NCBI GenBank assembly: GCA_026129865.1
Contig: JAHCHG010000004.1
Coordinates: 62,001 to 126,000, forward strand
Origin: Pyrinomonadaceae bacterium
GTDB lineage: Bacteria > Acidobacteriota > Blastocatellia > Pyrinomonadales > Pyrinomonadaceae
Length of the DNA stretch: 64,000 nt
Direction: 5' to 3'
Every line of letters starts with the position of its first letter. Within the stretch, counting starts at the first letter, position 1. The notes beneath the pieces were generated by a model, which saw only the letters and a program-made list of their open reading frames with translations, ran no database searches and was not told the DNA's origin. Positions 1 through 64,000 of this stretch are shown in pieces. The position numbers and the translations under genes are program-made.

Positions 1-574
1 AAATCCGGTCAATTTTACCTTCGACGCCAACGGCGCTCTTTTGACCCCGACATCGCTTTCGATCGTCCCTGACCAAACGGCACTAAATGGAGCCACACTT
101 CCGTCGATAGATATCAATCTTTATGAAATCAATCCCGACGGATCGCAGGGTGCTTCGAACATTACCAGCTACGATGCGGACTCGGCGGTTTCGACGACCA
201 TTGCAGACGGATATTCGACAGGTTCCTTGAATGGAGCGTCGGTCGATGCCAGCGGTACGATCTTTGGATTATTTTCAAACGGTCAAACCCGCGTCATAGG
301 ACAATACGCCGTCGCAACATTTAACGCGGAAGGCAGTTTGCAGCGCCAGGGCGGTAATATGTTTGCCGAAACGATCGCTTCCGGACAGCCGACGATCGGG
401 CAGCCGGGAACCGGTGGTCGCGGACAGATCGCCGGCGGTTATCTCGAACAGAGCAACGTCAATATCACCAATGAATTCGTCGATCTGATCGAAGCCCAGC
501 GCGGTTTTCAGTCAAATTCAAGGGTAATTACAACTTTGAACCAAACTTTTCAAGATTTACTACAAATTCTCTAA
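1..574 (+). CDS. flgE: Flagellar hook protein FlgE, C-terminal part (cut by window start)
   Basis: The reading frame is already open at the first bases and runs to the TAA at 572-574, so only the last 190 or so residues are present. The product forms the curved hook that joins the flagellar rod to the filament. The C-terminus has the FlgE/FlgF/FlgG pattern: a stretch around GQYAVATFNAEGSL, then NMFAET, then an ending with YLEQSNVNITNEFVDLIEAQ and RGFQSNSRVITTLNQTFQ, the conserved amphipathic C-terminal helix that packs in the D0 core. The TTG at 41 is not a real start, because coding sequence continues upstream of it. The stop codon overlaps the -35 element of a likely sigma-28 promoter for motA. 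Confidence 0.9.
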   Translation, partial: NPVNFTFDANGALLTPTSLSIVPDQTALNGATLPSIDINLYEINPDGSQGASNITSYDADSAVSTTIADGYSTGSLNGASVDASGTIFGLFSNGQTRVIGQYAVATFNAEGSLQRQGGNMFAETIASGQPTIGQPGTGGRGQIAGGYLEQSNVNITNEFVDLIEAQRGFQSNSRVITTLNQTFQDLLQIL

Positions 575-598
575 AGTTTCCGCGAAACCAACCGATAG
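572..598 (+). promoter_or_regulatory. Sigma-28 (FliA-type) promoter ahead of motA
   Basis: TAAAGTTT at 572-579 matches the FliA -35 consensus in all eight positions. An 11-base spacer follows, then ACCGATAG at 591-598, which matches 6 of 8 positions of GCCGATAA. The N11 spacing is the canonical one. Motor genes are typical late (class 3) FliA targets, which fits motA and motB downstream. The site shares its first three bases with the flgE stop codon. Confidence 0.7.
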
Positions 599-601
599 GT
601 T

Positions 602-725
602 AAATGAACGATGGAGAGCTTGACTCCCACGGTTGAAAAATTTAGCAAATTCATCGTTCATTTCTTCCACAAAAACTTGACCACAGATAGATCTGTTGCT
701 CCCACAAACCGAATTTATCTGTGGT
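602..725. repeat. Two short inverted repeats between flgE and motA
   Basis: A perfect 12-bp inverted repeat (AAATGAACGATG at 602-613, CATCGTTCATTT at 652-663) is followed by a perfect 10-bp one (ACCACAGATA at 680-689, TATCTGTGGT at 716-725). Neither has a U-tract long enough for a convincing intrinsic terminator. They lie in the predicted motA leader, so they could fold in the transcript. Confidence 0.5.
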
Positions 726-774
726 CTGTTTTTACCGGAATACGAATTCTCAAAAATATTTTGAGGCGGTTTCT

Positions 775-1635
775 ATGTTTGTAATTATCGGAATTGTTGT
801 TGTTTTTCTAAGCGTGATCGGCGGATTTTTGATGATCAACGGTCCGATCGGCGCGCTTATTCAGCCGTCGGAATTCGTCGTTATCGGCGGAGCCGTTATC
901 GGCGCAACGATTGCAGCAAACCCGCTAAAATATCTAAAACGCATTGTCAGCTCGCTCACAACGGCGCTCAAAGGATCGCAATACGACAAGAATGTTTATA
1001 TCGAGCTTTTGCAGATGCAGTACGATATTTATGTAAATTCGAAAAAAGGTGGGCTTTTATCGCTGGAAGAAGACGTCAATAATCCGATGTCTTCTTCGCT
1101 TTTTACAAAATATCCAAATTTCGTCGGAAATCACCACGCCGTCGATTTTTTCTGCGATGCGATGAAAATGCTCGTTAACGGCGCTTGTTCACCGGAAGAG
1201 CTTGAAATGATGCTCGAATCCGAGATCGAAACGCATCACGAAGAAGCGGCGATCATCCCTGGGCTTTTGCAGCGCGCGTCCGACGCTTTGCCGGGACTCG
1301 GAATCGTCGCGGCGGTTCTCGGTATTGTTGTAACTATGCAGCATCTCGACGGATCGCCGGAGGAACTCGGACATCACATCGGAGCGGCACTTGTCGGAAC
1401 ATTTCTGGGGTTGCTGCTTTCGTACGGCTTTCTTGCTCCGGTCGCGGCAAACATCGAAAATCTCGCGGCGGACGAGGGCAAATATTTCAATTGTATAAAA
1501 ACCGGACTTGTTGCATTCGCTTACGGAGCGGCACCCGCGACGGCAGTTGAATTTGCTCGAAAAACGATCTTTAGTTTCGACAGACCCGGCACCGCCGAGA
1601 TCGAACCGCTTCTCAAGGACATTAAGCCGAGATAG
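775..1635 (+). CDS. motA: Flagellar motor stator protein MotA
   Basis: This 286-residue inner-membrane protein is the stator subunit that, with MotB, converts ion flow into torque. It has the MotA/TolQ/ExbB layout: two N-terminal hydrophobic helices, a charged cytoplasmic loop, then the conserved PGLGIVAAVLGIVVTM helix with its proline and a final helix near GAALVGTFLGLLLSYG. The ATG at 775 is preferred over the GTG at 721: it is preceded by GAGGCGG at 763-769 and starts directly in the first membrane helix (MFVIIGIVVVFLSVIGG). A sigma-28-type promoter lies about 180 bases upstream. Confidence 0.92.
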   Translation: MFVIIGIVVVFLSVIGGFLMINGPIGALIQPSEFVVIGGAVIGATIAANPLKYLKRIVSSLTTALKGSQYDKNVYIELLQMQYDIYVNSKKGGLLSLEEDVNNPMSSSLFTKYPNFVGNHHAVDFFCDAMKMLVNGACSPEELEMMLESEIETHHEEAAIIPGLLQRASDALPGLGIVAAVLGIVVTMQHLDGSPEELGHHIGAALVGTFLGLLLSYGFLAPVAANIENLAADEGKYFNCIKTGLVAFAYGAAPATAVEFARKTIFSFDRPGTAEIEPLLKDIKPR

Positions 1636-1830
1636 ATTCGGAGAATAGTGAATCGTGAATAGTGAACAGTGATGGGATGATAGATACGAACCGACCGCGA
1701 ACAGCGGTTTACGAAGTACAGAACAAGAATTCAGACTGTTCACTAACTACGAAATACCGGTGAGATTCAAATTTCATCATGCCAGTATTCACAATTAACG
1801 ATTCACAATTAACTATTTACCTTTAACACG
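1636..1830. repeat. motA-motB spacer with GTGAATAGTGAA-type repeats
   Basis: The 195-base gap is unusual, because motA and motB commonly abut or overlap. Its left end (about 1647-1675) carries tandem variants of GTGAATAGTGAA. Its right end (about 1789-1822) carries the complementary pattern (ATTCACAATTAACGATTCAC), so the spacer could form a long imperfect hairpin. No coding sequence was seen. Confidence 0.5.
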
Positions 1831-2859
1831 ATGGATCAGAACCAGGAACAACCGCCGCGCAGGCGACGGGTCAAAAAATCGAAAGGACACGGCGCACACC
1901 ACGGCGGCGCGTGGAAGGTTGCGTACGCCGATTTCGTAACCGCGATGATGGCTCTATTCCTCGTCTTATGGCTTGTTTCGCAGGCGGACACAAAACTCAA
2001 AGAATCGATCGCAAACTATTTCCGCTCGCCCGGCGTTTTTGAAACGATGGACGGCGGAATTCTTTCACAGGCGAAAAAGGTCAGCAAAGAACCGTCAAGT
2101 CTAACTTCAAAAGACGACGAACAGACGCTTTTCGCAGTTTCACAGACATTGCAGAAAAAATTTCAAACGCGTCCCGAATTTTCAAAATATAAAGATCAAG
2201 TGCAGGTCGATATAACGGAAGAAGGCTTGCGTATTCAATTGATCGACAAAGCCGATCAGGTTTCGTTTCCTTCGGGAAGTTCGGAACTTACCGCCAGCGC
2301 CCGCGAAATTTTAGAAGAAATTGCAGTTGATATTTGCGCGCTTCCGAACAAGATCAATATCGGCGGTCATACCGACCGCCATGTATTTCCTTCCGAAAAA
2401 GGCTACACAAACTGGGAACTGTCCGCAGACCGCGCAAATGCGGCGCGGCGGCTTCTCGAATCCGTTTGTGTTAAGCCGAGCCAGATCCACCGGATCATAG
2501 GATATGCCGACACGGAACCGTTATTTCCCGACGATCCGTTCGCACAGGGAAACCGCCGGATCAGCATTACCGTTTTACGGCTGAATGTTCCCGATCCCGA
2601 AGACGGCTCAGCGCCGGACGACGTAAAACCGGATGTCGCGCCAAACGACATTGGCAAAGATCGGACAAAACCGGCTGAGAAAACTGCAAAAGCCGAAAAG
2701 CCGGAAACGGCAGCGGAATCGAACGAAGCTGACGATCAAAGAACAACGGAAAAGGAAAAGATCAGGAAAAAGCTAAAAGAAGACGGCGCCGTAAAGATCG
2801 GTGAACCGGACGAAATTCCTTCCAGCAAAAAGGTCATTCAAACTGCAAAGTCTCAATAA
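1831..2859 (+). CDS. motB: Flagellar motor stator protein MotB (OmpA-like domain)
   Basis: This 342-residue protein anchors the stator to peptidoglycan and supplies the ion-binding aspartate. A basic N-terminus (PPRRRRVKKSKG) leads into a single membrane helix, AYADFVTAMMALFLVLWLVS; Asp34 is the counterpart of the proton-carrying Asp32 of E. coli MotB. An OmpA/MotB peptidoglycan-binding domain follows at about 130-255, with the signature NIGGHTDRHVF and the conserved ELSADRANAARRLL helix. The last 90 residues are a low-complexity Lys/Glu/Ala tail, longer than usual. The start has only a weak ribosome-binding site. The lipoprotein carbonic anhydrase gene follows after 28 bases. Confidence 0.9.
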   Translation: MDQNQEQPPRRRRVKKSKGHGAHHGGAWKVAYADFVTAMMALFLVLWLVSQADTKLKESIANYFRSPGVFETMDGGILSQAKKVSKEPSSLTSKDDEQTLFAVSQTLQKKFQTRPEFSKYKDQVQVDITEEGLRIQLIDKADQVSFPSGSSELTASAREILEEIAVDICALPNKINIGGHTDRHVFPSEKGYTNWELSADRANAARRLLESVCVKPSQIHRIIGYADTEPLFPDDPFAQGNRRISITVLRLNVPDPEDGSAPDDVKPDVAPNDIGKDRTKPAEKTAKAEKPETAAESNEADDQRTTEKEKIRKKLKEDGAVKIGEPDEIPSSKKVIQTAKSQ

Positions 2860-2887
2860 GAATTCACCGCTCAAACTCTCTCAATTT

Positions 2888-3748
2888 ATGAAAAACCACA
2901 AGATCATACGGATAATTCTGCTGCTTTTCGTCTTTAGCTTTACGATAGTTTCGTCCGGGGTTCTTTTGACCGGATGCGGATCGTCCGCCAATACGAAAGA
3001 TGAAAAAGCACGGAAGAAGAAAAAGAAGCAAATGTTCGATCTTGAAGATGAAGACGATCTGAGCGAAGAGAACGCAAATTCCGCGGAAAAGGATAAAGAT
3101 AAAGAATCGGAAAATTCGAACTCGCCGGAAAACAATTCAGAAATAAAAAAGGAAGTCAAAAAGAACGAAGAAGCAGAAGCGGTGTGGAGCGATCTGATGA
3201 AGGGAAACGAGCGGTTTGTTTCCGGAAAACATACGACGGCAGATTTCGTTTCAGTTCGCAAATCGCTGGCGAAAACGCAAAAGCCGGAAGCGGTCATTCT
3301 CGGCTGCGCCGACAGCCGCGTTCCGCCGGAGCTTGTTTTTGACAAAAATCTGGGCGAACTTTTCGTCGTTCGCGCTGCCGGAAACATCGCCGATCCGATC
3401 TCGCTCGGAAGCATCGAATATGCGGTCGAACATCTAAAATCAAAAGTTATCGTCGTATTGGGTCATGAAAGCTGCGGCGCGGTTGCCGCGGCGGTTTCGA
3501 ACGAGGAAATGCCGACGCGGAATCTTTCTGCGATCGTGAACAAGATCGCGCCCGCGCTCGAAGATTCGTCGAGCTGTCCGTTGGGAGGCGAAATGAAGCT
3601 TGCCTGTGTCGAATTGAATGTAGATCAAAGCGCGGAGGATATTTTAAAAAGCAGCCCCATAATCAAAGAAGCGATAAAAAAAGGCGAATTGACGATAATC
3701 CGAGCGGTTTACATGCTTGAAAGCGGAAAAGTATTGCGCCGCGATTGA
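2888..3748 (+). CDS. Beta-class carbonic anhydrase, predicted lipoprotein
   Basis: This 286-residue protein should interconvert CO2 and bicarbonate. The N-terminus is a lipoprotein signal: a basic start, a hydrophobic core, then LLTGC with the lipidated Cys at 30. A highly charged linker (about 31-100, with KKKKKK and many Glu/Asp/Ser) follows, then a beta-carbonic anhydrase domain. The zinc and catalytic residues are intact: Cys140-Ala-Asp142-Ser-Arg144 and His193-Glu-Ser-Cys196. Most beta-class enzymes are cytoplasmic; a lipoprotein form would sit in the periplasm or on a membrane. The ATG at 2888 is chosen because it starts the signal peptide; longer starts would overlap motB. Placed 28 bases after motB, it is probably co-transcribed with the stator genes. 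Confidence 0.85.
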   Translation: MKNHKIIRIILLLFVFSFTIVSSGVLLTGCGSSANTKDEKARKKKKKQMFDLEDEDDLSEENANSAEKDKDKESENSNSPENNSEIKKEVKKNEEAEAVWSDLMKGNERFVSGKHTTADFVSVRKSLAKTQKPEAVILGCADSRVPPELVFDKNLGELFVVRAAGNIADPISLGSIEYAVEHLKSKVIVVLGHESCGAVAAAVSNEEMPTRNLSAIVNKIAPALEDSSSCPLGGEMKLACVELNVDQSAEDILKSSPIIKEAIKKGELTIIRAVYMLESGKVLRRD

Positions 3749-3779
3749 TCTGAATTTTTTAGCCGTTAAAGCAAAAAAG

Positions 3780-3804
3780 CCCGCCCAAAAGGCGCGGGTT
3801 TTTT
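3780..3804 (+). terminator. Intrinsic terminator after the mot-carbonic anhydrase unit
   Basis: A GC-rich hairpin (CCCGC at 3780-3784 pairing with GCGGG at 3794-3798, with two further C-G pairs and an AAAA loop) is followed by six T residues. It lies about 30 bases after the carbonic anhydrase stop and separates this unit from the fliL operon. Confidence 0.8.
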
Positions 3805-3915
3805 CTATTTTTAAAGTGTCAGGAACTTGACGCCGGTCGTCAAAATAAAGTCGAATCCAGCACGGATTTACCCTCAAACTTCGCAAAAACTACCGTATTT
3901 ACAAGGCGATATGCG

Positions 3916-3931
3916 TGGCACAGCGTTCGCA
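3916..3931 (+). promoter_or_regulatory. Sigma-54-like promoter ahead of fliL
   Basis: TGGCACAGCGTTCGCA has GG and GC at the exact sigma-54 (RpoN) spacing. It differs from the core consensus TGGCAC-N5-TTGCW at a single position (C for the second T). The predicted transcription start near 3942 would leave a short leader ahead of the GGAGGA ribosome-binding site at 3945-3950. It lies just after the upstream terminator, where the fli operon needs a promoter. A weak FliA-like alternative (TAAAGTGT near 3813) is poorer. Confidence 0.5.
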
Positions 3932-3954
3932 CTCCTGCTAGACCGGAGGACTTT

Positions 3955-4560
3955 ATGTCAGAACAATCACAGGAAACCACGGAAACCATATCGACGCCCG
4001 CCGAACCGAAAAAGAGCAAAATGATGCTGATAATTATAATCGCAGTCGTGCTTTTGGCAGGCGGCGGAGCGGGTTACTTTTTTCTCGGCAGCAAAGCCGG
4101 CGCGGACGAAGCCGATTCATCAAGCGACAAGGTTAAAAAGCCGAAAGATGTGCTCGCGGACGAAGAAGCCGCTGTCGACGAGGAACCTTCCGACAGTAGG
4201 ACTTCGAAATCTGCAAAACGTTTGCGCTCCGCAATTCCGGACGATGAGGATGTTAAGAACATCATCGAACTCCAGCCGTTTATCGTAAATCTTGCCGATA
4301 CCGAGCAAGCGCGGTATTTGCGGATGAGCGTAAGTTTAGGCGTCGGCGGCGAAGGCGAAAGCGAAAAGCCCGATCAATTGTTCATTACACGCGTTCGCAA
4401 CGCGATGCTCGCAATAATGTCGGACAAATCTTCGGATGAGATCCTGTCGACGGACGGCAAAACGAAACTCCGCAAAGATCTGCTTCGCGCCGCGCAGGCA
4501 GCGGCGGATGAACCGGAAATTCACGCAATTTACATCACGGACTTTATCGTCCAGCTCTAA
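3955..4560 (+). CDS. fliL: Flagellar basal body-associated protein FliL
   Basis: This 201-residue single-pass membrane protein stabilises the stator-rotor interface. After a short cytoplasmic N-terminus there is a membrane helix near MMLIIIIAVVLLAGGGAGYF, then an acidic low-complexity linker, then the FliL domain (about 95-201) with IIELQPFIVNLAD, YLRMSVSLGV and a C-terminal IYITDFIVQL. The start is well supported by GGAGGA five bases upstream. It is the first gene of a tightly packed export and switch operon: fliN begins five bases after its stop. Confidence 0.9.
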   Translation: MSEQSQETTETISTPAEPKKSKMMLIIIIAVVLLAGGGAGYFFLGSKAGADEADSSSDKVKKPKDVLADEEAAVDEEPSDSRTSKSAKRLRSAIPDDEDVKNIIELQPFIVNLADTEQARYLRMSVSLGVGGEGESEKPDQLFITRVRNAMLAIMSDKSSDEILSTDGKTKLRKDLLRAAQAAADEPEIHAIYITDFIVQL

Positions 4561-4565
4561 ACACA

Positions 4566-4832
4566 ATGAAACAGGAAAACGACGAAATAATCGAATCGTG
4601 GCGCGAATTTATGGATGTTCGAATTCCGCTGTCGGTCGAACTCGGCTCGACCCAGATGAAAATTCGCGACATTTTGGAGCTTGATGAATCCAGTATCATT
4701 CGCCTGACGCGTTCGACCGGTGAAGGTGTCGATGTACGCGCGGACGGGCAGAGACTCGTGTCCGGCGAGATCATCGTTATCGAAGACCGTGCCGGCGTTC
4801 GGGTTAACGAAATAATCAAAAACAAAAACTGA
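4566..4832 (+). CDS. fliN: Flagellar motor switch protein FliN
   Basis: This 88-residue protein is a short FliN consisting essentially of the SpoA (SpoIIIAP/FliM-FliN C-terminal) domain. It forms part of the C-ring, where it helps switch rotation and docks export cargo. Diagnostic segments are VRIPLSVELGSTQMKIRDIL, the GEGVDVRADGQRLVSGEIIV core and the ending VRVNEII. It lies between fliL and fliO with a one-base stop/start overlap with fliO (TGATG). FliM and FliG, its C-ring partners, are not in this window. Confidence 0.9.
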   Translation: MKQENDEIIESWREFMDVRIPLSVELGSTQMKIRDILELDESSIIRLTRSTGEGVDVRADGQRLVSGEIIVIEDRAGVRVNEIIKNKN

Positions 4833-5401
4833 TGAAACCGAAAAATTTGATCATTTTGATCGTCGCAATGTTCGCTTTTGCGATCGGTGCCGCGGCGCAG
4901 GAAACCACCGAGCAGCCGCCTGCTGCTCCAAAAGCTGAGGCGATGACCGAAAACGACAGAATTCCGTTCATGCAAACCGAGAACGCGGACGATCCGGCGG
5001 ATGCGGGTTCGGGCAGCATGATATTTAAAACGTTCGGAGCAATGTTTATTATCATCGGTCTGCTGTTTTTCGGCGCGTGGGGCGTAAAGAAATACGGCTT
5101 GTTCGGCGTTACGATAGACACGAGCAGCGACCGGAACGAACTAGATATAAGCACGACAAAAACCGTCGCAAACGGTCAAACGATCTCGGTCGTACGTTTC
5201 CGGGACCGCGTTCTTTTGATCGGATCGACGGCACAGAGTTTTACGCTTCTTGCCGACGAACCCGCCGGCGGGACAATACCGTCATCGCCAAAATCTGTTT
5301 CGGATCTGCTGGCGGAAGAAAACGCAAATTTTCAAACGAAGCTATCAAATGCACAGGACCGGTTTGAAAGCTGGAACGACATCGGAGGAAAACTTTCGTG
5401 A
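4832..5401 (+). CDS. fliO: Flagellar export apparatus protein FliO
   Basis: This 189-residue protein is a FliO-type assembly factor for the FliP export-gate ring. It has a cleavable-looking N-terminal hydrophobic segment ending near AIGAAAQ, a periplasmic linker, a second membrane helix (MIFKTFGAMFIIIGLLFFGAWGV in outline), and a small cytoplasmic domain with the FliO pattern KTVANGQTISVVRFRDRVLLIG. Sequence conservation in FliO is low, so position between fliN and fliP is part of the evidence. It overlaps fliN by one base and fliP by four. Confidence 0.8.
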   Translation: MKPKNLIILIVAMFAFAIGAAAQETTEQPPAAPKAEAMTENDRIPFMQTENADDPADAGSGSMIFKTFGAMFIIIGLLFFGAWGVKKYGLFGVTIDTSSDRNELDISTTKTVANGQTISVVRFRDRVLLIGSTAQSFTLLADEPAGGTIPSSPKSVSDLLAEENANFQTKLSNAQDRFESWNDIGGKLS

Positions 5402-6159
5402 AAAAAGTAATTCTTTCGTTCGCGTTTTTGTGCTTTTTCTCATTCGCTGCTTCGACGACGATCTCCGCTCAGACGCCGCCGCCGGAAGCTCCGAAAACCC
5501 AGGAAAAGACGATAAAAGCCGAAGAAACCGTCGCGAGCTCGATGCCGCTTCAGATCATCGTTCTTTTAACGCTGCTCAGCTTTATACCGGCGATCCTAAT
5601 TTCGATGACGTGTTTTACGCGTCTCATCGTCGTCTTTCATTTTCTGCGGCAGGCACTCGGAACTCAGGAAACGCCGAACAATCAGGTATTGCTCGGGCTT
5701 TCGATGTTCATAACGTTTTTTGTTATGAGTCCGACGCTGACGCAAGTTTATAACGAGGCATATCTGCCGATGTCGGAAGGCGAGATCAGTCAGACGCAGG
5801 CGCTCGAAAAAGGACTTGTTCCGCTTCGCGCGTATATGCTCAAACACACGCGCGAGCGCGATCTGGCATTGTTTCTCCGGCTTTCGAAAAGCGCGCGACC
5901 GGCGACCGCCGAAGATGTTCCGACAACTGCGCTGATCCCGGCTTTTATGATCTCGGAACTAAAAACTGCTTTTCAGATCGGTTTTGTCCTTTTTCTGCCG
6001 TTTCTTGTGATCGACCTTGCGGTTTCAAGCGTTTTGCTTTCAATGGGAATGATGCAGCTGCCGCCGGTAATCGTGTCAATGCCGCTGAAAATACTTCTGT
6101 TCGTGATGGTGGACGGGTGGTATTTGATAGTCAGCTCGCTCGTGAAAAGTGTGATGTGA
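5398..6159 (+). CDS. fliP: Flagellar type III export gate protein FliP
   Basis: This 253-residue membrane protein forms the core of the flagellar export gate with FliQ and FliR. It begins with a signal-peptide-like segment ending near STTISAQ, as FliP usually does. Signature motifs are SFIPAILISMTCFTRLIVV, FLRQALGTQETPNNQVLLGL and the C-terminal MGMMQLPPVIVSMPLKILLF. It starts with GTG and overlaps the end of fliO by four bases (GTGA), which suggests translational coupling. Confidence 0.95.
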   Translation: MKKVILSFAFLCFFSFAASTTISAQTPPPEAPKTQEKTIKAEETVASSMPLQIIVLLTLLSFIPAILISMTCFTRLIVVFHFLRQALGTQETPNNQVLLGLSMFITFFVMSPTLTQVYNEAYLPMSEGEISQTQALEKGLVPLRAYMLKHTRERDLALFLRLSKSARPATAEDVPTTALIPAFMISELKTAFQIGFVLFLPFLVIDLAVSSVLLSMGMMQLPPVIVSMPLKILLFVMVDGWYLIVSSLVKSVM

Positions 6160-6163
6160 CCTT

Positions 6164-6433
6164 ATGACAGATGCTCAAATTACAACATTAATGCAGGGCG
6201 CGCTGGAAACTCTGATGTGGATCGTACTTCCAATGCTGGCAACTGCCGTCATTATCGGGATCGTCGTCAGTTTGATACAAACATTGACATCGATCCAGGA
6301 TCAGACTTTTTCATTCGCGCCGCGCGTCGTCGCCGTGTTTGTTGTGTTTCTCGTTACGTTTCCATGGCTTTTGAGAGTACTGGTCACTTTCACGTCGAAC
6401 ATTCTCAGCGATTTCACGCCGTTTATTAAGTGA
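6164..6433 (+). CDS. fliQ: Flagellar export gate protein FliQ
   Basis: This 89-residue protein has the two membrane helices expected of FliQ and matches the usual family length. Typical stretches are LETLMWIVLPMLATAVIIGI and VSLIQTLTSIQDQTFSFAPR. It begins four bases after fliP and is followed by an 88-base spacer that carries a repeat element, rather than directly by fliR. Confidence 0.93.
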   Translation: MTDAQITTLMQGALETLMWIVLPMLATAVIIGIVVSLIQTLTSIQDQTFSFAPRVVAVFVVFLVTFPWLLRVLVTFTSNILSDFTPFIK

Positions 6434-6455
6434 ACGGAGCATTCGGGGGCGTAAT

Positions 6456-6511
6456 TTTCCCGCTCGCTTGGACGCGCGATCGCGCGTCTGCGGACTGGAG
6501 CGCCTTTCAGT
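6456..6511. repeat. Palindromic repeat in the fliQ-fliR spacer
   Basis: The spacer contains a perfect 18-bp palindrome (GACGCGCGATCGCGCGTC, 6471-6488) flanked by CGCTCGCTTG on the left and ACTGGAGCGC on the right. The same two words form the arms of the inverted-repeat element at 18070-18205, so this seems a member of the same dispersed family. It splits an otherwise close-packed export operon. Confidence 0.6.
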
Positions 6512-6521
6512 CGGGTTAATT

Positions 6522-7298
6522 ATGGAAACCTTTGAGATTCCGCTACATCCTTTGCTGGTTTTCATGGTCGTGCTCGCGCGTGTCGGCGGGCTTGTTACGT
6601 TTGCGCCGTTCTGGTCGCATAATGCCGCAACGCCGAAAATTAGAATCCTCCTGGCATTTGCTCTTTCGATAGCGCTGACTCCGGTAATTACAACAAAAAT
6701 TGCGACGCCGCCGGACGAGATCTATGCTTTCTCGCTGGTTTTGCTCGGCGAACTTATGATCGGGATGGCGCTTGGTTTCGTCGGAAAACTTATTTTTTCC
6801 GGATTTGAAATGGCGGCGTATTTGATCGGATCGCAGATGGGTTTTGCGCTTGCCGGAACGATCGATCCGTCAACGCGTGCGCAGACAACGGCGTTCGGAA
6901 CGATCGCGCAGATGATGGGATTGATGGTGCTGCTCGGCGCGGACGGTCACCATTGGTTTCTGGCGGCGACGGTTAAAAGCTTTTCGGCTGCCGAGCCGGG
7001 AAGTTTTATAGTTTCTGCCGAACTGCTCGACATTTTCCTGAGGCTTTCCGCAAACGCGATCGCGGTCGGCGTGTCGCTCGCAGCACCTGCTTTGATCGTG
7101 CTTCTGGCAGTTGAACTCGCGCTTGAATTTTTTGGAAGAACCGCTCCGCAATTCCAGGTTTTTATTCTCGGATTTCCGATCAAGATAGCGATCGGTCTGT
7201 GGTTGATCGGCGCGGCGCTGTTCTTTATGCCGAACGCCTTCCGCGATGTTCTCGGTGAGATCTATAACGGATTGAATAACGTTCTTGGAGTTATCTGA
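6522..7298 (+). CDS. fliR: Flagellar export gate protein FliR
   Basis: This 258-residue membrane protein completes the FliP-FliQ-FliR gate. It has about six hydrophobic segments and FliR patterns such as PLLVFMVVLARVGGLVTFAP, GELMIGMALGFVGKLIFSG and QMGFALAGTIDP. The ATG at 6522 is chosen because the preceding in-frame codons fall inside the spacer repeat and do not resemble FliR. No clear ribosome-binding site precedes it. flhB begins two bases after its stop. Confidence 0.92.
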   Translation: METFEIPLHPLLVFMVVLARVGGLVTFAPFWSHNAATPKIRILLAFALSIALTPVITTKIATPPDEIYAFSLVLLGELMIGMALGFVGKLIFSGFEMAAYLIGSQMGFALAGTIDPSTRAQTTAFGTIAQMMGLMVLLGADGHHWFLAATVKSFSAAEPGSFIVSAELLDIFLRLSANAIAVGVSLAAPALIVLLAVELALEFFGRTAPQFQVFILGFPIKIAIGLWLIGAALFFMPNAFRDVLGEIYNGLNNVLGVI

Positions 7299-7300
7299 CA

Positions 7301-8362
7301 ATGTCCGATAAGCACGATAAAACCGAAAAAGCGACTCCCAAGCGTCGGGAGGACGCAAAGAAAAAAGGGCAGGTCGCGCGCGGCGCAGAACTTCCGACGG
7401 CGTTGGCGCTTCTGCTTGCCGTTTTTGCCGCCAGCGTTTTCGGCAAAGATCTTTTTGCTAATTTCGGCATTTATTTTCAAACGCTCGCACAGCAGATCGC
7501 AGATCCCGCTCCGTTTACATCCGTCGACGTTCATCTTTTATTTGTCGACGGAATCAAATTGCTGGCAGTAATTGCCGCGCCGATCGTTGCGGTATCATTG
7601 AGTGCCGGTCTCGCAGGTAATTTTGCGCAAGGCGGACTTAATCTCTCTACCGAAAAATTTAAACCCAAGGCTGACAATTTTAATCCGGCAAAGAATATCA
7701 AAAAGATCTTCGGGCTTGATTCGGTCGTAAATCTTGCGAAGTCTTCGCTAAAACTGATCGTTATTTCATACGTCGTCTACGGCGTGCTTGCGCCTGTGAT
7801 TGAGACCGCCCCGGCGCTGCTCAACGCACCGGTGCAAACGATCGCAGCAAATTTAGGATCGACGCTGTTTAGTCTTTCGTTCCGCTGTGCGCTGGTAATG
7901 CTTTTGTTCGCTTTTGCGGATTACGGGTACGCGATCTATAAACATGAAAAATCGCTCAAAATGAGCAAGCAGGAAATTCGCGACGAGTTCAAACAGCAGG
8001 AAGGCGACCCGATGATCAAAGGTCAACGGCGGCGCGACGCTCGCGCGTTGCTTCAGCGGCGTTCGATCGGCGAAGTTCCGACCGCGGACGTGATCATCAC
8101 CAATCCGACTCATATTTCGATCGCGCTGCGATATGACCGCGACAAGGACGCTGCGCCGACCGTTGTTGCGAAAGGCGCGGATAATCTTGCAATGCGGATT
8201 CGCGAGATCGCGAAAGAGCACGACATTCCGCTCGTAGAAAACGTACCGGTTGCGCGCGCGCTTTATAAACTTGTCGAACCGAACGAAATTATTCCGGTCG
8301 AATTTTTCGGCGCGGTGGCTGAGATTCTGGCATTTGTTTTCCGGCAAAAGGAAAATTCTTAA
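7301..8362 (+). CDS. flhB: Flagellar export switch protein FlhB
   Basis: This 353-residue membrane protein controls substrate switching of flagellar export. The N-terminus begins with the conserved charged run KTEKATPKRREDAKKKGQVA, four membrane segments follow, and the cytoplasmic domain carries the self-cleavage motif Asn268-Pro-Thr-His within IITNPTHISIALRYD. The C-terminal half retains the ENVPVARALYKLVEPNEIIP block. It is the last gene of the fli run; flhA is not present in this window. Confidence 0.95.
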   Translation: MSDKHDKTEKATPKRREDAKKKGQVARGAELPTALALLLAVFAASVFGKDLFANFGIYFQTLAQQIADPAPFTSVDVHLLFVDGIKLLAVIAAPIVAVSLSAGLAGNFAQGGLNLSTEKFKPKADNFNPAKNIKKIFGLDSVVNLAKSSLKLIVISYVVYGVLAPVIETAPALLNAPVQTIAANLGSTLFSLSFRCALVMLLFAFADYGYAIYKHEKSLKMSKQEIRDEFKQQEGDPMIKGQRRRDARALLQRRSIGEVPTADVIITNPTHISIALRYDRDKDAAPTVVAKGADNLAMRIREIAKEHDIPLVENVPVARALYKLVEPNEIIPVEFFGAVAEILAFVFRQKENS

Positions 8363-8428
8363 ACAGTTACGGCGCTCTGCGAAATTGCAAATTATTAGAG
8401 ATTTACCGCTTTTCAAATGCCGTAAACA

Positions 8429-10477
8429 GTGATAAAAATAGAGGCACCCAACGTTACCGAATCCATTAAATCAATGACAGAAGCCGCGAAACCTGATAGA
8501 GGAACCCTCGATTTTTCGGACGAATCACCTGTAAGCAGAACGATGAATAATTTCAAAAGAATTTTTGAAATTGCTCCGAATCCGATCTTGATCGCAGATA
8601 AAAAGGGAAATTATTTCTATGCGAATCAGGCTGCCGGGGATTTCCTCGGATATTCCGTTGATGAGCTTTTGTCGATGAATGTCGCAAAGGTCTTAAGACC
8701 GGACGACCTGGAACGTCTAAAGAGCTTGACTGAAAAATTGTACGCAGGCGAAGGCGACCGCGGCACGTGGGAATATGTGCGGAAGAACGGAACAATTGTT
8801 TGGGGCGAATCGCATCTTCGGATGATCGACGAAAATTTTTGCGTTGCGTTTATCTATGATCTTTCGGAAAGTAAGAGAGCACAGGAAAAGATTCGCGAGT
8901 CGGAAGAGAGATATCGTGCATTTATTCAGCAAAGCAGTGAAGGAATCTGGCGACTCGAGCTTGAACTGCCGATCTCGACCTATCGCCCGGTGACCGAACA
9001 GATCGAATTGCTCTACAGAAACGGTTACGTCGCCGAATGTAATGACGCGATGGCTCGTCAATTTGGTTATTCGAACGCGGCAGATCTTGTTGGGAAACGT
9101 CTCGATTACTTTTTGAAACAGGACAACGACGAACATCAAACCTATTTAAAGGCGTTCATCGAATCGGGCTATTATCTGATCAATAAAGAGACGACCGAAA
9201 AAGATAAGAACGGAAGATCGAAATACTTCATAAATAACCTTCTAGGAAACGTTGAAAATCGTAAACTTCTGCGATTATGGGGAACTAAACAGGACATTAC
9301 CGCTGCGAAAGAAACCGAGATCGCATATCTTGAATCGGAAGAAAAGCAGCGGCAATCGGGGAAGGTCGAGGCGATCGGTCGTCTTGCCGGCGGAGTAGCG
9401 CACGATTTTAACAATTTTCTCGCAGTGATAATGCTCCATGTCGACATGCTGAAACTGCAGCTGCCCGCGGACAGCCCGCTTCGCTTTAGGATCGACGAAA
9501 TTAAATCGGTTACCGACAGCGCCGCGACCATGGTTCGGCAGCTGCTTGCCTTCGGACGCAAACAAACGCTGCAGCCGAACCCGGTGGTTTTGAACAAGGT
9601 CGTCAATGAATTTCGCAAGATCATCGGTTCATTGATCGGTGAAGATATCGAGATCGAAGTAGATCTTGATCCCGATCTGGGAGTTTGTTTCGTGGATCAG
9701 CACCAGATCACACAGGTGCTGATGAATTTGGCAGTAAACGCGCGCGATGCAATGCCGGACGGCGGAAAATTAGTTATTGCCACGTCAAATATCGATCTCG
9801 ACCGATATTCGAAAAAACTTCGGACACAGCCGACCGGTTCCTATGTGCAGCTTTATGTTGCGGACAACGGGATCGGAATGGACAAAAACACCCGACATCG
9901 AATTTTTGAACCGTTCTTTACAACTAAAGAAGCAAGCAAGGGTACCGGGCTCGGATTGGCGACCGTTTACGGAATTGTAAAGCAATCGAACGGATTTATC
10001 TGGGTTGAATCGACGCCGAACGAAGGAACTTCATTTGCGATTCAATTCCCGAGAATCGACACTCCGCCGGAACAGTCCATCGCGGAAACCGCTGCGAAAA
10101 TACCGAGCGGACACGAAACCATCCTTCTTGTCGAAGACGAAGATCAGATCAGGCGCGCGGCTGTTGAAGTTTTAAATGTGCTGGGGTACGAGGTTTTCGA
10201 AGCTAGCAGCGGAATGCAGGCTCTGCAGCTGGCAAAACTTTACCAGCATCCCATCCATCTTTTGCTGACCGATGTAATAATGCCGCGAATGAACGGCAGG
10301 GAATTGGCGGAAAAGATCAAAGAAATTCATCCGGAAACGACCGTTTTATATATGTCAGGTTATACGGACGATATTATTTCAAAACACGGCGTTTTGGACG
10401 AAGACGTACATTTTCTCAGCAAGCCGTTCACGCCTTCGATCCTGGCAACGAAGATCCGTGAGATCTTAGAGTCTTAG
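8429..10477 (+). CDS. Hybrid sensor histidine kinase with PAS domains and receiver
   Basis: This 682-residue soluble kinase has no membrane segments, so it senses a cytoplasmic signal. Domains in order: PAS (about 40-150, [20 protein letters not shown]), a second PAS-like region (about 155-300), HisKA with phosphorylatable His325 in [12 protein letters not shown], HATPase ([33 protein letters not shown]) and a C-terminal receiver with phospho-acceptor Asp615 in [13 protein letters not shown]. The start is GTG; an ATG at 8474 is an alternative. It follows flhB by 66 bases and converges on preA, overlapping the 3' end of that gene by 50 bases. Its partner and signal are unknown. Confidence 0.88.
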
Positions 10478-11714
10478 AAGGATCTTCAGAATACTCTTTC
10501 CAGCTAACAGGGTTGCTGCCGTCGTCCAACCTAACCATCGAGATCGCACCGGGCGAAGGGCAGACAAGTGCGCAGAGATTGCAGCCGACGCATTCATGTT
10601 CATCGACGACCGGATATTTGTTCTCATCAAACGAAAAACACTGATGCGCGCCGTCTTCGCAGGCGATATAACAGAGATTGCATTTTATACAATGTTCGTT
10701 ATTAACCCGCGCGACCACCTCGTAATTTAAGTCTAAATTTCCCCAATCCGTTACGCGGCTGACGGATTTTCCGATAATTTCATTGACCGACGCAAAACCT
10801 TTTTCATCCAGATAATTATTCAAACCGTCAATCATATCTTCGACAATTCGATAACCGTAGTGCATAACGGCAGTGCAAACCTGCACATTTCCCGCGCCCA
10901 AAAGTAAAAACTCAACTGCATCGCGCCAGGTATTTATTCCGCCGATGCCGGAAATTGGAATATTAAATTCCGCATCACGCGCAAGTTCCGAAACCATATT
11001 CAAAGCAATCGGTTTAACCGCAGTTCCGCAATAACCGCCGTGCGCCGCCATTCCATTGACATTCGGATACGGAATCATCGTGTCGAGATCAACGCCCATC
11101 ACGGAATTTATCGTATTTATCAACGAAACCGCGTCCGCGCCGCCTTGCATCGCCGCACGTCCCGGCGGAACAATATGCGCGACATTCGGCGTTAATTTTA
11201 CAATTACAGGTAAATTTGAAACTTCCTTCACCCATTCCGTAACCATACAAGTATATTCGGGAACTTGTCCCATCGCCGAACCCATTCCGCGCTCGCTCAT
11301 TCCGTGCGGACAGCCGAAATTCAGTTCAAAACCATCCGCGCCCGTGTCCTGTGATCTTTTCACGATCTCATGCCACGCCTCGCGCTTCGACTCGACCATC
11401 AAAGAAATTATCACCGCATTATTCGGATATTTCTTTTTACATTCGTAAATCTCTTTCAGATTCACTTCCAAAGAACGATCCGTGATCAGTTCGATATTAT
11501 TCAACCCGATCATCCGCAACGCGCCTTGGTCAAGCCCAGCCAACCGCGACGAAACATTAACGATCGGTTCGCCCAAAGTCTTCCAAACCGCGCCGCCCCA
11601 ACCCGCATCAAACGCCCGTTCCACCATCGAACCCATATTCGTCGGCGGTGCGCTCGCCAGCCAAAACGGATTCGGCGACTTGATGCCCGCGAAATTTGTA
11701 GTTAAATCTGCCAT
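10428..11714 (-). CDS. preA: NAD-dependent dihydropyrimidine dehydrogenase subunit PreA
   Basis: This 428-residue catalytic subunit reduces uracil or thymine to the dihydro form together with PreT. The N-terminal two-thirds is an FMN-binding dihydroorotate-dehydrogenase-like barrel with the catalytic-loop motif NFGCPHGMSERGMG, as in mammalian DPD. The C-terminus is an 8Fe ferredoxin domain with two CxxCxxCxxxC clusters, CIKCNLCYIAC and CVGCNLCALVC. It is the last gene of the leftward run. Unusually, its partner preT lies 2 kb upstream rather than adjacent. Its 3' end overlaps the convergent kinase gene by 50 bases, and the last residues beyond about 405 look poorly conserved. Confidence 0.93.
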   Translation of the reverse strand: MADLTTNFAGIKSPNPFWLASAPPTNMGSMVERAFDAGWGGAVWKTLGEPIVNVSSRLAGLDQGALRMIGLNNIELITDRSLEVNLKEIYECKKKYPNNAVIISLMVESKREAWHEIVKRSQDTGADGFELNFGCPHGMSERGMGSAMGQVPEYTCMVTEWVKEVSNLPVIVKLTPNVAHIVPPGRAAMQGGADAVSLINTINSVMGVDLDTMIPYPNVNGMAAHGGYCGTAVKPIALNMVSELARDAEFNIPISGIGGINTWRDAVEFLLLGAGNVQVCTAVMHYGYRIVEDMIDGLNNYLDEKGFASVNEIIGKSVSRVTDWGNLDLNYEVVARVNNEHCIKCNLCYIACEDGAHQCFSFDENKYPVVDEHECVGCNLCALVCPSPGAISMVRLDDGSNPVSWKEYSEDPSKTLRSHGSSLPGSKA

Positions 11715-11718
11715 AATT

Positions 11719-12645
11719 TTATTTCCAGCTTTGGTTTTCTCTTAAATCAAACAGCATTTTATAAACTCTGCTGAGTCCGAATGTTCCAATCAAGCCGTAA
11801 TCATCGATCTTTTTAACTTTTCCGCCGTCGTAAGTAACAATTAATTGAGAAGATTGATCGTCCGTCCAACCTACTGCATAACTGTCTTTCAAATTTGTGA
11901 AATCAACATAATTCAATAATCCGATCAATTCATCATATTCAAAATTTCTGATTGTGCCTTTGAATATCCCTTTCTTCTTTTTATTAAAAGCATTTGGTTT
12001 ATAAATTGCGTTTTTATTTGAATCAATAGTCAATTCAAACACCGGACAAGTTCCATAACACCCTGAAGTTTTATATTCGATTTTTTCGATTTGATGAGTT
12101 TGAGGCGAGTTACTTATTTCTACGAAATCGCCAAATTTATAAATCAAAACTTTCGGATTTAATTCGCTTCCATTTTTATAATACTTCCCATTTTCGTAAT
12201 AGTTTATAAGAACAGCATTTTCAGTGTTTACTACAACAGGTAATGAACATTGAGGAAAATATCCCTGAGATAAATTTCTAAAGATAAAGTTATTTTTTCC
12301 ATTATCCAATAAGACAACTGAATCTCTTCCAGAATCGCCGATAATTAAAATATCGGTGTAGCCATTATTATCAAAATCCGCTTTAGTCCAAGATTTCGCC
12401 TGAATTTCTTTCGCTAAATCTCCGCAAGCTACTGTTTCGACTTCTAATTTTTCTCTTACGATATATGTTTCAAACCGTTTTTTGTCAATAGAATCAAGCA
12501 GTTTGTCAATATCGTCAACTGTTTTAATATCATCTATTTTATTGTAAAATTTTGGCTCTTTCCTTTGAGCATTTTGTACTTCACAAATATTAAAGAAACT
12601 AAAGAACACTAAAATTGAAAGAAATATTAAGAATAGATTTTTCAT
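11719..12645 (-). CDS. Secreted protein with DUF6438-like domain, AT-rich
   Basis: This 308-residue protein begins with a signal peptide (MKNLFLIFLSILVFFSFFNI), so it is probably exported. The middle has an FG-GAP/VCBS-like element, KADFDNNGYTDILIIGDSG. The C-terminal half contains SGCYGTCPVFELTIDSNKNA, which resembles the DUF6438 signature. Function is unknown. The gene is much more AT-rich than its neighbours and sits four bases upstream of preA, between the two dehydrogenase subunit genes, which suggests a later insertion. Confidence 0.65.
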   Translation of the reverse strand: MKNLFLIFLSILVFFSFFNICEVQNAQRKEPKFYNKIDDIKTVDDIDKLLDSIDKKRFETYIVREKLEVETVACGDLAKEIQAKSWTKADFDNNGYTDILIIGDSGRDSVVLLDNGKNNFIFRNLSQGYFPQCSLPVVVNTENAVLINYYENGKYYKNGSELNPKVLIYKFGDFVEISNSPQTHQIEKIEYKTSGCYGTCPVFELTIDSNKNAIYKPNAFNKKKKGIFKGTIRNFEYDELIGLLNYVDFTNLKDSYAVGWTDDQSSQLIVTYDGGKVKKIDDYGLIGTFGLSRVYKMLFDLRENQSWK

Positions 12646-12650
12646 AGTTT

Positions 12651-12705
12651 TAAACCGCTTCGAGTTTTTCCTTCAAAGTCCGCAAAAATTCTTCGTTGTT
12701 CAAAA
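12651..12705 (-). repeat. 55-bp direct repeat, copy 1 (gene-end remnant)
   Basis: This stretch matches 13378-13432 at 50 of 55 positions. On the - strand both copies read as the same short peptide tail in frame (LNNEEFLRTLKEKLEAV then stop here, LNNEEFLRALKEKLETV then stop in copy 2). They look like duplicated 3' ends of one gene. The two copies bracket the PIN-toxin/antitoxin pair. Confidence 0.7.
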
Positions 12706-12712
12706 TATCGTT

Positions 12713-13108
12713 TTACCAGAAAATCTCAACTAAATTCGATTCGTTGATTGCAACATCTTTTGTAATCAGCGGAATTTCAAACTCGACTGCCGTTGCCACA
12801 ATCGCATTATCAAACGGATCATTGTTGAAATTGTAGCCGACTGATTTGGCAATAATTTCGGTTTCCAGATGCGCGATGGCAAAACCACTTTTCGACAAAA
12901 CTTTACGCGACCATTTTTCAAAGCCGTCTTTCAAAACTATCCGTCCGCGTTTTTCCAGCAGAGCGATTTCCCAGAAAACGACTGCCGGAATATAAATCAC
13001 GATTTCCGCATCTTCGGCTTTTTGAAAAGCGGACAAAACTTTCGGCGAAAGCGATGAATGTTTGCCGGTAAAATACCAAATGAGCGGATGCGTGTCCGTT
13101 ACATACAT
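12713..13108 (-). CDS. PIN-domain toxin of a VapBC-type pair
   Basis: This 131-residue protein is a PIN-domain endoribonuclease-type toxin. The acidic metal-binding residues are all visible: Asp5 in YVTDTHPLIW, Glu47 in VVFWEIALLEK, Asp97/Asp100 in NNDPFDNAIVATA, and Asp118 in LITKD. Length and layout match the VapC family. Its start codon overlaps the stop of the upstream antitoxin gene by one base, a typical toxin-antitoxin arrangement. The pair lies inside the pyrimidine cluster, between preT and preA, bracketed by a 55-bp direct repeat. Confidence 0.85.
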   Translation of the reverse strand: MYVTDTHPLIWYFTGKHSSLSPKVLSAFQKAEDAEIVIYIPAVVFWEIALLEKRGRIVLKDGFEKWSRKVLSKSGFAIAHLETEIIAKSVGYNFNNDPFDNAIVATAVEFEIPLITKDVAINESNLVEIFW

Positions 13109-13344
13109 CAGAGATTCGCCTCGGTATTTTCTAAGGATTCATTAAAAAGATCGGCGATTTCACGGCTTCCGCTTTCCAAATCGTCGTCGACTATTTCAAT
13201 CGAACCGACCATCGAATCATTTTTCGTTTCGATTTCATCATCTAAAATCGTCAGCAAAGCGCGGCGAACTTTTCCGGTTTTGATTTTTTCTTTGACTGAA
13301 ACTCGACCTTGCGTATCGACTACGGCTTCAACTGTTTGAATCAT
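13108..13344 (-). CDS. Antitoxin partner of the PIN toxin
   Basis: This 78-residue acidic protein precedes and overlaps the PIN toxin by one base. The N-terminal part (QTVEAVVDTQGRVSVKEKI) could form a small beta-rich DNA-binding or dimerisation unit. The C-terminal half is acidic (DDEIETKNDS, IEIVDDDLE) and ends in an amphipathic helix, as expected for a toxin-neutralising tail. The assignment rests mainly on size, charge and coupling to the toxin gene; no exact family is claimed. Confidence 0.7.
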   Translation of the reverse strand: MIQTVEAVVDTQGRVSVKEKIKTGKVRRALLTILDDEIETKNDSMVGSIEIVDDDLESGSREIADLFNESLENTEANL

Positions 13345-13377
13345 AAATTCTACCTCACTAATATTATACTTTCCGGC

Positions 13378-13432
13378 TAAACTGTTTCGAGTTTTTCTTT
13401 CAAAGCCCGCAAAAATTCTTCATTGTTCAAAA
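13378..13432 (-). repeat. 55-bp direct repeat, copy 2 (gene-end remnant)
   Basis: Partner of the copy at 12651-12705. On the - strand the frame stays open from about 13511 to the TAG at 13377-13379 (roughly 43 codons containing KADVAHSKSSKKLDIFQLL), but it has no ATG, GTG or well-placed TTG start. It is best read as a truncated gene remnant upstream of the antitoxin gene's end of the cassette. Confidence 0.65.
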
Positions 13433-13525
13433 GTTGAAAGATGTCCAATTTCTTCGATGATTTGCTGTGGGCAACATCTGCCTTTTTAGTCCTTTTATTT
13501 CTTGATTTTGTTATTTAACTTTAAT

Positions 13526-13695
13526 AATGCGAATCAAGGGTTGAAAATAATGTTTGAAAATCAAGATGTTCTTTCTCGGCGAAACTCTGCGCCTCCTCTT
13601 CGGCTCGGCGGTAAAACCAGAGTTAAACCGCCGAAACGCGGAGATTTACGCGGAGATTCGCGGAGAAAGAAGTTTTCAAACCCTTGATTCGCATT
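13526..13695. repeat. 170-bp inverted-repeat element upstream of the toxin-antitoxin pair
   Basis: The ends are near-perfect inverted repeats: 13526-13547 (AATGCGAATCAAGGGTTGAA and two more A) and 13673-13695, differing by one inserted base. Inside, TTCTTTCTCGGCGAA also pairs with the complementary stretch near 13652-13672, so the element could fold along most of its length. The right half contains a run of GCGGAGATTTACGCGGAGAT type. The gene-free stretch 13345-13717 is explained largely by this element and the adjacent repeat. It has the look of a MITE-like or REP-like element; no transposase is present. Confidence 0.6.
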
Positions 13696-13717
13696 TTAAT
13701 AGTTTCACTTTTCATTT

Positions 13718-15106
13718 TCACATACTGCCTGCAAATGAAAGTTTTTTGCCGAACAAGCTAAAATGAATGCCTTGCGCTGCGAGTTTGCCCATCTGCGCTG
13801 CGTCAACCGCTTCCGCGCCGCCGTTGACGCAATCGCCGCCCGCGAAGATCTTCGGGTTTGAGGTTTGCATCAATTCGTTAACGGCGACGCGTCCTTTTTC
13901 GTCGAATTCGATGCCGATATTTTGGAAAAACGAGGTTTGTTTTTGCTGTCCGATTGCCTTGATGACCGTATCGCAGGCGATTTCAAACTCTGTTCCGTCT
14001 GATTTTTTGCATTTCAAACCTGAAACTTTTCCATTACCCAAAACCTTAATCGGCGAAGTTTGCCAGACGAATTCGATACCGTCTTTTTTTGCCAGTTCGT
14101 ATTCATAATCGTAAGCCGAAATGTCTTTTTCCGTGCGCCGATAGATCAGTAAAACCCGTTCCGCGCCGAGCCGTTTGGCTTGCGTTACGGCATCAATCGC
14201 GGTGTTTCCCGCGCCGATCACGGCAACGGTTTTGCCAATCGGAACAGATTTCCAATCGCGCGTTTTGATTTTCTCGATAAAATAAAGCGCGTCCATCACG
14301 CCTTCGAGATTTTCGCCTTCGATGTTCAAATCATTCGTCGCGCCCAAACCGACACCGACGAAAATCGCGTCGTGCAAGTCAGAACCATCTGCGGTAGCGG
14401 ATGGTTGAACGCCATTATCTGTAACGTTTGACTTAAATTGAATGGTTATTTTTCCCAAACTTAAACCGCCCGCTGACGCAGACGGTTCAGACAAGACTTC
14501 GCAATTCAATTTAAATTTCACACCGAGATTTTCAACCATTTTAACTTCATCGAGCGAATCCTTCTGCGACATTTTATATTCCGCCATTCCGTAAGTGTCG
14601 AGTCCGCCGGGCAAAGCCTTGCGTTCATAAATAGTTACGTCATAACCGAGCCGTGCCAGATAAGTCGCGCAAGAAAGTCCCGCCGGACCCGAACCAATTA
14701 TTCCGATGGATTTCCCGTTCGATTCTCCTTTTTGAAAAATCTGCCGATTATTTTCAACCGCAAAATCCGTCGCATATCTTTGAAGCCGCCCGATTTCAAT
14801 CGGTTTATCCATCAAAGTTTTCTCGACACACGCGCCTTCGCACAAAACCTCGACGGGACAAACTCTCGCGCACGTCGCGCCGATCGGATTTGCATCAAAA
14901 ATCACACGCGCCGAACCGTGCAGATTTCCTGTCGCGATCTTTTTGATAAACGACGGCACATCAATATGAGTCGGACAAGCGTGCATACACGGCGCATCAA
15001 AACAATAAAGACACCGATTCGCCTCAAAAACCGCCTCGGCTTGGTTTAACGGCGGATTGATCTCCGCAAAGTTTTGTTCGATTTGTTCGTGTTCGAGTTC
15101 TGACAT
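13718..15106 (-). CDS. preT: NAD-dependent dihydropyrimidine dehydrogenase subunit PreT
   Basis: This roughly 462-residue flavoprotein is the NAD(P)H-oxidising subunit, related to the small subunit of glutamate synthase; it passes electrons to PreA. The N-terminus binds Fe-S clusters (CLYCFDAPCMHACPTHIDVP and CARVCPVEVLCEGAC). Two dinucleotide-binding folds follow: the FAD site GIIGSGPAGLSCATYLARLG and the NAD site AVIGAGNTAIDAVTQAKRLG. The C-terminus has the family ending FAGGDCVNGGAEAVDAAQMGK. The ATG at 15106 gives a normal family N-terminus; a GTG at 15139 would add 11 residues overlapping an intergenic hairpin. Confidence 0.92.
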   Translation of the reverse strand: MSELEHEQIEQNFAEINPPLNQAEAVFEANRCLYCFDAPCMHACPTHIDVPSFIKKIATGNLHGSARVIFDANPIGATCARVCPVEVLCEGACVEKTLMDKPIEIGRLQRYATDFAVENNRQIFQKGESNGKSIGIIGSGPAGLSCATYLARLGYDVTIYERKALPGGLDTYGMAEYKMSQKDSLDEVKMVENLGVKFKLNCEVLSEPSASAGGLSLGKITIQFKSNVTDNGVQPSATADGSDLHDAIFVGVGLGATNDLNIEGENLEGVMDALYFIEKIKTRDWKSVPIGKTVAVIGAGNTAIDAVTQAKRLGAERVLLIYRRTEKDISAYDYEYELAKKDGIEFVWQTSPIKVLGNGKVSGLKCKKSDGTEFEIACDTVIKAIGQQKQTSFFQNIGIEFDEKGRVAVNELMQTSNPKIFAGGDCVNGGAEAVDAAQMGKLAAQGIHFSLFGKKLSFAGSM

Positions 15107-15128
15107 AGTTTTTATCAAATACGGAGGA

Positions 15129-15224
15129 ATTTTTAACACAGATTCACACAGATTTAAGAAGATAAAAACGGATAAAATTGATCTTCTTCCATCTGCTTTT
15201 ATCCGTGTGTATCTGTGTTAAAAT
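15129..15224. repeat. Inverted repeat between ridA and preT
   Basis: The arms are 15129-15152 (containing TTTTTAACACAGATTCACAC) and 15201-15224 (containing ATCCGTGTGTATCTGTGTTA), complementary at most positions. The gap between RidA and PreT consists almost entirely of this hairpin. It belongs to a loose family of ACACAGAT/ACGCGGAT repeats also seen near 13650, 19681 and 20385. It could act as a REP-like mRNA structure between co-transcribed genes. Confidence 0.6.
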
Positions 15225-15227
15225 TTC

Positions 15228-15614
15228 TTAAAGTTCCGCGTCGGCTTCAATCTCGATCAACATTTCTGCATCGATCAATTTTGAAACTTCAACCATCGTC
15301 GTCGCGGGCAAAATCTCGCCGAAAAATTCCCCGTGCGCCTTGCCGTATTCTTCCCAGCGGGAAATGTCGGTAACGAACATTCGCGTTCTGACGACATTTT
15401 CGAGCGTCGCGCCCAAGGCTTTCAAAGCGCTTTCGATATTTTTTATGGTCTGCACGGTCTGTGCATAAGCATCGTCCACGCCGACGATCTCGCTGTTCTC
15501 ATTTGTCGCGGTCGTGCCGGTTACATAAATTCTATCGCCGACACGAACCGCCCGCGAATAGCCGACGATCGATTCCCATTTTGCGCCGGAAGAATATTTC
15601 TGACGTTTCTGCAT
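15228..15614 (-). CDS. RidA/YjgF-family protein
   Basis: This 128-residue protein belongs to the RidA (YjgF/YER057c/UK114) family, whose members hydrolyse reactive enamine/imine intermediates or, in some pathways, related labile compounds. Visible signatures are VGDRIYVTGTTA, a central ALGATLENVVRTRMFVTD and the C-terminal EVSKLIDAEMLIEIEADA; the arginine of VVRTRMF matches the family's substrate-binding Arg. In a pyrimidine-degradation operon it may remove a reactive amine or semialdehyde by-product; a comparable RidA-like protein (RutC) works in the alternative Rut pathway. That role is an inference. Confidence 0.87.
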   Translation of the reverse strand: MQKRQKYSSGAKWESIVGYSRAVRVGDRIYVTGTTATNENSEIVGVDDAYAQTVQTIKNIESALKALGATLENVVRTRMFVTDISRWEEYGKAHGEFFGEILPATTMVEVSKLIDAEMLIEIEADAEL

Positions 15615-15617
15615 TTT

Positions 15618-15839
15618 CTATTTATTTTGCGAGTGCAATTGATTGTCCCGCGTTACGCGAACCAAAAATCGTAATGCTTCATTTACCGATTCCGAACTCG
15701 GGAAATTTTCGGCGATGTCATCGTCTAATACGACTGTTCGCTGCATTTGCTGATATTTGGCGGCAAAACGATTCGGCTTGGACTTTGAATAATCCAAATC
15801 ATATTCGGGCAACAATTCATCATTTTCATCCATTTTCAT
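15618..15839 (-). CDS. BrnA-like antitoxin
   Basis: This small protein (73 residues from the ATG at 15839) is the probable antitoxin for the adjacent BrnT-like toxin. The N-terminal stretch LLPEYDLDYSKSKPNRFA resembles the PEYDF...NPYA toxin-binding segment of BrnA proteins, and the C-terminus TVVLDDDIAENFPSSESVNE leads into a ribbon-helix-helix type end. AGAGGA lies about eight bases upstream of this ATG, supporting it over upstream alternatives. It overlaps the 3' end of the toxin gene by 14 bases. Confidence 0.7.
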   Translation of the reverse strand: MKMDENDELLPEYDLDYSKSKPNRFAAKYQQMQRTVVLDDDIAENFPSSESVNEALRFLVRVTRDNQLHSQNK

Positions 15840-16107
15840 TTTCGTATTTCCTCTTTTCTTTTGCTGTCGTTTCCCTCGCGCTGATGATTCTGATCGTGTC
15901 ATTTTCTCTTTCCGTAAAACTGATGATTAAAAGACGATTTTTGGCGGAATGTCCGACAATACCGTTTCGTTTTTCTCCAAGCGAATGTTCTTCGTCTTCA
16001 AATATCCGCGCCAAAAAATCACCGAAAACCGTTTTAGCTTCTTCAAAACTGACTCCGTGTTTTTTGAGATTCAATTCCGCTTTTTCGGGATTCCATTCAA
16101 ATTGCAT
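15826..16107 (-). CDS. BrnT-family toxin (DUF497)
   Basis: This 93-residue protein matches BrnT toxins, RelE-fold ribonucleases. Family features are the start FEWNPEKAELNLKKHGVSFE, the central VFGDFLARIFEDEEHS and the C-terminal IISFTERENDTIRIISARET. The toxin gene precedes the antitoxin, as is normal for BrnTA pairs. It lies seven bases downstream of the beta-ureidopropionase gene and is probably carried within its transcript, an unusual site for such a pair. Confidence 0.87.
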   Translation of the reverse strand: MQFEWNPEKAELNLKKHGVSFEEAKTVFGDFLARIFEDEEHSLGEKRNGIVGHSAKNRLLIISFTERENDTIRIISARETTAKEKRKYENENG

Positions 16108-16113
16108 TTTTTC

Positions 16114-16983
16114 TTAATCCGCCACAATTTGCCCGTAAGCATCAGGTCTTCTATCTCTAAAAAACTGCCAAGTGTTGCGGACTTCACGAATCAAATCCAT
16201 ATTCAAATCGGCGACGATTAATTCGTCTTGATCTCGTGTGCCGACGGCGAGCATTTGTCCGCGCGGGTCGCAGAAATAGCTTTGCCCGTAAAATTCGCCA
16301 ATGTTCCAAGGTGCTTCCGTGCCGACTCGGTTTATCGCGCCGACAAAATATCCGTTAGCGACGGCGTGTGCGGGCTGTTCGAGTTTCCAAAGATATTCGC
16401 TCAAACCTGCGACGGTTGCCGAAGGATTAAAAATAATCTCCGCACCGTTCAAACCCAAACAACGCGCACCTTCGGGAAAATGGCGGTCATAACAAATATA
16501 AACACCGATTCTGGCAAACGCCGTATCGAAACACGGATAACCCAAATTTCCCGGACGAAAATAAAATTTCTCCCAAAAACCCGGATTAACGTGCGGAATA
16601 TGCGTTTTGCGATATTTCCCCAAATATTTCCCGTCTGCATCAATCACCGCCGCCGTGTTGTAATAAATACCGGAAATTTCCTCTTCGTAAATCGGCACAA
16701 TTAAAACCATTCCGTGTTCCTTCGCGACCGACTGCATCATCTGAACGGTTTTTCCGTCAGGAACTTTTTCGACCGCTTCATACCACCGAGTTTGCTGTTC
16801 GGCGCAGAAATACGGCGTCGTAAAAATCTCCTGAAAACAAAGCATCTGCACGCCTTGCTCCGACGCATCTTCGACAAATTTCATCTGATTTTCGATGTTT
16901 GCTTTTTTAATTTCCTCGATCGGCGCGTCGGTCGGCGCAACATTATGCGCTTGGATCAATCCGCATTTTATTATTTTAGACAT
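16114..16983 (-). CDS. Beta-ureidopropionase (nitrilase superfamily)
   Basis: This 289-residue carbon-nitrogen hydrolase should convert N-carbamoyl-beta-alanine (or N-carbamoyl-beta-aminoisobutyrate) to the beta-amino acid, CO2 and ammonia, step three of reductive pyrimidine breakdown. The nitrilase catalytic triad is present: Glu52 in CFQEIF, Lys126 in YRKTHIP and Cys164 in VYICYDRHFPEGAR. N-carbamoylputrescine amidase is the closest alternative in this superfamily, but the surrounding preT, preA and dihydropyrimidinase genes favour beta-ureidopropionase. Confidence 0.87.
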   Translation of the reverse strand: MSKIIKCGLIQAHNVAPTDAPIEEIKKANIENQMKFVEDASEQGVQMLCFQEIFTTPYFCAEQQTRWYEAVEKVPDGKTVQMMQSVAKEHGMVLIVPIYEEEISGIYYNTAAVIDADGKYLGKYRKTHIPHVNPGFWEKFYFRPGNLGYPCFDTAFARIGVYICYDRHFPEGARCLGLNGAEIIFNPSATVAGLSEYLWKLEQPAHAVANGYFVGAINRVGTEAPWNIGEFYGQSYFCDPRGQMLAVGTRDQDELIVADLNMDLIREVRNTWQFFRDRRPDAYGQIVAD

Positions 16984-16995
16984 AGTTTTCCTCAG

Positions 16996-18057
16996 CTAAT
17001 TTAACGTAAATATTTGATCATCGAATTTTGCGCCATTTTCAACTTTCAAGACTTTTCTCGTCCAATAGATCTGCGGCATGGCGTAGTTTATCGTTGTGGG
17101 CAATTTGAATCCGCCGAAATCTTTATAGTCCAGATAATCTACCTGGAAAATATGGAACCCCAAAACCGTGGGCGTTGCTGACGAGCGCCGCACGAGCAAA
17201 CCGCTGTCCATGTCAAAGTACAAGCGATCGCTTTGTTTATCTGATGTGACCGCGTCTATCCGGTAAACTTTTCGACCGTCGAGCAGTTCAACAGCCCGGA
17301 AATCCATCTTTTGGTAGATCGATCTTAGATCGCCCGACAATAACTGAGCTTCGCGTTTTATTTGTTCCGCCTCATCCGGCTTGATGTCGATCTTCGACGA
17401 ATTTCCAAATTTCGAAGCGGAAGTGCCGTCAAACAGTTCTTTGACAATGTAGTCCCCGTAACGTGTTTCCGTCAAAACTTTTTCATTTTTAGCCCAAATT
17501 TCTTCCGGTTCTGTCGTTACGCCGTCCGGTTCAACGCGCAGCGCTTTGATGTGAAGCGTTTTAATTCCTGCCCGCGTTCTAGTGCCAACTGCCGCAGAAT
17601 ATTTGTCGATCAGCTCGAATACATCGGGCTTTTTCTCAGGCTGCTTCAGACGTCCGTCTTGAGAAATCGCAGGTGCGAGCGGAAATTCAGCACGCGGGTG
17701 AGCGTGCCCTTGATGACAAGTGCTGCAGTTGACCTCGGGCTTTCCTTCGAAATAGTTTTTGTTCAGATCGAACGTCATCTTCAGCATTTGGCGCGCAATG
17801 TCTTTATGCTCAAAACCCTCTTTTTCGTAATCGCCATCGTCGGATGCATGGCAAAATCCGCATTTTACGCCGAGCGATGCCGACATCATATTCATCACTT
17901 TGCCCATCTGATCGGCTGGCATTTCGTTGAGGATCTTTATGCTTTTGAACTTTTGCCCGGCGGTTTCAAAATGCTTCGTTTGTGTATTTCCTTCGGTCAA
18001 GAAAAATAAACAAGCGAATAGCGCAAATGTGAAAATTATGATCATTTTGAGTTTCAT
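16996..18057 (-). CDS. Diheme c-type cytochrome, reaction-centre cytochrome-like
   Basis: This roughly 353-residue exported protein has a signal peptide (MKLKMIIIFTFALFACLFFL) and two heme-binding motifs, CGFCH and CSTCH, spaced about 55 residues apart. The N-terminal domain (KFKSIKILNEMPADQMGKVM and MMSASLGVKCGFCH) resembles the photosynthetic reaction-centre cytochrome c subunit family found in many non-phototrophic Acidobacteriota. The C-terminal half (about 130-353) is a beta-rich lipoprotein-carrier-like domain. The ATG at 18057 starts the signal peptide; longer starts run into the repeat at 18070-18205. It may be an electron carrier; a link to the pyrimidine enzymes is not shown. Confidence 0.78.
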   Translation of the reverse strand: MKLKMIIIFTFALFACLFFLTEGNTQTKHFETAGQKFKSIKILNEMPADQMGKVMNMMSASLGVKCGFCHASDDGDYEKEGFEHKDIARQMLKMTFDLNKNYFEGKPEVNCSTCHQGHAHPRAEFPLAPAISQDGRLKQPEKKPDVFELIDKYSAAVGTRTRAGIKTLHIKALRVEPDGVTTEPEEIWAKNEKVLTETRYGDYIVKELFDGTSASKFGNSSKIDIKPDEAEQIKREAQLLSGDLRSIYQKMDFRAVELLDGRKVYRIDAVTSDKQSDRLYFDMDSGLLVRRSSATPTVLGFHIFQVDYLDYKDFGGFKLPTTINYAMPQIYWTRKVLKVENGAKFDDQIFTLN

Positions 18058-18069
18058 AGATTGTTTTTG

Positions 18070-18205
18070 ACTGGAGCGCAGGCGGCTCGCTTGCAACGCG
18101 GCTTGAAAAGCGTCGTCAAAATGTTTGCGGAAAAACAAACTTTATTTTATTCGAAACACTTTTTCGCGCTCCGCGCTCATGCAAGCGAGCCGCTTGCGCT
18201 CCAGT
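18070..18205. repeat. 136-bp inverted-repeat element (ACTGGAGCGC family)
   Basis: The arms are 25 bp long with one mismatch: 18070-18094 begins ACTGGAGCGCAGGCGG, and 18181-18205 ends CCGCTTGCGCTCCAGT. The 86-base interior has no gene. The element fills the gap between the cytochrome start and the dehydrogenase stop. Related words occur in the fliQ-fliR spacer, so it is a dispersed MITE-like or REP-like family. Confidence 0.75.
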
Positions 18206-18208
18206 TCT

Positions 18209-19666
18209 CTAGCTCATCCAATTCACGCCCGCTTCCGCGTTCCATTTGGTCGTTGTTTTTTTCAATTTTGTCCAAAACTCGATCGAAGATTTACCCGTAA
18301 TGTCGTTAGCGCCGAAACGTGATTCGTTCCAGCCGCCGAATGAAAACGGCTCGCGCGGGACGGGAACGCCGATGTTCACGCCGATCATTCCCGCTGAAGC
18401 GTGTTCCATAATGTAACGCGCCGCACCGCCCGATTGCGTGAAAACGGAAGCCGCGTTGCCGTAAGGATTGGCGTTTTCGATCTTTAACGCTTCGTCCAGA
18501 TTTTCCGTCCGCATAATCGAGATCACGGGACCGAAAATTTCTTCTTTTGCCACAGACATTTCCGGCGTTACGAAATCAATCACCGTCGCGCCGACATACG
18601 TTCCGTTTTCCTTGCCTTCAACCACAGCGTTTCTGCCGTCAACCAAAATTTTCGCGCCGCCGCGTTCGGCTTCCGTGATGTAATTTTCAATGCGCTCTTT
18701 TGCCGCTTTTGAAATCACCGCACCGAGATTTTTACCCGGAATTACTTTTTTCGCTTCGACGCAGATTTGATTGATAATCGAATCAACATTTCCGATTGCG
18801 AGCATTGCCGAAGCCGCCATACAGCGTTGCCCCGCGCAGCCCGACATTGACGCAGTAACATTCGTCGCCGTCATCGAAGGATTCGCGTCCGGCAAAACGA
18901 AAAGATGATTTTTCGCGCCGCCGAGCGCGATACAGCGTTTCAAATTATGTGTCGCCTGCTGATAAACGAGTTTCGCAACGTGCGTCGAACCGACAAAACT
19001 GACCGCTTCAATCTCACGGTGAGCGCAAATACCTTCGACAATTTCCTTGCCGCCGTTGATGACATTAAAAACGCCGTCGGGAAGTCCCGCTTCTTTCAAA
19101 AGTTCCGCCATTTTCTGCACGGAAAGCGGCACGAGTTCCGAAGGCTTCATAATCATCGTATTGCCAAGCACAAGCGCGTTCGGCATCGTCCAATTCGGCA
19201 CCATCAACGGAAAATTGAACGGCACGATTGACGCAACCACGCCGAGCGGAAAATGCTCCGTCCGGCATTCAACGCCCTTTGAAACCTCCAAAATCTCGCC
19301 CGAAACGAGTTGCGGCATCGAACACGCAAACTCTGTGAGTTCGATAGATTTTTCGACTTCCGCTTTTGCTTCATCATAAGTTTTGCCGTTTTCTTCGGAA
19401 ACAAGTTTCGTCAGTTCATCCAAATCTCTTTCGAGCAGCGCGCGATACCGGAAAAACACCTGAACGCGCTCTTTGATCGGCGTTTTGCTCCACGCATCGA
19501 AGGCGTTTTTCGCCGATTCAACCGCCGCGTTTAATTCGTCAACTGTTGACATCGGAACTTGCGACAACAAATTCCCGTCAAGCGGCGAAACGACATCTAA
19601 ACTTTCCGTCGAAACGCTTTCGACAAATTCGCCGTTGTAATAATTTTTAACTTTTTCGTATTTCAT
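18209..19666 (-). CDS. mmsA: Methylmalonate-semialdehyde dehydrogenase (CoA-acylating)
   Basis: This 485-residue aldehyde dehydrogenase oxidises (methyl)malonate semialdehyde to acetyl- or propionyl-CoA with NAD and CoA. It has MMSDH-specific patterns: the start YYNGEFVES, GVVASIVPFNFPLMVPNW, KPSELVPLS, GGAKNHLFVLPDAN and the catalytic cysteine Cys282 in AGQRCMAAS. The C-terminus has the SFGGWNESRFGANDITGK block. This enzyme finishes thymine (and, via malonate semialdehyde, uracil) breakdown after transamination, matching its position in the cluster. It could also serve valine or inositol degradation. Confidence 0.92.
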   Translation of the reverse strand: MKYEKVKNYYNGEFVESVSTESLDVVSPLDGNLLSQVPMSTVDELNAAVESAKNAFDAWSKTPIKERVQVFFRYRALLERDLDELTKLVSEENGKTYDEAKAEVEKSIELTEFACSMPQLVSGEILEVSKGVECRTEHFPLGVVASIVPFNFPLMVPNWTMPNALVLGNTMIMKPSELVPLSVQKMAELLKEAGLPDGVFNVINGGKEIVEGICAHREIEAVSFVGSTHVAKLVYQQATHNLKRCIALGGAKNHLFVLPDANPSMTATNVTASMSGCAGQRCMAASAMLAIGNVDSIINQICVEAKKVIPGKNLGAVISKAAKERIENYITEAERGGAKILVDGRNAVVEGKENGTYVGATVIDFVTPEMSVAKEEIFGPVISIMRTENLDEALKIENANPYGNAASVFTQSGGAARYIMEHASAGMIGVNIGVPVPREPFSFGGWNESRFGANDITGKSSIEFWTKLKKTTTKWNAEAGVNWMS

Positions 19667-19680
19667 AAATTTTATTTTAG

Positions 19681-20402
19681 CCGCAGATTAACGCGGATTT
19701 CGCCGATAGAAGAACAAAACCCAAATTCTAATTTAGATATTTTGTTTTAGGTATCAATTCTTTGCTGTCAATAATGTATGTATAAATTGTATATGCGGTA
19801 GCGCGAGATAACATTTGCCAAAATCCGAGTTCCTCATTACTTACAATAAATTCTGACATTTCTTCGTTTTCTGTATCGGGTTTTATTTCTCCTTTATGAG
19901 CAAAATATTTCAATCCAGAAAAGTCGTCTGTATATTGCCAGTTTCCGTGTGCGATTGAATTTCTAAAAGCTCTCACAGGATTATTCAGAAGAAATTTACA
20001 AATTCGTTTTGTCAGACTTCCTGATGGATTCACTTTCTTTGCAACTTCAAAACAATTGTCTTTTAAGTAGACAAATGCAATGTAGTTTTGCACGATTACT
20101 TGAGAGCGAACTAATTCAGGCAGTTGTTTTAACTGAGTTTTATTCACCCTATCCATCATCATATTGAACGCCTTTAATTCTTCAATTCTTGTTTTTAAAT
20201 TTACTGGCGAGGCGTTTTCAATTTTTGATAAATCTTCCGAAGATAATTGAGATAATTCTTGATAAATAGTCGAACAAATCGAATCAAGATATTTTTCTTC
20301 AATTTTTACATCGTTTTTTAATCTGTTACTGAAGTATTTTAATTGTTGGTCGAGTTTTCTCATAATAAACTAAAATCCGCGTCTATCCGCGTTCATCTGC
20401 GG
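19681..20402. repeat. 18-bp inverted repeats bracketing the HEPN-like gene
   Basis: CCGCAGATTAACGCGGAT (19681-19698) and ATCCGCGTTCATCTGCGG (20385-20402) are inverted copies matching at 17 of 18 positions. They enclose the AT-rich gene at 19728-20363. The right arm supplies the last codons of the NCS1 permease gene (ending NLPADERG), as if the segment joined at that gene's 3' end. Confidence 0.6.
19728..20363 (-). CDS. HEPN-like protein with RxxxxH motif, AT-rich
   Basis: This 211-residue protein is not clearly assigned. It is predicted mostly helical and contains VRAFRNSIAHGNWQY, in which Arg134 and His139 form the Rx4H motif of HEPN-superfamily ribonucleases and of many Abi/toxin proteins. 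The family is inferred from that motif alone. It is much more AT-rich than the flanking permease and dehydrogenase genes and is bracketed by 18-bp inverted repeats, so it looks like an inserted cassette. No nucleotidyltransferase or other antitoxin partner is adjacent. Confidence 0.6.
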   Translation of the reverse strand: MRKLDQQLKYFSNRLKNDVKIEEKYLDSICSTIYQELSQLSSEDLSKIENASPVNLKTRIEELKAFNMMMDRVNKTQLKQLPELVRSQVIVQNYIAFVYLKDNCFEVAKKVNPSGSLTKRICKFLLNNPVRAFRNSIAHGNWQYTDDFSGLKYFAHKGEIKPDTENEEMSEFIVSNEELGFWQMLSRATAYTIYTYIIDSKELIPKTKYLN

Positions 20403-21909
20403 GTAAATTTTCTTCAGGCTGAGAAACTTTCATCAAAATCAAATATACACCAAACCCAATCGCAAAAGTTACAAACCACGCATAAACGTAGAGCGTGTCA
20501 AAGAAATTCGGGTTTTGAACTTGTCCGCCCGGAGTCGTTGCGGCTCTAACGAATCCCGGAATGACGGGCGCGATTGCCAGAACAAGCGCGACAATTGCCC
20601 GCCAGTTGAAACCGCCCCGATAAGAATAAATCCCGTTCGTTTTGAACAATTCGGCAAGTTCTAATTTTTTCCCGCGAAGCAGAAAATAATCGCAGATCAT
20701 AATCCCGCCGATTGCGCCCATCAAACCGGAATAGCCGATCAGCCAAGTAAAAATATACGCGCCCATCGAACTCATTAACTGCCACGGCATCATCAAAATC
20801 CCGATCACCGCCGTTATCAAACCGCCTGTAACGTATGAAATTCGTTTTGGGTTCAAGTTTGAAAAATCGTTCGACGGCGAAACGACGTTTGCCGCCATAT
20901 TTGTCGTCAGCTGCGCGACGAAAATCACGAGCATCGCAAATAAAATCACAATTGCGCTGTCAAATTTTTGAATCAATTTCACCGGATCGGCAATCGCTTC
21001 GCCGTAAATTATTACCGTCGCCGAAGTTACCGCCACGCCGATAAATGCAAACGCCGTCATCGTCAATGGCAAGCCTAACGCCTGCCCCAACATCTGCGAT
21101 TTCTGCGATTTCGCATAGCGCGTAAAATCTGGAATATTCAAACTCAAAGTCGCCCAATAGCCGACCGAAGCCGTCAACGCGCCGGGAAAAACCGTCCAGA
21201 AACTGCTCGACTGTTTCTGCAAAACGGAAGAATTCGACAAAATATTTCCGAGTCCACCCGCATTACTCGAAGCCCAAATAAGAAGCGCGATTCCGCCAAT
21301 AAGAAGAAGCGGCGCGGCGTAAGATTCGAGAAATTTAATTCCTTCGATGCCCTTTAAAATAATGACGACCTGAATTATCCAAAACAGAAAAAACGCCAAC
21401 CAAGTGTGAATCGCAATATCCAAAACCGTCGCCGAATTAAAAAGCGTCGCCCAATCCGACCAAACCGCCGTAAAAAGCGCATCAATCGCCGTCCCGCCGA
21501 TCCAGGTCTGAATCCCAAACCAGCCGCAAGCGACAATCGCCCGCAAAACTGCCGGAATATTCGCGCCCTTCGTGCCAAACGAAGCGCGGCACAGCACGGG
21601 AAACGAAACGCCGTATTTCGTCCCGGCGTGCGCGTTCAAAACCATCGGAATCAGCACGATGCAGTTTCCCAATAAAATGGTAAGCATCGCCTGCCACCAA
21701 TTCATTCCCGCTTCGATAAAACCGCCGGCGAGCGTGTAGGTCGTAATGACGACGCTCATCCCGATCCATAAAGCGGCTATGTTCCATGTTGTCCATGTAC
21801 GTTCCGAAAGGGAAGTGGGCGCCAGATCTTTATTCCAGAGCGGCGATCCGGAAAGGTCTTCGCTCATTTCATGAAAATCGTTTTGTGAAACTGCAATGTC
21901 GTCTGTCAT
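20383..21909 (-). CDS. NCS1-family nucleobase:cation symporter
   Basis: This 508-residue membrane protein with about 12 hydrophobic segments belongs to the NCS1 (nucleobase:cation symporter-1) family. Typical stretches are the N-terminal NKDLAPTSLSERTWTTWN, ALWIGMSVVITTYTLAGG and GTKYGVSFPVLCRASFG, and the ACGWFGIQTWIGG helix. Related members carry uracil, thymine, allantoin or hydantoin. As the first gene of the leftward run it probably imports the pyrimidine or a dihydropyrimidine/hydantoin substrate for the enzymes downstream. The ATG at 21909 (MTDDIAVS) is preferred over a TTG three codons upstream. Confidence 0.88.
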   Translation of the reverse strand: MTDDIAVSQNDFHEMSEDLSGSPLWNKDLAPTSLSERTWTTWNIAALWIGMSVVITTYTLAGGFIEAGMNWWQAMLTILLGNCIVLIPMVLNAHAGTKYGVSFPVLCRASFGTKGANIPAVLRAIVACGWFGIQTWIGGTAIDALFTAVWSDWATLFNSATVLDIAIHTWLAFFLFWIIQVVIILKGIEGIKFLESYAAPLLLIGGIALLIWASSNAGGLGNILSNSSVLQKQSSSFWTVFPGALTASVGYWATLSLNIPDFTRYAKSQKSQMLGQALGLPLTMTAFAFIGVAVTSATVIIYGEAIADPVKLIQKFDSAIVILFAMLVIFVAQLTTNMAANVVSPSNDFSNLNPKRISYVTGGLITAVIGILMMPWQLMSSMGAYIFTWLIGYSGLMGAIGGIMICDYFLLRGKKLELAELFKTNGIYSYRGGFNWRAIVALVLAIAPVIPGFVRAATTPGGQVQNPNFFDTLYVYAWFVTFAIGFGVYLILMKVSQPEENLPADERG

Positions 21910-22237
21910 ATGTACCAACCTATGTTATTTCAATTTCGATTTGATTTGGTCGCGGTCGTCATTAGATTTAATTTGAAAAAACGGGCATACGCGAACTTTA
22001 CGACGAAAGCACAAAATAAAAAGACGGTTTCGCGGCGAGTAATGGACGAACCCAAATGCCCGGATGTTTATCTGCGAAAAACTTACAAGAGCTAATGTCA
22101 GAAGAGACGGAAAATATTAGCACAAAGCCCGGCGAGCATGACAGAGAAAATCTGGACAGGAAGTGAATGCCCGGAAATCGTTTGGATATCGGCTGTTCGG
22201 ATCAAACCGGAAAGAAAAACGGCTATTTTTCAGCGTT
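21910..22237. other. Gene-free stretch upstream of the NCS1 gene
   Basis: No gene was recognised in these 328 bases. They lie downstream of the hybrid kinase stop and upstream of the NCS1 start, so they should hold the promoter of the leftward pyrimidine run. No convincing -35/-10 pair, riboswitch or terminator could be read by eye. Confidence 0.5.
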
Positions 22238-25200
22238 TCAGCTTTCACTACCCGAATTTCGTTTGCCGAGACTTGCGACCACCGCTATCAGCTCGACCGG
22301 CTCGACCGGTTTGGGAATATGAATTTGAAAACCCGCGGTTAGAGCTTTAACCCGATCTTCTACGCGGGCGTATGCGGTTAATGCAATTGCCGGAAGCCGT
22401 CCGCCTTTCTCAGGCGGCAGTTCGCGAATCTTTTTGATCAAGGCAAATCCGTCTTCGCCCGGCATTCCGACGTCGCTGATCAGAATGTCGAACGAGGAAC
22501 TTTCCAGTGTTTCCAAGGCTACTTTTGCCGAACTTGCTGTTTTAACGGTCGAACCGCATGTTTCCAAAACATAACGAAGAAGTTCACGAGCATCTTTTTC
22601 ATCGTCAACGACCAAAACACGAAGGTCCGTTAGCTGGGGCGCACAATCGAAACTCAAAAATTCCTTTGAAACTGTCGGGTGCGTGCGATTCGGCTCCAAA
22701 TTACGCTTGTTCGCGATCAGTCTCGGCAGACTAACTGTAAAAGCGGTTCCCTTGCCTTCACCTTCGCTTTGAACCTGAACGGTTCCGCCGTGCATTTCGA
22801 CCAACTGCCGGACAATAGAAAGCCCGAGCCCGAGCCCTCCCTGACGCCGCGTCGTGGTTTGATCACCCTGACGAAACCGGTCGAAAATATGCGGCAGAAA
22901 TTCCGGGTCAATTCCTTTGCCGCTGTCTGCTATTGTTATCTCAATATGTGAATTAACTCTTTCAAGCGTGACCTGTATTCGACCGCCTTTCGGTGTGAAC
23001 TTCACCGCATTGCTAAGCAAATTCCAAAAGACTTGCTGAAGTCGGTCGGCATCGCCTGAAACCGGTCCAACGTTCGAATCGAGAAGCAGTTGAATTCTTA
23101 TTTCTTTTGCATCAGCTGCCGGTCGAACCGCATCTACGGCGGCTTCGATAATCTCGGAAAGTTCCAAAGTTTGAACTTCCAGGCGGAGCTTGCCGGTGAT
23201 TATGCGCGAAATATCGAGAAGATCGTCGATCAGCTGCGACTGCGAACGCGCATTTCTTTCAACGGTTTCCATTGCCCGCTTCGCGCCGTTTCCTTCTAGC
23301 TTTCCGCTTCGCAGCAAAGTGGACCAGCCGAGAATGGCATTTAGCGGCGTTCTTAATTCATGCGAAACGGTCGCGAGAAATTCGTCTTTTATCTTGCTTG
23401 CCTCTTCAGCCGCTCGACGGGCATCCTGTTCCCGCTCGAGCGATTGCTGGAGATCTTTAACGACTTTAGCGCGCTCGATAGATTCCCAGAAACGATTAGA
23501 AATCAGCCCGACGAGTTCGATCTCGTCGAGCCGCCATTCTCGGACCTCCGAATGATTTATCGACATGCTTGCGACAATACGGTTTCTTTTGTGCAGCGGA
23601 AACGCGATCAGCGCGCGAATGCCGTATGTTTCAAAAGCGCTGCGGTCTTCGTCCGATAATCGATTGTCCGTACGAATATCGTTTATTATCAACGGCTGGT
23701 TTGCGAGAAGAGTTTTCTTAACCGTCTCGCCGAACTGGTCGAGCGTGTAGCCGCCGACAAGGCTCGGAAGTTTTCCATTCGAATAATCGCCGGGAATCGT
23801 GAAATGAGTTTGGTCTTCTTGGATCTCTGCGTAAGCGCAGGAATCAACCTGCATAAATTCCCCGAGTTCGCGCGCTAAGGTAAGAGCTATCTCTGACGGC
23901 GTTTCCAATGTACGGACCGATTCGTCGATCCGAATAATAAACCGGTTTCGTTCGTTTATTCTTCGCTGGTCATCGATGTCGGTGTTTGTACCGAACCAAC
24001 GGATCAGCTTGCCGTTCTCGTCGCGAAGAGGATTAATTCTGGTTAAGAACCAGCGAAATTCACCGTGCGCGTTTTTTAATGGAAACTGCATTTCGAACGG
24101 CTCTCCCGTACGGATCGAAAGTTTCCATCTTTCCAAGACTTTCGGCAGCATTTCCGGATCATGAACCGCCTGCCAGCCCCAGCCGTCCATATCTTGAGGC
24201 GTCGTGCCCGTATAGTTGTACCAGTTCTCGTTATACCAGAAAATATGACCATCGGGATCCGCCATCCACACCAGCTGCGGAACCGCATTTGCGAGCGTGA
24301 GAAATAGTTGTTCCTGTTCGCGCACACGTGCTTCCGACTTTGCGCGTTCCGATACGTCGCGCGCAATTCCGATAAAAATACGCCGGTCTTTAGAGCGGTA
24401 TTCACCAAACGAAAGCTCAATCGGAAATTCCGATCCGTCGCGATGAAGTCCTGTAACTTCGACATTTTCCCAGTTCAGATTCCGTTTTCCCGATTGCACG
24501 TATCTTCGGAGCCCGGACAGATGAGGTTCCCGAAATTTTTGAGGCATCAACTTTGTAAGGCTGTGACCGACCAATTCACGATTTTCATAACCGAAGATCG
24601 ATTCGGCTGCACGATTTGCAAATACGATGCTCGAATCTTCGGAAATGCTGAAGATCGCGTCGGAAGCCGTTTCGGCGACGATTCGGTATTGTTCCTCGCT
24701 TTGCAGCAAAGCCGTTTCGATTATCTTTCGATCGATGGTATTCGCGATCCCGTTTGAAACCGACTGCATGACAAGTAGGGTAGATTCGTCGAGTTCGCGG
24801 CGGGCAAACACGTCCATCACCCCAACCGTTTGTTCTCCGACGATCAGCGGATACCCCGCAAACGACGCGATATCTTCCGAAGTCGCCCATTCGCGGTCAA
24901 CCAGATGCGGGTCGTTTAAAAGATCGTTGGTCAAATGCGGCTTTCGTTCGGCGGCGATCCATTCAACATCAAATTTTTCGGTTTGTTTTTCGAGAGGTGC
25001 GCTTTCTCTTTGCGCCGACAATCCTGAACTTGCCTGAAGTTCAAGCCTTCCATTCGTGCGGTTATACACCCAGATGCGCGCCATCACAGCATCCAGATAA
25101 TCCACCATAATATCGCTGCAGCTTTGAAGCACTTCGCGAAGGCTCGAATTTTTTATCAGTTCGTTTGCGATCGACGCGACAAAGACATCGGATCGGAGCA

Positions 25201-25579
25201 TTCTAAAATCGGAATCGGGATCGAAGAAGGATGAGAATAAACCATCGGTGATAAGAATCTTCACTGATCCGCCGAAGTCACCCGTTTTACCGCGCAGAGG
25301 AAACGACGCTACAACTATGTCGGCGGTCGAACCGTCTTTTCGAGACAAAACTTCGCCGTTTGAAGATGTCCGTTGCTCAACGGTTTCGACAAGAAGTGTT
25401 TTAAAATCGATGCCGACGAGTTCGCGTCCGTGATACCCGAGCAGGCTTGCAGCTGACGGGCTGCACGAAACGATAATATCGTGTTCGTCCAGATCTATTC
25501 GTGGAAGGTTTGCGATCGTGTTGGCGAACGTGATGATTTGTGGACTGCGACCGAAAATCGAAGTATTTTTTTCTTCCAA
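22238..25579 (-). CDS. Multi-PAS/GAF hybrid sensor histidine kinase
   Basis: This 1113-residue kinase has no membrane segment. Domains in order: PAS (about 10-115), GAF (about 130-290), PAS (about 300-415, ETASDAIFSISEDSSIVFAN), a PAS/PAC of the VPQLVWMADPDGHIFWYNEN type (about 425-545), GAF (about 560-705), HisKA with His740 in TVSHELRTPLNAILGW, HATPase (LSNAVKFTPKGG, DSGKGID, GGLGLGLSIVR) and a receiver with Asp1036 in LISDVGMPGEDGF. It starts with TTG at 25579; no early ATG fits. It separates the permease run from the dihydropyrimidinase gene, but no output regulator is adjacent, so control of pyrimidine genes is only a guess. Confidence 0.87.
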   Translation of the reverse strand: MEEKNTSIFGRSPQIITFANTIANLPRIDLDEHDIIVSCSPSAASLLGYHGRELVGIDFKTLLVETVEQRTSSNGEVLSRKDGSTADIVVASFPLRGKTGDFGGSVKILITDGLFSSFFDPDSDFRMLRSDVFVASIANELIKNSSLREVLQSCSDIMVDYLDAVMARIWVYNRTNGRLELQASSGLSAQRESAPLEKQTEKFDVEWIAAERKPHLTNDLLNDPHLVDREWATSEDIASFAGYPLIVGEQTVGVMDVFARRELDESTLLVMQSVSNGIANTIDRKIIETALLQSEEQYRIVAETASDAIFSISEDSSIVFANRAAESIFGYENRELVGHSLTKLMPQKFREPHLSGLRRYVQSGKRNLNWENVEVTGLHRDGSEFPIELSFGEYRSKDRRIFIGIARDVSERAKSEARVREQEQLFLTLANAVPQLVWMADPDGHIFWYNENWYNYTGTTPQDMDGWGWQAVHDPEMLPKVLERWKLSIRTGEPFEMQFPLKNAHGEFRWFLTRINPLRDENGKLIRWFGTNTDIDDQRRINERNRFIIRIDESVRTLETPSEIALTLARELGEFMQVDSCAYAEIQEDQTHFTIPGDYSNGKLPSLVGGYTLDQFGETVKKTLLANQPLIINDIRTDNRLSDEDRSAFETYGIRALIAFPLHKRNRIVASMSINHSEVREWRLDEIELVGLISNRFWESIERAKVVKDLQQSLEREQDARRAAEEASKIKDEFLATVSHELRTPLNAILGWSTLLRSGKLEGNGAKRAMETVERNARSQSQLIDDLLDISRIITGKLRLEVQTLELSEIIEAAVDAVRPAADAKEIRIQLLLDSNVGPVSGDADRLQQVFWNLLSNAVKFTPKGGRIQVTLERVNSHIEITIADSGKGIDPEFLPHIFDRFRQGDQTTTRRQGGLGLGLSIVRQLVEMHGGTVQVQSEGEGKGTAFTVSLPRLIANKRNLEPNRTHPTVSKEFLSFDCAPQLTDLRVLVVDDEKDARELLRYVLETCGSTVKTASSAKVALETLESSSFDILISDVGMPGEDGFALIKKIRELPPEKGGRLPAIALTAYARVEDRVKALTAGFQIHIPKPVEPVELIAVVASLGKRNSGSES

Positions 25580-25996
25580 CTTAAAAACCGCCCCCTTGAA
25601 TTAAACCGCATTCGAAACACGTTTCAGATACACACAGTATTAATGTTCAAAATTTTTAAATCAATTGCAGTCCGGCGTCAAACCAATAAAAGATATTCAC
25701 GGCTAACACTTTGATCCGGGTCAACATAGCGCAATCTAAGCAGTGGAATTTCGGTATCGGATCGGTGGATCAAGATCAACCCGCCGACGGATCAAAATTA
25801 ACGAGCCGTAAGTTTCCACATTTCAATCTATAGGTTAATTATTCTTTCGGGGAGAGCCAACGGCTTCAGCCATGAAACCGCCGGTTCAGAGTTACGGCTT
25901 CAGCCGTGAAACCGACCGCTCAGAGTTACGGCTTCAGCCGTGAAACCGCCGCGCTTCGCTGGCGGTTTCTTCACGCATAAATGCGTAACTCTGAAC
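25580..25996. repeat. Gene-free stretch with tandem 34-bp repeats and terminal hairpin
   Basis: Three head-to-tail copies of a 34-bp unit start at 25860, 25894 and 25928; the core word is ACGGCTTCAGCCGTGAAACC. The third copy runs into a hairpin: GTTACGGC...GTGAAACCGCC on the left pairs with GGCGGTTTCTTCACGC...GCGTAAC to about 25990. The rest (25580-25859) shows no gene; a few GGATCAA-type words recur between about 25710 and 25797, near where the kinase promoter should be. Confidence 0.7.
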
Positions 25997-27376
<1,380 letters not shown>

Positions 27377-27389
27377 AATTTATTTTAAA

Positions 27390-28799
27390 TTAGATCGGTT
27401 CCATTCCAAACAGCACGATCTTCCCTTTAAGGTCACGACCGATCTCCAGATTCAGCGTCATTTCATCGTATTCGACGTGATATGTGTATGTCCGAATCGA
27501 ACCCGTTACATTGCGTTTGGTCAATACAAAAGTCTTGATCTGACCGAGTTTTTTAACGAATTCAAAAAGACGATCCGGTTCGTCAAACAGAAGTTTTTGG
27601 AGTTGCGGACTAAATTCATTTCGATCCGCTGTGCCTGCGGTCAATTTTTCAAGCAAACTCTTAAATTCGGCGGTAACTTTTGGTTCAGGGTCATCAATCG
27701 GCTTTGGCTTTAACTTCGGTTCGATGATTTCCGCGATCCCGTGCGCCATCTTTGCCGGATCCATATTTTCGAGATTTGCAAATAAAATGATCGTTATTTT
27801 CTCGTCCGGGTATTTGGCAATAAATGACTTAAAACCCTGCCACGCGCCGCCGTGTTCGATCTGGCGAGAGCCATTTACAGACTTTACTGACCAGCCGAAA
27901 CCGTATGGATATTCTTTGCCGTCGTTTAACTTAACGGGTTTCCACATTTCCCGGTAACTGTTCTCATTAAGAAGTTTTCCTTTTGAAAACGCGTCGTCCC
28001 ATTTCATCAAATCGAGCGCGGAAAGATACAAAGCCCCGTCCGCGGTCGAGTTTAGCGACGGCGAAACCCAATTCTGGTTTTTTACCTGCCCGTTCACGCG
28101 GATATAACCGGCAGCGCGGTTGGGAATTATATCCGCTTCGCTGATAACCCGGGCGGTTGTCATACCGAGCGGCTTGAACACTCTTTCTTGAAGGAAATCG
28201 CCAAAATATTGACCGGAAACTTTTCTGATGATGATTCCGAGAGTTACATAACCGAAGTTGCTGTATTGCCAACGCTCGCCCGGTTCAAAAGCAAGCGGTG
28301 TTTCCTTGATTATTTTCAACAGATCGTCTTCGGTATAATCCTTTCGAAAATCAAAATCGTTTGAATAATCGGCAAAACCGCCCGTGTGTGTCAGCAGATG
28401 TCGAACCGTGACGTTCGCCCAAGTTTTTGGAGTTTTATTTAAATATTTGCCGATCTTTTCATCAAGCACGATCTTTCCATCTTCGACCAGCAGCATAACC
28501 GCCATCGAAGTAAACTGTTTGCCGACCGAACCTGATTGAAAAATAGTTTCGGGCTTTACGGGAACATTGTGTTCGATATTTGCCAGACCGTAGCCTTTTA
28601 GGATCAAAGGCTTGCCGTCTTTTAAAACCGCAAGTGAGACACCGGGAATCTTCAGACGTTCCATCTCGGTTTTAACGAAATTATCAACTTGCTTTAGCGA
28701 CTCATCCTGGGCATCGGCGGGAATTATTAAAACAACAGCCAAAAATGCCAGAACTCCGGCAAATCGCAAAAATCGTCTTTTACTTTTTTTGAAGTTCAT
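27390..28799 (-). CDS. Secreted serine hydrolase, beta-lactamase (class C-like) family
   Basis: This roughly 469-residue exported protein has a signal peptide (RRFLRFAGVLAFLAVVLIIP then ADAQ). The catalytic Ser-x-x-Lys is in QSGSVGKQFTSMAV, the Tyr-x-Asn motif in YSNFGYVTLG and a further HGGAWQGF matches the KTG-like third motif position. A C-terminal extension beyond about 370 is outside the hydrolase domain. Family members include esterases, D-aminopeptidases and penicillin-binding homologues; no beta-lactamase activity is implied. The ATG at 28799 is preceded by GGAGG 13 bases upstream. It lies 13 bases upstream of the dihydropyrimidinase gene and could share its transcript. Confidence 0.85.
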   Translation of the reverse strand: MNFKKSKRRFLRFAGVLAFLAVVLIIPADAQDESLKQVDNFVKTEMERLKIPGVSLAVLKDGKPLILKGYGLANIEHNVPVKPETIFQSGSVGKQFTSMAVMLLVEDGKIVLDEKIGKYLNKTPKTWANVTVRHLLTHTGGFADYSNDFDFRKDYTEDDLLKIIKETPLAFEPGERWQYSNFGYVTLGIIIRKVSGQYFGDFLQERVFKPLGMTTARVISEADIIPNRAAGYIRVNGQVKNQNWVSPSLNSTADGALYLSALDLMKWDDAFSKGKLLNENSYREMWKPVKLNDGKEYPYGFGWSVKSVNGSRQIEHGGAWQGFKSFIAKYPDEKITIILFANLENMDPAKMAHGIAEIIEPKLKPKPIDDPEPKVTAEFKSLLEKLTAGTADRNEFSPQLQKLLFDEPDRLFEFVKKLGQIKTFVLTKRNVTGSIRTYTYHVEYDEMTLNLEIGRDLKGKIVLFGMEPI

Positions 28800-29270
28800 A
28801 ATCTGTGAAACCTCCGATTGCGGCAAATAACGATTCGCACTTTTATGCGAACATCTTCGCAAAGGTCTTAAAATGAAGGATCAATCTCACCCGAATGCAG
28901 TGCAGAATTTTATTATAATTAAAAAGTGAAATTGTTGTAGGGAAAAAGTTAAGCGGGGCAATTAGTTGAAGTAACAGAAAGGCTGCCGGCGGTTCGTTGG
29001 AAGGCTATTGTGAACGAACACTCAAGAATGATGCTTTCATCGAATTGCACCGAAAATCACCGCGCACTGGTGGATTTTCCAAAATAGTCAAGATTCGCAG
29101 GTATTGTTGATTTCCTTAATCATTGAAGAGTCTAACTGATAGCTAACTTTAGTATTTGTGGGTGATAAATTGAACGCAAGCCCGCAGAAAAGGGCTGTAC
29201 CTGACGGGTGTTTTTTGAAGGAAAAGCCGAGCAACACTTCCTGCTTTTTGAAACCCAACAATCGTTGCAG
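28800..29270. other. Gene-free stretch
   Basis: No gene was recognised in these 471 bases. They hold the upstream region of the serine hydrolase and the downstream region of the cohesin-like gene. A small GC-rich hairpin is possible at 29179-29196 (AGCCC pairing with GGGCT), followed by a T-run at 29211-29216 on the + strand, but no + strand gene precedes it. Confidence 0.5.
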
Positions 29271-30206
29271 CTAATTTCCAGGAAATTTATGCAGAATTCC
29301 AGCTTTGTTTGTCAGGTGAACTTTCCGGGTCGTGCTCGGTTCGTCGGCACGGAATAAAATATTCCCGATCGATTGGTTGACGAAAATTACCTGAGCCGGC
29401 TGGCTAAAAGCAGCTCGGGGAGCCCGGACGGAAATGATGTACGTCTCACCTGAGGGAACTTCGTTGACTCGAAAATAGCCAAACTGTGAAGACTGCGCGA
29501 AACGCCGATTCCCGAGCTGGTCGATCATTGTGATCCTGGCGTTGGCAATACCCCGACCGAAACTGTCAACCACAGAGCCTCCGACGAAAACATTCGCCGA
29601 AGTAGGTCCGGTTACAAGTGTTACAGAGCCGTTTACAGGCGTACTGGCGACGGCGCCGCTTGAGTTTTCCAAAAGCAAATTTCGAAACGCAAGCGGAGAT
29701 TGAGATCCGGTGATCGCGGGTTGATCGACGACAAAAGTAATGTTGAGCGCGGCTCCCGATCCGGATATCGGTTGGGAGCCGTAAACTACCACACGAAGCG
29801 TCCCCTGTGTCGTGACATTGCAGGTAGCCAGGAGATTGGCTGAGATCGTTCCGGCGGTCGAACAGCCGAAATTACCTGCCGAACTCGGATCGATCACCGC
29901 TGGGTTGTAATCGAGATTAAATTGAAAACCGATGATCCCGTCGCCGGTCGTATTGCTGAAATGGATCGGAACGGTGAATGATCCGACCGGTGCCTGATCC
30001 TGTGTCGGCGCAGTAACCGTGATCGGCGGAGGGCGAAATGCGGTCGGCGATGGGAGGTCATTTCGTAAAAGTTCTCCCGCGGACACGTCGACGCTTAGAG
30101 TCGTAACGACACTGCACATAACGGTAACCACGACAATTACATGAAAATAAATTCGTACTGAGTTCGGAATCGCACGAGCTGAAAAAACTTTTCTTTTGAT
30201 CGACAT
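29271..30206 (-). CDS. Secreted protein with cohesin-like and regulatory-like domains
   Basis: This 311-residue protein has a signal-anchor-like N-terminus (about 15-45). A cohesin-type domain (about 60-190) shows VGSFTVPIHFSNTTGDGIIG, FQFNLDYNPAVID and LRVVVYGSQPISGSGAALN. A carboxypeptidase-regulatory-like domain (about 200-290) has VGGSVVDSFGRGIANARITM and FGYFRVNEVPSGETYIISV. Both modules resemble the end of the large protein encoded just upstream, so the two genes look like partial paralogues. The ATG at 30206 has GGAGG eight bases upstream. Binding partner unknown. Confidence 0.75.
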   Translation of the reverse strand: MSIKRKVFSARAIPNSVRIYFHVIVVVTVMCSVVTTLSVDVSAGELLRNDLPSPTAFRPPPITVTAPTQDQAPVGSFTVPIHFSNTTGDGIIGFQFNLDYNPAVIDPSSAGNFGCSTAGTISANLLATCNVTTQGTLRVVVYGSQPISGSGAALNITFVVDQPAITGSQSPLAFRNLLLENSSGAVASTPVNGSVTLVTGPTSANVFVGGSVVDSFGRGIANARITMIDQLGNRRFAQSSQFGYFRVNEVPSGETYIISVRAPRAAFSQPAQVIFVNQSIGNILFRADEPSTTRKVHLTNKAGILHKFPGN

Positions 30207-30276
30207 AAATTGCGCCTCCACAGAAAAGGGAATTTAGGGCGGAAAGACATCTCCGCCCCTTCGATGGATAATCCGC

Positions 30277-33200
30277 CTATTGCTGGGCGATCAATTCAAT
30301 CTCGGTCATATTTTCAGTGATGCTGATTACCTGCCGATTGAATTTATGAGATTTAGCCTCGACCGAAACCGAATACGTTTCGCCCGGAGTGAGACCGGCA
30401 ACTTGGAATCGCCCGAGAATATCGGTGTAAGCTTCAAACTGCTCGCCCGATGTGCTTTCGAGCAGAATTCGAGCTCCGCCAATGCCGATTCCGATTGTGC
30501 TAAGAACTCTGCCGCGGAAACTCTCGTCCGTCTCAGGATCGGTTAACAAGAGTTCTGCATTAGTTATTACCGTCGGTAATGCTCCGTCATCGACCAACAA
30601 GTTTCGGATCTCGAGCTTTGTCGAGGCGCCGATCTTGCCCGTTACACGGAATTTCAGGTTTAGGTAAATTCCATCACCGGTTACCGGCAGCGCGTCGAAG
30701 ACCACGACCTTAAGAAGTCCGGGCTCGGGCGCGTTTGAAACGACGAACATGTTTTCGCTGATCGTTCCCGATTTTCCGGCGGCGTTCTCGACCGGTTCCA
30801 GAGCCGCCGGGTCGTATTTAACCTCGAATTGATAGGAGGTGATTCCCCGACCTTTCAGATCCTCGATCTTGAAGGGAACTACGGCGATCGAATTAACCGC
30901 AGCTTTACGGTTCGCTACCGAGACGACAGCCGGATCTTCTTCGCGAATTCGAACCTGCAGCGGCGTGCCGGTGTTACTCCAGCTGCCGTTTACGTCGCCG
31001 AGAAGATTAGCGTCGTAGTTTTGAACGGAGTGAACGGTCGTATCGGGTGTCGTTAAATTCGGAGTAAAACGCCAAATTCCTGAGCGGTTATTTGGGTTGA
31101 CGATCCCGACGATATATTGCGCAACGAATGCCGCGTCGAGCGAAGAGATCGTTCCGTCTTCCGTAACGTCACCCGCGATCGCCTGATTTCCGGAAAGCGT
31201 AACGATTCCGACGACATGTTGTGCTATCAAGCTTGCATCTCCGGCGGAAAAGCCATTGTTTGGGTCAGCCTGTCTCGGTTTTGCCGGTGTTACAGAATAG
31301 GAACCGGCGCCGAAATTTGCCAAAAGGTAATCGCCGTTCGCATCAGAAACGTCAGAAACCGCCGTCGTTCCGGCAGCGTTGATCGTTACTCCCGGAACCG
31401 CATTTGGTTGCCCGGCTCCGTTGGCATAATTAACGTTTCCGGTTACCGTGCCCGATTCGACCGTTAGGAATCCCGCCGGAGCGATGGTCGAACAGACCGC
31501 CAAAGTGTTGGCTTCATTAAACTGAAATGACGAAACCGTCAGGGGACTCGTCGAACCGATCGCGCCGATCACATCAAAATTAAGATCAACCAGCGATCCC
31601 GAGCCGTTAAGGGCAGTTGTGCTGCTTAAACTTACCTGAACCGTGCCGGGTGAACTCGGATTTGCCTGAATGCTTGCGCCCGAAGCAACCGCACCGGGAA
31701 CAGCATTGACAAACTGTAAAACCGCAGGATCGAATGTAAACGTCAGCGTTGCCGCAAAGATGCTTGGCGAGGTCGCGTTTGAAAGTGCCGACGTGCTGAC
31801 CGGAACTGTGATCGGTACATTGGTAAGCGAAGAAATGTTCGCCGTTGATATCACCGGGCAATCCTCCGCAGTGGTTGAACTGGTGACCGTCGGTGCCGGA
31901 TCGTATGTGCCGTCGCCCGCCTGATCATAATTGATCGTGCAGTCGGTCAACGCGCCGCCCATTATTATTGTCGCGCTGCCGTTCGTGCCGCCTGAAAAAA
32001 CCGAACAGTTTCCCGCCGCCGTTATCCCCACCGGAAGTCCGGACGAAGCCGTCGCCGCAACATCAAATTTCGATCCGATGTAAGCCGCTGACGGTGCGCC
32101 TTCAGATACGGTTATTGTCTGCGCAACTGGCGGATTGATTAATGCTGTAAAGATCTCTTCTTCGACTGAGCCTGTGTCTTCGTCCAACGAGGTCATTTTG
32201 ATCAGGATTTCCTGATTAATTTGAAGTCCTGGGACATCAACAGAAAATGTTACGCCTTCTTCTGTCTGTACACCCGCAGCCGTGTTTCTAAATAAACTTG
32301 TATCCAGTCGGTGCGGATAAGCTCTTCCGTGATCGGTAAACGTGGTGCCTCCATCTGTTGACGATGCGAAACTAACTGCCTTTGGCACGTTTGCAGAACC
32401 GCGAATAGTTCGTTCGAGTTTTCGCACGGGGACCGGCGGCTGCGGACCCGGAGAAGGAGGCGCAATTGTAACCTTTACTTCCTTTACTGAAGCTTCTGTG
32501 TCGCCAACCTTTGCCAGATTCTTGACTGGTTCCTGCAAAATGGTTGGAAAGTTTCCGACGAGTATCTTTGACGAAGGAGTTTTTGTAATGGAATGTACCT
32601 CACCTGTTACATTAAGATTTGATGAACCGGGTTTATTGCTTCCATTGCTAGTGAGGTCGGCGTAATTGTTTCGCTGTGCGCCGTTTACCACCGAAAAGCT
32701 GCCGGCGATTGAAAGTTCCCCGGCGGCGTCTTCTACAATGGTGTTAATGGTACCGTCCGTAGTCGCGTTCGCCATTGGACTAGTGGAACTGCCGCCGGAA
32801 GGAATTGTTTCGACAAAGTTAACTGCCGATGGCGCGATCGAAGATCCGGCAACTGACGGCGCCCCTCTAACAATTAGCAAAGAACCGTCAGCGCGACGTT
32901 TGATCAACTTAATTCCGGGACCTGCCGGAGGACTGAATGTGGGATCTACCGTCCCGCCGGGCAAGACTCGGGCAAGGTTTTGCTTGGCTGATCCGTTAAC
33001 CGTAGCAAACGTACCTCCGATCACTATCGAGCCGTCAGGTTCTATTTCATTTGATTGAACCTCTCCGTCCGTGTTTATTTCAAAACCCGGATCCAAAGTG
33101 CCGTCATTTTCTAAGACTGCAATGTTCTTTCGCAGACTGCCATTAATGACTGTGAAACTTCCGAGGATTAGTATTTTTCCGTTCTCTAACGGGCGAACCT

Positions 33201-34752
33201 TTTTTATAGAGCCGTTAATGTTAGGGGCAAATGCGGTATCGACCGTTCCATTCGGATTTAGCCTGCCTAAATGGAATTTCGAAGCACCTGCCATCGTAGT
33301 AAAATCTCCGCCGAGAAGGGTCTTACCATCGGCTTGTCTGCTTAGTGTTTTTACTGCACCGTTCAAGCCCAGATCAAGCGGTTTCAAGGTGCCTTTGGCA
33401 TCCAATGCCGCAAAAAAGTTCTTCGGGGCTCCAGCGATATTGTTAAAAGCTCCGCCGATGTATAAATCACCGTCGTTTTGAACTGCAACGGCAAAAACAG
33501 GCTGATCGGGATTCGGTTCAAATCGTCGTTCTAAGTTTCCAAAACGGTCGAATCTAGCGATTCGATTTCGCGATGTGCTGGCGGCGGTCGAGAAATTGCC
33601 GCCGACCAAAACGTTGCCGTTCGATTGAACCGCAACGGTTTCAACATCATGGTTGAAAATTATCTCGCCGAAAGTTGTGTCAAGCGATCCGTTATTGTTC
33701 AGCCGTGCAAGTTGGTCACGGGACTGTCCTCCAACTGTGTTGAAGAACCCATATACCAGAATTCTTCCGTCGGTCTGGAGAGTGATCGAAGTAACCGAGC
33801 CGTCCAAATTGGGATTAAAACTCGGGTCGAGCGTTCCGTCGGCATTTAATCGGGCAATGTGATTTCTAGTGGAACCCTGAATCGAGGTAAAAAACCCTCC
33901 GATCAGAACTTTGTGATCTGGTTGGACAGTTATCGCATTTACAATATCGTCTGCATTTAAATTAAACGATGTGTCAAGCGTGCCGGAATTATTCAGACGG
34001 GCGATAGCAACGCGGGTCTGACCGTTAACTTGAGAGAAATATCCCGCTATCAAAATATAACCGTCAGCGAGTTCTTTTACGGAATAGACCGTTTGATTAA
34101 TGTCTGGCGCAAAATTGGGGTCGAGACTGCCGTTCGGACTAAGACGGGCAAGACGCTGTCTCGATGCGCCGTTCATGGTTGTAAAATCGCCTCCGACGAG
34201 GATATTTTCGTTTATTAATCTAGGTGTGATTGTGAAAACGGAATTATTTGCGATTGCTGTAAAGGTTGTATCTAAAGTGCCGTTTGTACTTAATCTCGCA
34301 AAATAGCCTTTAGCTTGACCGTTAACGGTCGTGAAATCACCGCCGACGAGTATTTTTCCGTCCGCCTGAAATGCGATTGCTCTTACGGTGTTGTTCAAGT
34401 TTGCAGAAAAGGAAGTGTCGAGTGTGCCGTCTGCATTTAACCGCGCAATTCTTCCTACAGATTGACCTCCAATCGCTGTAACTTGACCGCCTACGACAAT
34501 CTTGCCGTCAGAAGCGATAGCGATCGCCAAAATTTTGCCGCTCGCGTCGGGATTAAACCCATCAAGCGGAGTTTGTGCCTTATTGCTCATCGCAAACGCC
34601 GCTGTTAACAGCGAAACACCAATGATCAGAAACAGCAGGCGAGGGTTAATACCTGTTTTTAGGCTTTTACCATTGACGCGCGCTGGTTCCAAATTCATTT
34701 TTCTTTCAAATTTTGATCCTCTTATCGTGTGTTTTTGATCGTTGATTTTCAT
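30277..34752 (-). CDS. Giant secreted delta-60 repeat protein with cohesin-like and dockerin-like modules
   Basis: This 1491-residue protein has one N-terminal hydrophobic segment (RLLFLIIGVSLLTAAFAM, ending near residue 60). About a dozen delta-60 repeats follow (roughly 60-640), each of the form GKILVGGDFTTVNG...ARLNADGTLDTSF. Then come Ig-like linkers, a cohesin-type domain near 960-1100, a regulatory-like module, a dockerin-like pair (FSAGDASLIAQHVVGIV and GDVTEDGTISSLDAAFVAQY), a second cohesin-type domain and a C-terminal regulatory-like domain. The start at 34752 has AGGAG a few bases upstream. It is probably a surface or secreted scaffold or adhesin; the function is not known. Confidence 0.75.
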   Translation of the reverse strand: MKINDQKHTIRGSKFERKMNLEPARVNGKSLKTGINPRLLFLIIGVSLLTAAFAMSNKAQTPLDGFNPDASGKILAIAIASDGKIVVGGQVTAIGGQSVGRIARLNADGTLDTSFSANLNNTVRAIAFQADGKILVGGDFTTVNGQAKGYFARLSTNGTLDTTFTAIANNSVFTITPRLINENILVGGDFTTMNGASRQRLARLSPNGSLDPNFAPDINQTVYSVKELADGYILIAGYFSQVNGQTRVAIARLNNSGTLDTSFNLNADDIVNAITVQPDHKVLIGGFFTSIQGSTRNHIARLNADGTLDPSFNPNLDGSVTSITLQTDGRILVYGFFNTVGGQSRDQLARLNNNGSLDTTFGEIIFNHDVETVAVQSNGNVLVGGNFSTAASTSRNRIARFDRFGNLERRFEPNPDQPVFAVAVQNDGDLYIGGAFNNIAGAPKNFFAALDAKGTLKPLDLGLNGAVKTLSRQADGKTLLGGDFTTMAGASKFHLGRLNPNGTVDTAFAPNINGSIKKVRPLENGKILILGSFTVINGSLRKNIAVLENDGTLDPGFEINTDGEVQSNEIEPDGSIVIGGTFATVNGSAKQNLARVLPGGTVDPTFSPPAGPGIKLIKRRADGSLLIVRGAPSVAGSSIAPSAVNFVETIPSGGSSTSPMANATTDGTINTIVEDAAGELSIAGSFSVVNGAQRNNYADLTSNGSNKPGSSNLNVTGEVHSITKTPSSKILVGNFPTILQEPVKNLAKVGDTEASVKEVKVTIAPPSPGPQPPVPVRKLERTIRGSANVPKAVSFASSTDGGTTFTDHGRAYPHRLDTSLFRNTAAGVQTEEGVTFSVDVPGLQINQEILIKMTSLDEDTGSVEEEIFTALINPPVAQTITVSEGAPSAAYIGSKFDVAATASSGLPVGITAAGNCSVFSGGTNGSATIIMGGALTDCTINYDQAGDGTYDPAPTVTSSTTAEDCPVISTANISSLTNVPITVPVSTSALSNATSPSIFAATLTFTFDPAVLQFVNAVPGAVASGASIQANPSSPGTVQVSLSSTTALNGSGSLVDLNFDVIGAIGSTSPLTVSSFQFNEANTLAVCSTIAPAGFLTVESGTVTGNVNYANGAGQPNAVPGVTINAAGTTAVSDVSDANGDYLLANFGAGSYSVTPAKPRQADPNNGFSAGDASLIAQHVVGIVTLSGNQAIAGDVTEDGTISSLDAAFVAQYIVGIVNPNNRSGIWRFTPNLTTPDTTVHSVQNYDANLLGDVNGSWSNTGTPLQVRIREEDPAVVSVANRKAAVNSIAVVPFKIEDLKGRGITSYQFEVKYDPAALEPVENAAGKSGTISENMFVVSNAPEPGLLKVVVFDALPVTGDGIYLNLKFRVTGKIGASTKLEIRNLLVDDGALPTVITNAELLLTDPETDESFRGRVLSTIGIGIGGARILLESTSGEQFEAYTDILGRFQVAGLTPGETYSVSVEAKSHKFNRQVISITENMTEIELIAQQ

Positions 34753-34894
34753 TTTTCTCCTGTTTGCCGCGGTCATTTGGCGACCGTTGTCCGAGTTTTA
34801 TACCGATGGAATTGAATGAAGCGAACATCGCAGGCATTAAACGGCGTGGCTTCAATATGTTTGCTGGTACCATAAGCCCGGTCGAAAGAAATAA

Positions 34895-34939
34895 AAATAC
34901 GCAGTTCCACGTATATTTCGTACGTGGAACTGCGTATTT
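34895..34939. repeat. Perfect 19-bp hairpin, copy 1
   Basis: AAATACGCAGTTCCACGTA (34895-34913) is followed by a 7-base loop and its exact complement (34921-34939). The arms are identical to those of the copy at 35464-35508. The two copies flank the stand-alone receiver gene. Confidence 0.9.
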
Positions 34940-35015
34940 GAAATTCAACTGCAGATTGATTTAACTTCGAGCTTAGTTCCGAGCGATTCTGAATTCGAGA
35001 ATAGTTAAAAGCGCT

Positions 35016-35396
35016 TTAATGGTCATTTAGAGAATTGGGAACAACCTTAGGATTTTCGCCGGTCATGATTCTCTCGAGGTCGAATAGATCATCCTTAAGC
35101 AGAAATCCAAGGGCGCCGGCATCGATTGCGTCACGACGGATGGCTTCGTCATCAAAAGATGTAACCATGCAAATACGTGCGTGCGGATAGCGGCTGATGA
35201 TCTTTCGAATCGCGCTCGCGCCGTCCATTTCCGGCATTTGCCAATCCATCAAAACCCAGTCAGGCTGGTGTTTTTCATACAATAAAAGCGCTTCCTGACC
35301 GTCGCCGCATTCGAAGACCTCGATACACGCCGCGGGCAGATAATCTCTGATCACACGCCGCACGGTTTGATTGTCGTCCACGATCAAGACTGTCAT
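35016..35396 (-). CDS. Stand-alone response regulator receiver protein
   Basis: This 126-residue protein is a single CheY-like receiver domain without an output domain. It has the acidic pocket Asp7-Asp8 in LIVDDNQTVRR, phospho-acceptor Asp51 in VLMDWQMPEMDG, the conserved Thr/Ser at MVTSFDD and Lys in FLLKDDLF. It could act by protein-protein interaction or as a phospho-sink. It lies 142 bases downstream of a NarL-type regulator and a propeller kinase, on the same strand, and between two copies of an identical hairpin. Confidence 0.87.
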   Translation of the reverse strand: MTVLIVDDNQTVRRVIRDYLPAACIEVFECGDGQEALLLYEKHQPDWVLMDWQMPEMDGASAIRKIISRYPHARICMVTSFDDEAIRRDAIDAGALGFLLKDDLFDLERIMTGENPKVVPNSLNDH

Positions 35397-35463
35397 TTAA
35401 CTGATTAAACTTAGTTTTCCGAAATTTACCGCACCTGAATCTTAGAGGCTTCGGCGAAGAAAA

Positions 35464-35508
35464 AAATACGCAGTTCCACGTAGATTCGATACGTGGAACT
35501 GCGTATTT
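35464..35508. repeat. Perfect 19-bp hairpin, copy 2
   Basis: The arms (35464-35482 and 35490-35508) are identical to the hairpin at 34895-34939, with a different 7-base loop (GATTCGA). It sits just downstream of the NarL-type regulator stop, between it and the receiver gene. Confidence 0.9.
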
Positions 35509-35537
35509 TGTAGGGTCGAGAAAAATCAATCTTAAAA

Positions 35538-36191
35538 TTAAAGCAATTTAGACTTATTTAAAACGGCGAATTTGATGAGCGAATGACTGCCGCGAAGATC
35601 GAGTTTTCTGCAGATATTGGCGCGGTGTTTTTCGACAGTGCGTGGGCTGATGAACATTTGTTCGCCGATTTCCTTGCTGCTTTGATTTTCGGAGATGAGT
35701 TTTAGGACGCCGCGTTCGGTTGCGGTCAGATCGTTGATCGACGGCTGCTTTTCCGACAGACCGATCGCGCGGCGGCTGCGGTTCATCAGAAATGTCGTCA
35801 ACGAATGGCTCGCGTAATAGCGGTCGGCGGCAACTTCTTTGATGCATTCGATGATGTCGTCGAGCGCGCTGTCCTTGAGAACGAAGCCTTTCGCTCCGAG
35901 ATCGAGCGCTTCATTAAACATTTCTTCGTCGCGGTGCATTGTCATGAAAACTATTTCGGTGAGGATGTTTCTCGATTTGATTTCACGCGCCGCTTCAAAG
36001 CCGTTCATCACGGGCATATCAATATCGAGAACGATGACATGCGGTTTCAGCCTTTCGACCGCTTCGACGGCATCGCCCCCGTTTCCGGCTTCGGCGACAA
36101 CTTTTAACCGGCGGTCGTCTTCGATAACTTCGCGCAAACCTTTCCGAACGATCGGATGATCGTCGGCTAAAATGATCGTGATTTCGTTCAT
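35538..36191 (-). CDS. NarL/FixJ-type response regulator
   Basis: This 217-residue transcription regulator has a receiver domain (about 5-120; phospho-acceptor Asp56 in VIVLDIDMPVMNGFEA, conserved Thr in VFMTMHRD and Lys in FVLKDSALD) and a C-terminal LuxR-type helix-turn-helix (about 150-212; LTATERGVLKLISENQSSKE and ISPRTVEKHRANICRKL). It lies downstream of the HisKA_3 kinase gene on the same strand and is the likely partner of that kinase. Confidence 0.92.
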   Translation of the reverse strand: MNEITIILADDHPIVRKGLREVIEDDRRLKVVAEAGNGGDAVEAVERLKPHVIVLDIDMPVMNGFEAAREIKSRNILTEIVFMTMHRDEEMFNEALDLGAKGFVLKDSALDDIIECIKEVAADRYYASHSLTTFLMNRSRRAIGLSEKQPSINDLTATERGVLKLISENQSSKEIGEQMFISPRTVEKHRANICRKLDLRGSHSLIKFAVLNKSKLL

Positions 36192-36233
36192 ATTTATTGA
36201 AGCTGTAAATAAAGTGCGCCTTTTGCTTTTAAT

Positions 36234-36390
36234 AAATTGCCACTAGCTTCAGCTAGTGGTGGTTTGATAAATGAAGACTTACGGCTTTAGCCGAACAACG
36301 AAACCTAATCAGATGATTAATTATCTTATTAATTCGGCTAGCCCGTTTCTCTTATCATTTAATTCCACTAGCTAAAGCGAGTGGCAATTT
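36234..36390. repeat. 157-bp inverted-repeat element (CCACTAGCT family)
   Basis: The outer arms (36234-36259 and 36365-36390) are 26-bp inverted copies with a few mismatches, reading AAATTGCCACTAGCTTCAGC and its counterpart. Each arm is itself a hairpin (CCACTAGCT-TC-AGCTAGTGG on the left). A smaller CGGCTTTAGCCG palindrome lies inside, related to the ACGGCTTCAGCCGT word in the repeats at 25860. It sits between the regulator and kinase genes of one two-component pair. It looks REP-like or MITE-like; no transposase is present. Confidence 0.75.
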
Positions 36391-36442
36391 AGAAGAGACA
36401 AAAATTATTTTCAGGTGCTAATTTTATTAAAATTTCATTACA

Positions 36443-39400
36443 CTACAAGCCCTTACTTCGTGCGGGCTTCCGCAATATTGTGATTCGAATTTTTGTGCCT
36501 TCGCCGATCTTTGAATCTATTTTTAATTCGCCGTTCAGTAAATCTACTCTTTCTCTCAAACCGACCAATCCCAATCCGCCGTGGGTTGTTCCTGCAGTGT
36601 CGGCATCGAAGCCGTTTCCGTTGTCCTCGATCAGGATCGAAACGCTCGAATCACTGCGTGATATTTTAACGCTCGCAATTTTTGCTCCCGAATGTTTGAG
36701 AACGTTATTGAGCGATTCCTGCACGATGCGGTAGATGTTGATCTCCTCGTTTTCTGAAAATCGACCGTCGATCGAAGCGATATCAGATTCAAGCTCGATC
36801 ACGCCCGAAATTTGTTTGCACATTGCAATTAAGGCTTTGGTCAAACCGAGCCGGTCGAGAAGCTGCGGGCGCAGATTGCCGGTGATCTCGCGGACTTCTT
36901 CGAGCGCGAGCACCGCCGATTCGGAAATTTCGTTGAGTTCCTTTAAGACTCTTTCGGGGTCGTCGCCTTTTCGGATGCCGAGCATCGCGCGGTTTTTGAT
37001 GACGACGAGGTTTTGTCCGAGCCCGTCGTGCAGTTCGTTGGCGATGCGCTTGCGGTCATTTTCCTGCGATTCGATAAGTCGGCGCGAAAAGTTGGTTTTC
37101 GCATCGGCGATCTTTCGTAAGTGTGAAACGCGAGAGTAATAAATGAATCCGATTATCAAAGCCAGCGCGAGAACGGAAAGAATGCGAAACCACCACGTTT
37201 CATAATAGAACGGCAGCACATTGATCCTTATCGCCGCGCCCTGTTCGTTCCAAACGCCATTGGCATTGGCGGCGATGACGCGAAAAGTATATTCGCCGTG
37301 CGGCAGATAAGAATAATTCGCCGAACGCAACGCGCCGCCGTCAACCCAATTTTCTTCCAAACCTTCGAGTTTATATTTAAATTTTATCTGATCGGATTTT
37401 ACGAGACTCAAACCCGTGTAATCAATTTCCAAACTCGTCTGTCCGGGCTGCATTTCGATCACGTTTTTCAAATCGTGGTTGGCTGCATAGACGTTTGCCG
37501 CGTCCATTTTTTTGCGATCAATTGAGATGTTTTCGATGACGACCGGCGGCGGTTTCGGATTAAAAGTTTCGGCGTTCGGATCAACGATCGCCACGCCGCC
37601 CATCGTCGGAAACCATATCTTTCCGTCTTTTGCCTTTATCGCCGACGGATGCCGTCCGCCGTTGGCTTCCGTGTTGAGCATTCCGTCGCTTAGCCCGTAT
37701 GAAACGCTTTCGATCTTTGCAATTTTCCCGTCCGCAAGATCGTTCAATTCTTTTTTACCGACGCGATAGATGCCGCGATTGCAGCTCATCCAGAAATTTC
37801 CCCGCTCGTCTTCGACGATGGCAAAAACGCCGTTATTAAAAAGACCGTTTTCGACCGTATAGCGGAAAAACTTGCCGTCTTTATAACGCACGAGACCGCT
37901 GCTGTAGGTGCCGATCCAAAGCGTGCCGTCCGCATCTTCGTAAATATCGCGGATGAAATCTTCCGGCATTCCGACATCTGCGCCGTAATTCGTAAATTTT
38001 CCGTCTTTAAGCCGTGATAAACCTTTGGCTGTGCCGATCCAGAGAACACCGTTTCGATCTTTATAAAGCGTGATTACTTTGTTATGCGGCAAACCGTCAC
38101 TGACCGTTAATTTTTCGGTCGGCTGACCATGCTGAAATCTGATCAAGCCTTCTTCGTTCGCCAGCCAAATAGAGCCGTCGGAATTATAATCAAAGTCCGT
38201 ATAGCCGCTGGGAACATTTTTTTCAAGTATTTTCTGCGATAGATCACTTTTGATTTGTCCGAATCCGCCGTAATAGCTAATGTATAATTCTCCGTTGTCA
38301 CTTTCCGAAAATCCGCGCGATGAAACTTCCTGATTGTTTGGGTTTTTCACCTTCTCGAGGAAACTTAATTTTCCGTTTTGGTAGAGATTCACGCCGTTCA
38401 TTGTGCCGATATAAATGTCGCCGCTGCGGGTCTGGATGAGCGGATAAACCTCATCGCCGGCAAGTCCGTCTTTGACGGAAAGAGTCGTGATCGTGCGCTT
38501 TTGCAGCCGCATCAAACCGCTGCCGATGGTTGTTAACCACAAATTGTTTTCGCGGTCAATGATTCCGCCCATCGCAACACCTTCTGTCTTACTCAATTCA
38601 AAGTTTCCCCCGTCATATTTGACCAGTCCAGTCTTGGTGTAATTCGGAGTTTCAATGATCAAACTCAACCAGATGTTTCCTTTTTCATCCTCAAGAATCG
38701 GAGCTATATCAAATTGTATTTTCGATCCGAAAATTTCCGCGGCGGTAAAAAGCTCAACCTCGCCGTCGCGCAGGCGGTATAGTCTATCCCTTACTCGTCC
38801 GACCCATAATGCTCCGTGAGAATCTTCAAAACAATATGCCGCCGCCATTTCCGGGAAATAATTTACAGTAAAGTCCGCCACGGAACTTGTTCTTAGTTGT
38901 CTGAAATCGAAGGAATAAAATGTTTCCCCACCGTTTTTTTTGTGCGTGATGCTGCCCGGTTTCATGATCCAAACCGAATCCGGCTTCCGGCTGTATGTCT
39001 TTATCGGCTCCCTCTGCTTTTCGGCGGGCAATGGAATAAATTTTCCGTCTTTAAAATAATACAATTTTTGATGGGTCGCGATGATGAGCCGGTTATCTTC
39101 GTCTTCTGAAATTTCCCGGATCAGCTCACTTAAGCCTTCTGGCGTTTCGTAGGATTCAAAAACGCCTTCGCGGTAAAGCGTTAAAATTCCGCTTTCCGTA
39201 AACGCCCAAACCGCTCCCGCACGGTCGGCGTAAATTCCCACAAAGCGATTATTGATAATGCCCGGACTGTTGCCCTTGTCGAAAATCGTAAACCGCACGC
39301 CGTCAAACCGCGCCAGCCCGTCATACGTCGCCAGCCACAGATAACCGTCCGGCGTTTGGACGATGCCGTTAACGGAATTCTGCGGCAGACCGTCGGCGGT

Positions 39401-39517
39401 CGTCCAAACGTCAAAGCCGAGTTCTGCGGCTAAAGCGGTCAATCTGACACACAAAAAAAGCGTTAAAAAGACGAACGCTTTCCAGCAACTTAAACAACTT
39501 TTGACAGTAGAGTCCAT
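36443..39517 (-). CDS. Sensor kinase with periplasmic beta-propeller, Y_Y_Y and HisKA_3 domains
   Basis: This 1024-residue membrane kinase begins with a signal peptide (AFVFLTLFLCVRLTALAA). A long periplasmic region carries Reg_prop two-component propeller repeats (such as GLPQNSVNGIVQTPDGYLW, GLPHNKVITLYKDRNGVLWI and MPEDFIRDIYEDADGTLWIG), then a Y_Y_Y domain near 690-765 ending in YLPHGEYTFRVIAAN. A membrane helix (WFRILSVLALALIIGFIYY) leads to HisKA_3 with His830 in IANELHDGLGQNL and an HATPase (EDNGNGFDAD, GGLGLVGLRERV). Together with the NarL-type regulator at 35538 it forms a two-component pair. Similar propeller sensors often respond to carbohydrates, but the ligand here is unknown. 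Confidence 0.9.
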   Translation of the reverse strand: MDSTVKSCLSCWKAFVFLTLFLCVRLTALAAELGFDVWTTADGLPQNSVNGIVQTPDGYLWLATYDGLARFDGVRFTIFDKGNSPGIINNRFVGIYADRAGAVWAFTESGILTLYREGVFESYETPEGLSELIREISEDEDNRLIIATHQKLYYFKDGKFIPLPAEKQREPIKTYSRKPDSVWIMKPGSITHKKNGGETFYSFDFRQLRTSSVADFTVNYFPEMAAAYCFEDSHGALWVGRVRDRLYRLRDGEVELFTAAEIFGSKIQFDIAPILEDEKGNIWLSLIIETPNYTKTGLVKYDGGNFELSKTEGVAMGGIIDRENNLWLTTIGSGLMRLQKRTITTLSVKDGLAGDEVYPLIQTRSGDIYIGTMNGVNLYQNGKLSFLEKVKNPNNQEVSSRGFSESDNGELYISYYGGFGQIKSDLSQKILEKNVPSGYTDFDYNSDGSIWLANEEGLIRFQHGQPTEKLTVSDGLPHNKVITLYKDRNGVLWIGTAKGLSRLKDGKFTNYGADVGMPEDFIRDIYEDADGTLWIGTYSSGLVRYKDGKFFRYTVENGLFNNGVFAIVEDERGNFWMSCNRGIYRVGKKELNDLADGKIAKIESVSYGLSDGMLNTEANGGRHPSAIKAKDGKIWFPTMGGVAIVDPNAETFNPKPPPVVIENISIDRKKMDAANVYAANHDLKNVIEMQPGQTSLEIDYTGLSLVKSDQIKFKYKLEGLEENWVDGGALRSANYSYLPHGEYTFRVIAANANGVWNEQGAAIRINVLPFYYETWWFRILSVLALALIIGFIYYSRVSHLRKIADAKTNFSRRLIESQENDRKRIANELHDGLGQNLVVIKNRAMLGIRKGDDPERVLKELNEISESAVLALEEVREITGNLRPQLLDRLGLTKALIAMCKQISGVIELESDIASIDGRFSENEEINIYRIVQESLNNVLKHSGAKIASVKISRSDSSVSILIEDNGNGFDADTAGTTHGGLGLVGLRERVDLLNGELKIDSKIGEGTKIRITILRKPARSKGL

Positions 39518-40265
39518 AAATCCCCGGAAATAGGCAAGTGGTTTCCTATACTTCGGTCTTTTGACACGAGCTTTCGAAAATTCTTGCGTGTATTATTATG
39601 AAACACGAAACTAAGTATATGCTGAGTGCGTGTAGCTTTCTTTAGGGTCTACGTCTTTCGACTTTACAAGCACGAGGTCTTTTGGAACGGCTTTATCTGC
39701 GGCTCTCTAGTGAATAAATTGAACAATTCAAAATATTCCGCAAAACTCACAGCGGTATTTAGAGCTTTCTGTTCGAGTTTTCCCACATCCTCGGCAGGGG
39801 TGCGGAGAGAATCGAATAGTGGCATCCGTCCTAATGAATTTTCGCCGGGGATTTCGGAATTTTGGGGAAAGGCAAATTGTGCTTTTGTGCTTTCGCCACT
39901 GTCGGATCGTAAAATGCTGCGAACACATGTCGCAAAAAAGTCGCATTTTCATATTTTGGAATACCAAGTTCGCCTCTTAACAGTCCAAGTCGGAATTTCG
40001 TAATCAACTCAATTTATGCCCGCGAAAGGCGCTGGAAAAAGTGGCAAAAATGAAAATAATGATAGGTTCAATATAACTACTAGATTCCAAGTTCTGAAAC
40101 TAATTCAGTCATTCGGTTGACAAAAATTTTCAATACTGGGAATCCACAGCAAAAAAATGTGACTTCTTGTGGATCGAATTTCATCCGACCCAATCAAATC
40201 TTAGTACCGACAGAATAATTATTGTTTCAAAAATGTATACCATTTAAGTTGGAAGCAATCCCAAA
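39518..40265. other. Long stretch without a confident gene
   Basis: These 748 bases separate the propeller kinase from the aminotransferase. The only protein-like signal is an open - strand frame from 39948 to 39664, described separately. AT content is raised between about 40010 and 40265. No repeats, RNA gene or clear promoter were recognised. Confidence 0.5.
39664..39825 (-). CDS. Possible small or truncated protein
   Basis: On the - strand a frame stays open for 94 codons from 39948 to the TAA at 39664-39666; the only in-frame ATG is at 39825, giving 53 residues. The composition looks protein-like, with MPLFDSLRTPAEDVGKLEQK and ALNTAVSFAEYFELFNLF suggesting amphipathic helices. No family was recognised. 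It may be the tail of a decayed gene rather than a functional one. Confidence 0.3.
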   Translation of the reverse strand: MPLFDSLRTPAEDVGKLEQKALNTAVSFAEYFELFNLFTREPQIKPFQKTSCL

Positions 40266-41576
40266 CTAGATGTTGGCAAAACCTTTTTCCAAAGCAGCGA
40301 TAAGTTCATCGACATTGTCTTTTGTCGAATTGAGCATCATCCCGGTGCGAATGACATTGCCATAAAGTCCGCCTTTGCCGATGAGAACACCTTGCCGTTT
40401 GGTTTCTTCGAAAATTTTCAAAACTGCTTGCGGATTCGGTTCTTTTGTGTCGCGGTCAACGACGAGTTCGATCGCCTGCATCAGCCCCATTCCGCGGACG
40501 TCTCCGATGATCGCGTATTTTGCCTGGAGTTCTTCGAGTTTTTCGCGCAGATAACCGCCGACAATGCGGGCGTTGGTCCTCAGATCTTCTTCTTCAATTA
40601 ATCTGATCACGGCGAGCCCGGCAGTCATTGAAACGGGATTTCCGCCGAACGTCGCGAACGTTATACCTGGAAACTTATTTGCGACGTCGTCCGTTGCGAT
40701 CGTCCAGCCGATCGGCGCGCCGTTGCCCATCCCTTTCGCGCTCGTCATAATGTCCGGCGCAACGCCCCATTGTTCAATGCCGAACCATTTGTCGCCCGTT
40801 CTGCCCCAGCCGGTCTGAACTTCATCGGCTATGCAGAGACCACCGTATTTTCGCGCGATGCCGTAGGCGATCTCAAAATATTCGGGCGGCGGTACGATGA
40901 AACCGCCGACGCCGAGGATCGGTTCAGCCATAAACGCAGCGATCTCGCCGGTCGTTGTTGTTTGAATGATGTTTTCAATATCCTGAGCGCATGCGACGCC
41001 GCATGACGGATATTCGAGTTTGAACGGACAACGGTAACAATACGGCGCCGCGGCGTGAACCATTCCCGCGACCTGCGCAGGAACCGGACGCCACGAAGCT
41101 TGTCCAACTGCCGACAACGCGGTCGCGCTTCTTCCTGAATAACTGTGCCGGAGCACGACGATCTCATTCCTGCCGGTCGCCGTTTTTGCCGCCAAAATTG
41201 CCGTGTCATCGGCTTCCGTTCCACTGGAAGTAAAAAAAGACTTTTTCAGATCGCCCGGCGCGATCTCGGCAAGTTTCTCTGCCAGATCCGACTGCACGGG
41301 ATTTACATATAGCCCGGACGTGTGCTGCATCGTATTGACCTGCTCGACGACCGCCTCATTGACCTTCGGGTTCGCGTGCCCGACGCTAACGGTTAAAACA
41401 CCGCCGAAACAATCGAGATATTTCTTGCCGTCTTCGTCCCAAACGTATTCGCCCGAACCGCGAACAAGTGCCACAGGTTCTTCATAATAAGTGGCAACCG
41501 CCGGGAACAAAAATTCTTTATGCTTTCGAACCGCATCCGAAAGCCTGGTTGATTTTTCAGTTGAATTCATTGTCAT
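40266..41576 (-). CDS. Class III aminotransferase, AGXT2-like (beta-amino acid transaminase)
   Basis: This 436-residue PLP enzyme belongs to the class III (omega) aminotransferases. The cofactor lysine is Lys281 in MTSAKGMGNGAPIGW, and the upstream Asp is in CIADEVQTGWGRTG. The Cys-rich loop YCYRCPFKLEYPSCGVAC is typical of the alanine-glyoxylate aminotransferase 2-like subgroup, members of which accept beta-alanine and beta-aminoisobutyrate. That would supply the missing transamination step between beta-ureidopropionase and methylmalonate-semialdehyde dehydrogenase. It lies 13 kb from the other pathway genes, so 4-aminobutyrate or alanine/glyoxylate use remains possible. Confidence 0.85.
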   Translation of the reverse strand: MTMNSTEKSTRLSDAVRKHKEFLFPAVATYYEEPVALVRGSGEYVWDEDGKKYLDCFGGVLTVSVGHANPKVNEAVVEQVNTMQHTSGLYVNPVQSDLAEKLAEIAPGDLKKSFFTSSGTEADDTAILAAKTATGRNEIVVLRHSYSGRSATALSAVGQASWRPVPAQVAGMVHAAAPYCYRCPFKLEYPSCGVACAQDIENIIQTTTTGEIAAFMAEPILGVGGFIVPPPEYFEIAYGIARKYGGLCIADEVQTGWGRTGDKWFGIEQWGVAPDIMTSAKGMGNGAPIGWTIATDDVANKFPGITFATFGGNPVSMTAGLAVIRLIEEEDLRTNARIVGGYLREKLEELQAKYAIIGDVRGMGLMQAIELVVDRDTKEPNPQAVLKIFEETKRQGVLIGKGGLYGNVIRTGMMLNSTKDNVDELIAALEKGFANI

Positions 41577-41893
41577 AGCCTATTTTTTGGATCTGCGAGC
41601 GCGAAAACTTTTCTCTTTGTAAAAAGTTCTCCTAATTTATACCGACAAACTAATTAAATGCAATGGTTTCTCTGCAGTCGTCGATTAAATCTTCAGCGAT
41701 CGATGCCGGTCAATGACCTCCAAACAGCCGCGCTGCAAGTTCGACTCAAGTTTACCTCAAGGTCTCTTCAACCTTTTCTCAACCGACGGCAATTATCTTC
41801 AAGCTACCAGGAAAAGTGAAATTCACAAGTAGATAGATTCCCGCAGCTTGGTGAGTTCAATTCAACAAAATCATTGAAGAGAGGATCAGAAAA
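41577..41893. other. Divergent gene-free stretch
   Basis: These 317 bases lie between the leftward aminotransferase and the rightward subtilase, so they must hold both promoters. A small hairpin AACTTTT/AAAAGTT at 41606-41628 lies in the aminotransferase leader. The subtilase has a clear GAGAGGA ribosome-binding site just before its ATG. No gene was seen. Confidence 0.5.
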
Positions 41894-44800
41894 ATGAAAA
41901 GACAATTTACAAAGTTTCGAACAGTTGTAACGGCACTTTTTGCGATCGCGGTGTTGATCGCAGGATTCACATATTTAGATCTCAATTCCACAACGAATGC
42001 GTCCGGAATTTCCAGTTCCGTCATCGTACAATTAAATGACGAGCCCGCGGCGGTTTGGAAGGCGAGACAGGAACAAGCCGGCATTGCGGTTTCAAACGAA
42101 GACCTTCAGGTCTATCGCAACACGATCACAGCGAAACAAAATACCTTTTTACAAAGGCTTCAGAATGCCGGCGTCAATTACCAAATTGACGGAATCGACA
42201 TCAAGAACTTTCAAGGCGGAACCGAGATGCGTGCCGATTACAGATTTAATCTGGTATTGAACGGCATTACGCTGAACGTTCCGGCAGAAGCGATCGAGAC
42301 GATCAAATCGATGCCGGAAGTTAAAAGTGTCAAACCAAACGATTATTTGACGATCAATTTAGATAAAAGCGTGCCGTATGTTAACGCCCCGGCAGTTTAC
42401 GGACAGTATCCTGAACTGACGCCGTTCGATGATTTTCGTGAAGGATTTGAAGGTCAGGGAATGAACGTCGCAGTTCTGGATACCGGAATTGAATGGCAGC
42501 ATCCGATGTTCGGCGGCGATCCGACGCCACCGCGGCTCGGTGTCGCACCTCCGGTCGCGGCTGTTAATGCGAACAAGAAAGTTATTTATTATCTTTCGTT
42601 TACAGCCGGCTTGGTCGACGATTTCGGTCATGGAACCGCGGCTGCTTCGAACATTGCGGGATATTTGGCAATGGCACCTGGCGACGACGGCATTCCGGGA
42701 ACGGCAGATGACAAACGTCTTCATGGCGTGGCGCCTCAAGCGCGTTTGATGGGTTACAAAGTTTGTACAGGTTTTGGAAGCTGCGTATCGGCTTCAACAA
42801 TTTTGGGAATCGAAGATGCGGTTTCTCCGGTAACATTAACTCTTCAGCCGAAACCGATCGCGCATGTCATCAATATGAGTTTGGGCGGCGTCGGCGGTCC
42901 GGACAGTGCAACAGCAGTAGCCGCGGATAATGCCGCGCTTTTAGGAACTACGGTTGTGGCATCGGCAGGGAATTCGGGTCCGGGCGAAGGCACGGTCGGA
43001 GCACCGGCTGCGGGGCGACATGTCATCGCAGTTGGCGCAACGACCCATCCGGGCGCTGCGAACGCAAACTGGTCGGTAGACATTTTGAAAGCGAACGCAA
43101 TTCCGGGGAACTTTCCGACGGTAGTTACGCCGGCGACGAACCTTCCGGCACAAGAGGGCTTCGACCGAATTAAACTTTACAAAATGGCTGGCACACCCGA
43201 TCCGGCTGCGGGTTCGATCGCGCAGCGATATGTTTATGTAAACCTTCCTGCGACCGGAACAACGTATCCGGCAAACGTTGCAGGAAAAATTGCGTTGGTT
43301 AAGGGTTCAGGCTTGGGTGCTACATTTGCCGATCGCTGTCTCAAAGCAAGTCTCGCAGGAGCGGCGGGCTTGGTATTGATCTCGACCACCACCAACCCGA
43401 CGGCAGTTCGCGGAACCATTCCATGTGCGATCGTTTCACCGGAAGACGGCGAAGTGCTTATTGATGCTGTTTCTTCGACAGACGACGATAATGTCGATCC
43501 GCCGAATGGAACCGTTTCGGAATTTCCGATTCGAATGAATCCATTTTTGACAAATGTATTCGTTGGTGAAACTGCAAGTTTCAGCTCGCGCGGACCGGTT
43601 CTCGGACTCGGACAGGTCAAACCTGACGTTACGGCGCCGGGCGTTGCGGTTTTGAGTGCAACGGTAAGAGTCGGCGGTGCAACAACGGGAGGCGGAACGA
43701 TGTTCGACCCGTCGGGCTACATTCCCGCAAGCGGAACAAGCTTTTCTGGACCGCACGTTGCTGGTGCGACCGCGCTTGTAAAACAATCGCATTTGAACTG
43801 GTCGCCGGATATGATCAGAACTGCTTTGATCAACACTTCAACAAACCTTAGAAGAACGGACGGCAGCGCGAAATCTGACGGAAATACCGCCGATTCGATC
43901 AACGAACAAGGCGGCGGTCTAATCGATGTCGGCGCGGCTGTAACCACAAAAGCTCTGATGGGTGTGGTCGGCGACGGAATTGCCGCACCCGGAATTCTCG
44001 GAAGCCATTCGTTCGGCGAAAAAGCGATCCTAAACAATCGAGTCAATAATACGTTCACGGTTCCGGTCACGATTCGCGACGTTTCGGGGCAGGGAGGAAT
44101 GTACGATCTTTCAACCGTAAACAATCGTTCGACTGATATTGCCGGCGTTTCGACTTCGGTCAGCCAGCAAAGCATCACCGTTCCGGCAAACGGTTCGGCG
44201 ACATTTAATGCTTCCGTTTCGCTTGACGGCGATGTTGTTCGATCGCTCGATATCAAACAGCTGCAATGGTATGTCGTAGCTGAAAACAGCGGCAAAAAGC
44301 TTCGCACGCCGATGTATTTGCAGGCGACGCCGAGCTTGCCGTCGAATGATATTTCATCGTCCGTAACGAATATCTATACGGGAACTGTTCTGGCAGGCGA
44401 CGGCGGCGTTCAGCGCGACAACAATCTTTATCTCTTGAGCAACGCAACCTATGTTGATGTTCCGGTTCAAATTGGTCCTTCTACACTGAAACTCGATGCG
44501 ACGCTGACTTGGGACATCACTGATACAGGCGCAGGTGTTGGAATTCCCGATCTTGATTTCATTCTTTTCGATCCGAACGGAACCGAGATCGGAAGCTCAG
44601 GAAATTCGGACGCTCCGGAACATATTGCTGCGAACACAACTATTCCGGGAACGTATATTTATCGCGTCTATGGATGGGCAAACGGTCCGACCGATTTTGA
44701 GGTCGAAAGCACGGAATTGAGCGGCGGCGCTGCTCCGACAGTTCAACCATTTGCGTTTGATTACATTCGCGACGATGTTCGTTACGATTTTGACGGCAAT

Positions 44801-45565
44801 TACAATTTGAACTGGAGCCCGCAGGGCGCGGTAGAAGCATACGAGATCGAATCTTCATCCGACGGGACCAATTGGACGGTAGTCGGAACGACGAACGGAA
44901 ACACCACCAGCGCGAGCTTTTCGGATGTCGCCGACGGAACCCACAGTTACCGGATCCGTTCGATCACAGCCGGAAGGATCGGTAAATACGTAACGATCCC
45001 GAGCAACGTTCAAAGCATTACGGTTTCAAAACGCGTTGAAGTCGATGCGACGAATGACATTGTTGCGCTAAACCGCAGCATTTCATTCCCGCCGGGACTG
45101 ACCGAATTGAATACCGCATTGAAGAACAATTCGTCAAAAACGTATTATCCGAACATGCGGTTCGAGATCGTTTCGATCCAGTCGGCGGGCAATTCGGTTC
45201 GCGTTGCAAATGCTGCTAACGGCGGCGATGGCGTGAACAATGTTGCTGTGTTTGATTATTCACAATCGATCCCGACACAATTTAATCCGGGCGCCGAAAG
45301 CACGAACAAGATCATTCGGTTCAACAACCCGGGTACTGTTTTGTTCACTTTTACCGCAAGAGTCAAAGCGAACGTTCTGGCAGGTTCAGCCGGTTTGCGC
45401 GAAGGCGGTACGGGCTCAGGTGAAGGAAGCGGTTCTGCGAAAGCAGGAGCTGATTCCGGAAAAGGGGAATCGTCAGGTTCGACTTCGGGAATACCTGAGG
45501 GTGATCTCGTACAATTCACGGTTAATCCTTTAACCGGTTCGGTAAGCGTTAAAACATTGAAATAG
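41894..45565 (+). CDS. Secreted subtilisin-like serine protease (S8) with PA insert
   Basis: This 1223-residue protease has a signal peptide (VVTALFAIAVLIAGFTYL) and an I9-type propeptide (about 40-150). The catalytic triad is Asp196 in VAVLDTGIEW, His246 in FGHGTAAASNIAG and Ser616 in SGTSFSGPHVAGATALVK. The 370-residue distance between His and Ser is explained by a protease-associated (PA) insert near 410-525. C-terminal regions include a pre-peptidase C-terminal-like beta domain (about 860-940), an FN3-like domain and a Gly/Ser-rich stretch (GTGSGEGSGSAKAGADSGKG). It is an extracellular peptidase, probably for protein scavenging. A terminator follows. Confidence 0.9.
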   Translation: MKRQFTKFRTVVTALFAIAVLIAGFTYLDLNSTTNASGISSSVIVQLNDEPAAVWKARQEQAGIAVSNEDLQVYRNTITAKQNTFLQRLQNAGVNYQIDGIDIKNFQGGTEMRADYRFNLVLNGITLNVPAEAIETIKSMPEVKSVKPNDYLTINLDKSVPYVNAPAVYGQYPELTPFDDFREGFEGQGMNVAVLDTGIEWQHPMFGGDPTPPRLGVAPPVAAVNANKKVIYYLSFTAGLVDDFGHGTAAASNIAGYLAMAPGDDGIPGTADDKRLHGVAPQARLMGYKVCTGFGSCVSASTILGIEDAVSPVTLTLQPKPIAHVINMSLGGVGGPDSATAVAADNAALLGTTVVASAGNSGPGEGTVGAPAAGRHVIAVGATTHPGAANANWSVDILKANAIPGNFPTVVTPATNLPAQEGFDRIKLYKMAGTPDPAAGSIAQRYVYVNLPATGTTYPANVAGKIALVKGSGLGATFADRCLKASLAGAAGLVLISTTTNPTAVRGTIPCAIVSPEDGEVLIDAVSSTDDDNVDPPNGTVSEFPIRMNPFLTNVFVGETASFSSRGPVLGLGQVKPDVTAPGVAVLSATVRVGGATTGGGTMFDPSGYIPASGTSFSGPHVAGATALVKQSHLNWSPDMIRTALINTSTNLRRTDGSAKSDGNTADSINEQGGGLIDVGAAVTTKALMGVVGDGIAAPGILGSHSFGEKAILNNRVNNTFTVPVTIRDVSGQGGMYDLSTVNNRSTDIAGVSTSVSQQSITVPANGSATFNASVSLDGDVVRSLDIKQLQWYVVAENSGKKLRTPMYLQATPSLPSNDISSSVTNIYTGTVLAGDGGVQRDNNLYLLSNATYVDVPVQIGPSTLKLDATLTWDITDTGAGVGIPDLDFILFDPNGTEIGSSGNSDAPEHIAANTTIPGTYIYRVYGWANGPTDFEVESTELSGGAAPTVQPFAFDYIRDDVRYDFDGNYNLNWSPQGAVEAYEIESSSDGTNWTVVGTTNGNTTSASFSDVADGTHSYRIRSITAGRIGKYVTIPSNVQSITVSKRVEVDATNDIVALNRSISFPPGLTELNTALKNNSSKTYYPNMRFEIVSIQSAGNSVRVANAANGGDGVNNVAVFDYSQSIPTQFNPGAESTNKIIRFNNPGTVLFTFTARVKANVLAGSAGLREGGTGSGEGSGSAKAGADSGKGESSGSTSGIPEGDLVQFTVNPLTGSVSVKTLK

Positions 45566-45589
45566 ACGCAGCTTTATTTCGTCGTTGAT

Positions 45590-45622
45590 CGGAAGTCGCA
45601 TTCAATTACGGCTTCCGTTTTT
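45590..45622 (+). terminator. Intrinsic terminator after the subtilase gene
   Basis: CGGAAGTCG (45590-45598) pairs with CGGCTTCCG (45609-45617) over nine positions including one G-U pair, with a 10-base loop and a T-run from 45618. It lies 24 bases past the subtilase stop and abuts the convergent NRAMP-like gene end. Confidence 0.8.
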
Positions 45623-46793
45623 ATTCTCCAAGTAGAGTAAGCAGGCTGAATCCGAGCATTATTAAAACTACTATCCAGCCTGTTATCTGCAGCCAAATCG
45701 GATGTTTGTAGTCCTTTACAATGTTTTGTTTACGCGAAGCTATCAGGATCAGCGCAAGCCCGACCGGCAAAATGAATCCGTTGATCGTTCCCGCAAAGAT
45801 CAAAACCTTTACCGGTCGTCCGATCAAAACAAAGACGAGCGCAGAAAACGCTATGAATCCGATCGTCAAATATTTTGTGTGTTTTTCGAGTTTTGCGGAA
45901 AAGGTCTTAATGAAAGATACGGAAGTATAGGCAGCACCGATCACCGACGTGATCGCAGCCGACCACATGACGATCCCAAAGATCTTGTAACCGACGGTTC
46001 CCGCTGCGTTTTCAAAGACCGACGCAGGCGGATTTTTGGGGTCGATCGTCAATCCCATCGAAATAACGCCAAATGCGGCGAGAAACAGCAGAAATCGAAT
46101 TACCGCCGTTAGTAAAATTCCGGTTGTCGCGCTTTTTGTAACTTGAGGAAGATTTTCTTTTCCGGAAATTCCCGCGTCGATCAACCGGTGTGCGCCGGCG
46201 AACGTGATATAACCACCGACCGTTCCCCCGACGAGAGTAACGACCATTAATGCGTCGATACGTTCCGGGTAAAATGTTCGAAAAACCGCTTCACCGAGCG
46301 GCGGCTGCGACGTAAAAACTACATAAATTATCAGCCCGAGCATTACGAAGCCCAGGATCTTCACGACCAGATCGAGTGCTTTCCCAGCGTCCTTTACAAG
46401 AAAGATCGAAATTCCGATCAGCGCGCTGATTACGGCGCCAATTTCAACGTCGAGTCCGAACAGAACGTTCAACCCTAATCCGGCACCGGCGATATTGCCG
46501 ATGTTGAACGCTAATCCGCCAAAAACTATCAGTGCCGCCAGAACAAATCCGCTTCCGTAAATGGTTTCGTTGGCAACGTCCTGAGCGCGTTTTTCGCTGA
46601 CCGTCAGTACGCACCAGACGTTTAGCTGGGCGAAAATGTCCAGAATTACCGAAAGCAGGATAACAAACCCGAAACTCGCTGCAAGTTTCGATGTGAAATC
46701 TGCCGTTTGCGTCAAAAAACCCGGTCCAACTGCCGAGGTCGCCATCAAAAATGCGGCGCCCAGAATAACGGAAGACAGTGAAGATTTTTTCAT
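45621..46793 (-). CDS. NRAMP-like transporter linked to pxpABC
   Basis: This 390-residue protein has about 11 hydrophobic segments and an NRAMP-type fold, but the canonical metal-site motif DPGN of helix 1 reads VGPGFLTQTADF here, and the MPH motif of helix 6 reads FAGAHRLIDAG. It is therefore unlikely to bind divalent metal in the usual way. A similar NRAMP-like gene (ycsG) accompanies the pxpABC homologues in Bacillus subtilis. It is the last gene of the oxoprolinase run (17 bases after pxpA), so transport of 5-oxoproline or a related amino acid is a reasonable guess, not proven. Confidence 0.78.
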   Translation of the reverse strand: MKKSSLSSVILGAAFLMATSAVGPGFLTQTADFTSKLAASFGFVILLSVILDIFAQLNVWCVLTVSEKRAQDVANETIYGSGFVLAALIVFGGLAFNIGNIAGAGLGLNVLFGLDVEIGAVISALIGISIFLVKDAGKALDLVVKILGFVMLGLIIYVVFTSQPPLGEAVFRTFYPERIDALMVVTLVGGTVGGYITFAGAHRLIDAGISGKENLPQVTKSATTGILLTAVIRFLLFLAAFGVISMGLTIDPKNPPASVFENAAGTVGYKIFGIVMWSAAITSVIGAAYTSVSFIKTFSAKLEKHTKYLTIGFIAFSALVFVLIGRPVKVLIFAGTINGFILPVGLALILIASRKQNIVKDYKHPIWLQITGWIVVLIMLGFSLLTLLGE

Positions 46794-46810
46794 AAACTTA
46801 ACTGTTTAGG

Positions 46811-47563
46811 TCAGCTTTTGATCTCAATTCCGTTCTCGATCAATTTCTCATTGATCGATCTTGCAAATTCCAGAGCATTTTCGCCGTCGCCGTGAATGCA
46901 GATCGTTTCAGTTTTTAGCTTGACCAGTTCGCCGGTAACTGCGGTTACTGTATGATCACAGATCATTTGCATTACCTGCGCCGCGGCAATTTCGACGTCG
47001 TCGATCAATGCATCTGGTCTGTTTCGAGGTGTCAGATTTCCATCGGCACCGTACGTTCTATCTGCGAAGACCTCGCTCGCTGTTCGAAGTCCGATCTTTT
47101 CCGCTTCGGTGATCAAAAAACTTCCCGAAAGTCCGTAAAAGACCAGATCGGGGTCGATCTTCACAACCGCCGAAGCGATGGCATTCGCAGTTTCAGGATC
47201 TTTCGCCGCTTGATTATAGAGCGCTCCATGCGGTTTTACGTGATGAAGTTTGGTTCCCAGAGCCTCGCAAATTCCTTTTACGGCTGAAACCTGATAGAGA
47301 ACAATATCGAATATCTCGTCGATCGACATTTTCATTTCTCGTCTGCCGAATCCTTGAAGATCCGGAAACGACGGATGTGCGCCGACGGCGACTCCTTTTT
47401 CTATCGCCAATTCAACGGTTTTTCTAATAACGGTCGCGTCGCCGGCGTGAAAACCGCATGCGATGTTTATTGACGAAACATAGTCCATCAACTCCGCGTC
47501 GCGCCCCATTTTCCACGCGCCGAATGATTCGCCCATGTCGCAGTTTAGATCTATCGATTTCAT
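46811..47563 (-). CDS. pxpA: 5-oxoprolinase subunit PxpA (LamB/YcsF family)
   Basis: This 250-residue protein is the LamB/YcsF-type subunit of the bacterial ATP-dependent 5-oxoprolinase, which converts the damage product 5-oxoproline (pyroglutamate) to glutamate with PxpB and PxpC. Signatures are the start IDLNCDMGESFGAW, IACGFHAGDATVIRKTV, VGAHPSFPDLQGFGRREM and VKPHGALYNQAA. It lies 32 bases downstream of pxpC in the same direction. Confidence 0.93.
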   Translation of the reverse strand: MKSIDLNCDMGESFGAWKMGRDAELMDYVSSINIACGFHAGDATVIRKTVELAIEKGVAVGAHPSFPDLQGFGRREMKMSIDEIFDIVLYQVSAVKGICEALGTKLHHVKPHGALYNQAAKDPETANAIASAVVKIDPDLVFYGLSGSFLITEAEKIGLRTASEVFADRTYGADGNLTPRNRPDALIDDVEIAAAQVMQMICDHTVTAVTGELVKLKTETICIHGDGENALEFARSINEKLIENGIEIKS

Positions 47564-47595
47564 ATTTAATTTGAAAAACTCTGTCGGCGTAAATG

Positions 47596-48552
47596 TTAAA
47601 TGTCTCGATAAAGGTCGCAGCCGGTCTTAAAAACTTTAAGGTCGGATTCGAATTCTGCATTGATCGTCTCCGCTTCTTTTTGTGAGATCAACCTAAATCG
47701 AACGTTTTGACCCGCTCCAAGCTGTCCGAGCAGCGGAAGATCGTTTGCGATCACGCTCGCGACCCGCGGATAACCGCCGGTAGTTTGATGATCTGCCATC
47801 AAAATTATCAATTGTCCGTCAGGCAAAAGCTGGATCGTCCCAAAATTAACCGCGGACGATACCAATTCAAATTTGTGAAGCAGATGCAGAGTTCTGCCCG
47901 CAAGCCTAAAACCCATCCGGTTCGAATCCGGAGTTATTGTAAATACCTCTTTGAAGAAGATCTCTTCGCTCTTTCCCGTCAAGAGATCGAATTCGTTTCC
48001 GGCGGTAATTCGTACGACCGGTTTGCTTTTGTATTCAGGAATGATCGAAAACGAGATCGATTTAGCGAAAACCGGCACTTTTTGAGAATTGTTCAATTCT
48101 AAAACATCGCCCGACTTCAAACTCCTGCCGCGAAAACCGCCGAATTTTGCCTGAAGATTTGTCGAGCCGCTCCCAAACGATTTTTCGATCTTAAATCCGC
48201 CGTGAATCGCAAAATAAACGCGAAAACCAAAACATTTTTCCTTAAATTCCAGCTTTTGACCGCTTGCGGCTTGCATTGCTTTCCAATTTTGAACCGGTTT
48301 GCCGTCGAGTTCCGCACGAAAATCGGCGCCTCCGAGCGCAAAAACCGCATCCCGGCAAAAACGAATTACGGCTGCGGGAAAATGCATCTCGATCGCCGCT
48401 TCGTCTTCGTCATTTCCCAGAAGCAAATTGATCAAACGAAGCGCCTTTTTATCCATCGCGCCGTTCGGGTTTATCCCGAAACGACGAAAACCGTTTCGAC
48501 CGAGATCCTGAATGGTCGATAACAAACCGCCGCTGACAATTTCCAAAGTCAT
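47596..48552 (-). CDS. pxpC: 5-oxoprolinase subunit PxpC (KipA-like)
   Basis: This 318-residue protein is the biotin-dependent-carboxyltransferase-like (AHS2) subunit of 5-oxoprolinase. Family patterns are the start IVSGGLLSTIQDLGRNGFRR, FGINPNGAMDKKALRLINLL, GGFKIEKSFGSGSTNLQAKF and the C-terminal ILMADHQTTGGYPRVASVI. It works in a complex with PxpB and PxpA. pxpB ends ten bases upstream. Confidence 0.93.
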   Translation of the reverse strand: MTLEIVSGGLLSTIQDLGRNGFRRFGINPNGAMDKKALRLINLLLGNDEDEAAIEMHFPAAVIRFCRDAVFALGGADFRAELDGKPVQNWKAMQAASGQKLEFKEKCFGFRVYFAIHGGFKIEKSFGSGSTNLQAKFGGFRGRSLKSGDVLELNNSQKVPVFAKSISFSIIPEYKSKPVVRITAGNEFDLLTGKSEEIFFKEVFTITPDSNRMGFRLAGRTLHLLHKFELVSSAVNFGTIQLLPDGQLIILMADHQTTGGYPRVASVIANDLPLLGQLGAGQNVRFRLISQKEAETINAEFESDLKVFKTGCDLYRDI

Positions 48553-48561
48553 TCGTCTTAA

Positions 48562-49248
48562 TTAGATCTTTTCGACAAATCTTACGGCATCGCCCGGACG
48601 GAAAAATACCGGGATATCGGACTCCGGATCAAACAGCCGGAGATCCGTTCTTCCGATAATATTCCATCCGCCGGGAGATTCGAGCGGGTAAATTCCGGCT
48701 TGTTTTCCGGCGATCGCAACGCTGCCGGCAGGTACGTTCTTCCGAGGAACCGGACGACGGTCAAGCGAGATGCGTTCGTCAACTTCGCCCATATAAGCGA
48801 ATCCCGGCAGAAAACCCAGGAAATACACTCGATAAACCGTCGAAGTAAAGATCTTCTTGAATTCATCAATTGAGAAACCGCGTTTTTCAGCGGCGAGATC
48901 GAGGTCGAGCGCAAAGTTTAGGTTGAAATCTACCGGTACTACGACCTCGCGAGAATTTTTTTGAATCTTGCGCTTGCCGGTTTTTAATAACTCCTTAATG
49001 AAAGCAGCTACAGATTCGAACGCGGTCTCAAAATCGGAACGGGTGCGCTTTACGTTTAACGCGTCGTAATAAACGGAAAGGGAAGAATATGCCGGAACCG
49101 ATTCAATAAAACCCGGAAACGGATCGCTGTTCAGTAAAATATCAAGTTCGAGAACTTTGTCGTTTAACTCGCGCGAGATCTCGTTGCCGAACGACAGAGT
49201 CAAAGCCGAATCGCCGAGCGGCGAGATTTTTACGCCGTCAAAGGTCAT
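48562..49248 (-). CDS. pxpB: 5-oxoprolinase subunit PxpB (KipI-like)
   Basis: This 228-residue protein is the AHS1-type subunit that pairs with PxpC. It shows ISPLGDSALTLSFGNEISRE at the start, and the family core VYFLGFLPGFAYMGEVDERI, PRKNVPAGSVAIAGKQAGIY and ESPGGWNIIGRTDLRLF. KipI, its B. subtilis relative, is also known as an inhibitor of the sporulation kinase KinA, but the neighbouring pxpC and pxpA genes point to the oxoprolinase role. Its start overlaps the end of the ABC ATPase gene by four bases. Confidence 0.92.
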   Translation of the reverse strand: MTFDGVKISPLGDSALTLSFGNEISRELNDKVLELDILLNSDPFPGFIESVPAYSSLSVYYDALNVKRTRSDFETAFESVAAFIKELLKTGKRKIQKNSREVVVPVDFNLNFALDLDLAAEKRGFSIDEFKKIFTSTVYRVYFLGFLPGFAYMGEVDERISLDRRPVPRKNVPAGSVAIAGKQAGIYPLESPGGWNIIGRTDLRLFDPESDIPVFFRPGDAVRFVEKI

Positions 49249-50210
49249 TCGTAGCTTTCCAAAACTTCAAGCAAGGTCGTTTTTTCCGTTTCGACATCAA
49301 GGATATTTATGTTTCTGCCGGCGATGTCGGCGATCGTTTCTCCGAGCGTTCCGTCGTCTGCTTCACGTGTAAATTCAAGCGTCAGCAGTTCGCCGTTCTG
49401 TTCAAGTTGAAAATCACGCAGATTGTTCAGCGTTTGAAGGCTTTCCGGTAATCCGTTTTTTAGGGAAATGCGAACGCGCTGAGTTTGCTTATGCGAACTC
49501 CTCAAATTTTCAGGCGTGTCCGATGCGCGGATCTCGCCGTTTGAAATGACCGCGATGCGGTCGCAGAGCTCTTCGATCTCGGAAAGATTGTGCGATGTGA
49601 GCAGGATCGAAACACCTTCTAAAGAAGCGATCAGGTTTCGCATCGACGCGGCGGCGACCGGGTCTAACGAACGCGTCGGTTCGTCTAAAAGCAAAACCGG
49701 CGGCTTTGCAAGTAATGCGCGGGCAACCGCCAGCCGCTGTTTATTTCCCGTCGAAAGCTCGGAAAAACGGCGCTTTTCGTATTTTGCAAGATCAAGCTGT
49801 TCGAACAGCTCATCGATCCGCCGCCGCGCGTCACGGTCTTTCATTCCATAAAGCCGTGAAAAGAACAACATATTCTGCCGCGAGGTCAGCCGCCAGTAAA
49901 ATGACCGCTCCTCGGCGGTCGCCAGCCCGATCATCGACCGAACCTTCACCTCGTTTTTTACGGAATCAAAACCTTTTACCTCGACCGATCCCGAGGTCGG
50001 CTGAACAAGCGTCGCAATTATCTTGGTCAAGGTCGTTTTGCCCGCGCCGTTCTTTCCGATCAAACCGAATATCTCGCCATCTTGAACTTCAAGCGAAACA
50101 TGCCTCAAAGCCTCGACCGGTCGTTTAAAGGGCAAGCGAAAGAATTCCTTTAATCGCGGAAACGATGTGGGATATGTTTTCGAAAGATTTTTTATTGTAA
50201 TTGCGGACAC
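49245..50210 (-). CDS. ABC transporter ATP-binding protein
   Basis: This 321-residue nucleotide-binding protein carries Walker A (GLIGKNGAGKTTLTK), Q-loop region, signature (LSTGNKQRLAVARALL), Walker B (PVLLLDEPTRSLD) and the H-loop (LLTSHNLSEIEEL), with a C-terminal extension after about 230 typical of multidrug/ABC-2-type ATPases (CcmA-like). It begins with GTG. No permease gene is adjacent. It is the first gene of the run leading into pxpB, with a four-base overlap, an unusual partner for oxoprolinase genes. Confidence 0.88.
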   Translation of the reverse strand: MSAITIKNLSKTYPTSFPRLKEFFRLPFKRPVEALRHVSLEVQDGEIFGLIGKNGAGKTTLTKIIATLVQPTSGSVEVKGFDSVKNEVKVRSMIGLATAEERSFYWRLTSRQNMLFFSRLYGMKDRDARRRIDELFEQLDLAKYEKRRFSELSTGNKQRLAVARALLAKPPVLLLDEPTRSLDPVAAASMRNLIASLEGVSILLTSHNLSEIEELCDRIAVISNGEIRASDTPENLRSSHKQTQRVRISLKNGLPESLQTLNNLRDFQLEQNGELLTLEFTREADDGTLGETIADIAGRNINILDVETEKTTLLEVLESYE

Positions 50211-50312
50211 AAAAAGTTATAAATTGGGAACCTTAAACGTTCGAAGGTGTAATTTTATCACGTTTCTTTGCATATACAATCAGGTCATCCTTTTGCACCT
50301 CGGAGATAAATT

Positions 50313-53300
50313 ATGAAACGTTCCGCATCAGATCAACCGGACAGATCCGTCAAACTTTACGAGGTTTTGTTGGAAGAATACGAAAAGCTTCAGTTGATCC
50401 ATCCGGCGGAAGCCAATCGGATAAAGGGTGAACTTTTTGCAAAATATTCCGGTCTGGATTGGCACGATTTCAAGATGAACGATTGGATCCAGGCAAAGCG
50501 CGTAAAATTTATCCGGCAGGAAATAGTTAAGCACCTTGCGCTAAAGCATGGAAAAAACTTAACGCCGTCAGCGCTTTGCTTTTCCGGCGGCGGCATCAGA
50601 AGCGCGACATTCTCGCTCGGCGTACTTCAAGCGCTGGCGAAATACTCTCTGCTGGATAAATTCGATTATCTTTCGACGGTGTCCGGCGGCGGCTATATCG
50701 GAAGCTGGTTTTCCGCATGGATCGACCGTGCCGGAAGTGTCGAAAAGGTTCAGGCATCGCTTTGCCGCGATCAGACAAATCCATTTCTATTTGAACTGAA
50801 GGATCTTGAGATTGATCTTGACAATATTTTCGCCTCGTTCAAGCGGTTTGAGTCAATGCCGATCGCGCTCGATCCGGTCGCGGCGAATGCACTTCTAGAA
50901 GACGATCGAAAGCTGATCGAGTCCTTTTATCAATGGGTCAATTTCCTGGCGCTGCAAGATCCGGATGAACCCGGCAAGATCGTTCCTGAAAATCATATTT
51001 TACGAATTGAACTAAAAGCTTTTTGCAAAGCATTAAACCGCTCAATTCTTAGCTGCCGGGCGGTTAAAGAGGTGCAAACGCAGGAACTATGTCAAAAGAT
51101 GACGACGGACTCACTAAAGAGCGTGTCGCAGAGACGCGACGATCTGGAACGCGCTGTCGCGCCGCTTTTGAGGGTTCCGGCAAGGTTTGCGCGTACGGAC
51201 CTGACCACTGAACTTACGCTTGACGCGCTTAAAACCTACGCTGAGGAATCGTCAGACGAAATAGAAGAGCTCGGCGCAGAGGAAAAGCTGCTTCGGCTTG
51301 AACTCCAAACGCTGGCTGACGCGAGAAATTCCGAAACTTCACAAACGAAAAGAATTCATCTCCGGGAGCGCGAAACGATCAAACAAAATGTCCTAAAGGA
51401 CATAAGAAAGCAGATAGGTAAACTCGAAAAGCGCGTGCAGTATGTCAATTCCCTGATCGTCGAACTGGATGATCCCGGCAAAGCGAGCGTGCCTGAGGAT
51501 TTTACCGGGCGATTTCTGCGAATAATAAACAACCGGATCGAAGCAAACCGCGATCCTATCGAGCAGCTTAAAGTGCGAAAGCTTGTTCGCGATAATTTGC
51601 CTAAATTCATAGCGCCGTATTTAGAATCCGATCTGCTGCAAAACGAAAGTACCGCAAACACGGCACCCGAACCCGAGGAAGTCACACATCTTCGGACTTA
51701 CAGCAACTATATGAGTCCCAAACTAGGACTTTTTTCAACCGATTCGTTCGGACTTTTTACGCTGTATCTGCGAAATCTGCTTTTAAATTGGCTTGTCTTC
51801 GTTCCGCTGATCGCCGCGGCTCTTTTGCTTCCAAAAATGTATCTATGGCTTTTCGAGCAGCGCGGAATAAATGCGCCGTTTGGTATCTCCGAGTCAAATT
51901 CGATCACCGGATGGGCAAGGTCGATTCCGCTTAAAACTATATATCTCCCGATCGAGCTTGCCGTTTTTCTTTTCTTATTGATCGTAACAGCCGTCGCCGG
52001 CGTTGTTCTGATCAATAAATTTCGTCCGAGTCTCGGCGAAGATTCGATCTTTAAACAAAATTACGGCTACGACAATATCGGCGGAATCACGACTGTCGGC
52101 AAGAAGGTCGTGATACTGTGTTTTTTACCGCTCACGGCAGTAGCGTTTGCCATTCCGTTGTTTTGGTTATGGCTTTCAAGCGAGCCGGACGTTCCCAGAT
52201 ACGATCTGCGGGATTTCGTAACTTTCGGACTCGTGCTTTTTGTCGGGGGCTTTGTGTTTGCGCGAATAATTTTTGCGGTCAACCGCCGGAACCGGCGGCG
52301 TGCTCTGGGCGCGGATGCGGTCAGACCGTACACGCGAAACGACCTCTGGCATATTCTATTCGAATTCGGCATCTCGTTCATTTGCGGAGCTTTCGGCGGT
52401 GCGGCGCTGCATTTTGGAGCGGAGCGTTTGCCGGAAATTATGAAATATTCTTCGGCAATTTTGAAAACGAATGTCGATGCAAAGATATACGCAGCGCTTT
52501 CACCGGCGATCTTTTTGACGGCGTTTCTGCTGGCGGCAACGCTTTTTGTCGGCATCGCGAGCAAGATAACGGATGACATGGACCGCGAATGGATGAATCG
52601 TTTCGGAGCAATGGTCGCAAAAATGATCATCGCCTGGATCGGCATCGCGACGGTTGTCCTGCTCGGCGACACTCTCTTAATTAAGCTGGGTCCGAAAGGA
52701 TGGACTACCCAACTTTTAACGTCGATCGGCGGCATTTCCGGTGCGCTAACTCTTATACTCGGGTTTAGCAGCAAATCGACAGAAGAAAAGAAGGAATCGG
52801 GGAGTTCGAGTAAAAACATGATCTTCGCGGTACTGCCTCAGATTGCGGCGCCCGTGTTTCTTGTATTTCTGATCGGGCTGATCGCGTGGCTGACGACGCA
52901 GATAATGGTCTACAGCAATTTGGAAAATCCGTGGCTCTGGTTCTTCATTCTTGCGGCGATCGGCGCGCTTGCGGGGTTTGTCATTAACATAAACAAATTT
53001 TCCCTCCACGCAATGTATCGTGAACGGCTGATCAGAACTTACCTCGGTGCCTCGCGCTTAAAGGAACGATTCAAGACCGCGAACAGCTTTACCGATCTCG
53101 ACACGCGCGACAACGTTGAAATGAAATATCTTTTTCAGAAGCCGTATCACGTTTTGAACATGACGCTGAACCTTGTCAAAGCAAAGAATTTGCGGTGGCA
53201 AAACCGCAAGGCGGAATCATTTACGTCAAGCGCGCTTTACTGCGGAAGTTCGAATATGGGAAACGGGACGGGACATTTTCGATCTTCGGAAAAATACGCA

Positions 53301-54119
53301 AGCAATCCGCAGAATGAACGGTCGATCACGCTTGGAACTTCGATGGCGGTTTCGGGCGCCGCCGCAAGCCCGAATATGGGGTATTTTACGGTTTCAACGT
53401 CTGTCTCGTTCTTAATGACGCTTTTCAATATTCGTCTCGGCTGGTGGTTCGGTAATCCCGGAAAGCAAGGAGACAAAACGTATATGCGGGCGTCGCCCGA
53501 CTGGTCGCCGCGGCTTCTGGCAGCCGAGGCGTTCAGCGGAACTACCGATACTTATCCTTACATATACGTTTCCGACGGCGGGCATTTTGAAAATCTCGGC
53601 GTTTACGAAATGGTCGTACGTCGATGCCGTCTGATTGTCGTGGTCGACTCGACCGCCGATCCCGATTTTTCGTTCTCCGACCTGGCAAATGCGATCCATA
53701 AGATTCGCGTCGATATGGGCGTGCCGGTGCTTTTTCGCGAAAAGCCTGCGAAACGGGTTTACTGCGCGGTTGCGGACATTCGTTATTCGGAGGTCGATGG
53801 AACGAAACGGGAAGAAGACGGAATTTTGATCTATATCAAACCGACGATTCGCGGCGACGAACCGATCGATATTCTTCAGTACAAGATCAAGAACGGCGCG
53901 TTTCCGCATGAATCGACAGCAGACCAAATGTACAGCGAAACACAGTTTGAAAGTTATCGCGGGCTCGGATTTCACATGCTCGACACGATTTGCGCGGGAC
54001 AAGGCGATGCATCTGCAAAAGTCGATGATCTGCTTACTCTGGTCGCGAAAGCGAACGATTTTATGAGAGACGAGAAAGCGAGGATCGACGCCGAAAACAA
54101 GGAAAAATTGAGGGAATAG
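50313..54119 (+). CDS. Giant membrane-bound patatin-like phospholipase
   Basis: This 1268-residue protein splits a patatin-like acyl hydrolase over its two ends. The oxyanion motif SGGGIRSATFSLGVLQAL and nucleophile Ser124 (LSTVSGGGYIGSW) lie near the N-terminus. The catalytic Asp1088 is in VSDGGHFENLGVYE near the C-terminus. Between them are a helical, charged region (about 220-440) and several membrane segments (about 490-920), e.g. LLNWLVFVPLIAAALLLP. The nucleophile elbow reads TVSGG rather than GxSxG, a variant in some patatin families. It is expected to hydrolyse lipid esters at a membrane. ABC permease genes converge on its 3' end. Confidence 0.83.
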   Translation: MKRSASDQPDRSVKLYEVLLEEYEKLQLIHPAEANRIKGELFAKYSGLDWHDFKMNDWIQAKRVKFIRQEIVKHLALKHGKNLTPSALCFSGGGIRSATFSLGVLQALAKYSLLDKFDYLSTVSGGGYIGSWFSAWIDRAGSVEKVQASLCRDQTNPFLFELKDLEIDLDNIFASFKRFESMPIALDPVAANALLEDDRKLIESFYQWVNFLALQDPDEPGKIVPENHILRIELKAFCKALNRSILSCRAVKEVQTQELCQKMTTDSLKSVSQRRDDLERAVAPLLRVPARFARTDLTTELTLDALKTYAEESSDEIEELGAEEKLLRLELQTLADARNSETSQTKRIHLRERETIKQNVLKDIRKQIGKLEKRVQYVNSLIVELDDPGKASVPEDFTGRFLRIINNRIEANRDPIEQLKVRKLVRDNLPKFIAPYLESDLLQNESTANTAPEPEEVTHLRTYSNYMSPKLGLFSTDSFGLFTLYLRNLLLNWLVFVPLIAAALLLPKMYLWLFEQRGINAPFGISESNSITGWARSIPLKTIYLPIELAVFLFLLIVTAVAGVVLINKFRPSLGEDSIFKQNYGYDNIGGITTVGKKVVILCFLPLTAVAFAIPLFWLWLSSEPDVPRYDLRDFVTFGLVLFVGGFVFARIIFAVNRRNRRRALGADAVRPYTRNDLWHILFEFGISFICGAFGGAALHFGAERLPEIMKYSSAILKTNVDAKIYAALSPAIFLTAFLLAATLFVGIASKITDDMDREWMNRFGAMVAKMIIAWIGIATVVLLGDTLLIKLGPKGWTTQLLTSIGGISGALTLILGFSSKSTEEKKESGSSSKNMIFAVLPQIAAPVFLVFLIGLIAWLTTQIMVYSNLENPWLWFFILAAIGALAGFVININKFSLHAMYRERLIRTYLGASRLKERFKTANSFTDLDTRDNVEMKYLFQKPYHVLNMTLNLVKAKNLRWQNRKAESFTSSALYCGSSNMGNGTGHFRSSEKYASNPQNERSITLGTSMAVSGAAASPNMGYFTVSTSVSFLMTLFNIRLGWWFGNPGKQGDKTYMRASPDWSPRLLAAEAFSGTTDTYPYIYVSDGGHFENLGVYEMVVRRCRLIVVVDSTADPDFSFSDLANAIHKIRVDMGVPVLFREKPAKRVYCAVADIRYSEVDGTKREEDGILIYIKPTIRGDEPIDILQYKIKNGAFPHESTADQMYSETQFESYRGLGFHMLDTICAGQGDASAKVDDLLTLVAKANDFMRDEKARIDAENKEKLRE

Positions 54120-54120
54120 A

Positions 54121-54939
54121 TCAGCGCTTTCGCTGTTTAGGATCGAGATATTCGCGAAGCCCGTCGCCGATGAAATTGAAAGACAGAACGGTCAGAGCGA
54201 TCGCGATTCCCGGAAAGAACAAAACGTGCGGTGAATTGTATAAAATATCGATCCCTCGCGCTTCTTCGATCATCGTTCCCCACGAAGGCGCCGGCGGCGG
54301 AATTCCGAGCCCGAGAAAAGAAAGAGACGCCTCAGATAAAACCGCGCCCGCCATTCCGAGTGAAGCCTGAACGATCAGCGGCTGGATCGCGTTCGGCAAA
54401 ATATGCGTGAAAAGCTGGCGCATATTGCTCGCACCGAGCGCTTTTGCCGCTTGAACAAAATCGTATTCTCGAATTTTGAGAACCTGTCCGCGCATGACGC
54501 GCGCGTAGCCGACCCATCCGATCACACATAGCGCTAGGATCAATTTGCCAAGTCCGGCGCCGAGAAATGCGACAAGCGCGATCGCAAGAAGAAGACCCGG
54601 AAATGCAAGAAAAACATTAAAAACGTAGCCTGAAAGGAATTTATCAACAAAGCCGCCGTAAAAACCCGCGATCGATCCGATAAAAATTCCGATCACCGCC
54701 GAAACCGTAACGACGATAATTCCAACCTGAAGCGAAATTCGCGCACCGTAAACAACTCGCGAAAAAATATCGCGACCCAACGCATCGGTGCCGAAAAAAT
54801 GCTCGGCAGACGGGGAAGCATAACGCAAAAAAAGATCCTGCGCCGCAACGTCGTGCGTTGCGATGAAAGGGGCAAAGATCGCCGTCAAAATAAATACAGC
54901 CGCGATCGCGATTCCGATGTACGTTAATCGATTCATCAA
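54121..54939 (-). CDS. Oligopeptide/nickel-type ABC permease (DppC-like)
   Basis: This 272-residue inner-membrane permease has five to six hydrophobic segments and the DppC/OppC signatures: HFFGTDALGRDIFSRVVYG near the start and the EAA loop VQAAKALGASNMRQLFTHIL. C-terminal PAPSWGTMIEEARG is also typical. It pairs with the DppB-like gene upstream (two-base spacing). No solute-binding protein or ATPase of this system lies next to it; the + strand patatin gene ends one base away. Confidence 0.9.
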   Translation of the reverse strand: MMNRLTYIGIAIAAVFILTAIFAPFIATHDVAAQDLFLRYASPSAEHFFGTDALGRDIFSRVVYGARISLQVGIIVVTVSAVIGIFIGSIAGFYGGFVDKFLSGYVFNVFLAFPGLLLAIALVAFLGAGLGKLILALCVIGWVGYARVMRGQVLKIREYDFVQAAKALGASNMRQLFTHILPNAIQPLIVQASLGMAGAVLSEASLSFLGLGIPPPAPSWGTMIEEARGIDILYNSPHVLFFPGIAIALTVLSFNFIGDGLREYLDPKQRKR

Positions 54940-54941
54940 AA

Positions 54942-55922
54942 TTATCCGAGCCTAATACGCGGATCTAGCCAGCGGTAAACAAGGTCGGTCATTGAATTTG
55001 CAATGATATACGTGACGCTGATGACCAAAACGCAGCCTTGAACAAGACGGTAATCGCGTCGACCGATGCCGTCGTCGAGCAGTAAGAGCCCGAGTCCCTG
55101 CCAGTTAAAGATCTTTTCCGTAATGATCGCACCGGCGAGCAAAACGCCGAGCTGCAGTCCCAAGATCGTAACGACCGGTATTAAACCGTTTTTCAAAACA
55201 TGCTTGTAAATCACCTTTCTCTCGCTCAAGCCCTTCGCACGCGCCGTTCGAACGTAGTCTTCGCCGAGTTCTTCAATGACAGATGAGCGGATCATTCGGG
55301 TCAATATCGCAGAAAGCGCAGCGCCGAGCGTAACCGCCGGCAGCACGACATCTTCGGGATTTGCACTTCCGGTCGGCGAAAACCAACCGAGTTTGACGGC
55401 GAAAACGTACATCAGAAACGGACCGATCACGAACGTCGGAAGGCTGATTCCCAAAAGCGCGATAAAGGATGAAAAATTGTCGATGAGGGAGTTTTTGTTC
55501 GTTCCTGCCAGCACGCCGAGGGGAATTGCGATCGCAACTGCGATCAAAAGCGCTACGACCGCAAGTTCGATCGTCGCCGGATAGCGTTCGAGGATCATAT
55601 CGAGGATCGGTCGATCGGTTCGAAACGAACGCCCCAGATCGCCGGTCAAAACACCTTTCCAATAGTCCAGATATCGGTTGTCCGCGCCGTGCCAGTTGAA
55701 TCCTTTTTCGCCGGAAATTGAGAAAAAGAATGCCGGTTTGTCCAGACCGTGCTTTTTATTGAAAGTCGCGACCTGTTCGGGCGTCGCCTGTTCACCGAGG
55801 ATCGCCGTTGCCGGATCGCCCGGAACAAGTTCGATCAGCAAAGTTACGAGCGAAACCACGGTCCAGATCACGAGCAGAAATAGCCCGAACTGTTTGGCGA
55901 AATTTGTAACTCTATGTTTCAT
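54942..55922 (-). CDS. Oligopeptide/nickel-type ABC permease (DppB-like)
   Basis: This 326-residue permease shows DppB/OppB features: an N-terminal membrane segment, the large periplasmic loop with PGDPATAILGEQATPEQVA, and the C-terminal EAA region YVRTARAKGLSERKVIYKHV followed by LKNGLIPVVTILGLQLG. It forms the transmembrane pair with the DppC-like protein. The transported solute (di- or oligopeptide, nickel or sugar) cannot be told from the permeases alone. Confidence 0.9.
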   Translation of the reverse strand: MKHRVTNFAKQFGLFLLVIWTVVSLVTLLIELVPGDPATAILGEQATPEQVATFNKKHGLDKPAFFFSISGEKGFNWHGADNRYLDYWKGVLTGDLGRSFRTDRPILDMILERYPATIELAVVALLIAVAIAIPLGVLAGTNKNSLIDNFSSFIALLGISLPTFVIGPFLMYVFAVKLGWFSPTGSANPEDVVLPAVTLGAALSAILTRMIRSSVIEELGEDYVRTARAKGLSERKVIYKHVLKNGLIPVVTILGLQLGVLLAGAIITEKIFNWQGLGLLLLDDGIGRRDYRLVQGCVLVISVTYIIANSMTDLVYRWLDPRIRLG

Positions 55923-56002
55923 TTAAGGTTTTGAACCGAAAGGAAAGCTCGAAAGATTATAGAACGAACCTGCAGGATCTGACCAATCGCGAAAGAATTC
56001 GG

Positions 56003-56725
56003 CTAAACCGGATTTATTCCGATATGGATCGCGGCGATTCCGCCGGTAAGATTTGTATATTCAACATTTGAAAATCCGGCGTCGGACATCATCTGTTTTA
56101 ATTTCTTTTGATCGGGAAACTTCTGAACGGAATCGGATAAATATTGATAAGCGCCCGTTTCGCCGCTGAAAGCACCGCCGATGCGCGGCAGAATGTTTCG
56201 GAAATAAAAATCAAAAACCTGTCGAAATCCGGGAACGATCGGCTCGGAAAATTCCAGAACGACCAGCTTTCCCGAGGGTTTCAGAATTCGTTTAAGTTCG
56301 CGGAGTCCGTCGTTCCAATTGGAAAGATTTCTCAAGCCGAACGCGATCGTAACCGCGTCAAATGACGCATCGCAAAACGGAAGCTGCATTGCATCGCTTT
56401 CGATATAGGGAATCTTTCCATTTGACGTTTTCTCCGCCGCGATCGACAGCATCGGTCGGCAAAAGTCCGTTCCGTAAACGGCGGCACGCGATCCGTTCTT
56501 TAATTCGAGCGAAAGATCGCCGGTCCCGCAAGCGACGTCGAGCACCGAAGCTTTCGGATCATCCAATATCTGCCGAAGATTCGCCTTTACCTTCGCGCGC
56601 CATCCCTTATCGATATTGATCGACAGAAAATGATTAAGAAAGTCGTATTTCGGCGAAATGCGCGAAAACATCTCGCGAACCTTTCGCGCATGTTCGAGCT
56701 CAGCCGCGGTTCTTTCGTCTTGCAT
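56003..56725 (-). CDS. ubiE: Demethylmenaquinone methyltransferase (UbiE/MenG)
   Basis: This 240-residue SAM-dependent methyltransferase performs the last C-methylation of menaquinone (or ubiquinone) synthesis. Family motifs are VREMFSRISPKYDFLNHFLS, the SAM site VLDVACGTGDLSLEL, and FDAVTIAFGLRNLSNWNDGL; the C-terminal SDAGFSNVEYTNLTGGIAAI is diagnostic. It lies three bases after the M16-like gene and probably shares its transcript. Its presence indicates respiratory quinone synthesis. Confidence 0.93.
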   Translation of the reverse strand: MQDERTAAELEHARKVREMFSRISPKYDFLNHFLSINIDKGWRAKVKANLRQILDDPKASVLDVACGTGDLSLELKNGSRAAVYGTDFCRPMLSIAAEKTSNGKIPYIESDAMQLPFCDASFDAVTIAFGLRNLSNWNDGLRELKRILKPSGKLVVLEFSEPIVPGFRQVFDFYFRNILPRIGGAFSGETGAYQYLSDSVQKFPDQKKLKQMMSDAGFSNVEYTNLTGGIAAIHIGINPV

Positions 56726-56728
56726 AGA

Positions 56729-58039
56729 TCAATTGTTTTCAACGATTTCTGAGGTTTTAGGGTTTTGGAATAAAAGAACCGACGCGAATGGCTGGTTTTT
56801 CATTTTCTGCGCAAGTTTTCTTACGTCGTCAAGTTTTGTCTGCTGCGCCGCCTGCATATCAGAGGTGAACGACGAAAGACCGTAGCTGTCGATATCCAAC
56901 CATAAACGGTCGAGATTTTGTTCGTTAAACCGCGTAAGCATTTTCGTTTTTGCCGAATTAAACTCGTTTTCACTAATCGCGGTTCCGATCAGCGTTTCCA
57001 ACTTTTTGTCAAAATCGACCGGCAGGCTTATCTTTCCGTCGCCGCGATGGATGATCCCCAGATTCCAATCGCTGACGCGGATAATGATAATTCCCGCTAA
57101 CTGATTTCCAAATTCTTCGACTGATGGAATTCCTGTATCTGTTGTTTTTAGCCGATTTTCGATGATGTTCTGCAAAATTTCCGCCGCGAAATAATTTGCG
57201 TCGTTCCGCGCGACGCCGCGAAGCGCAAACCGAAGTTCGCTGGTATCTTCAACCGGCGATTCAATAATCTTCAAATTCTTGCTGGGCGGATCAGGAACGC
57301 GAAATGTCGCAGGAACTTTTTCGTCGGCTTTGACCCAGCTTCCAAAATATCGGCTTCCGGCGCGGAGCATCAGGTCGGACCGGACATCGCCGGAGATCGT
57401 TAATGTCGCATTATCCGAAGTCAGGAAACGGCTTTTTGCGAGGATCAGGTCAGCAAAATCGATCGCTTTTAACGAGTCGACGGTTCCCATAACGGGGCGT
57501 CCGTACGGAAAATTCCCGAGAAGTCTTTCCGCAACCGCTCTGTCGGCAAGGTATTTCGGATCTTTTTCAAGCTCACCAACAATTTCAAGCTGTGCCGTCC
57601 GAACCGTGCCGGTCGTTTCCTTGTCGATCTGCGGATTCAGAACCGCGTTTGCCAGCGATTGAAGCGCGTCAAGCGTTTTCTCCGTCCGCGCTGAAGCGTT
57701 GATCTGCAAATAATCGTAGGTAGTAATGATCTCAAGATCGCCGCCGAGGTCTTCGACGAAAAAATCTCGCGAACTTTCGTTCGGAAAAAGGATCTTTGCG
57801 AGCATCGCCATCGTACCTTCTTTGCCAAGCTGGTCAAATGCCGCGCCGCGGTGGATGCGAAGCTTGATGTCGGTTCTTTCTGCTCCGGGCTTGCTCCAGA
57901 CGACCAGGTTCAATCCGTTCAGGAGCTTGTCCCGGCGCGGAGTTTTAAGTTTGGTATCTTGAGCAATGGCTGCCGTAGTTAATAAAGTACTTAACAAAGC
58001 GAACAACGCGAAATATCTGATAAAGTTTTTTGTAATCAT
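56729..58039 (-). CDS. M16-family peptidase homologue lacking the zinc site
   Basis: This 436-residue exported protein (signal peptide FALFALLSTLLTTAAIA) has the two-lobed M16 fold, with NGLNLVVWSKPGAERTDIKL at the start and GELEKDPKYLADRAVAERLL and FPYGRPVMGTVDSLKAI further on. The HxxEH zinc motif is absent: at the expected position the sequence reads GTMAMLAKILF (Ala78, Ala81, Lys82). It resembles the non-catalytic partner subunits of heterodimeric M16 proteins. A catalytic partner is not adjacent. It overlaps nothing but precedes ubiE by three bases. Confidence 0.83.
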   Translation of the reverse strand: MITKNFIRYFALFALLSTLLTTAAIAQDTKLKTPRRDKLLNGLNLVVWSKPGAERTDIKLRIHRGAAFDQLGKEGTMAMLAKILFPNESSRDFFVEDLGGDLEIITTYDYLQINASARTEKTLDALQSLANAVLNPQIDKETTGTVRTAQLEIVGELEKDPKYLADRAVAERLLGNFPYGRPVMGTVDSLKAIDFADLILAKSRFLTSDNATLTISGDVRSDLMLRAGSRYFGSWVKADEKVPATFRVPDPPSKNLKIIESPVEDTSELRFALRGVARNDANYFAAEILQNIIENRLKTTDTGIPSVEEFGNQLAGIIIIRVSDWNLGIIHRGDGKISLPVDFDKKLETLIGTAISENEFNSAKTKMLTRFNEQNLDRLWLDIDSYGLSSFTSDMQAAQQTKLDDVRKLAQKMKNQPFASVLLFQNPKTSEIVENN

Positions 58040-58264
58040 TTATTAATGCTTTTGAATTTTTGAAGATCGAATTCTTAGTTGCCGGATTTGCCCAATTTGG
58101 TTGTAGAGACATCCGGCGAACGGTTGATTTATTCAATGAAATTCGATTAAGTTACGAAAAGGAAATTTTAGTTGCCCACAGGCATCGCGTCAAACGATTG
58201 AGGCATCTATCAAGTTGAAAGCAGCCCGACTATTAAAACTCGGGTTTTGCGGGTCAGGACAAAC

Positions 58265-58293
58265 TTAACATCGCTTAGGAATCAAGCTATAAT
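58265..58293 (+). promoter_or_regulatory. Sigma-70-type promoter ahead of the TonB-like gene
   Basis: TTAACA (58265-58270) and TATAAT (58288-58293) are separated by exactly 17 bases. The -10 is perfect and the -35 differs from TTGACA by one base. The predicted start near 58300 leaves a leader of about 45 bases to the ATG at 58346. The rest of the divergent gap 58040-58345 shows no gene. Confidence 0.7.
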
Positions 58294-58345
58294 TTAATTG
58301 GTTAAAAGCTTTGAACGTTACATTGACACATTAGAGGCTAGAGAT

Positions 58346-59701
58346 ATGGGAAAAATTGTGAAGTATTGTAATGCTTGTGAAGAGAGTTTTACCGAGAAAT
58401 TCGGATTTTGTCCGATTTGCGGGGAATCGTTAGAAGCATTTGAAATGAAACCGGTGAGCGAAGAAGTACCGGTTGAAAAAGAAGTTTCCCGTGATTCTGT
58501 AAAAGAAACACCGGTGATCGAAGAACCGGCGCAGGAAGTTGCGGCAAGTTTTGAAACTGCCGATCTTCCGGCGATCGAAGAAACAGCGTCTGAAGACGAT
58601 TTTGAACTTGAACTGACCGACGAAATTGCTGAAGAAGCCGAACCGATCGCGCGACCGAAGTTTTCCGTAGCCGGTTCGAGCTCCGGACTTGGCGCGGATG
58701 TTTCGGAATCGACCTATGAAACGACGATCGATTATACAAATTACAAACCGATCGATTCCGGTGCGAATAGTTTTGCTTCTAACGACCCGGACGACGATTT
58801 CCACGTAACTGTTCTAACCGAAAAGAACGTTAAGGAACGCAATATGCTGTTTCTCGGCGTCATGGTTCTAATGCTCGCGTTGAGCGTTGGAACGGTAATC
58901 GGCTCTATCTTTAATCATCCTCTGCTTGTCGGCGCTATCGGCGAAGACGAACTGCTTGCGTTTGTCCCGGTCGTTGAACAAATTCCGATGACCGTTGAAG
59001 AAGAAAAGCAGAAAGCGAACGATGAAGACGCCGGCGGCGGCGGCGGCGGCGGTCGTGAAGAGCAAACCGATACGTCGAAAGGACGACTTGCAACACAGAC
59101 GGCAAAGCCGATAATTGCTCCGGACAAAAGCATTGTCCAAAAAGATTTTGAACTGAAGCAGCCGATCGCTTCTACGCAGGGGACAAAAGTAGCCGAACAG
59201 ACTCCGGATCCGTACGGCGATCCGAATTCTGCGCTTGCCAAACTTTCTAACGGTATGGGCATCGGCGGCGGACAAGGCTCCGGACAGGGAACAGGTCAGG
59301 GCAGCGGACGCGGCACCGGACAGGGAACCGGTATCGGATCGGGAAGCGGCAGCGGAACGGGCGACGGCAACGGCGGCGGAACGGGAACCGGCACAAGCGG
59401 TTCGCGGGATCCTGAGCCGAGAACGACCGGACCGACGACGTCGGTAAAATTCATTTCCAAACCGCAGCCGAAATATACGGACGCGGCGCGTCAGAACAAT
59501 ATTCAAGGTCAGGTGGTTCTTAGAATTACGTTCCTGGCAAACGGGCAGATCGGAAGCATTTCGCCGGTCAGCGGTCTTTCATACGGATTGACCGAACAGG
59601 CGATCGCAGCAGCAAGACAGATCAGATTTGAACCCGCAATGCGAAACGGTCAGCCGTATTCGATAACCAAAAGCGTTCAGTACACCTTTACGATCTACTA
59701 A
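58346..59701 (+). CDS. TonB-like energy transducer with N-terminal zinc ribbon
   Basis: This 451-residue protein couples inner-membrane energy to outer-membrane processes. The N-terminus is a zinc ribbon (Cys8, Cys11, Cys22, Cys25 in CNACEESFTEKFGFCPIC), followed by an acidic cytoplasmic region, one membrane helix at about 167-190 (MLFLGVMVLMLALSVGTVIG), a periplasmic linker with a Gly-rich run of GQGSGQGTG type (about 300-355), and a TonB C-terminal domain (FISKPQPKYTDAARQNNIQG ... IRFEPAMRNGQPYSITKSV). The ATG at 58346 follows AGAGG; a TTG at 58298 would add 16 residues. No ExbB or ExbD gene is nearby. Confidence 0.85.
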   Translation: MGKIVKYCNACEESFTEKFGFCPICGESLEAFEMKPVSEEVPVEKEVSRDSVKETPVIEEPAQEVAASFETADLPAIEETASEDDFELELTDEIAEEAEPIARPKFSVAGSSSGLGADVSESTYETTIDYTNYKPIDSGANSFASNDPDDDFHVTVLTEKNVKERNMLFLGVMVLMLALSVGTVIGSIFNHPLLVGAIGEDELLAFVPVVEQIPMTVEEEKQKANDEDAGGGGGGGREEQTDTSKGRLATQTAKPIIAPDKSIVQKDFELKQPIASTQGTKVAEQTPDPYGDPNSALAKLSNGMGIGGGQGSGQGTGQGSGRGTGQGTGIGSGSGSGTGDGNGGGTGTGTSGSRDPEPRTTGPTTSVKFISKPQPKYTDAARQNNIQGQVVLRITFLANGQIGSISPVSGLSYGLTEQAIAAARQIRFEPAMRNGQPYSITKSVQYTFTIY

Positions 59702-59729
59702 ACTGTTGTTTTAAGTCTTTTCTTTTTTG

Positions 59730-59763
59730 ATCGCGAACCGGAAATTCGGTTCGCGATTTTTTT
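59730..59763 (+). terminator. Intrinsic terminator after the TonB-like gene
   Basis: ATCGCGAACCG (59730-59740) and CGGTTCGCGAT (59747-59757) form a perfect 11-bp stem with a six-base loop, followed by a T-run to 59763. It ends the + strand TonB unit and abuts the convergent MscS gene end. Confidence 0.9.
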
Positions 59764-59766
59764 CGT

Positions 59767-61260
59767 CTAACCTTTTAATCCAAAGAATTTACGGATAGAG
59801 TTCACAACGCCGACCTGACCCGATTTGCCGGATCGGGAAGATTTTTGCTGCTGCTGGTCTAGTTCGGCGCGGCGCTCTTCAATTATCGCGCTAAAGCTTT
59901 GAACCAGATCGGGATTTGCCTCAAGGATCGGACGAAGACTGTGATGTTTGATCTCGAGAACTTTAGTTTCCGTTTCCGCTATAACGTCTGCCGTTCGTTC
60001 TTCACCTGTAAATAAGCCCATTTCACCGAAGAAATCTCCATCGTGCAAGGTTCCGACGACCGAAGATTTTCCGTCTTCGCGAATTGATATATTTACAGTT
60101 CCGCGGTGAACGACAAACATCGATTTTCCTTTGCTCCCCTTGCGGACAATTAATTCGTTCGGAGCAAAAACGCGGATCGAGCTCGAAGCAGCAAGGGTTT
60201 CGATCTCTTCGCGGCAAAGCGGTGAAAAGATCGGAACATTGTTCAGCCGCTCGAAAACATCGTTCGGACTCTCCGCGAAAGTGTCTGCAGGCTGTTCGTT
60301 AAGCATGTAAACAGTCCGCGTCGGGAAAGCAAAATGAATGTTCTCGCGGTGAAATGCATACCAGATGTTTTGCCGGATCATCGCGTCGGTTTCATTAAAT
60401 CGCGAGTAATCTTCCGTCCAGTATTTGATCTCCCAATCAATGCCGTCGGCGCCGAGGTTGCCGATTCGAACAACCGGGCGTATTTTATTAGACACATTAT
60501 CAACCTGTCTTACGGCTTCGCGAATTACCTGAATTGTTTTCGCCGGCGAATTTGAATAGACCGTATTAAAACGGACGATTCGCGCGTTTAAATTACCGCG
60601 CGGCGCGACCTCGATCGCCTCTTTTCCGAGAACGCTGTTGCTGATAACAAGAAGCTTGTTTTGAAAAGTTCTGATCTTGACTCCGCGCCACGAAATTCCC
60701 TCGACGACGCCGATCCCTTTGTTCGGAATCGTAACGACATCGCCGATCTGAAAAGGCTGGTCGGCTTGGATCGCAAAACCGGCAAATAGATTGCCTAGCG
60801 TGTCTTGAAGTGCGAGACCGATGACGACACCGATAATCGTTGAGGTTGTAAATATCGCACCGAGATCGACATTCGGATATTGAGTTTTGAAAATTATGAA
60901 AAACGAAACAATGTAGATGAGGATGTTTACGATGCTTGTGATCAATCCTGAAAGCTCGTAGGATTTTGCGTTTTTCAGCGCCGTTTTAAAGACAAGCGTG
61001 TTCAAAAGTCGAACGATCAGTACGATCAGCGTAAACCACAGTAATATCTTGAAAAAATGAAAAGCGTTCTGGCGAATGCTCAGCGCGAAAACGGTTTGAG
61101 TGTTAGCTTCGGTCGTCGAATCGTTTGCAACTTGAAAAAGCGTTTGAATGTAGGAATCGATTGTCGGTTCGATCAGGCGCAGAAAAATGAGGGTCGCAAT
61201 GATGATCACTGAAATGATCAAAACGACGAATGTTTGTCTTCGAAGGTTCTTATTGTCCAT
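59767..61260 (-). CDS. MscS-type mechanosensitive channel with cyclic-nucleotide-binding domain
   Basis: This 497-residue membrane protein has three to four N-terminal helices (about 10-160), an MscS core with the pore-helix region IIGVVIGLALQDTLGNLFAG and the beta domain FQIGDVVTIPNKGIGVVEGI, and a C-terminal cNMP-binding/CAP-ED domain (about 345-465; SMFVVHRGTVNISIREDGKS and GDFFGEMGLFTGEERTADVI). MscS channels release solutes on osmotic downshock; a cNMP domain suggests additional ligand gating. It is probably a single-gene unit or follows the NRAMP-like gene upstream. Confidence 0.9.
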   Translation of the reverse strand: MDNKNLRRQTFVVLIISVIIIATLIFLRLIEPTIDSYIQTLFQVANDSTTEANTQTVFALSIRQNAFHFFKILLWFTLIVLIVRLLNTLVFKTALKNAKSYELSGLITSIVNILIYIVSFFIIFKTQYPNVDLGAIFTTSTIIGVVIGLALQDTLGNLFAGFAIQADQPFQIGDVVTIPNKGIGVVEGISWRGVKIRTFQNKLLVISNSVLGKEAIEVAPRGNLNARIVRFNTVYSNSPAKTIQVIREAVRQVDNVSNKIRPVVRIGNLGADGIDWEIKYWTEDYSRFNETDAMIRQNIWYAFHRENIHFAFPTRTVYMLNEQPADTFAESPNDVFERLNNVPIFSPLCREEIETLAASSSIRVFAPNELIVRKGSKGKSMFVVHRGTVNISIREDGKSSVVGTLHDGDFFGEMGLFTGEERTADVIAETETKVLEIKHHSLRPILEANPDLVQSFSAIIEERRAELDQQQQKSSRSGKSGQVGVVNSIRKFFGLKG

Positions 61261-61305
61261 ATTTTAGCAACGCGATTATATTCGAAAACCCTTTTGATAG
61301 AAAGG

Positions 61306-62607
61306 CTAATATCCCAACAGGGCACTGAATATCAGCAGCAGCGACAGCGCCGAAACGACGATCGTGATCAGCCAGGCAAGAATTTTGTAGTAAAAACTGT
61401 TCTTATAATCGCCCATGATCTCTTCGTTGCTCGACAAAAGGACAACGGCAACAAGAATGATCGGCAAGAGCAAACCGTTGATCGATTGAGTCAGCACCAG
61501 CAGTTTGATCTGCGGAATTCCCGGAATAAGTGCTACGACGGCTCCAAATACGATCAAACCTGTGAATATACCAAGAAAGATCGGCGCTTCGCGAAACGTC
61601 CGCGAAAGACCTTTTTCAAAACCGAGCGCTTCGCTCAGCGAATATGCGGTTGCGATCGGCAGAACACCCATCGCCAACATCGATGCGCCAAGCAATCCTA
61701 ATGCAAACAAATATTTCGCATATTCACCGACCGCCGGCGCCAGCGCACGCGCGGCGTCGGATGCGTCTTCGAGCTTTATTCCTTGTTTATGAAGAGTTGC
61801 GGCGGTCGAAATTACAATAAACGCAGCGATCAGATTTGCGAATAAAACTCCGATAAAAGCGTCTGCACGTGCGACCGGATAATCTTCCTTATCCATTCCT
61901 TTTTCGACAACGGACGACTGCACAAAAACCTGCATAAACGGCGTTATGGTCGTACCGATGAGCGCAACGACGGTAAAAAGATATGCAGAATCGAGCGAAA
62001 CGCTCGGATAGATTACCTCGCGACCGACCTGTTCCCAATCCGGTTCGGCTAGAAATGCCGAAACGATGTAGGTTAAAAATATCAATGATAGGAAAAGAAA
62101 AACCTGTTCAACGCGTCTCGGCGAACCTTTTACTACGAGCCACCAGACGACAACTGCCGTTACCGGTATCGTTATGTATCGCGAAATACCGAATATTTCC
62201 GATGCCTGCGCAATTCCGACAAATTCAGCGGTAATTATTCCGGCGTTTGCGATCAATAACGAAAGCATGATCACAGCGGTCCAGCGAACACCGAAATTTT
62301 CGCGTATTAGATCGGCAAGTCCCTGACCGGTGACGACACCCATCCGGACGCACATTTCCTGCGCAACCATAAAACAGATCGTCATGGGAATAAATGTCCA
62401 GAGCAGCGTGTAGCCGTATTCGGCACCGGCGGACGAATATGTTGCGATTCCGCTGGCTTCGTTGCCGGCGTTTGCGGCGATCAATCCCGGACCGAGAATA
62501 GCGAGGTAAGTAATGAAACGGTATTCAGAAACACTTCGACGTATTCGCGCCGGAAGCCGGCGCAGATTTTGAACGGATTTTTTTATCGAAAACCTTCCTG
62601 AACTCAT
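61306..62607 (-). CDS. NRAMP-family transporter, divergent metal-site motif
   Basis: This 433-residue protein has about 11 hydrophobic segments and NRAMP patterns, including LGPGLIAANAGNEASGIATY in helix 1 and ITPFMQVFVQSSVVEKGMDK around helix 6. The canonical DPGN and MPH motifs are not present, so a standard Mn/Fe substrate is uncertain. It belongs to the group of NRAMP relatives with an AGNxxxGIATY-type helix 1 seen in environmental bacteria. It is transcribed away from aconitase. Confidence 0.8.
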   Translation of the reverse strand: MSSGRFSIKKSVQNLRRLPARIRRSVSEYRFITYLAILGPGLIAANAGNEASGIATYSSAGAEYGYTLLWTFIPMTICFMVAQEMCVRMGVVTGQGLADLIRENFGVRWTAVIMLSLLIANAGIITAEFVGIAQASEIFGISRYITIPVTAVVVWWLVVKGSPRRVEQVFLFLSLIFLTYIVSAFLAEPDWEQVGREVIYPSVSLDSAYLFTVVALIGTTITPFMQVFVQSSVVEKGMDKEDYPVARADAFIGVLFANLIAAFIVISTAATLHKQGIKLEDASDAARALAPAVGEYAKYLFALGLLGASMLAMGVLPIATAYSLSEALGFEKGLSRTFREAPIFLGIFTGLIVFGAVVALIPGIPQIKLLVLTQSINGLLLPIILVAVVLLSSNEEIMGDYKNSFYYKILAWLITIVVSALSLLLIFSALLGY

Positions 62608-62950
62608 TAAAACTACCGCCGTCTTCGTTCATTTCCAACTCCGAAACTACTTGTTTTTGTGTAGGTTGAATATATCGCGAATGATCGAAACTTAAAAGCG
62701 CATGTACCGCGAACAGCAAATCCATAACCAAAATTCAACCGAAATGTTGATCAAACTCCCGAAAAATGGAAAAAGCACATTGCTTAAACAATCGCCGTGC
62801 GATTAATAAGCAGACATCATAATAAATTTTTCGAAATGAAATCGATTAATAAAAATGGGTATTGCTTGAGTTTTGACAATCATCGGCTTATTCTCGAATT
62901 ACGAAATTCATTGAATACGCCACGGTTTAGACAAAGGAACATAAGAAAAA
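62608..62950. other. Divergent gene-free stretch before aconitase
   Basis: These 343 bases separate the leftward NRAMP-like gene from acnA. A TTGACA at 62873-62878 is a possible -35 for acnA, but no good -10 follows at 16-18 bases. AAGGAAC lies about a dozen bases before the acnA ATG. No gene or RNA structure was recognised. Confidence 0.5.
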
Positions 62951-64000
62951 ATGACACATAATTTATTCAACAGCAGACAATTTTTTAAGACCGGAAATGG
63001 AAATGACGGCTCATTCTATTCGCTTCCGCAGCTCGAACGCGAAGGAATTGCAAAGGTTTCACGATTGCCTATTTCGATTCGTATCGTTTTAGAATCTGTT
63101 CTTCGTAATTTCGACGAAGGCAAAAAGATCAGCGAGGAAGATGTCCGCCGTTTTGCAAATTGGAATGCGAACGCCGAACGCGTCGAAGAAGTTCCGTTCG
63201 TCGTGGCTCGGGTTATTTTACAGGATTTTACCGGGGTTCCGCTTCTTGTGGACCTTGCAGCCATGCGCTCGGCGGTAGCACGAATGGACAAAGATCCGGG
63301 TGTAATAGAACCGCTCGTGCCGGTAGATCTTGTCATCGATCACTCCGTTCAGGTTGATTACGCCGGCAGCGAGCAAGCGTATCAAAAGAACATGGAGATG
63401 GAATTTAAGCGCAACGAACAGCGTTACCGTTTTCTAAAATGGGGCACTAAAGCATTTAGCGGATTTCGTGTTGTACCTCCCGGAATTGGGATCGTTCACC
63501 AGGTTAATCTTGAGTATCTCGCGAAAGGTGTTTTTGAACGGAACGGTGTTTATTTTCCCGATACATTGGTCGGAACAGATTCGCACACGACGATGATCAA
63601 CGGTCTCGGCATCGTCGGCTGGGGCGTCGGCGGAATTGAAGCAGAAGCCGGAATGCTCGGGCAGCCGGTTTATATTCTGACTCCTGATGTTGTCGGTGTT
63701 CACCTCTCCGGCTCGCTTCCCGAAGGGGCGACCGCGACCGATCTTGTGCTTCGGATCACGGAAATGCTTCGCGAAGCTAAGGTAGTAGGGAAATTTGTCG
63801 AATTTCACGGCGAAGGCGCGCGTGCTTTGCCGGCGACGGATCGCGCTACTATCGCAAACATGGCGCCGGAATACGGTGCGACGATGGGCTTTTTCGGAAT
63901 TGACGATAAAACTCTGGAATACTACCGTGCGACCGGTCGAACCGAAGAGCATATTGCAACCTTGAGAAATTACTATGAGGCGCAGGAAATGTTTGGTATT
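62951..64000 (+). CDS. acnA: Aconitate hydratase AcnA, N-terminal part (cut by window end)
   Basis: The first 350 codons of aconitase are present and open to the last base. The enzyme isomerises citrate and isocitrate in the TCA cycle. AcnA-type landmarks are [80 protein letters not shown] and [20 protein letters not shown]. The three Fe-S cysteines lie beyond the window. The ATG at 62951 has a nearby AAGGA-type ribosome-binding site. Confidence 0.95.

Follow-up and report, generated by a model that had tools for sequence, protein, structure and literature searches.

A gene for a beta-class carbonic anhydrase (CA) with an intact active site and a lipoprotein signal is the predicted third and last gene of a late, sigma-28-type motA-motB-CA transcription unit in a 4.4-Mb genome of the Pyrinomonadaceae (G000; the window analyzed is the 64,000-nucleotide stretch C16:62001-126000). 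The enzyme family, the export signal and the unit boundaries are strongly indicated by sequence comparison; the gene order is conserved in five genomes, and within the class the CA clade is restricted to flagellated genomes. We tentatively favor the reading that the product is a late-class, periplasm-facing CA that buffers protons and CO2 in swimming cells; that it is catalytically active, where it resides and whether it acts on the motor are what we infer from these features. The features of the locus are summarized in Table 1.

Table 1. Predicted features of the motA-motB-CA unit and the fliL boundary (positions in the window)
Feature	Position	Strand	Basis
Sigma-28-type promoter, TAAA-N15-ACCGATAG, overlapping the flgE stop codon	572..598	+	Consensus match; conserved; FliA encoded
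motA	775..1635	+	MotA_N and MotA_ExbB Pfam matches
motA-motB spacer, foldback element with 7-bp GTGAATN repeats	1636..1830	+	Repeat count; fold score
motB, proton-type sequence, long charged C-terminal tail	1831..2859	+	MotB_plug and OmpA Pfam matches; tail comparison
Exported lipoprotein beta-carbonic anhydrase (CA)	2888..3748	+	PF00484, E 1.2e-42; Rv3588c, E 1.9e-36; model compared with 2a5v
Lipoprotein signal peptide, lipobox LLTGC, lipid Cys30	2888..2977	+	Sequence; lipobox-like Cys in all orthologues
Charged linker, 69 residues, 52% D/E/K/R	2978..3184	+	Composition; pLDDT under 50 over residues 31-87
Intrinsic terminator 3' of CA, hairpin AAAAAGCCCGCCCAAAAGGCGCGGGTTTTTT	3774..3804	+	About -17 kcal/mol; U-rich tail
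Inverted repeat TTGACGCCGGTCGTCAA, where an activator of the fliL promoter may bind	3827..3843	+	Sequence comparison
Sigma-54-type promoter of the fliL unit, TGGCACAGCGTTCGCA	3916..3931	+	Consensus match; RpoN encoded
fliL, first gene of the fliL-fliN-fliOPQR-flhB unit	3955..4560	+	FliL Pfam match

Carbonic anhydrase domain and active site

The CA gene encodes 286 amino acids, of which residues 135-282 match the Pfam profile PF00484 (Pro_CA) over its whole length (1-156 of 156) with 146.3 bits, against a gathering score of 25.7, as for a beta-carbonic anhydrase domain. The zinc ligands Cys140, His193 and Cys196 and the Asp142-Arg144 dyad are all present, and in the alignment these five residues are invariant across the seven orthologues described below; the assignment to the beta class with an intact zinc site, proposed in an earlier note on this DNA, is thus confirmed, and the product would be expected to catalyze CO2 hydration. 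It is very improbable that the CA is a structural component, accessory to the motor or to peptidoglycan, whose fold serves for binding instead of catalysis: the lipid anchor and long linker may resemble those of envelope tethers, but a dead enzyme would not be expected to keep every catalytic residue invariant throughout the clade.

The best relative in both sequence and fold is Rv3588c of Mycobacterium tuberculosis (PDB 2a5v, 1ym3), with which the CADSR and HxxC motifs are held in common. An AlphaFold2 model of the CA (pLDDT 70.7 on average, with higher values in the core and values under 50 over the linker) superimposes on 2a5v with a TM-score of 0.75-0.80 by target length at about 40% identity. 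The alignment with Rv3588c begins near CA residue 95 and offers no counterpart to the lipobox and linker; Cys230 and Cys240 of the CA are also not conserved there. This cysteine pair was found in all seven CAs of the clade and in none of the 51 other Acidobacteriota CAs aligned (a Cys230-Cys240 disulfide would fit an oxidizing periplasm). No link of Rv3588c to flagella is known to us. The nearest curated subfamily is NCBIfam PRK15219 ('carbonic anhydrase family protein'), matched over residues 86-282 with 143.2 bits; this is under the curated cut-off of 221, and by that test the CA is not a member. A second beta-CA without evident signal is encoded elsewhere in the genome (C5:108458).

Transcription unit and its boundaries

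The CA gene is preceded by the end of flgE, motA and motB, and followed by fliL, fliN, fliO and flagellar export genes; both FliA and RpoN are encoded in the genome. The core of the sigma-28-type site upstream of motA has one match in the 64 kb, with 0.43 expected by chance, and a sigma-28-type site is found in the flgE-motA gap of all six other CA-bearing genomes (12 of 12 consensus positions in G022 and G073, 10-11 of 12 in the others). Genome-wide, the core consensus occurs in 25 copies versus eight for the reversed control, and a flagellin-like ORF, recognized by its N-terminal sequence, begins 111 nt downstream of one copy.

The motA ORF reaches back to a GTG at 721; relatives align from residue 17-19, most of them at the codon equivalent to position 775, which is the more likely start. 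The spacer between motA and motB (195 nt) contains six GTGAATN repeat matches versus 0.01 expected, with a fold z-score of -3.55; the repeats stand at both ends in inverted orientation, resembling a small mobile or REP-like element. The corresponding gap is far shorter in relatives (e.g. 10 nt in G022), and the repeat-bearing spacer may uncouple motA from motB in G000, a caveat for read-through from the sigma-28-type promoter. MotB carries the helix YADFVTAMMALFLVLWL, which is of the proton type. The MotB tail (2580-2859) ends in the motif KL..DGAVxVGxPDxxP, which is common to most flagellated Pyrinomonadaceae and to G049. A role of the motif as a docking site for the CA was considered and rejected, as it also occurs in the CA-less genomes G130, G083, G074 and G049.

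The CA start codon follows the motB stop codon by exactly 28 nt and the gene is closed by a terminator hairpin, both as previously described; equivalent hairpins were found 3' of the CA gene in G022, G088 and G086 and none in G096, i.e. in four of the five genomes with the linked order. Among the relatives whose sequence covers this region, those that carry the CA gene and those that lack it both have a sigma-54-type site (TGGCAY-N5-TCGCW) ahead of fliL, and the site is always downstream of the CA gene. Because terminator and sigma-54-type site both lie between the CA gene and fliL, the CA is assigned to the motAB unit, and the alternative that it is the first gene of the fliL unit was rejected. 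With a FliA-type promoter upstream in the unit and a terminator behind the gene, both recognized as consensus matches, the CA is predicted to fall into class III of flagellar genes; the proposal in the earlier note that it shares the sigma-28-type promoter of motAB agrees with the conserved site and the terminator, and is subject to the caveat of the spacer.

Between the CA gene and fliL, a TTGACGC-N5-GTCAA-like element is present in all five linked genomes; in the window this inverted repeat, a possible enhancer for a flagellar sigma-54 activator, is separated by about 75-90 nt from the sigma-54-type site downstream of it. The form TTGACG-N6-GTCAA occurs in six exact copies in the genome. In the flagellated, CA-less genome G083 a different ORF of 169 residues (L078:1604-2113) lies between motB and fliL, from which it follows that this junction accepts insertions.

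Conservation of gene order and distribution of the clade

The order motA-motB-CA-fliL was found in G000 and in G022, G086, G088 and G096, together five genomes of four genera of the Pyrinomonadaceae, and in these four relatives fliN also keeps its place after fliL. The gap between motB and the CA gene is 18-29 nt across the five genomes, and the CA of the window is 51-61% identical to those of the other four over the aligned part. With its recurrence in four further genomes of three further genera, the arrangement is neither a unique insertion, an outcome that the earlier note had named as refuting its reading, nor an assembly artifact. In G096 (L088:5203-6146) the linker contains eight consecutive A, on either side of which the lipobox and the enzyme are read in different frames, and this gene is either frameshifted or mis-sequenced.

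Two more orthologues, in G073 and G076, are unlinked: the CA gene is located elsewhere and fliL follows motB. Both stand directly after a gene for an MsrB-like methionine sulfoxide reductase, recognized by sequence (G073, L090:4218-5741; G076, L089:6902-8549). The seven orthologues form one clade in the tree (support 100/99), within which the five linked CAs form a sub-clade (99/95).

When clade membership was set at 228 bits or more (next homologue, 162 bits) and motB was called at E below 1e-30, the clade was present in seven and motB in 15 of the 162 genomes of the class. All seven were among the 15 (7/15 motB-positive versus 0/147 motB-negative genomes), the two unlinked cases included. 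A naive hand calculation gives a chance of about 1 in 10^8 for this co-occurrence, a number that is meaningless as a p-value given the relatedness of the genomes; independent pairs on an rpoB tree, few in number, were concordant in 2.4-3.0 cases on average and opposite in none, with a median p of 0.25 (not significant). Among 396 sampled Acidobacteriota, members of the clade were found only in G000 and G022 (next best, 162 bits), and a scan of a contig database returned one locus, from a Pyrinomonadaceae MAG (L073).

Eight of the 15 motB-positive genomes (G074, G083, G130, G021, G145, G049, G156 and G066) are without the clade, though some genomes are incomplete and a few of these absences may be false. 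The CA is thus not present in all flagellated relatives, as a core motor component would be, and is an accessory, dispensable for a working motor.

The CA gene might also be a passenger that landed once, in an ancestor, at a permissive motAB/fliL boundary and has since shared the fate of the flagellar cluster, being retained or lost together with it. A single event is consistent with the five linked CAs in one clade and with the different insertion at the same unit boundary in G083, and linkage explains part of the co-occurrence with motB; but a passenger would account poorly for a gene that is held before the terminator at 18-29 nt behind motB with its active site intact after such long divergence, and the two unlinked copies, in G073 and G076, likewise occur only in flagellated genomes (one genus, approximately one event). 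We rank this explanation second among the rivals and regard it as improbable.

Export signal and predicted location

A hydrophobic signal followed by a lipobox cysteine (LLTG-C30) was recognized by eye and pattern in the CA of the window, and lipobox-like cysteines in its orthologues (FMSGC, LFTAC, LLTAC, LITGC, FASKC and GLSC). Together with the charged linker this bears out the earlier description of the protein; the linker is 58-103 residues long among the orthologues and varies in both length and sequence.

In every orthologue the lipid cysteine is followed by Gly or Ser. In Escherichia coli, Gly or Ser at this position predicts sorting of a lipoprotein to the outer membrane rather than retention in the inner membrane, and if this E. 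coli rule also holds in Acidobacteriota, the sequence suggests that the CA is anchored in the outer membrane and not in the membrane of the stator. The position 'beside the stator' envisaged in the earlier note would then be less likely, though a linker of this length could let the CA domain reach the peptidoglycan layer or the motor.

Export itself is not the surprising feature, and this idea was dropped: many CA homologues in the class carry Sec-like or Tat-like signals and some carry lipoprotein signals, and these exported beta-CAs occur mostly in genomes without MotB. For example, the beta-CAs of G065 and G066 (L061 and L059) have a lipoprotein signal as does the motor-operon CA, yet fall on a separate branch of the tree, lack the cysteine pair and have no flagellar gene in the flanks examined; G065 gave no MotB match. 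Export signals are likewise predicted on several beta-CAs of other bacteria according to a review in which lipoproteins are not mentioned and no motor operon was noticed (PMC5746736). The general statement that beta-class enzymes are usually cytoplasmic thus needs qualification.

These observations bear on the main rival explanation, a general periplasmic CA for inorganic-carbon or pH homeostasis that shares no more than its regulation with motility: motile, dispersing cells would meet low CO2 and need it, and it would have no physical or functional link to the motor. This explanation is a plausible one, even if we lean away from it. It would accommodate the abundance of exported beta-CAs in mostly MotB-less genomes of the class, the variable linker, the orthologue behind the MsrB-like gene and away from the motor in G073 and G076, and the second, apparently signal-less beta-CA of G000; it would not by itself explain why the clade is confined to motB-positive genomes even when unlinked, or why the gene sits inside the motor unit.

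Proposed function

In the favored reading of a late-class CA that serves the envelope of swimming cells, the product would be exported by the Sec pathway, lipidated at Cys30 and tethered by its flexible charged linker, with the Rv3588c-like domain facing the periplasm, and it would be made at the same time as the motor. There it would speed the CO2/HCO3-/H+ equilibrium, which could buffer and shuttle protons and supply CO2 or bicarbonate, at a time when the stators, driven by protons, are taking them from the periplasm. The conserved gene order suggests, without proving, that this pH or CO2 task in the envelope is tied to swimming.

A more specific version, a dedicated motor-associated CA that is co-made with the stator and supplies or buffers protons for MotAB, would be analogous to partnerships of CAs with transporters in animals; we consider it unlikely. 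Human carbonic anhydrase IX is an alpha-class enzyme of the animal plasma membrane, with a fold unrelated to that of the beta-CAs. Its resemblance to the motor-operon CA is an analogy of working only: it is membrane-tethered, and its charged, proteoglycan-like domain aids proton-coupled transport (PMC6021347). In animal cells, CAs assist the supply of protons to proton-coupled transporters, and it has been proposed that a charged CA domain serves as a proton antenna (PMC6021347, PMC5986270). For bacteria, a literature search yielded no paper that ties a CA to the flagellar motor and no report of a CA in a conserved motor-operon setting; in Vibrio fischeri, an insertion in can reduced soft-agar motility, an effect attributed to impaired growth (PMC3948606).

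Implications

An exported beta-CA is an enzyme of a known kind, and what appears to be new, as judged from the literature searched, is its conserved setting in a motor operon. Even on a modest reading, a conserved non-structural enzyme is added to a motor operon, and a clade of exported beta-CAs with a cysteine pair of its own is defined. If the CA does work for the motor, these bacteria would be controlling the periplasmic supply of protons for swimming, and their motility would have a direct coupling to CO2.
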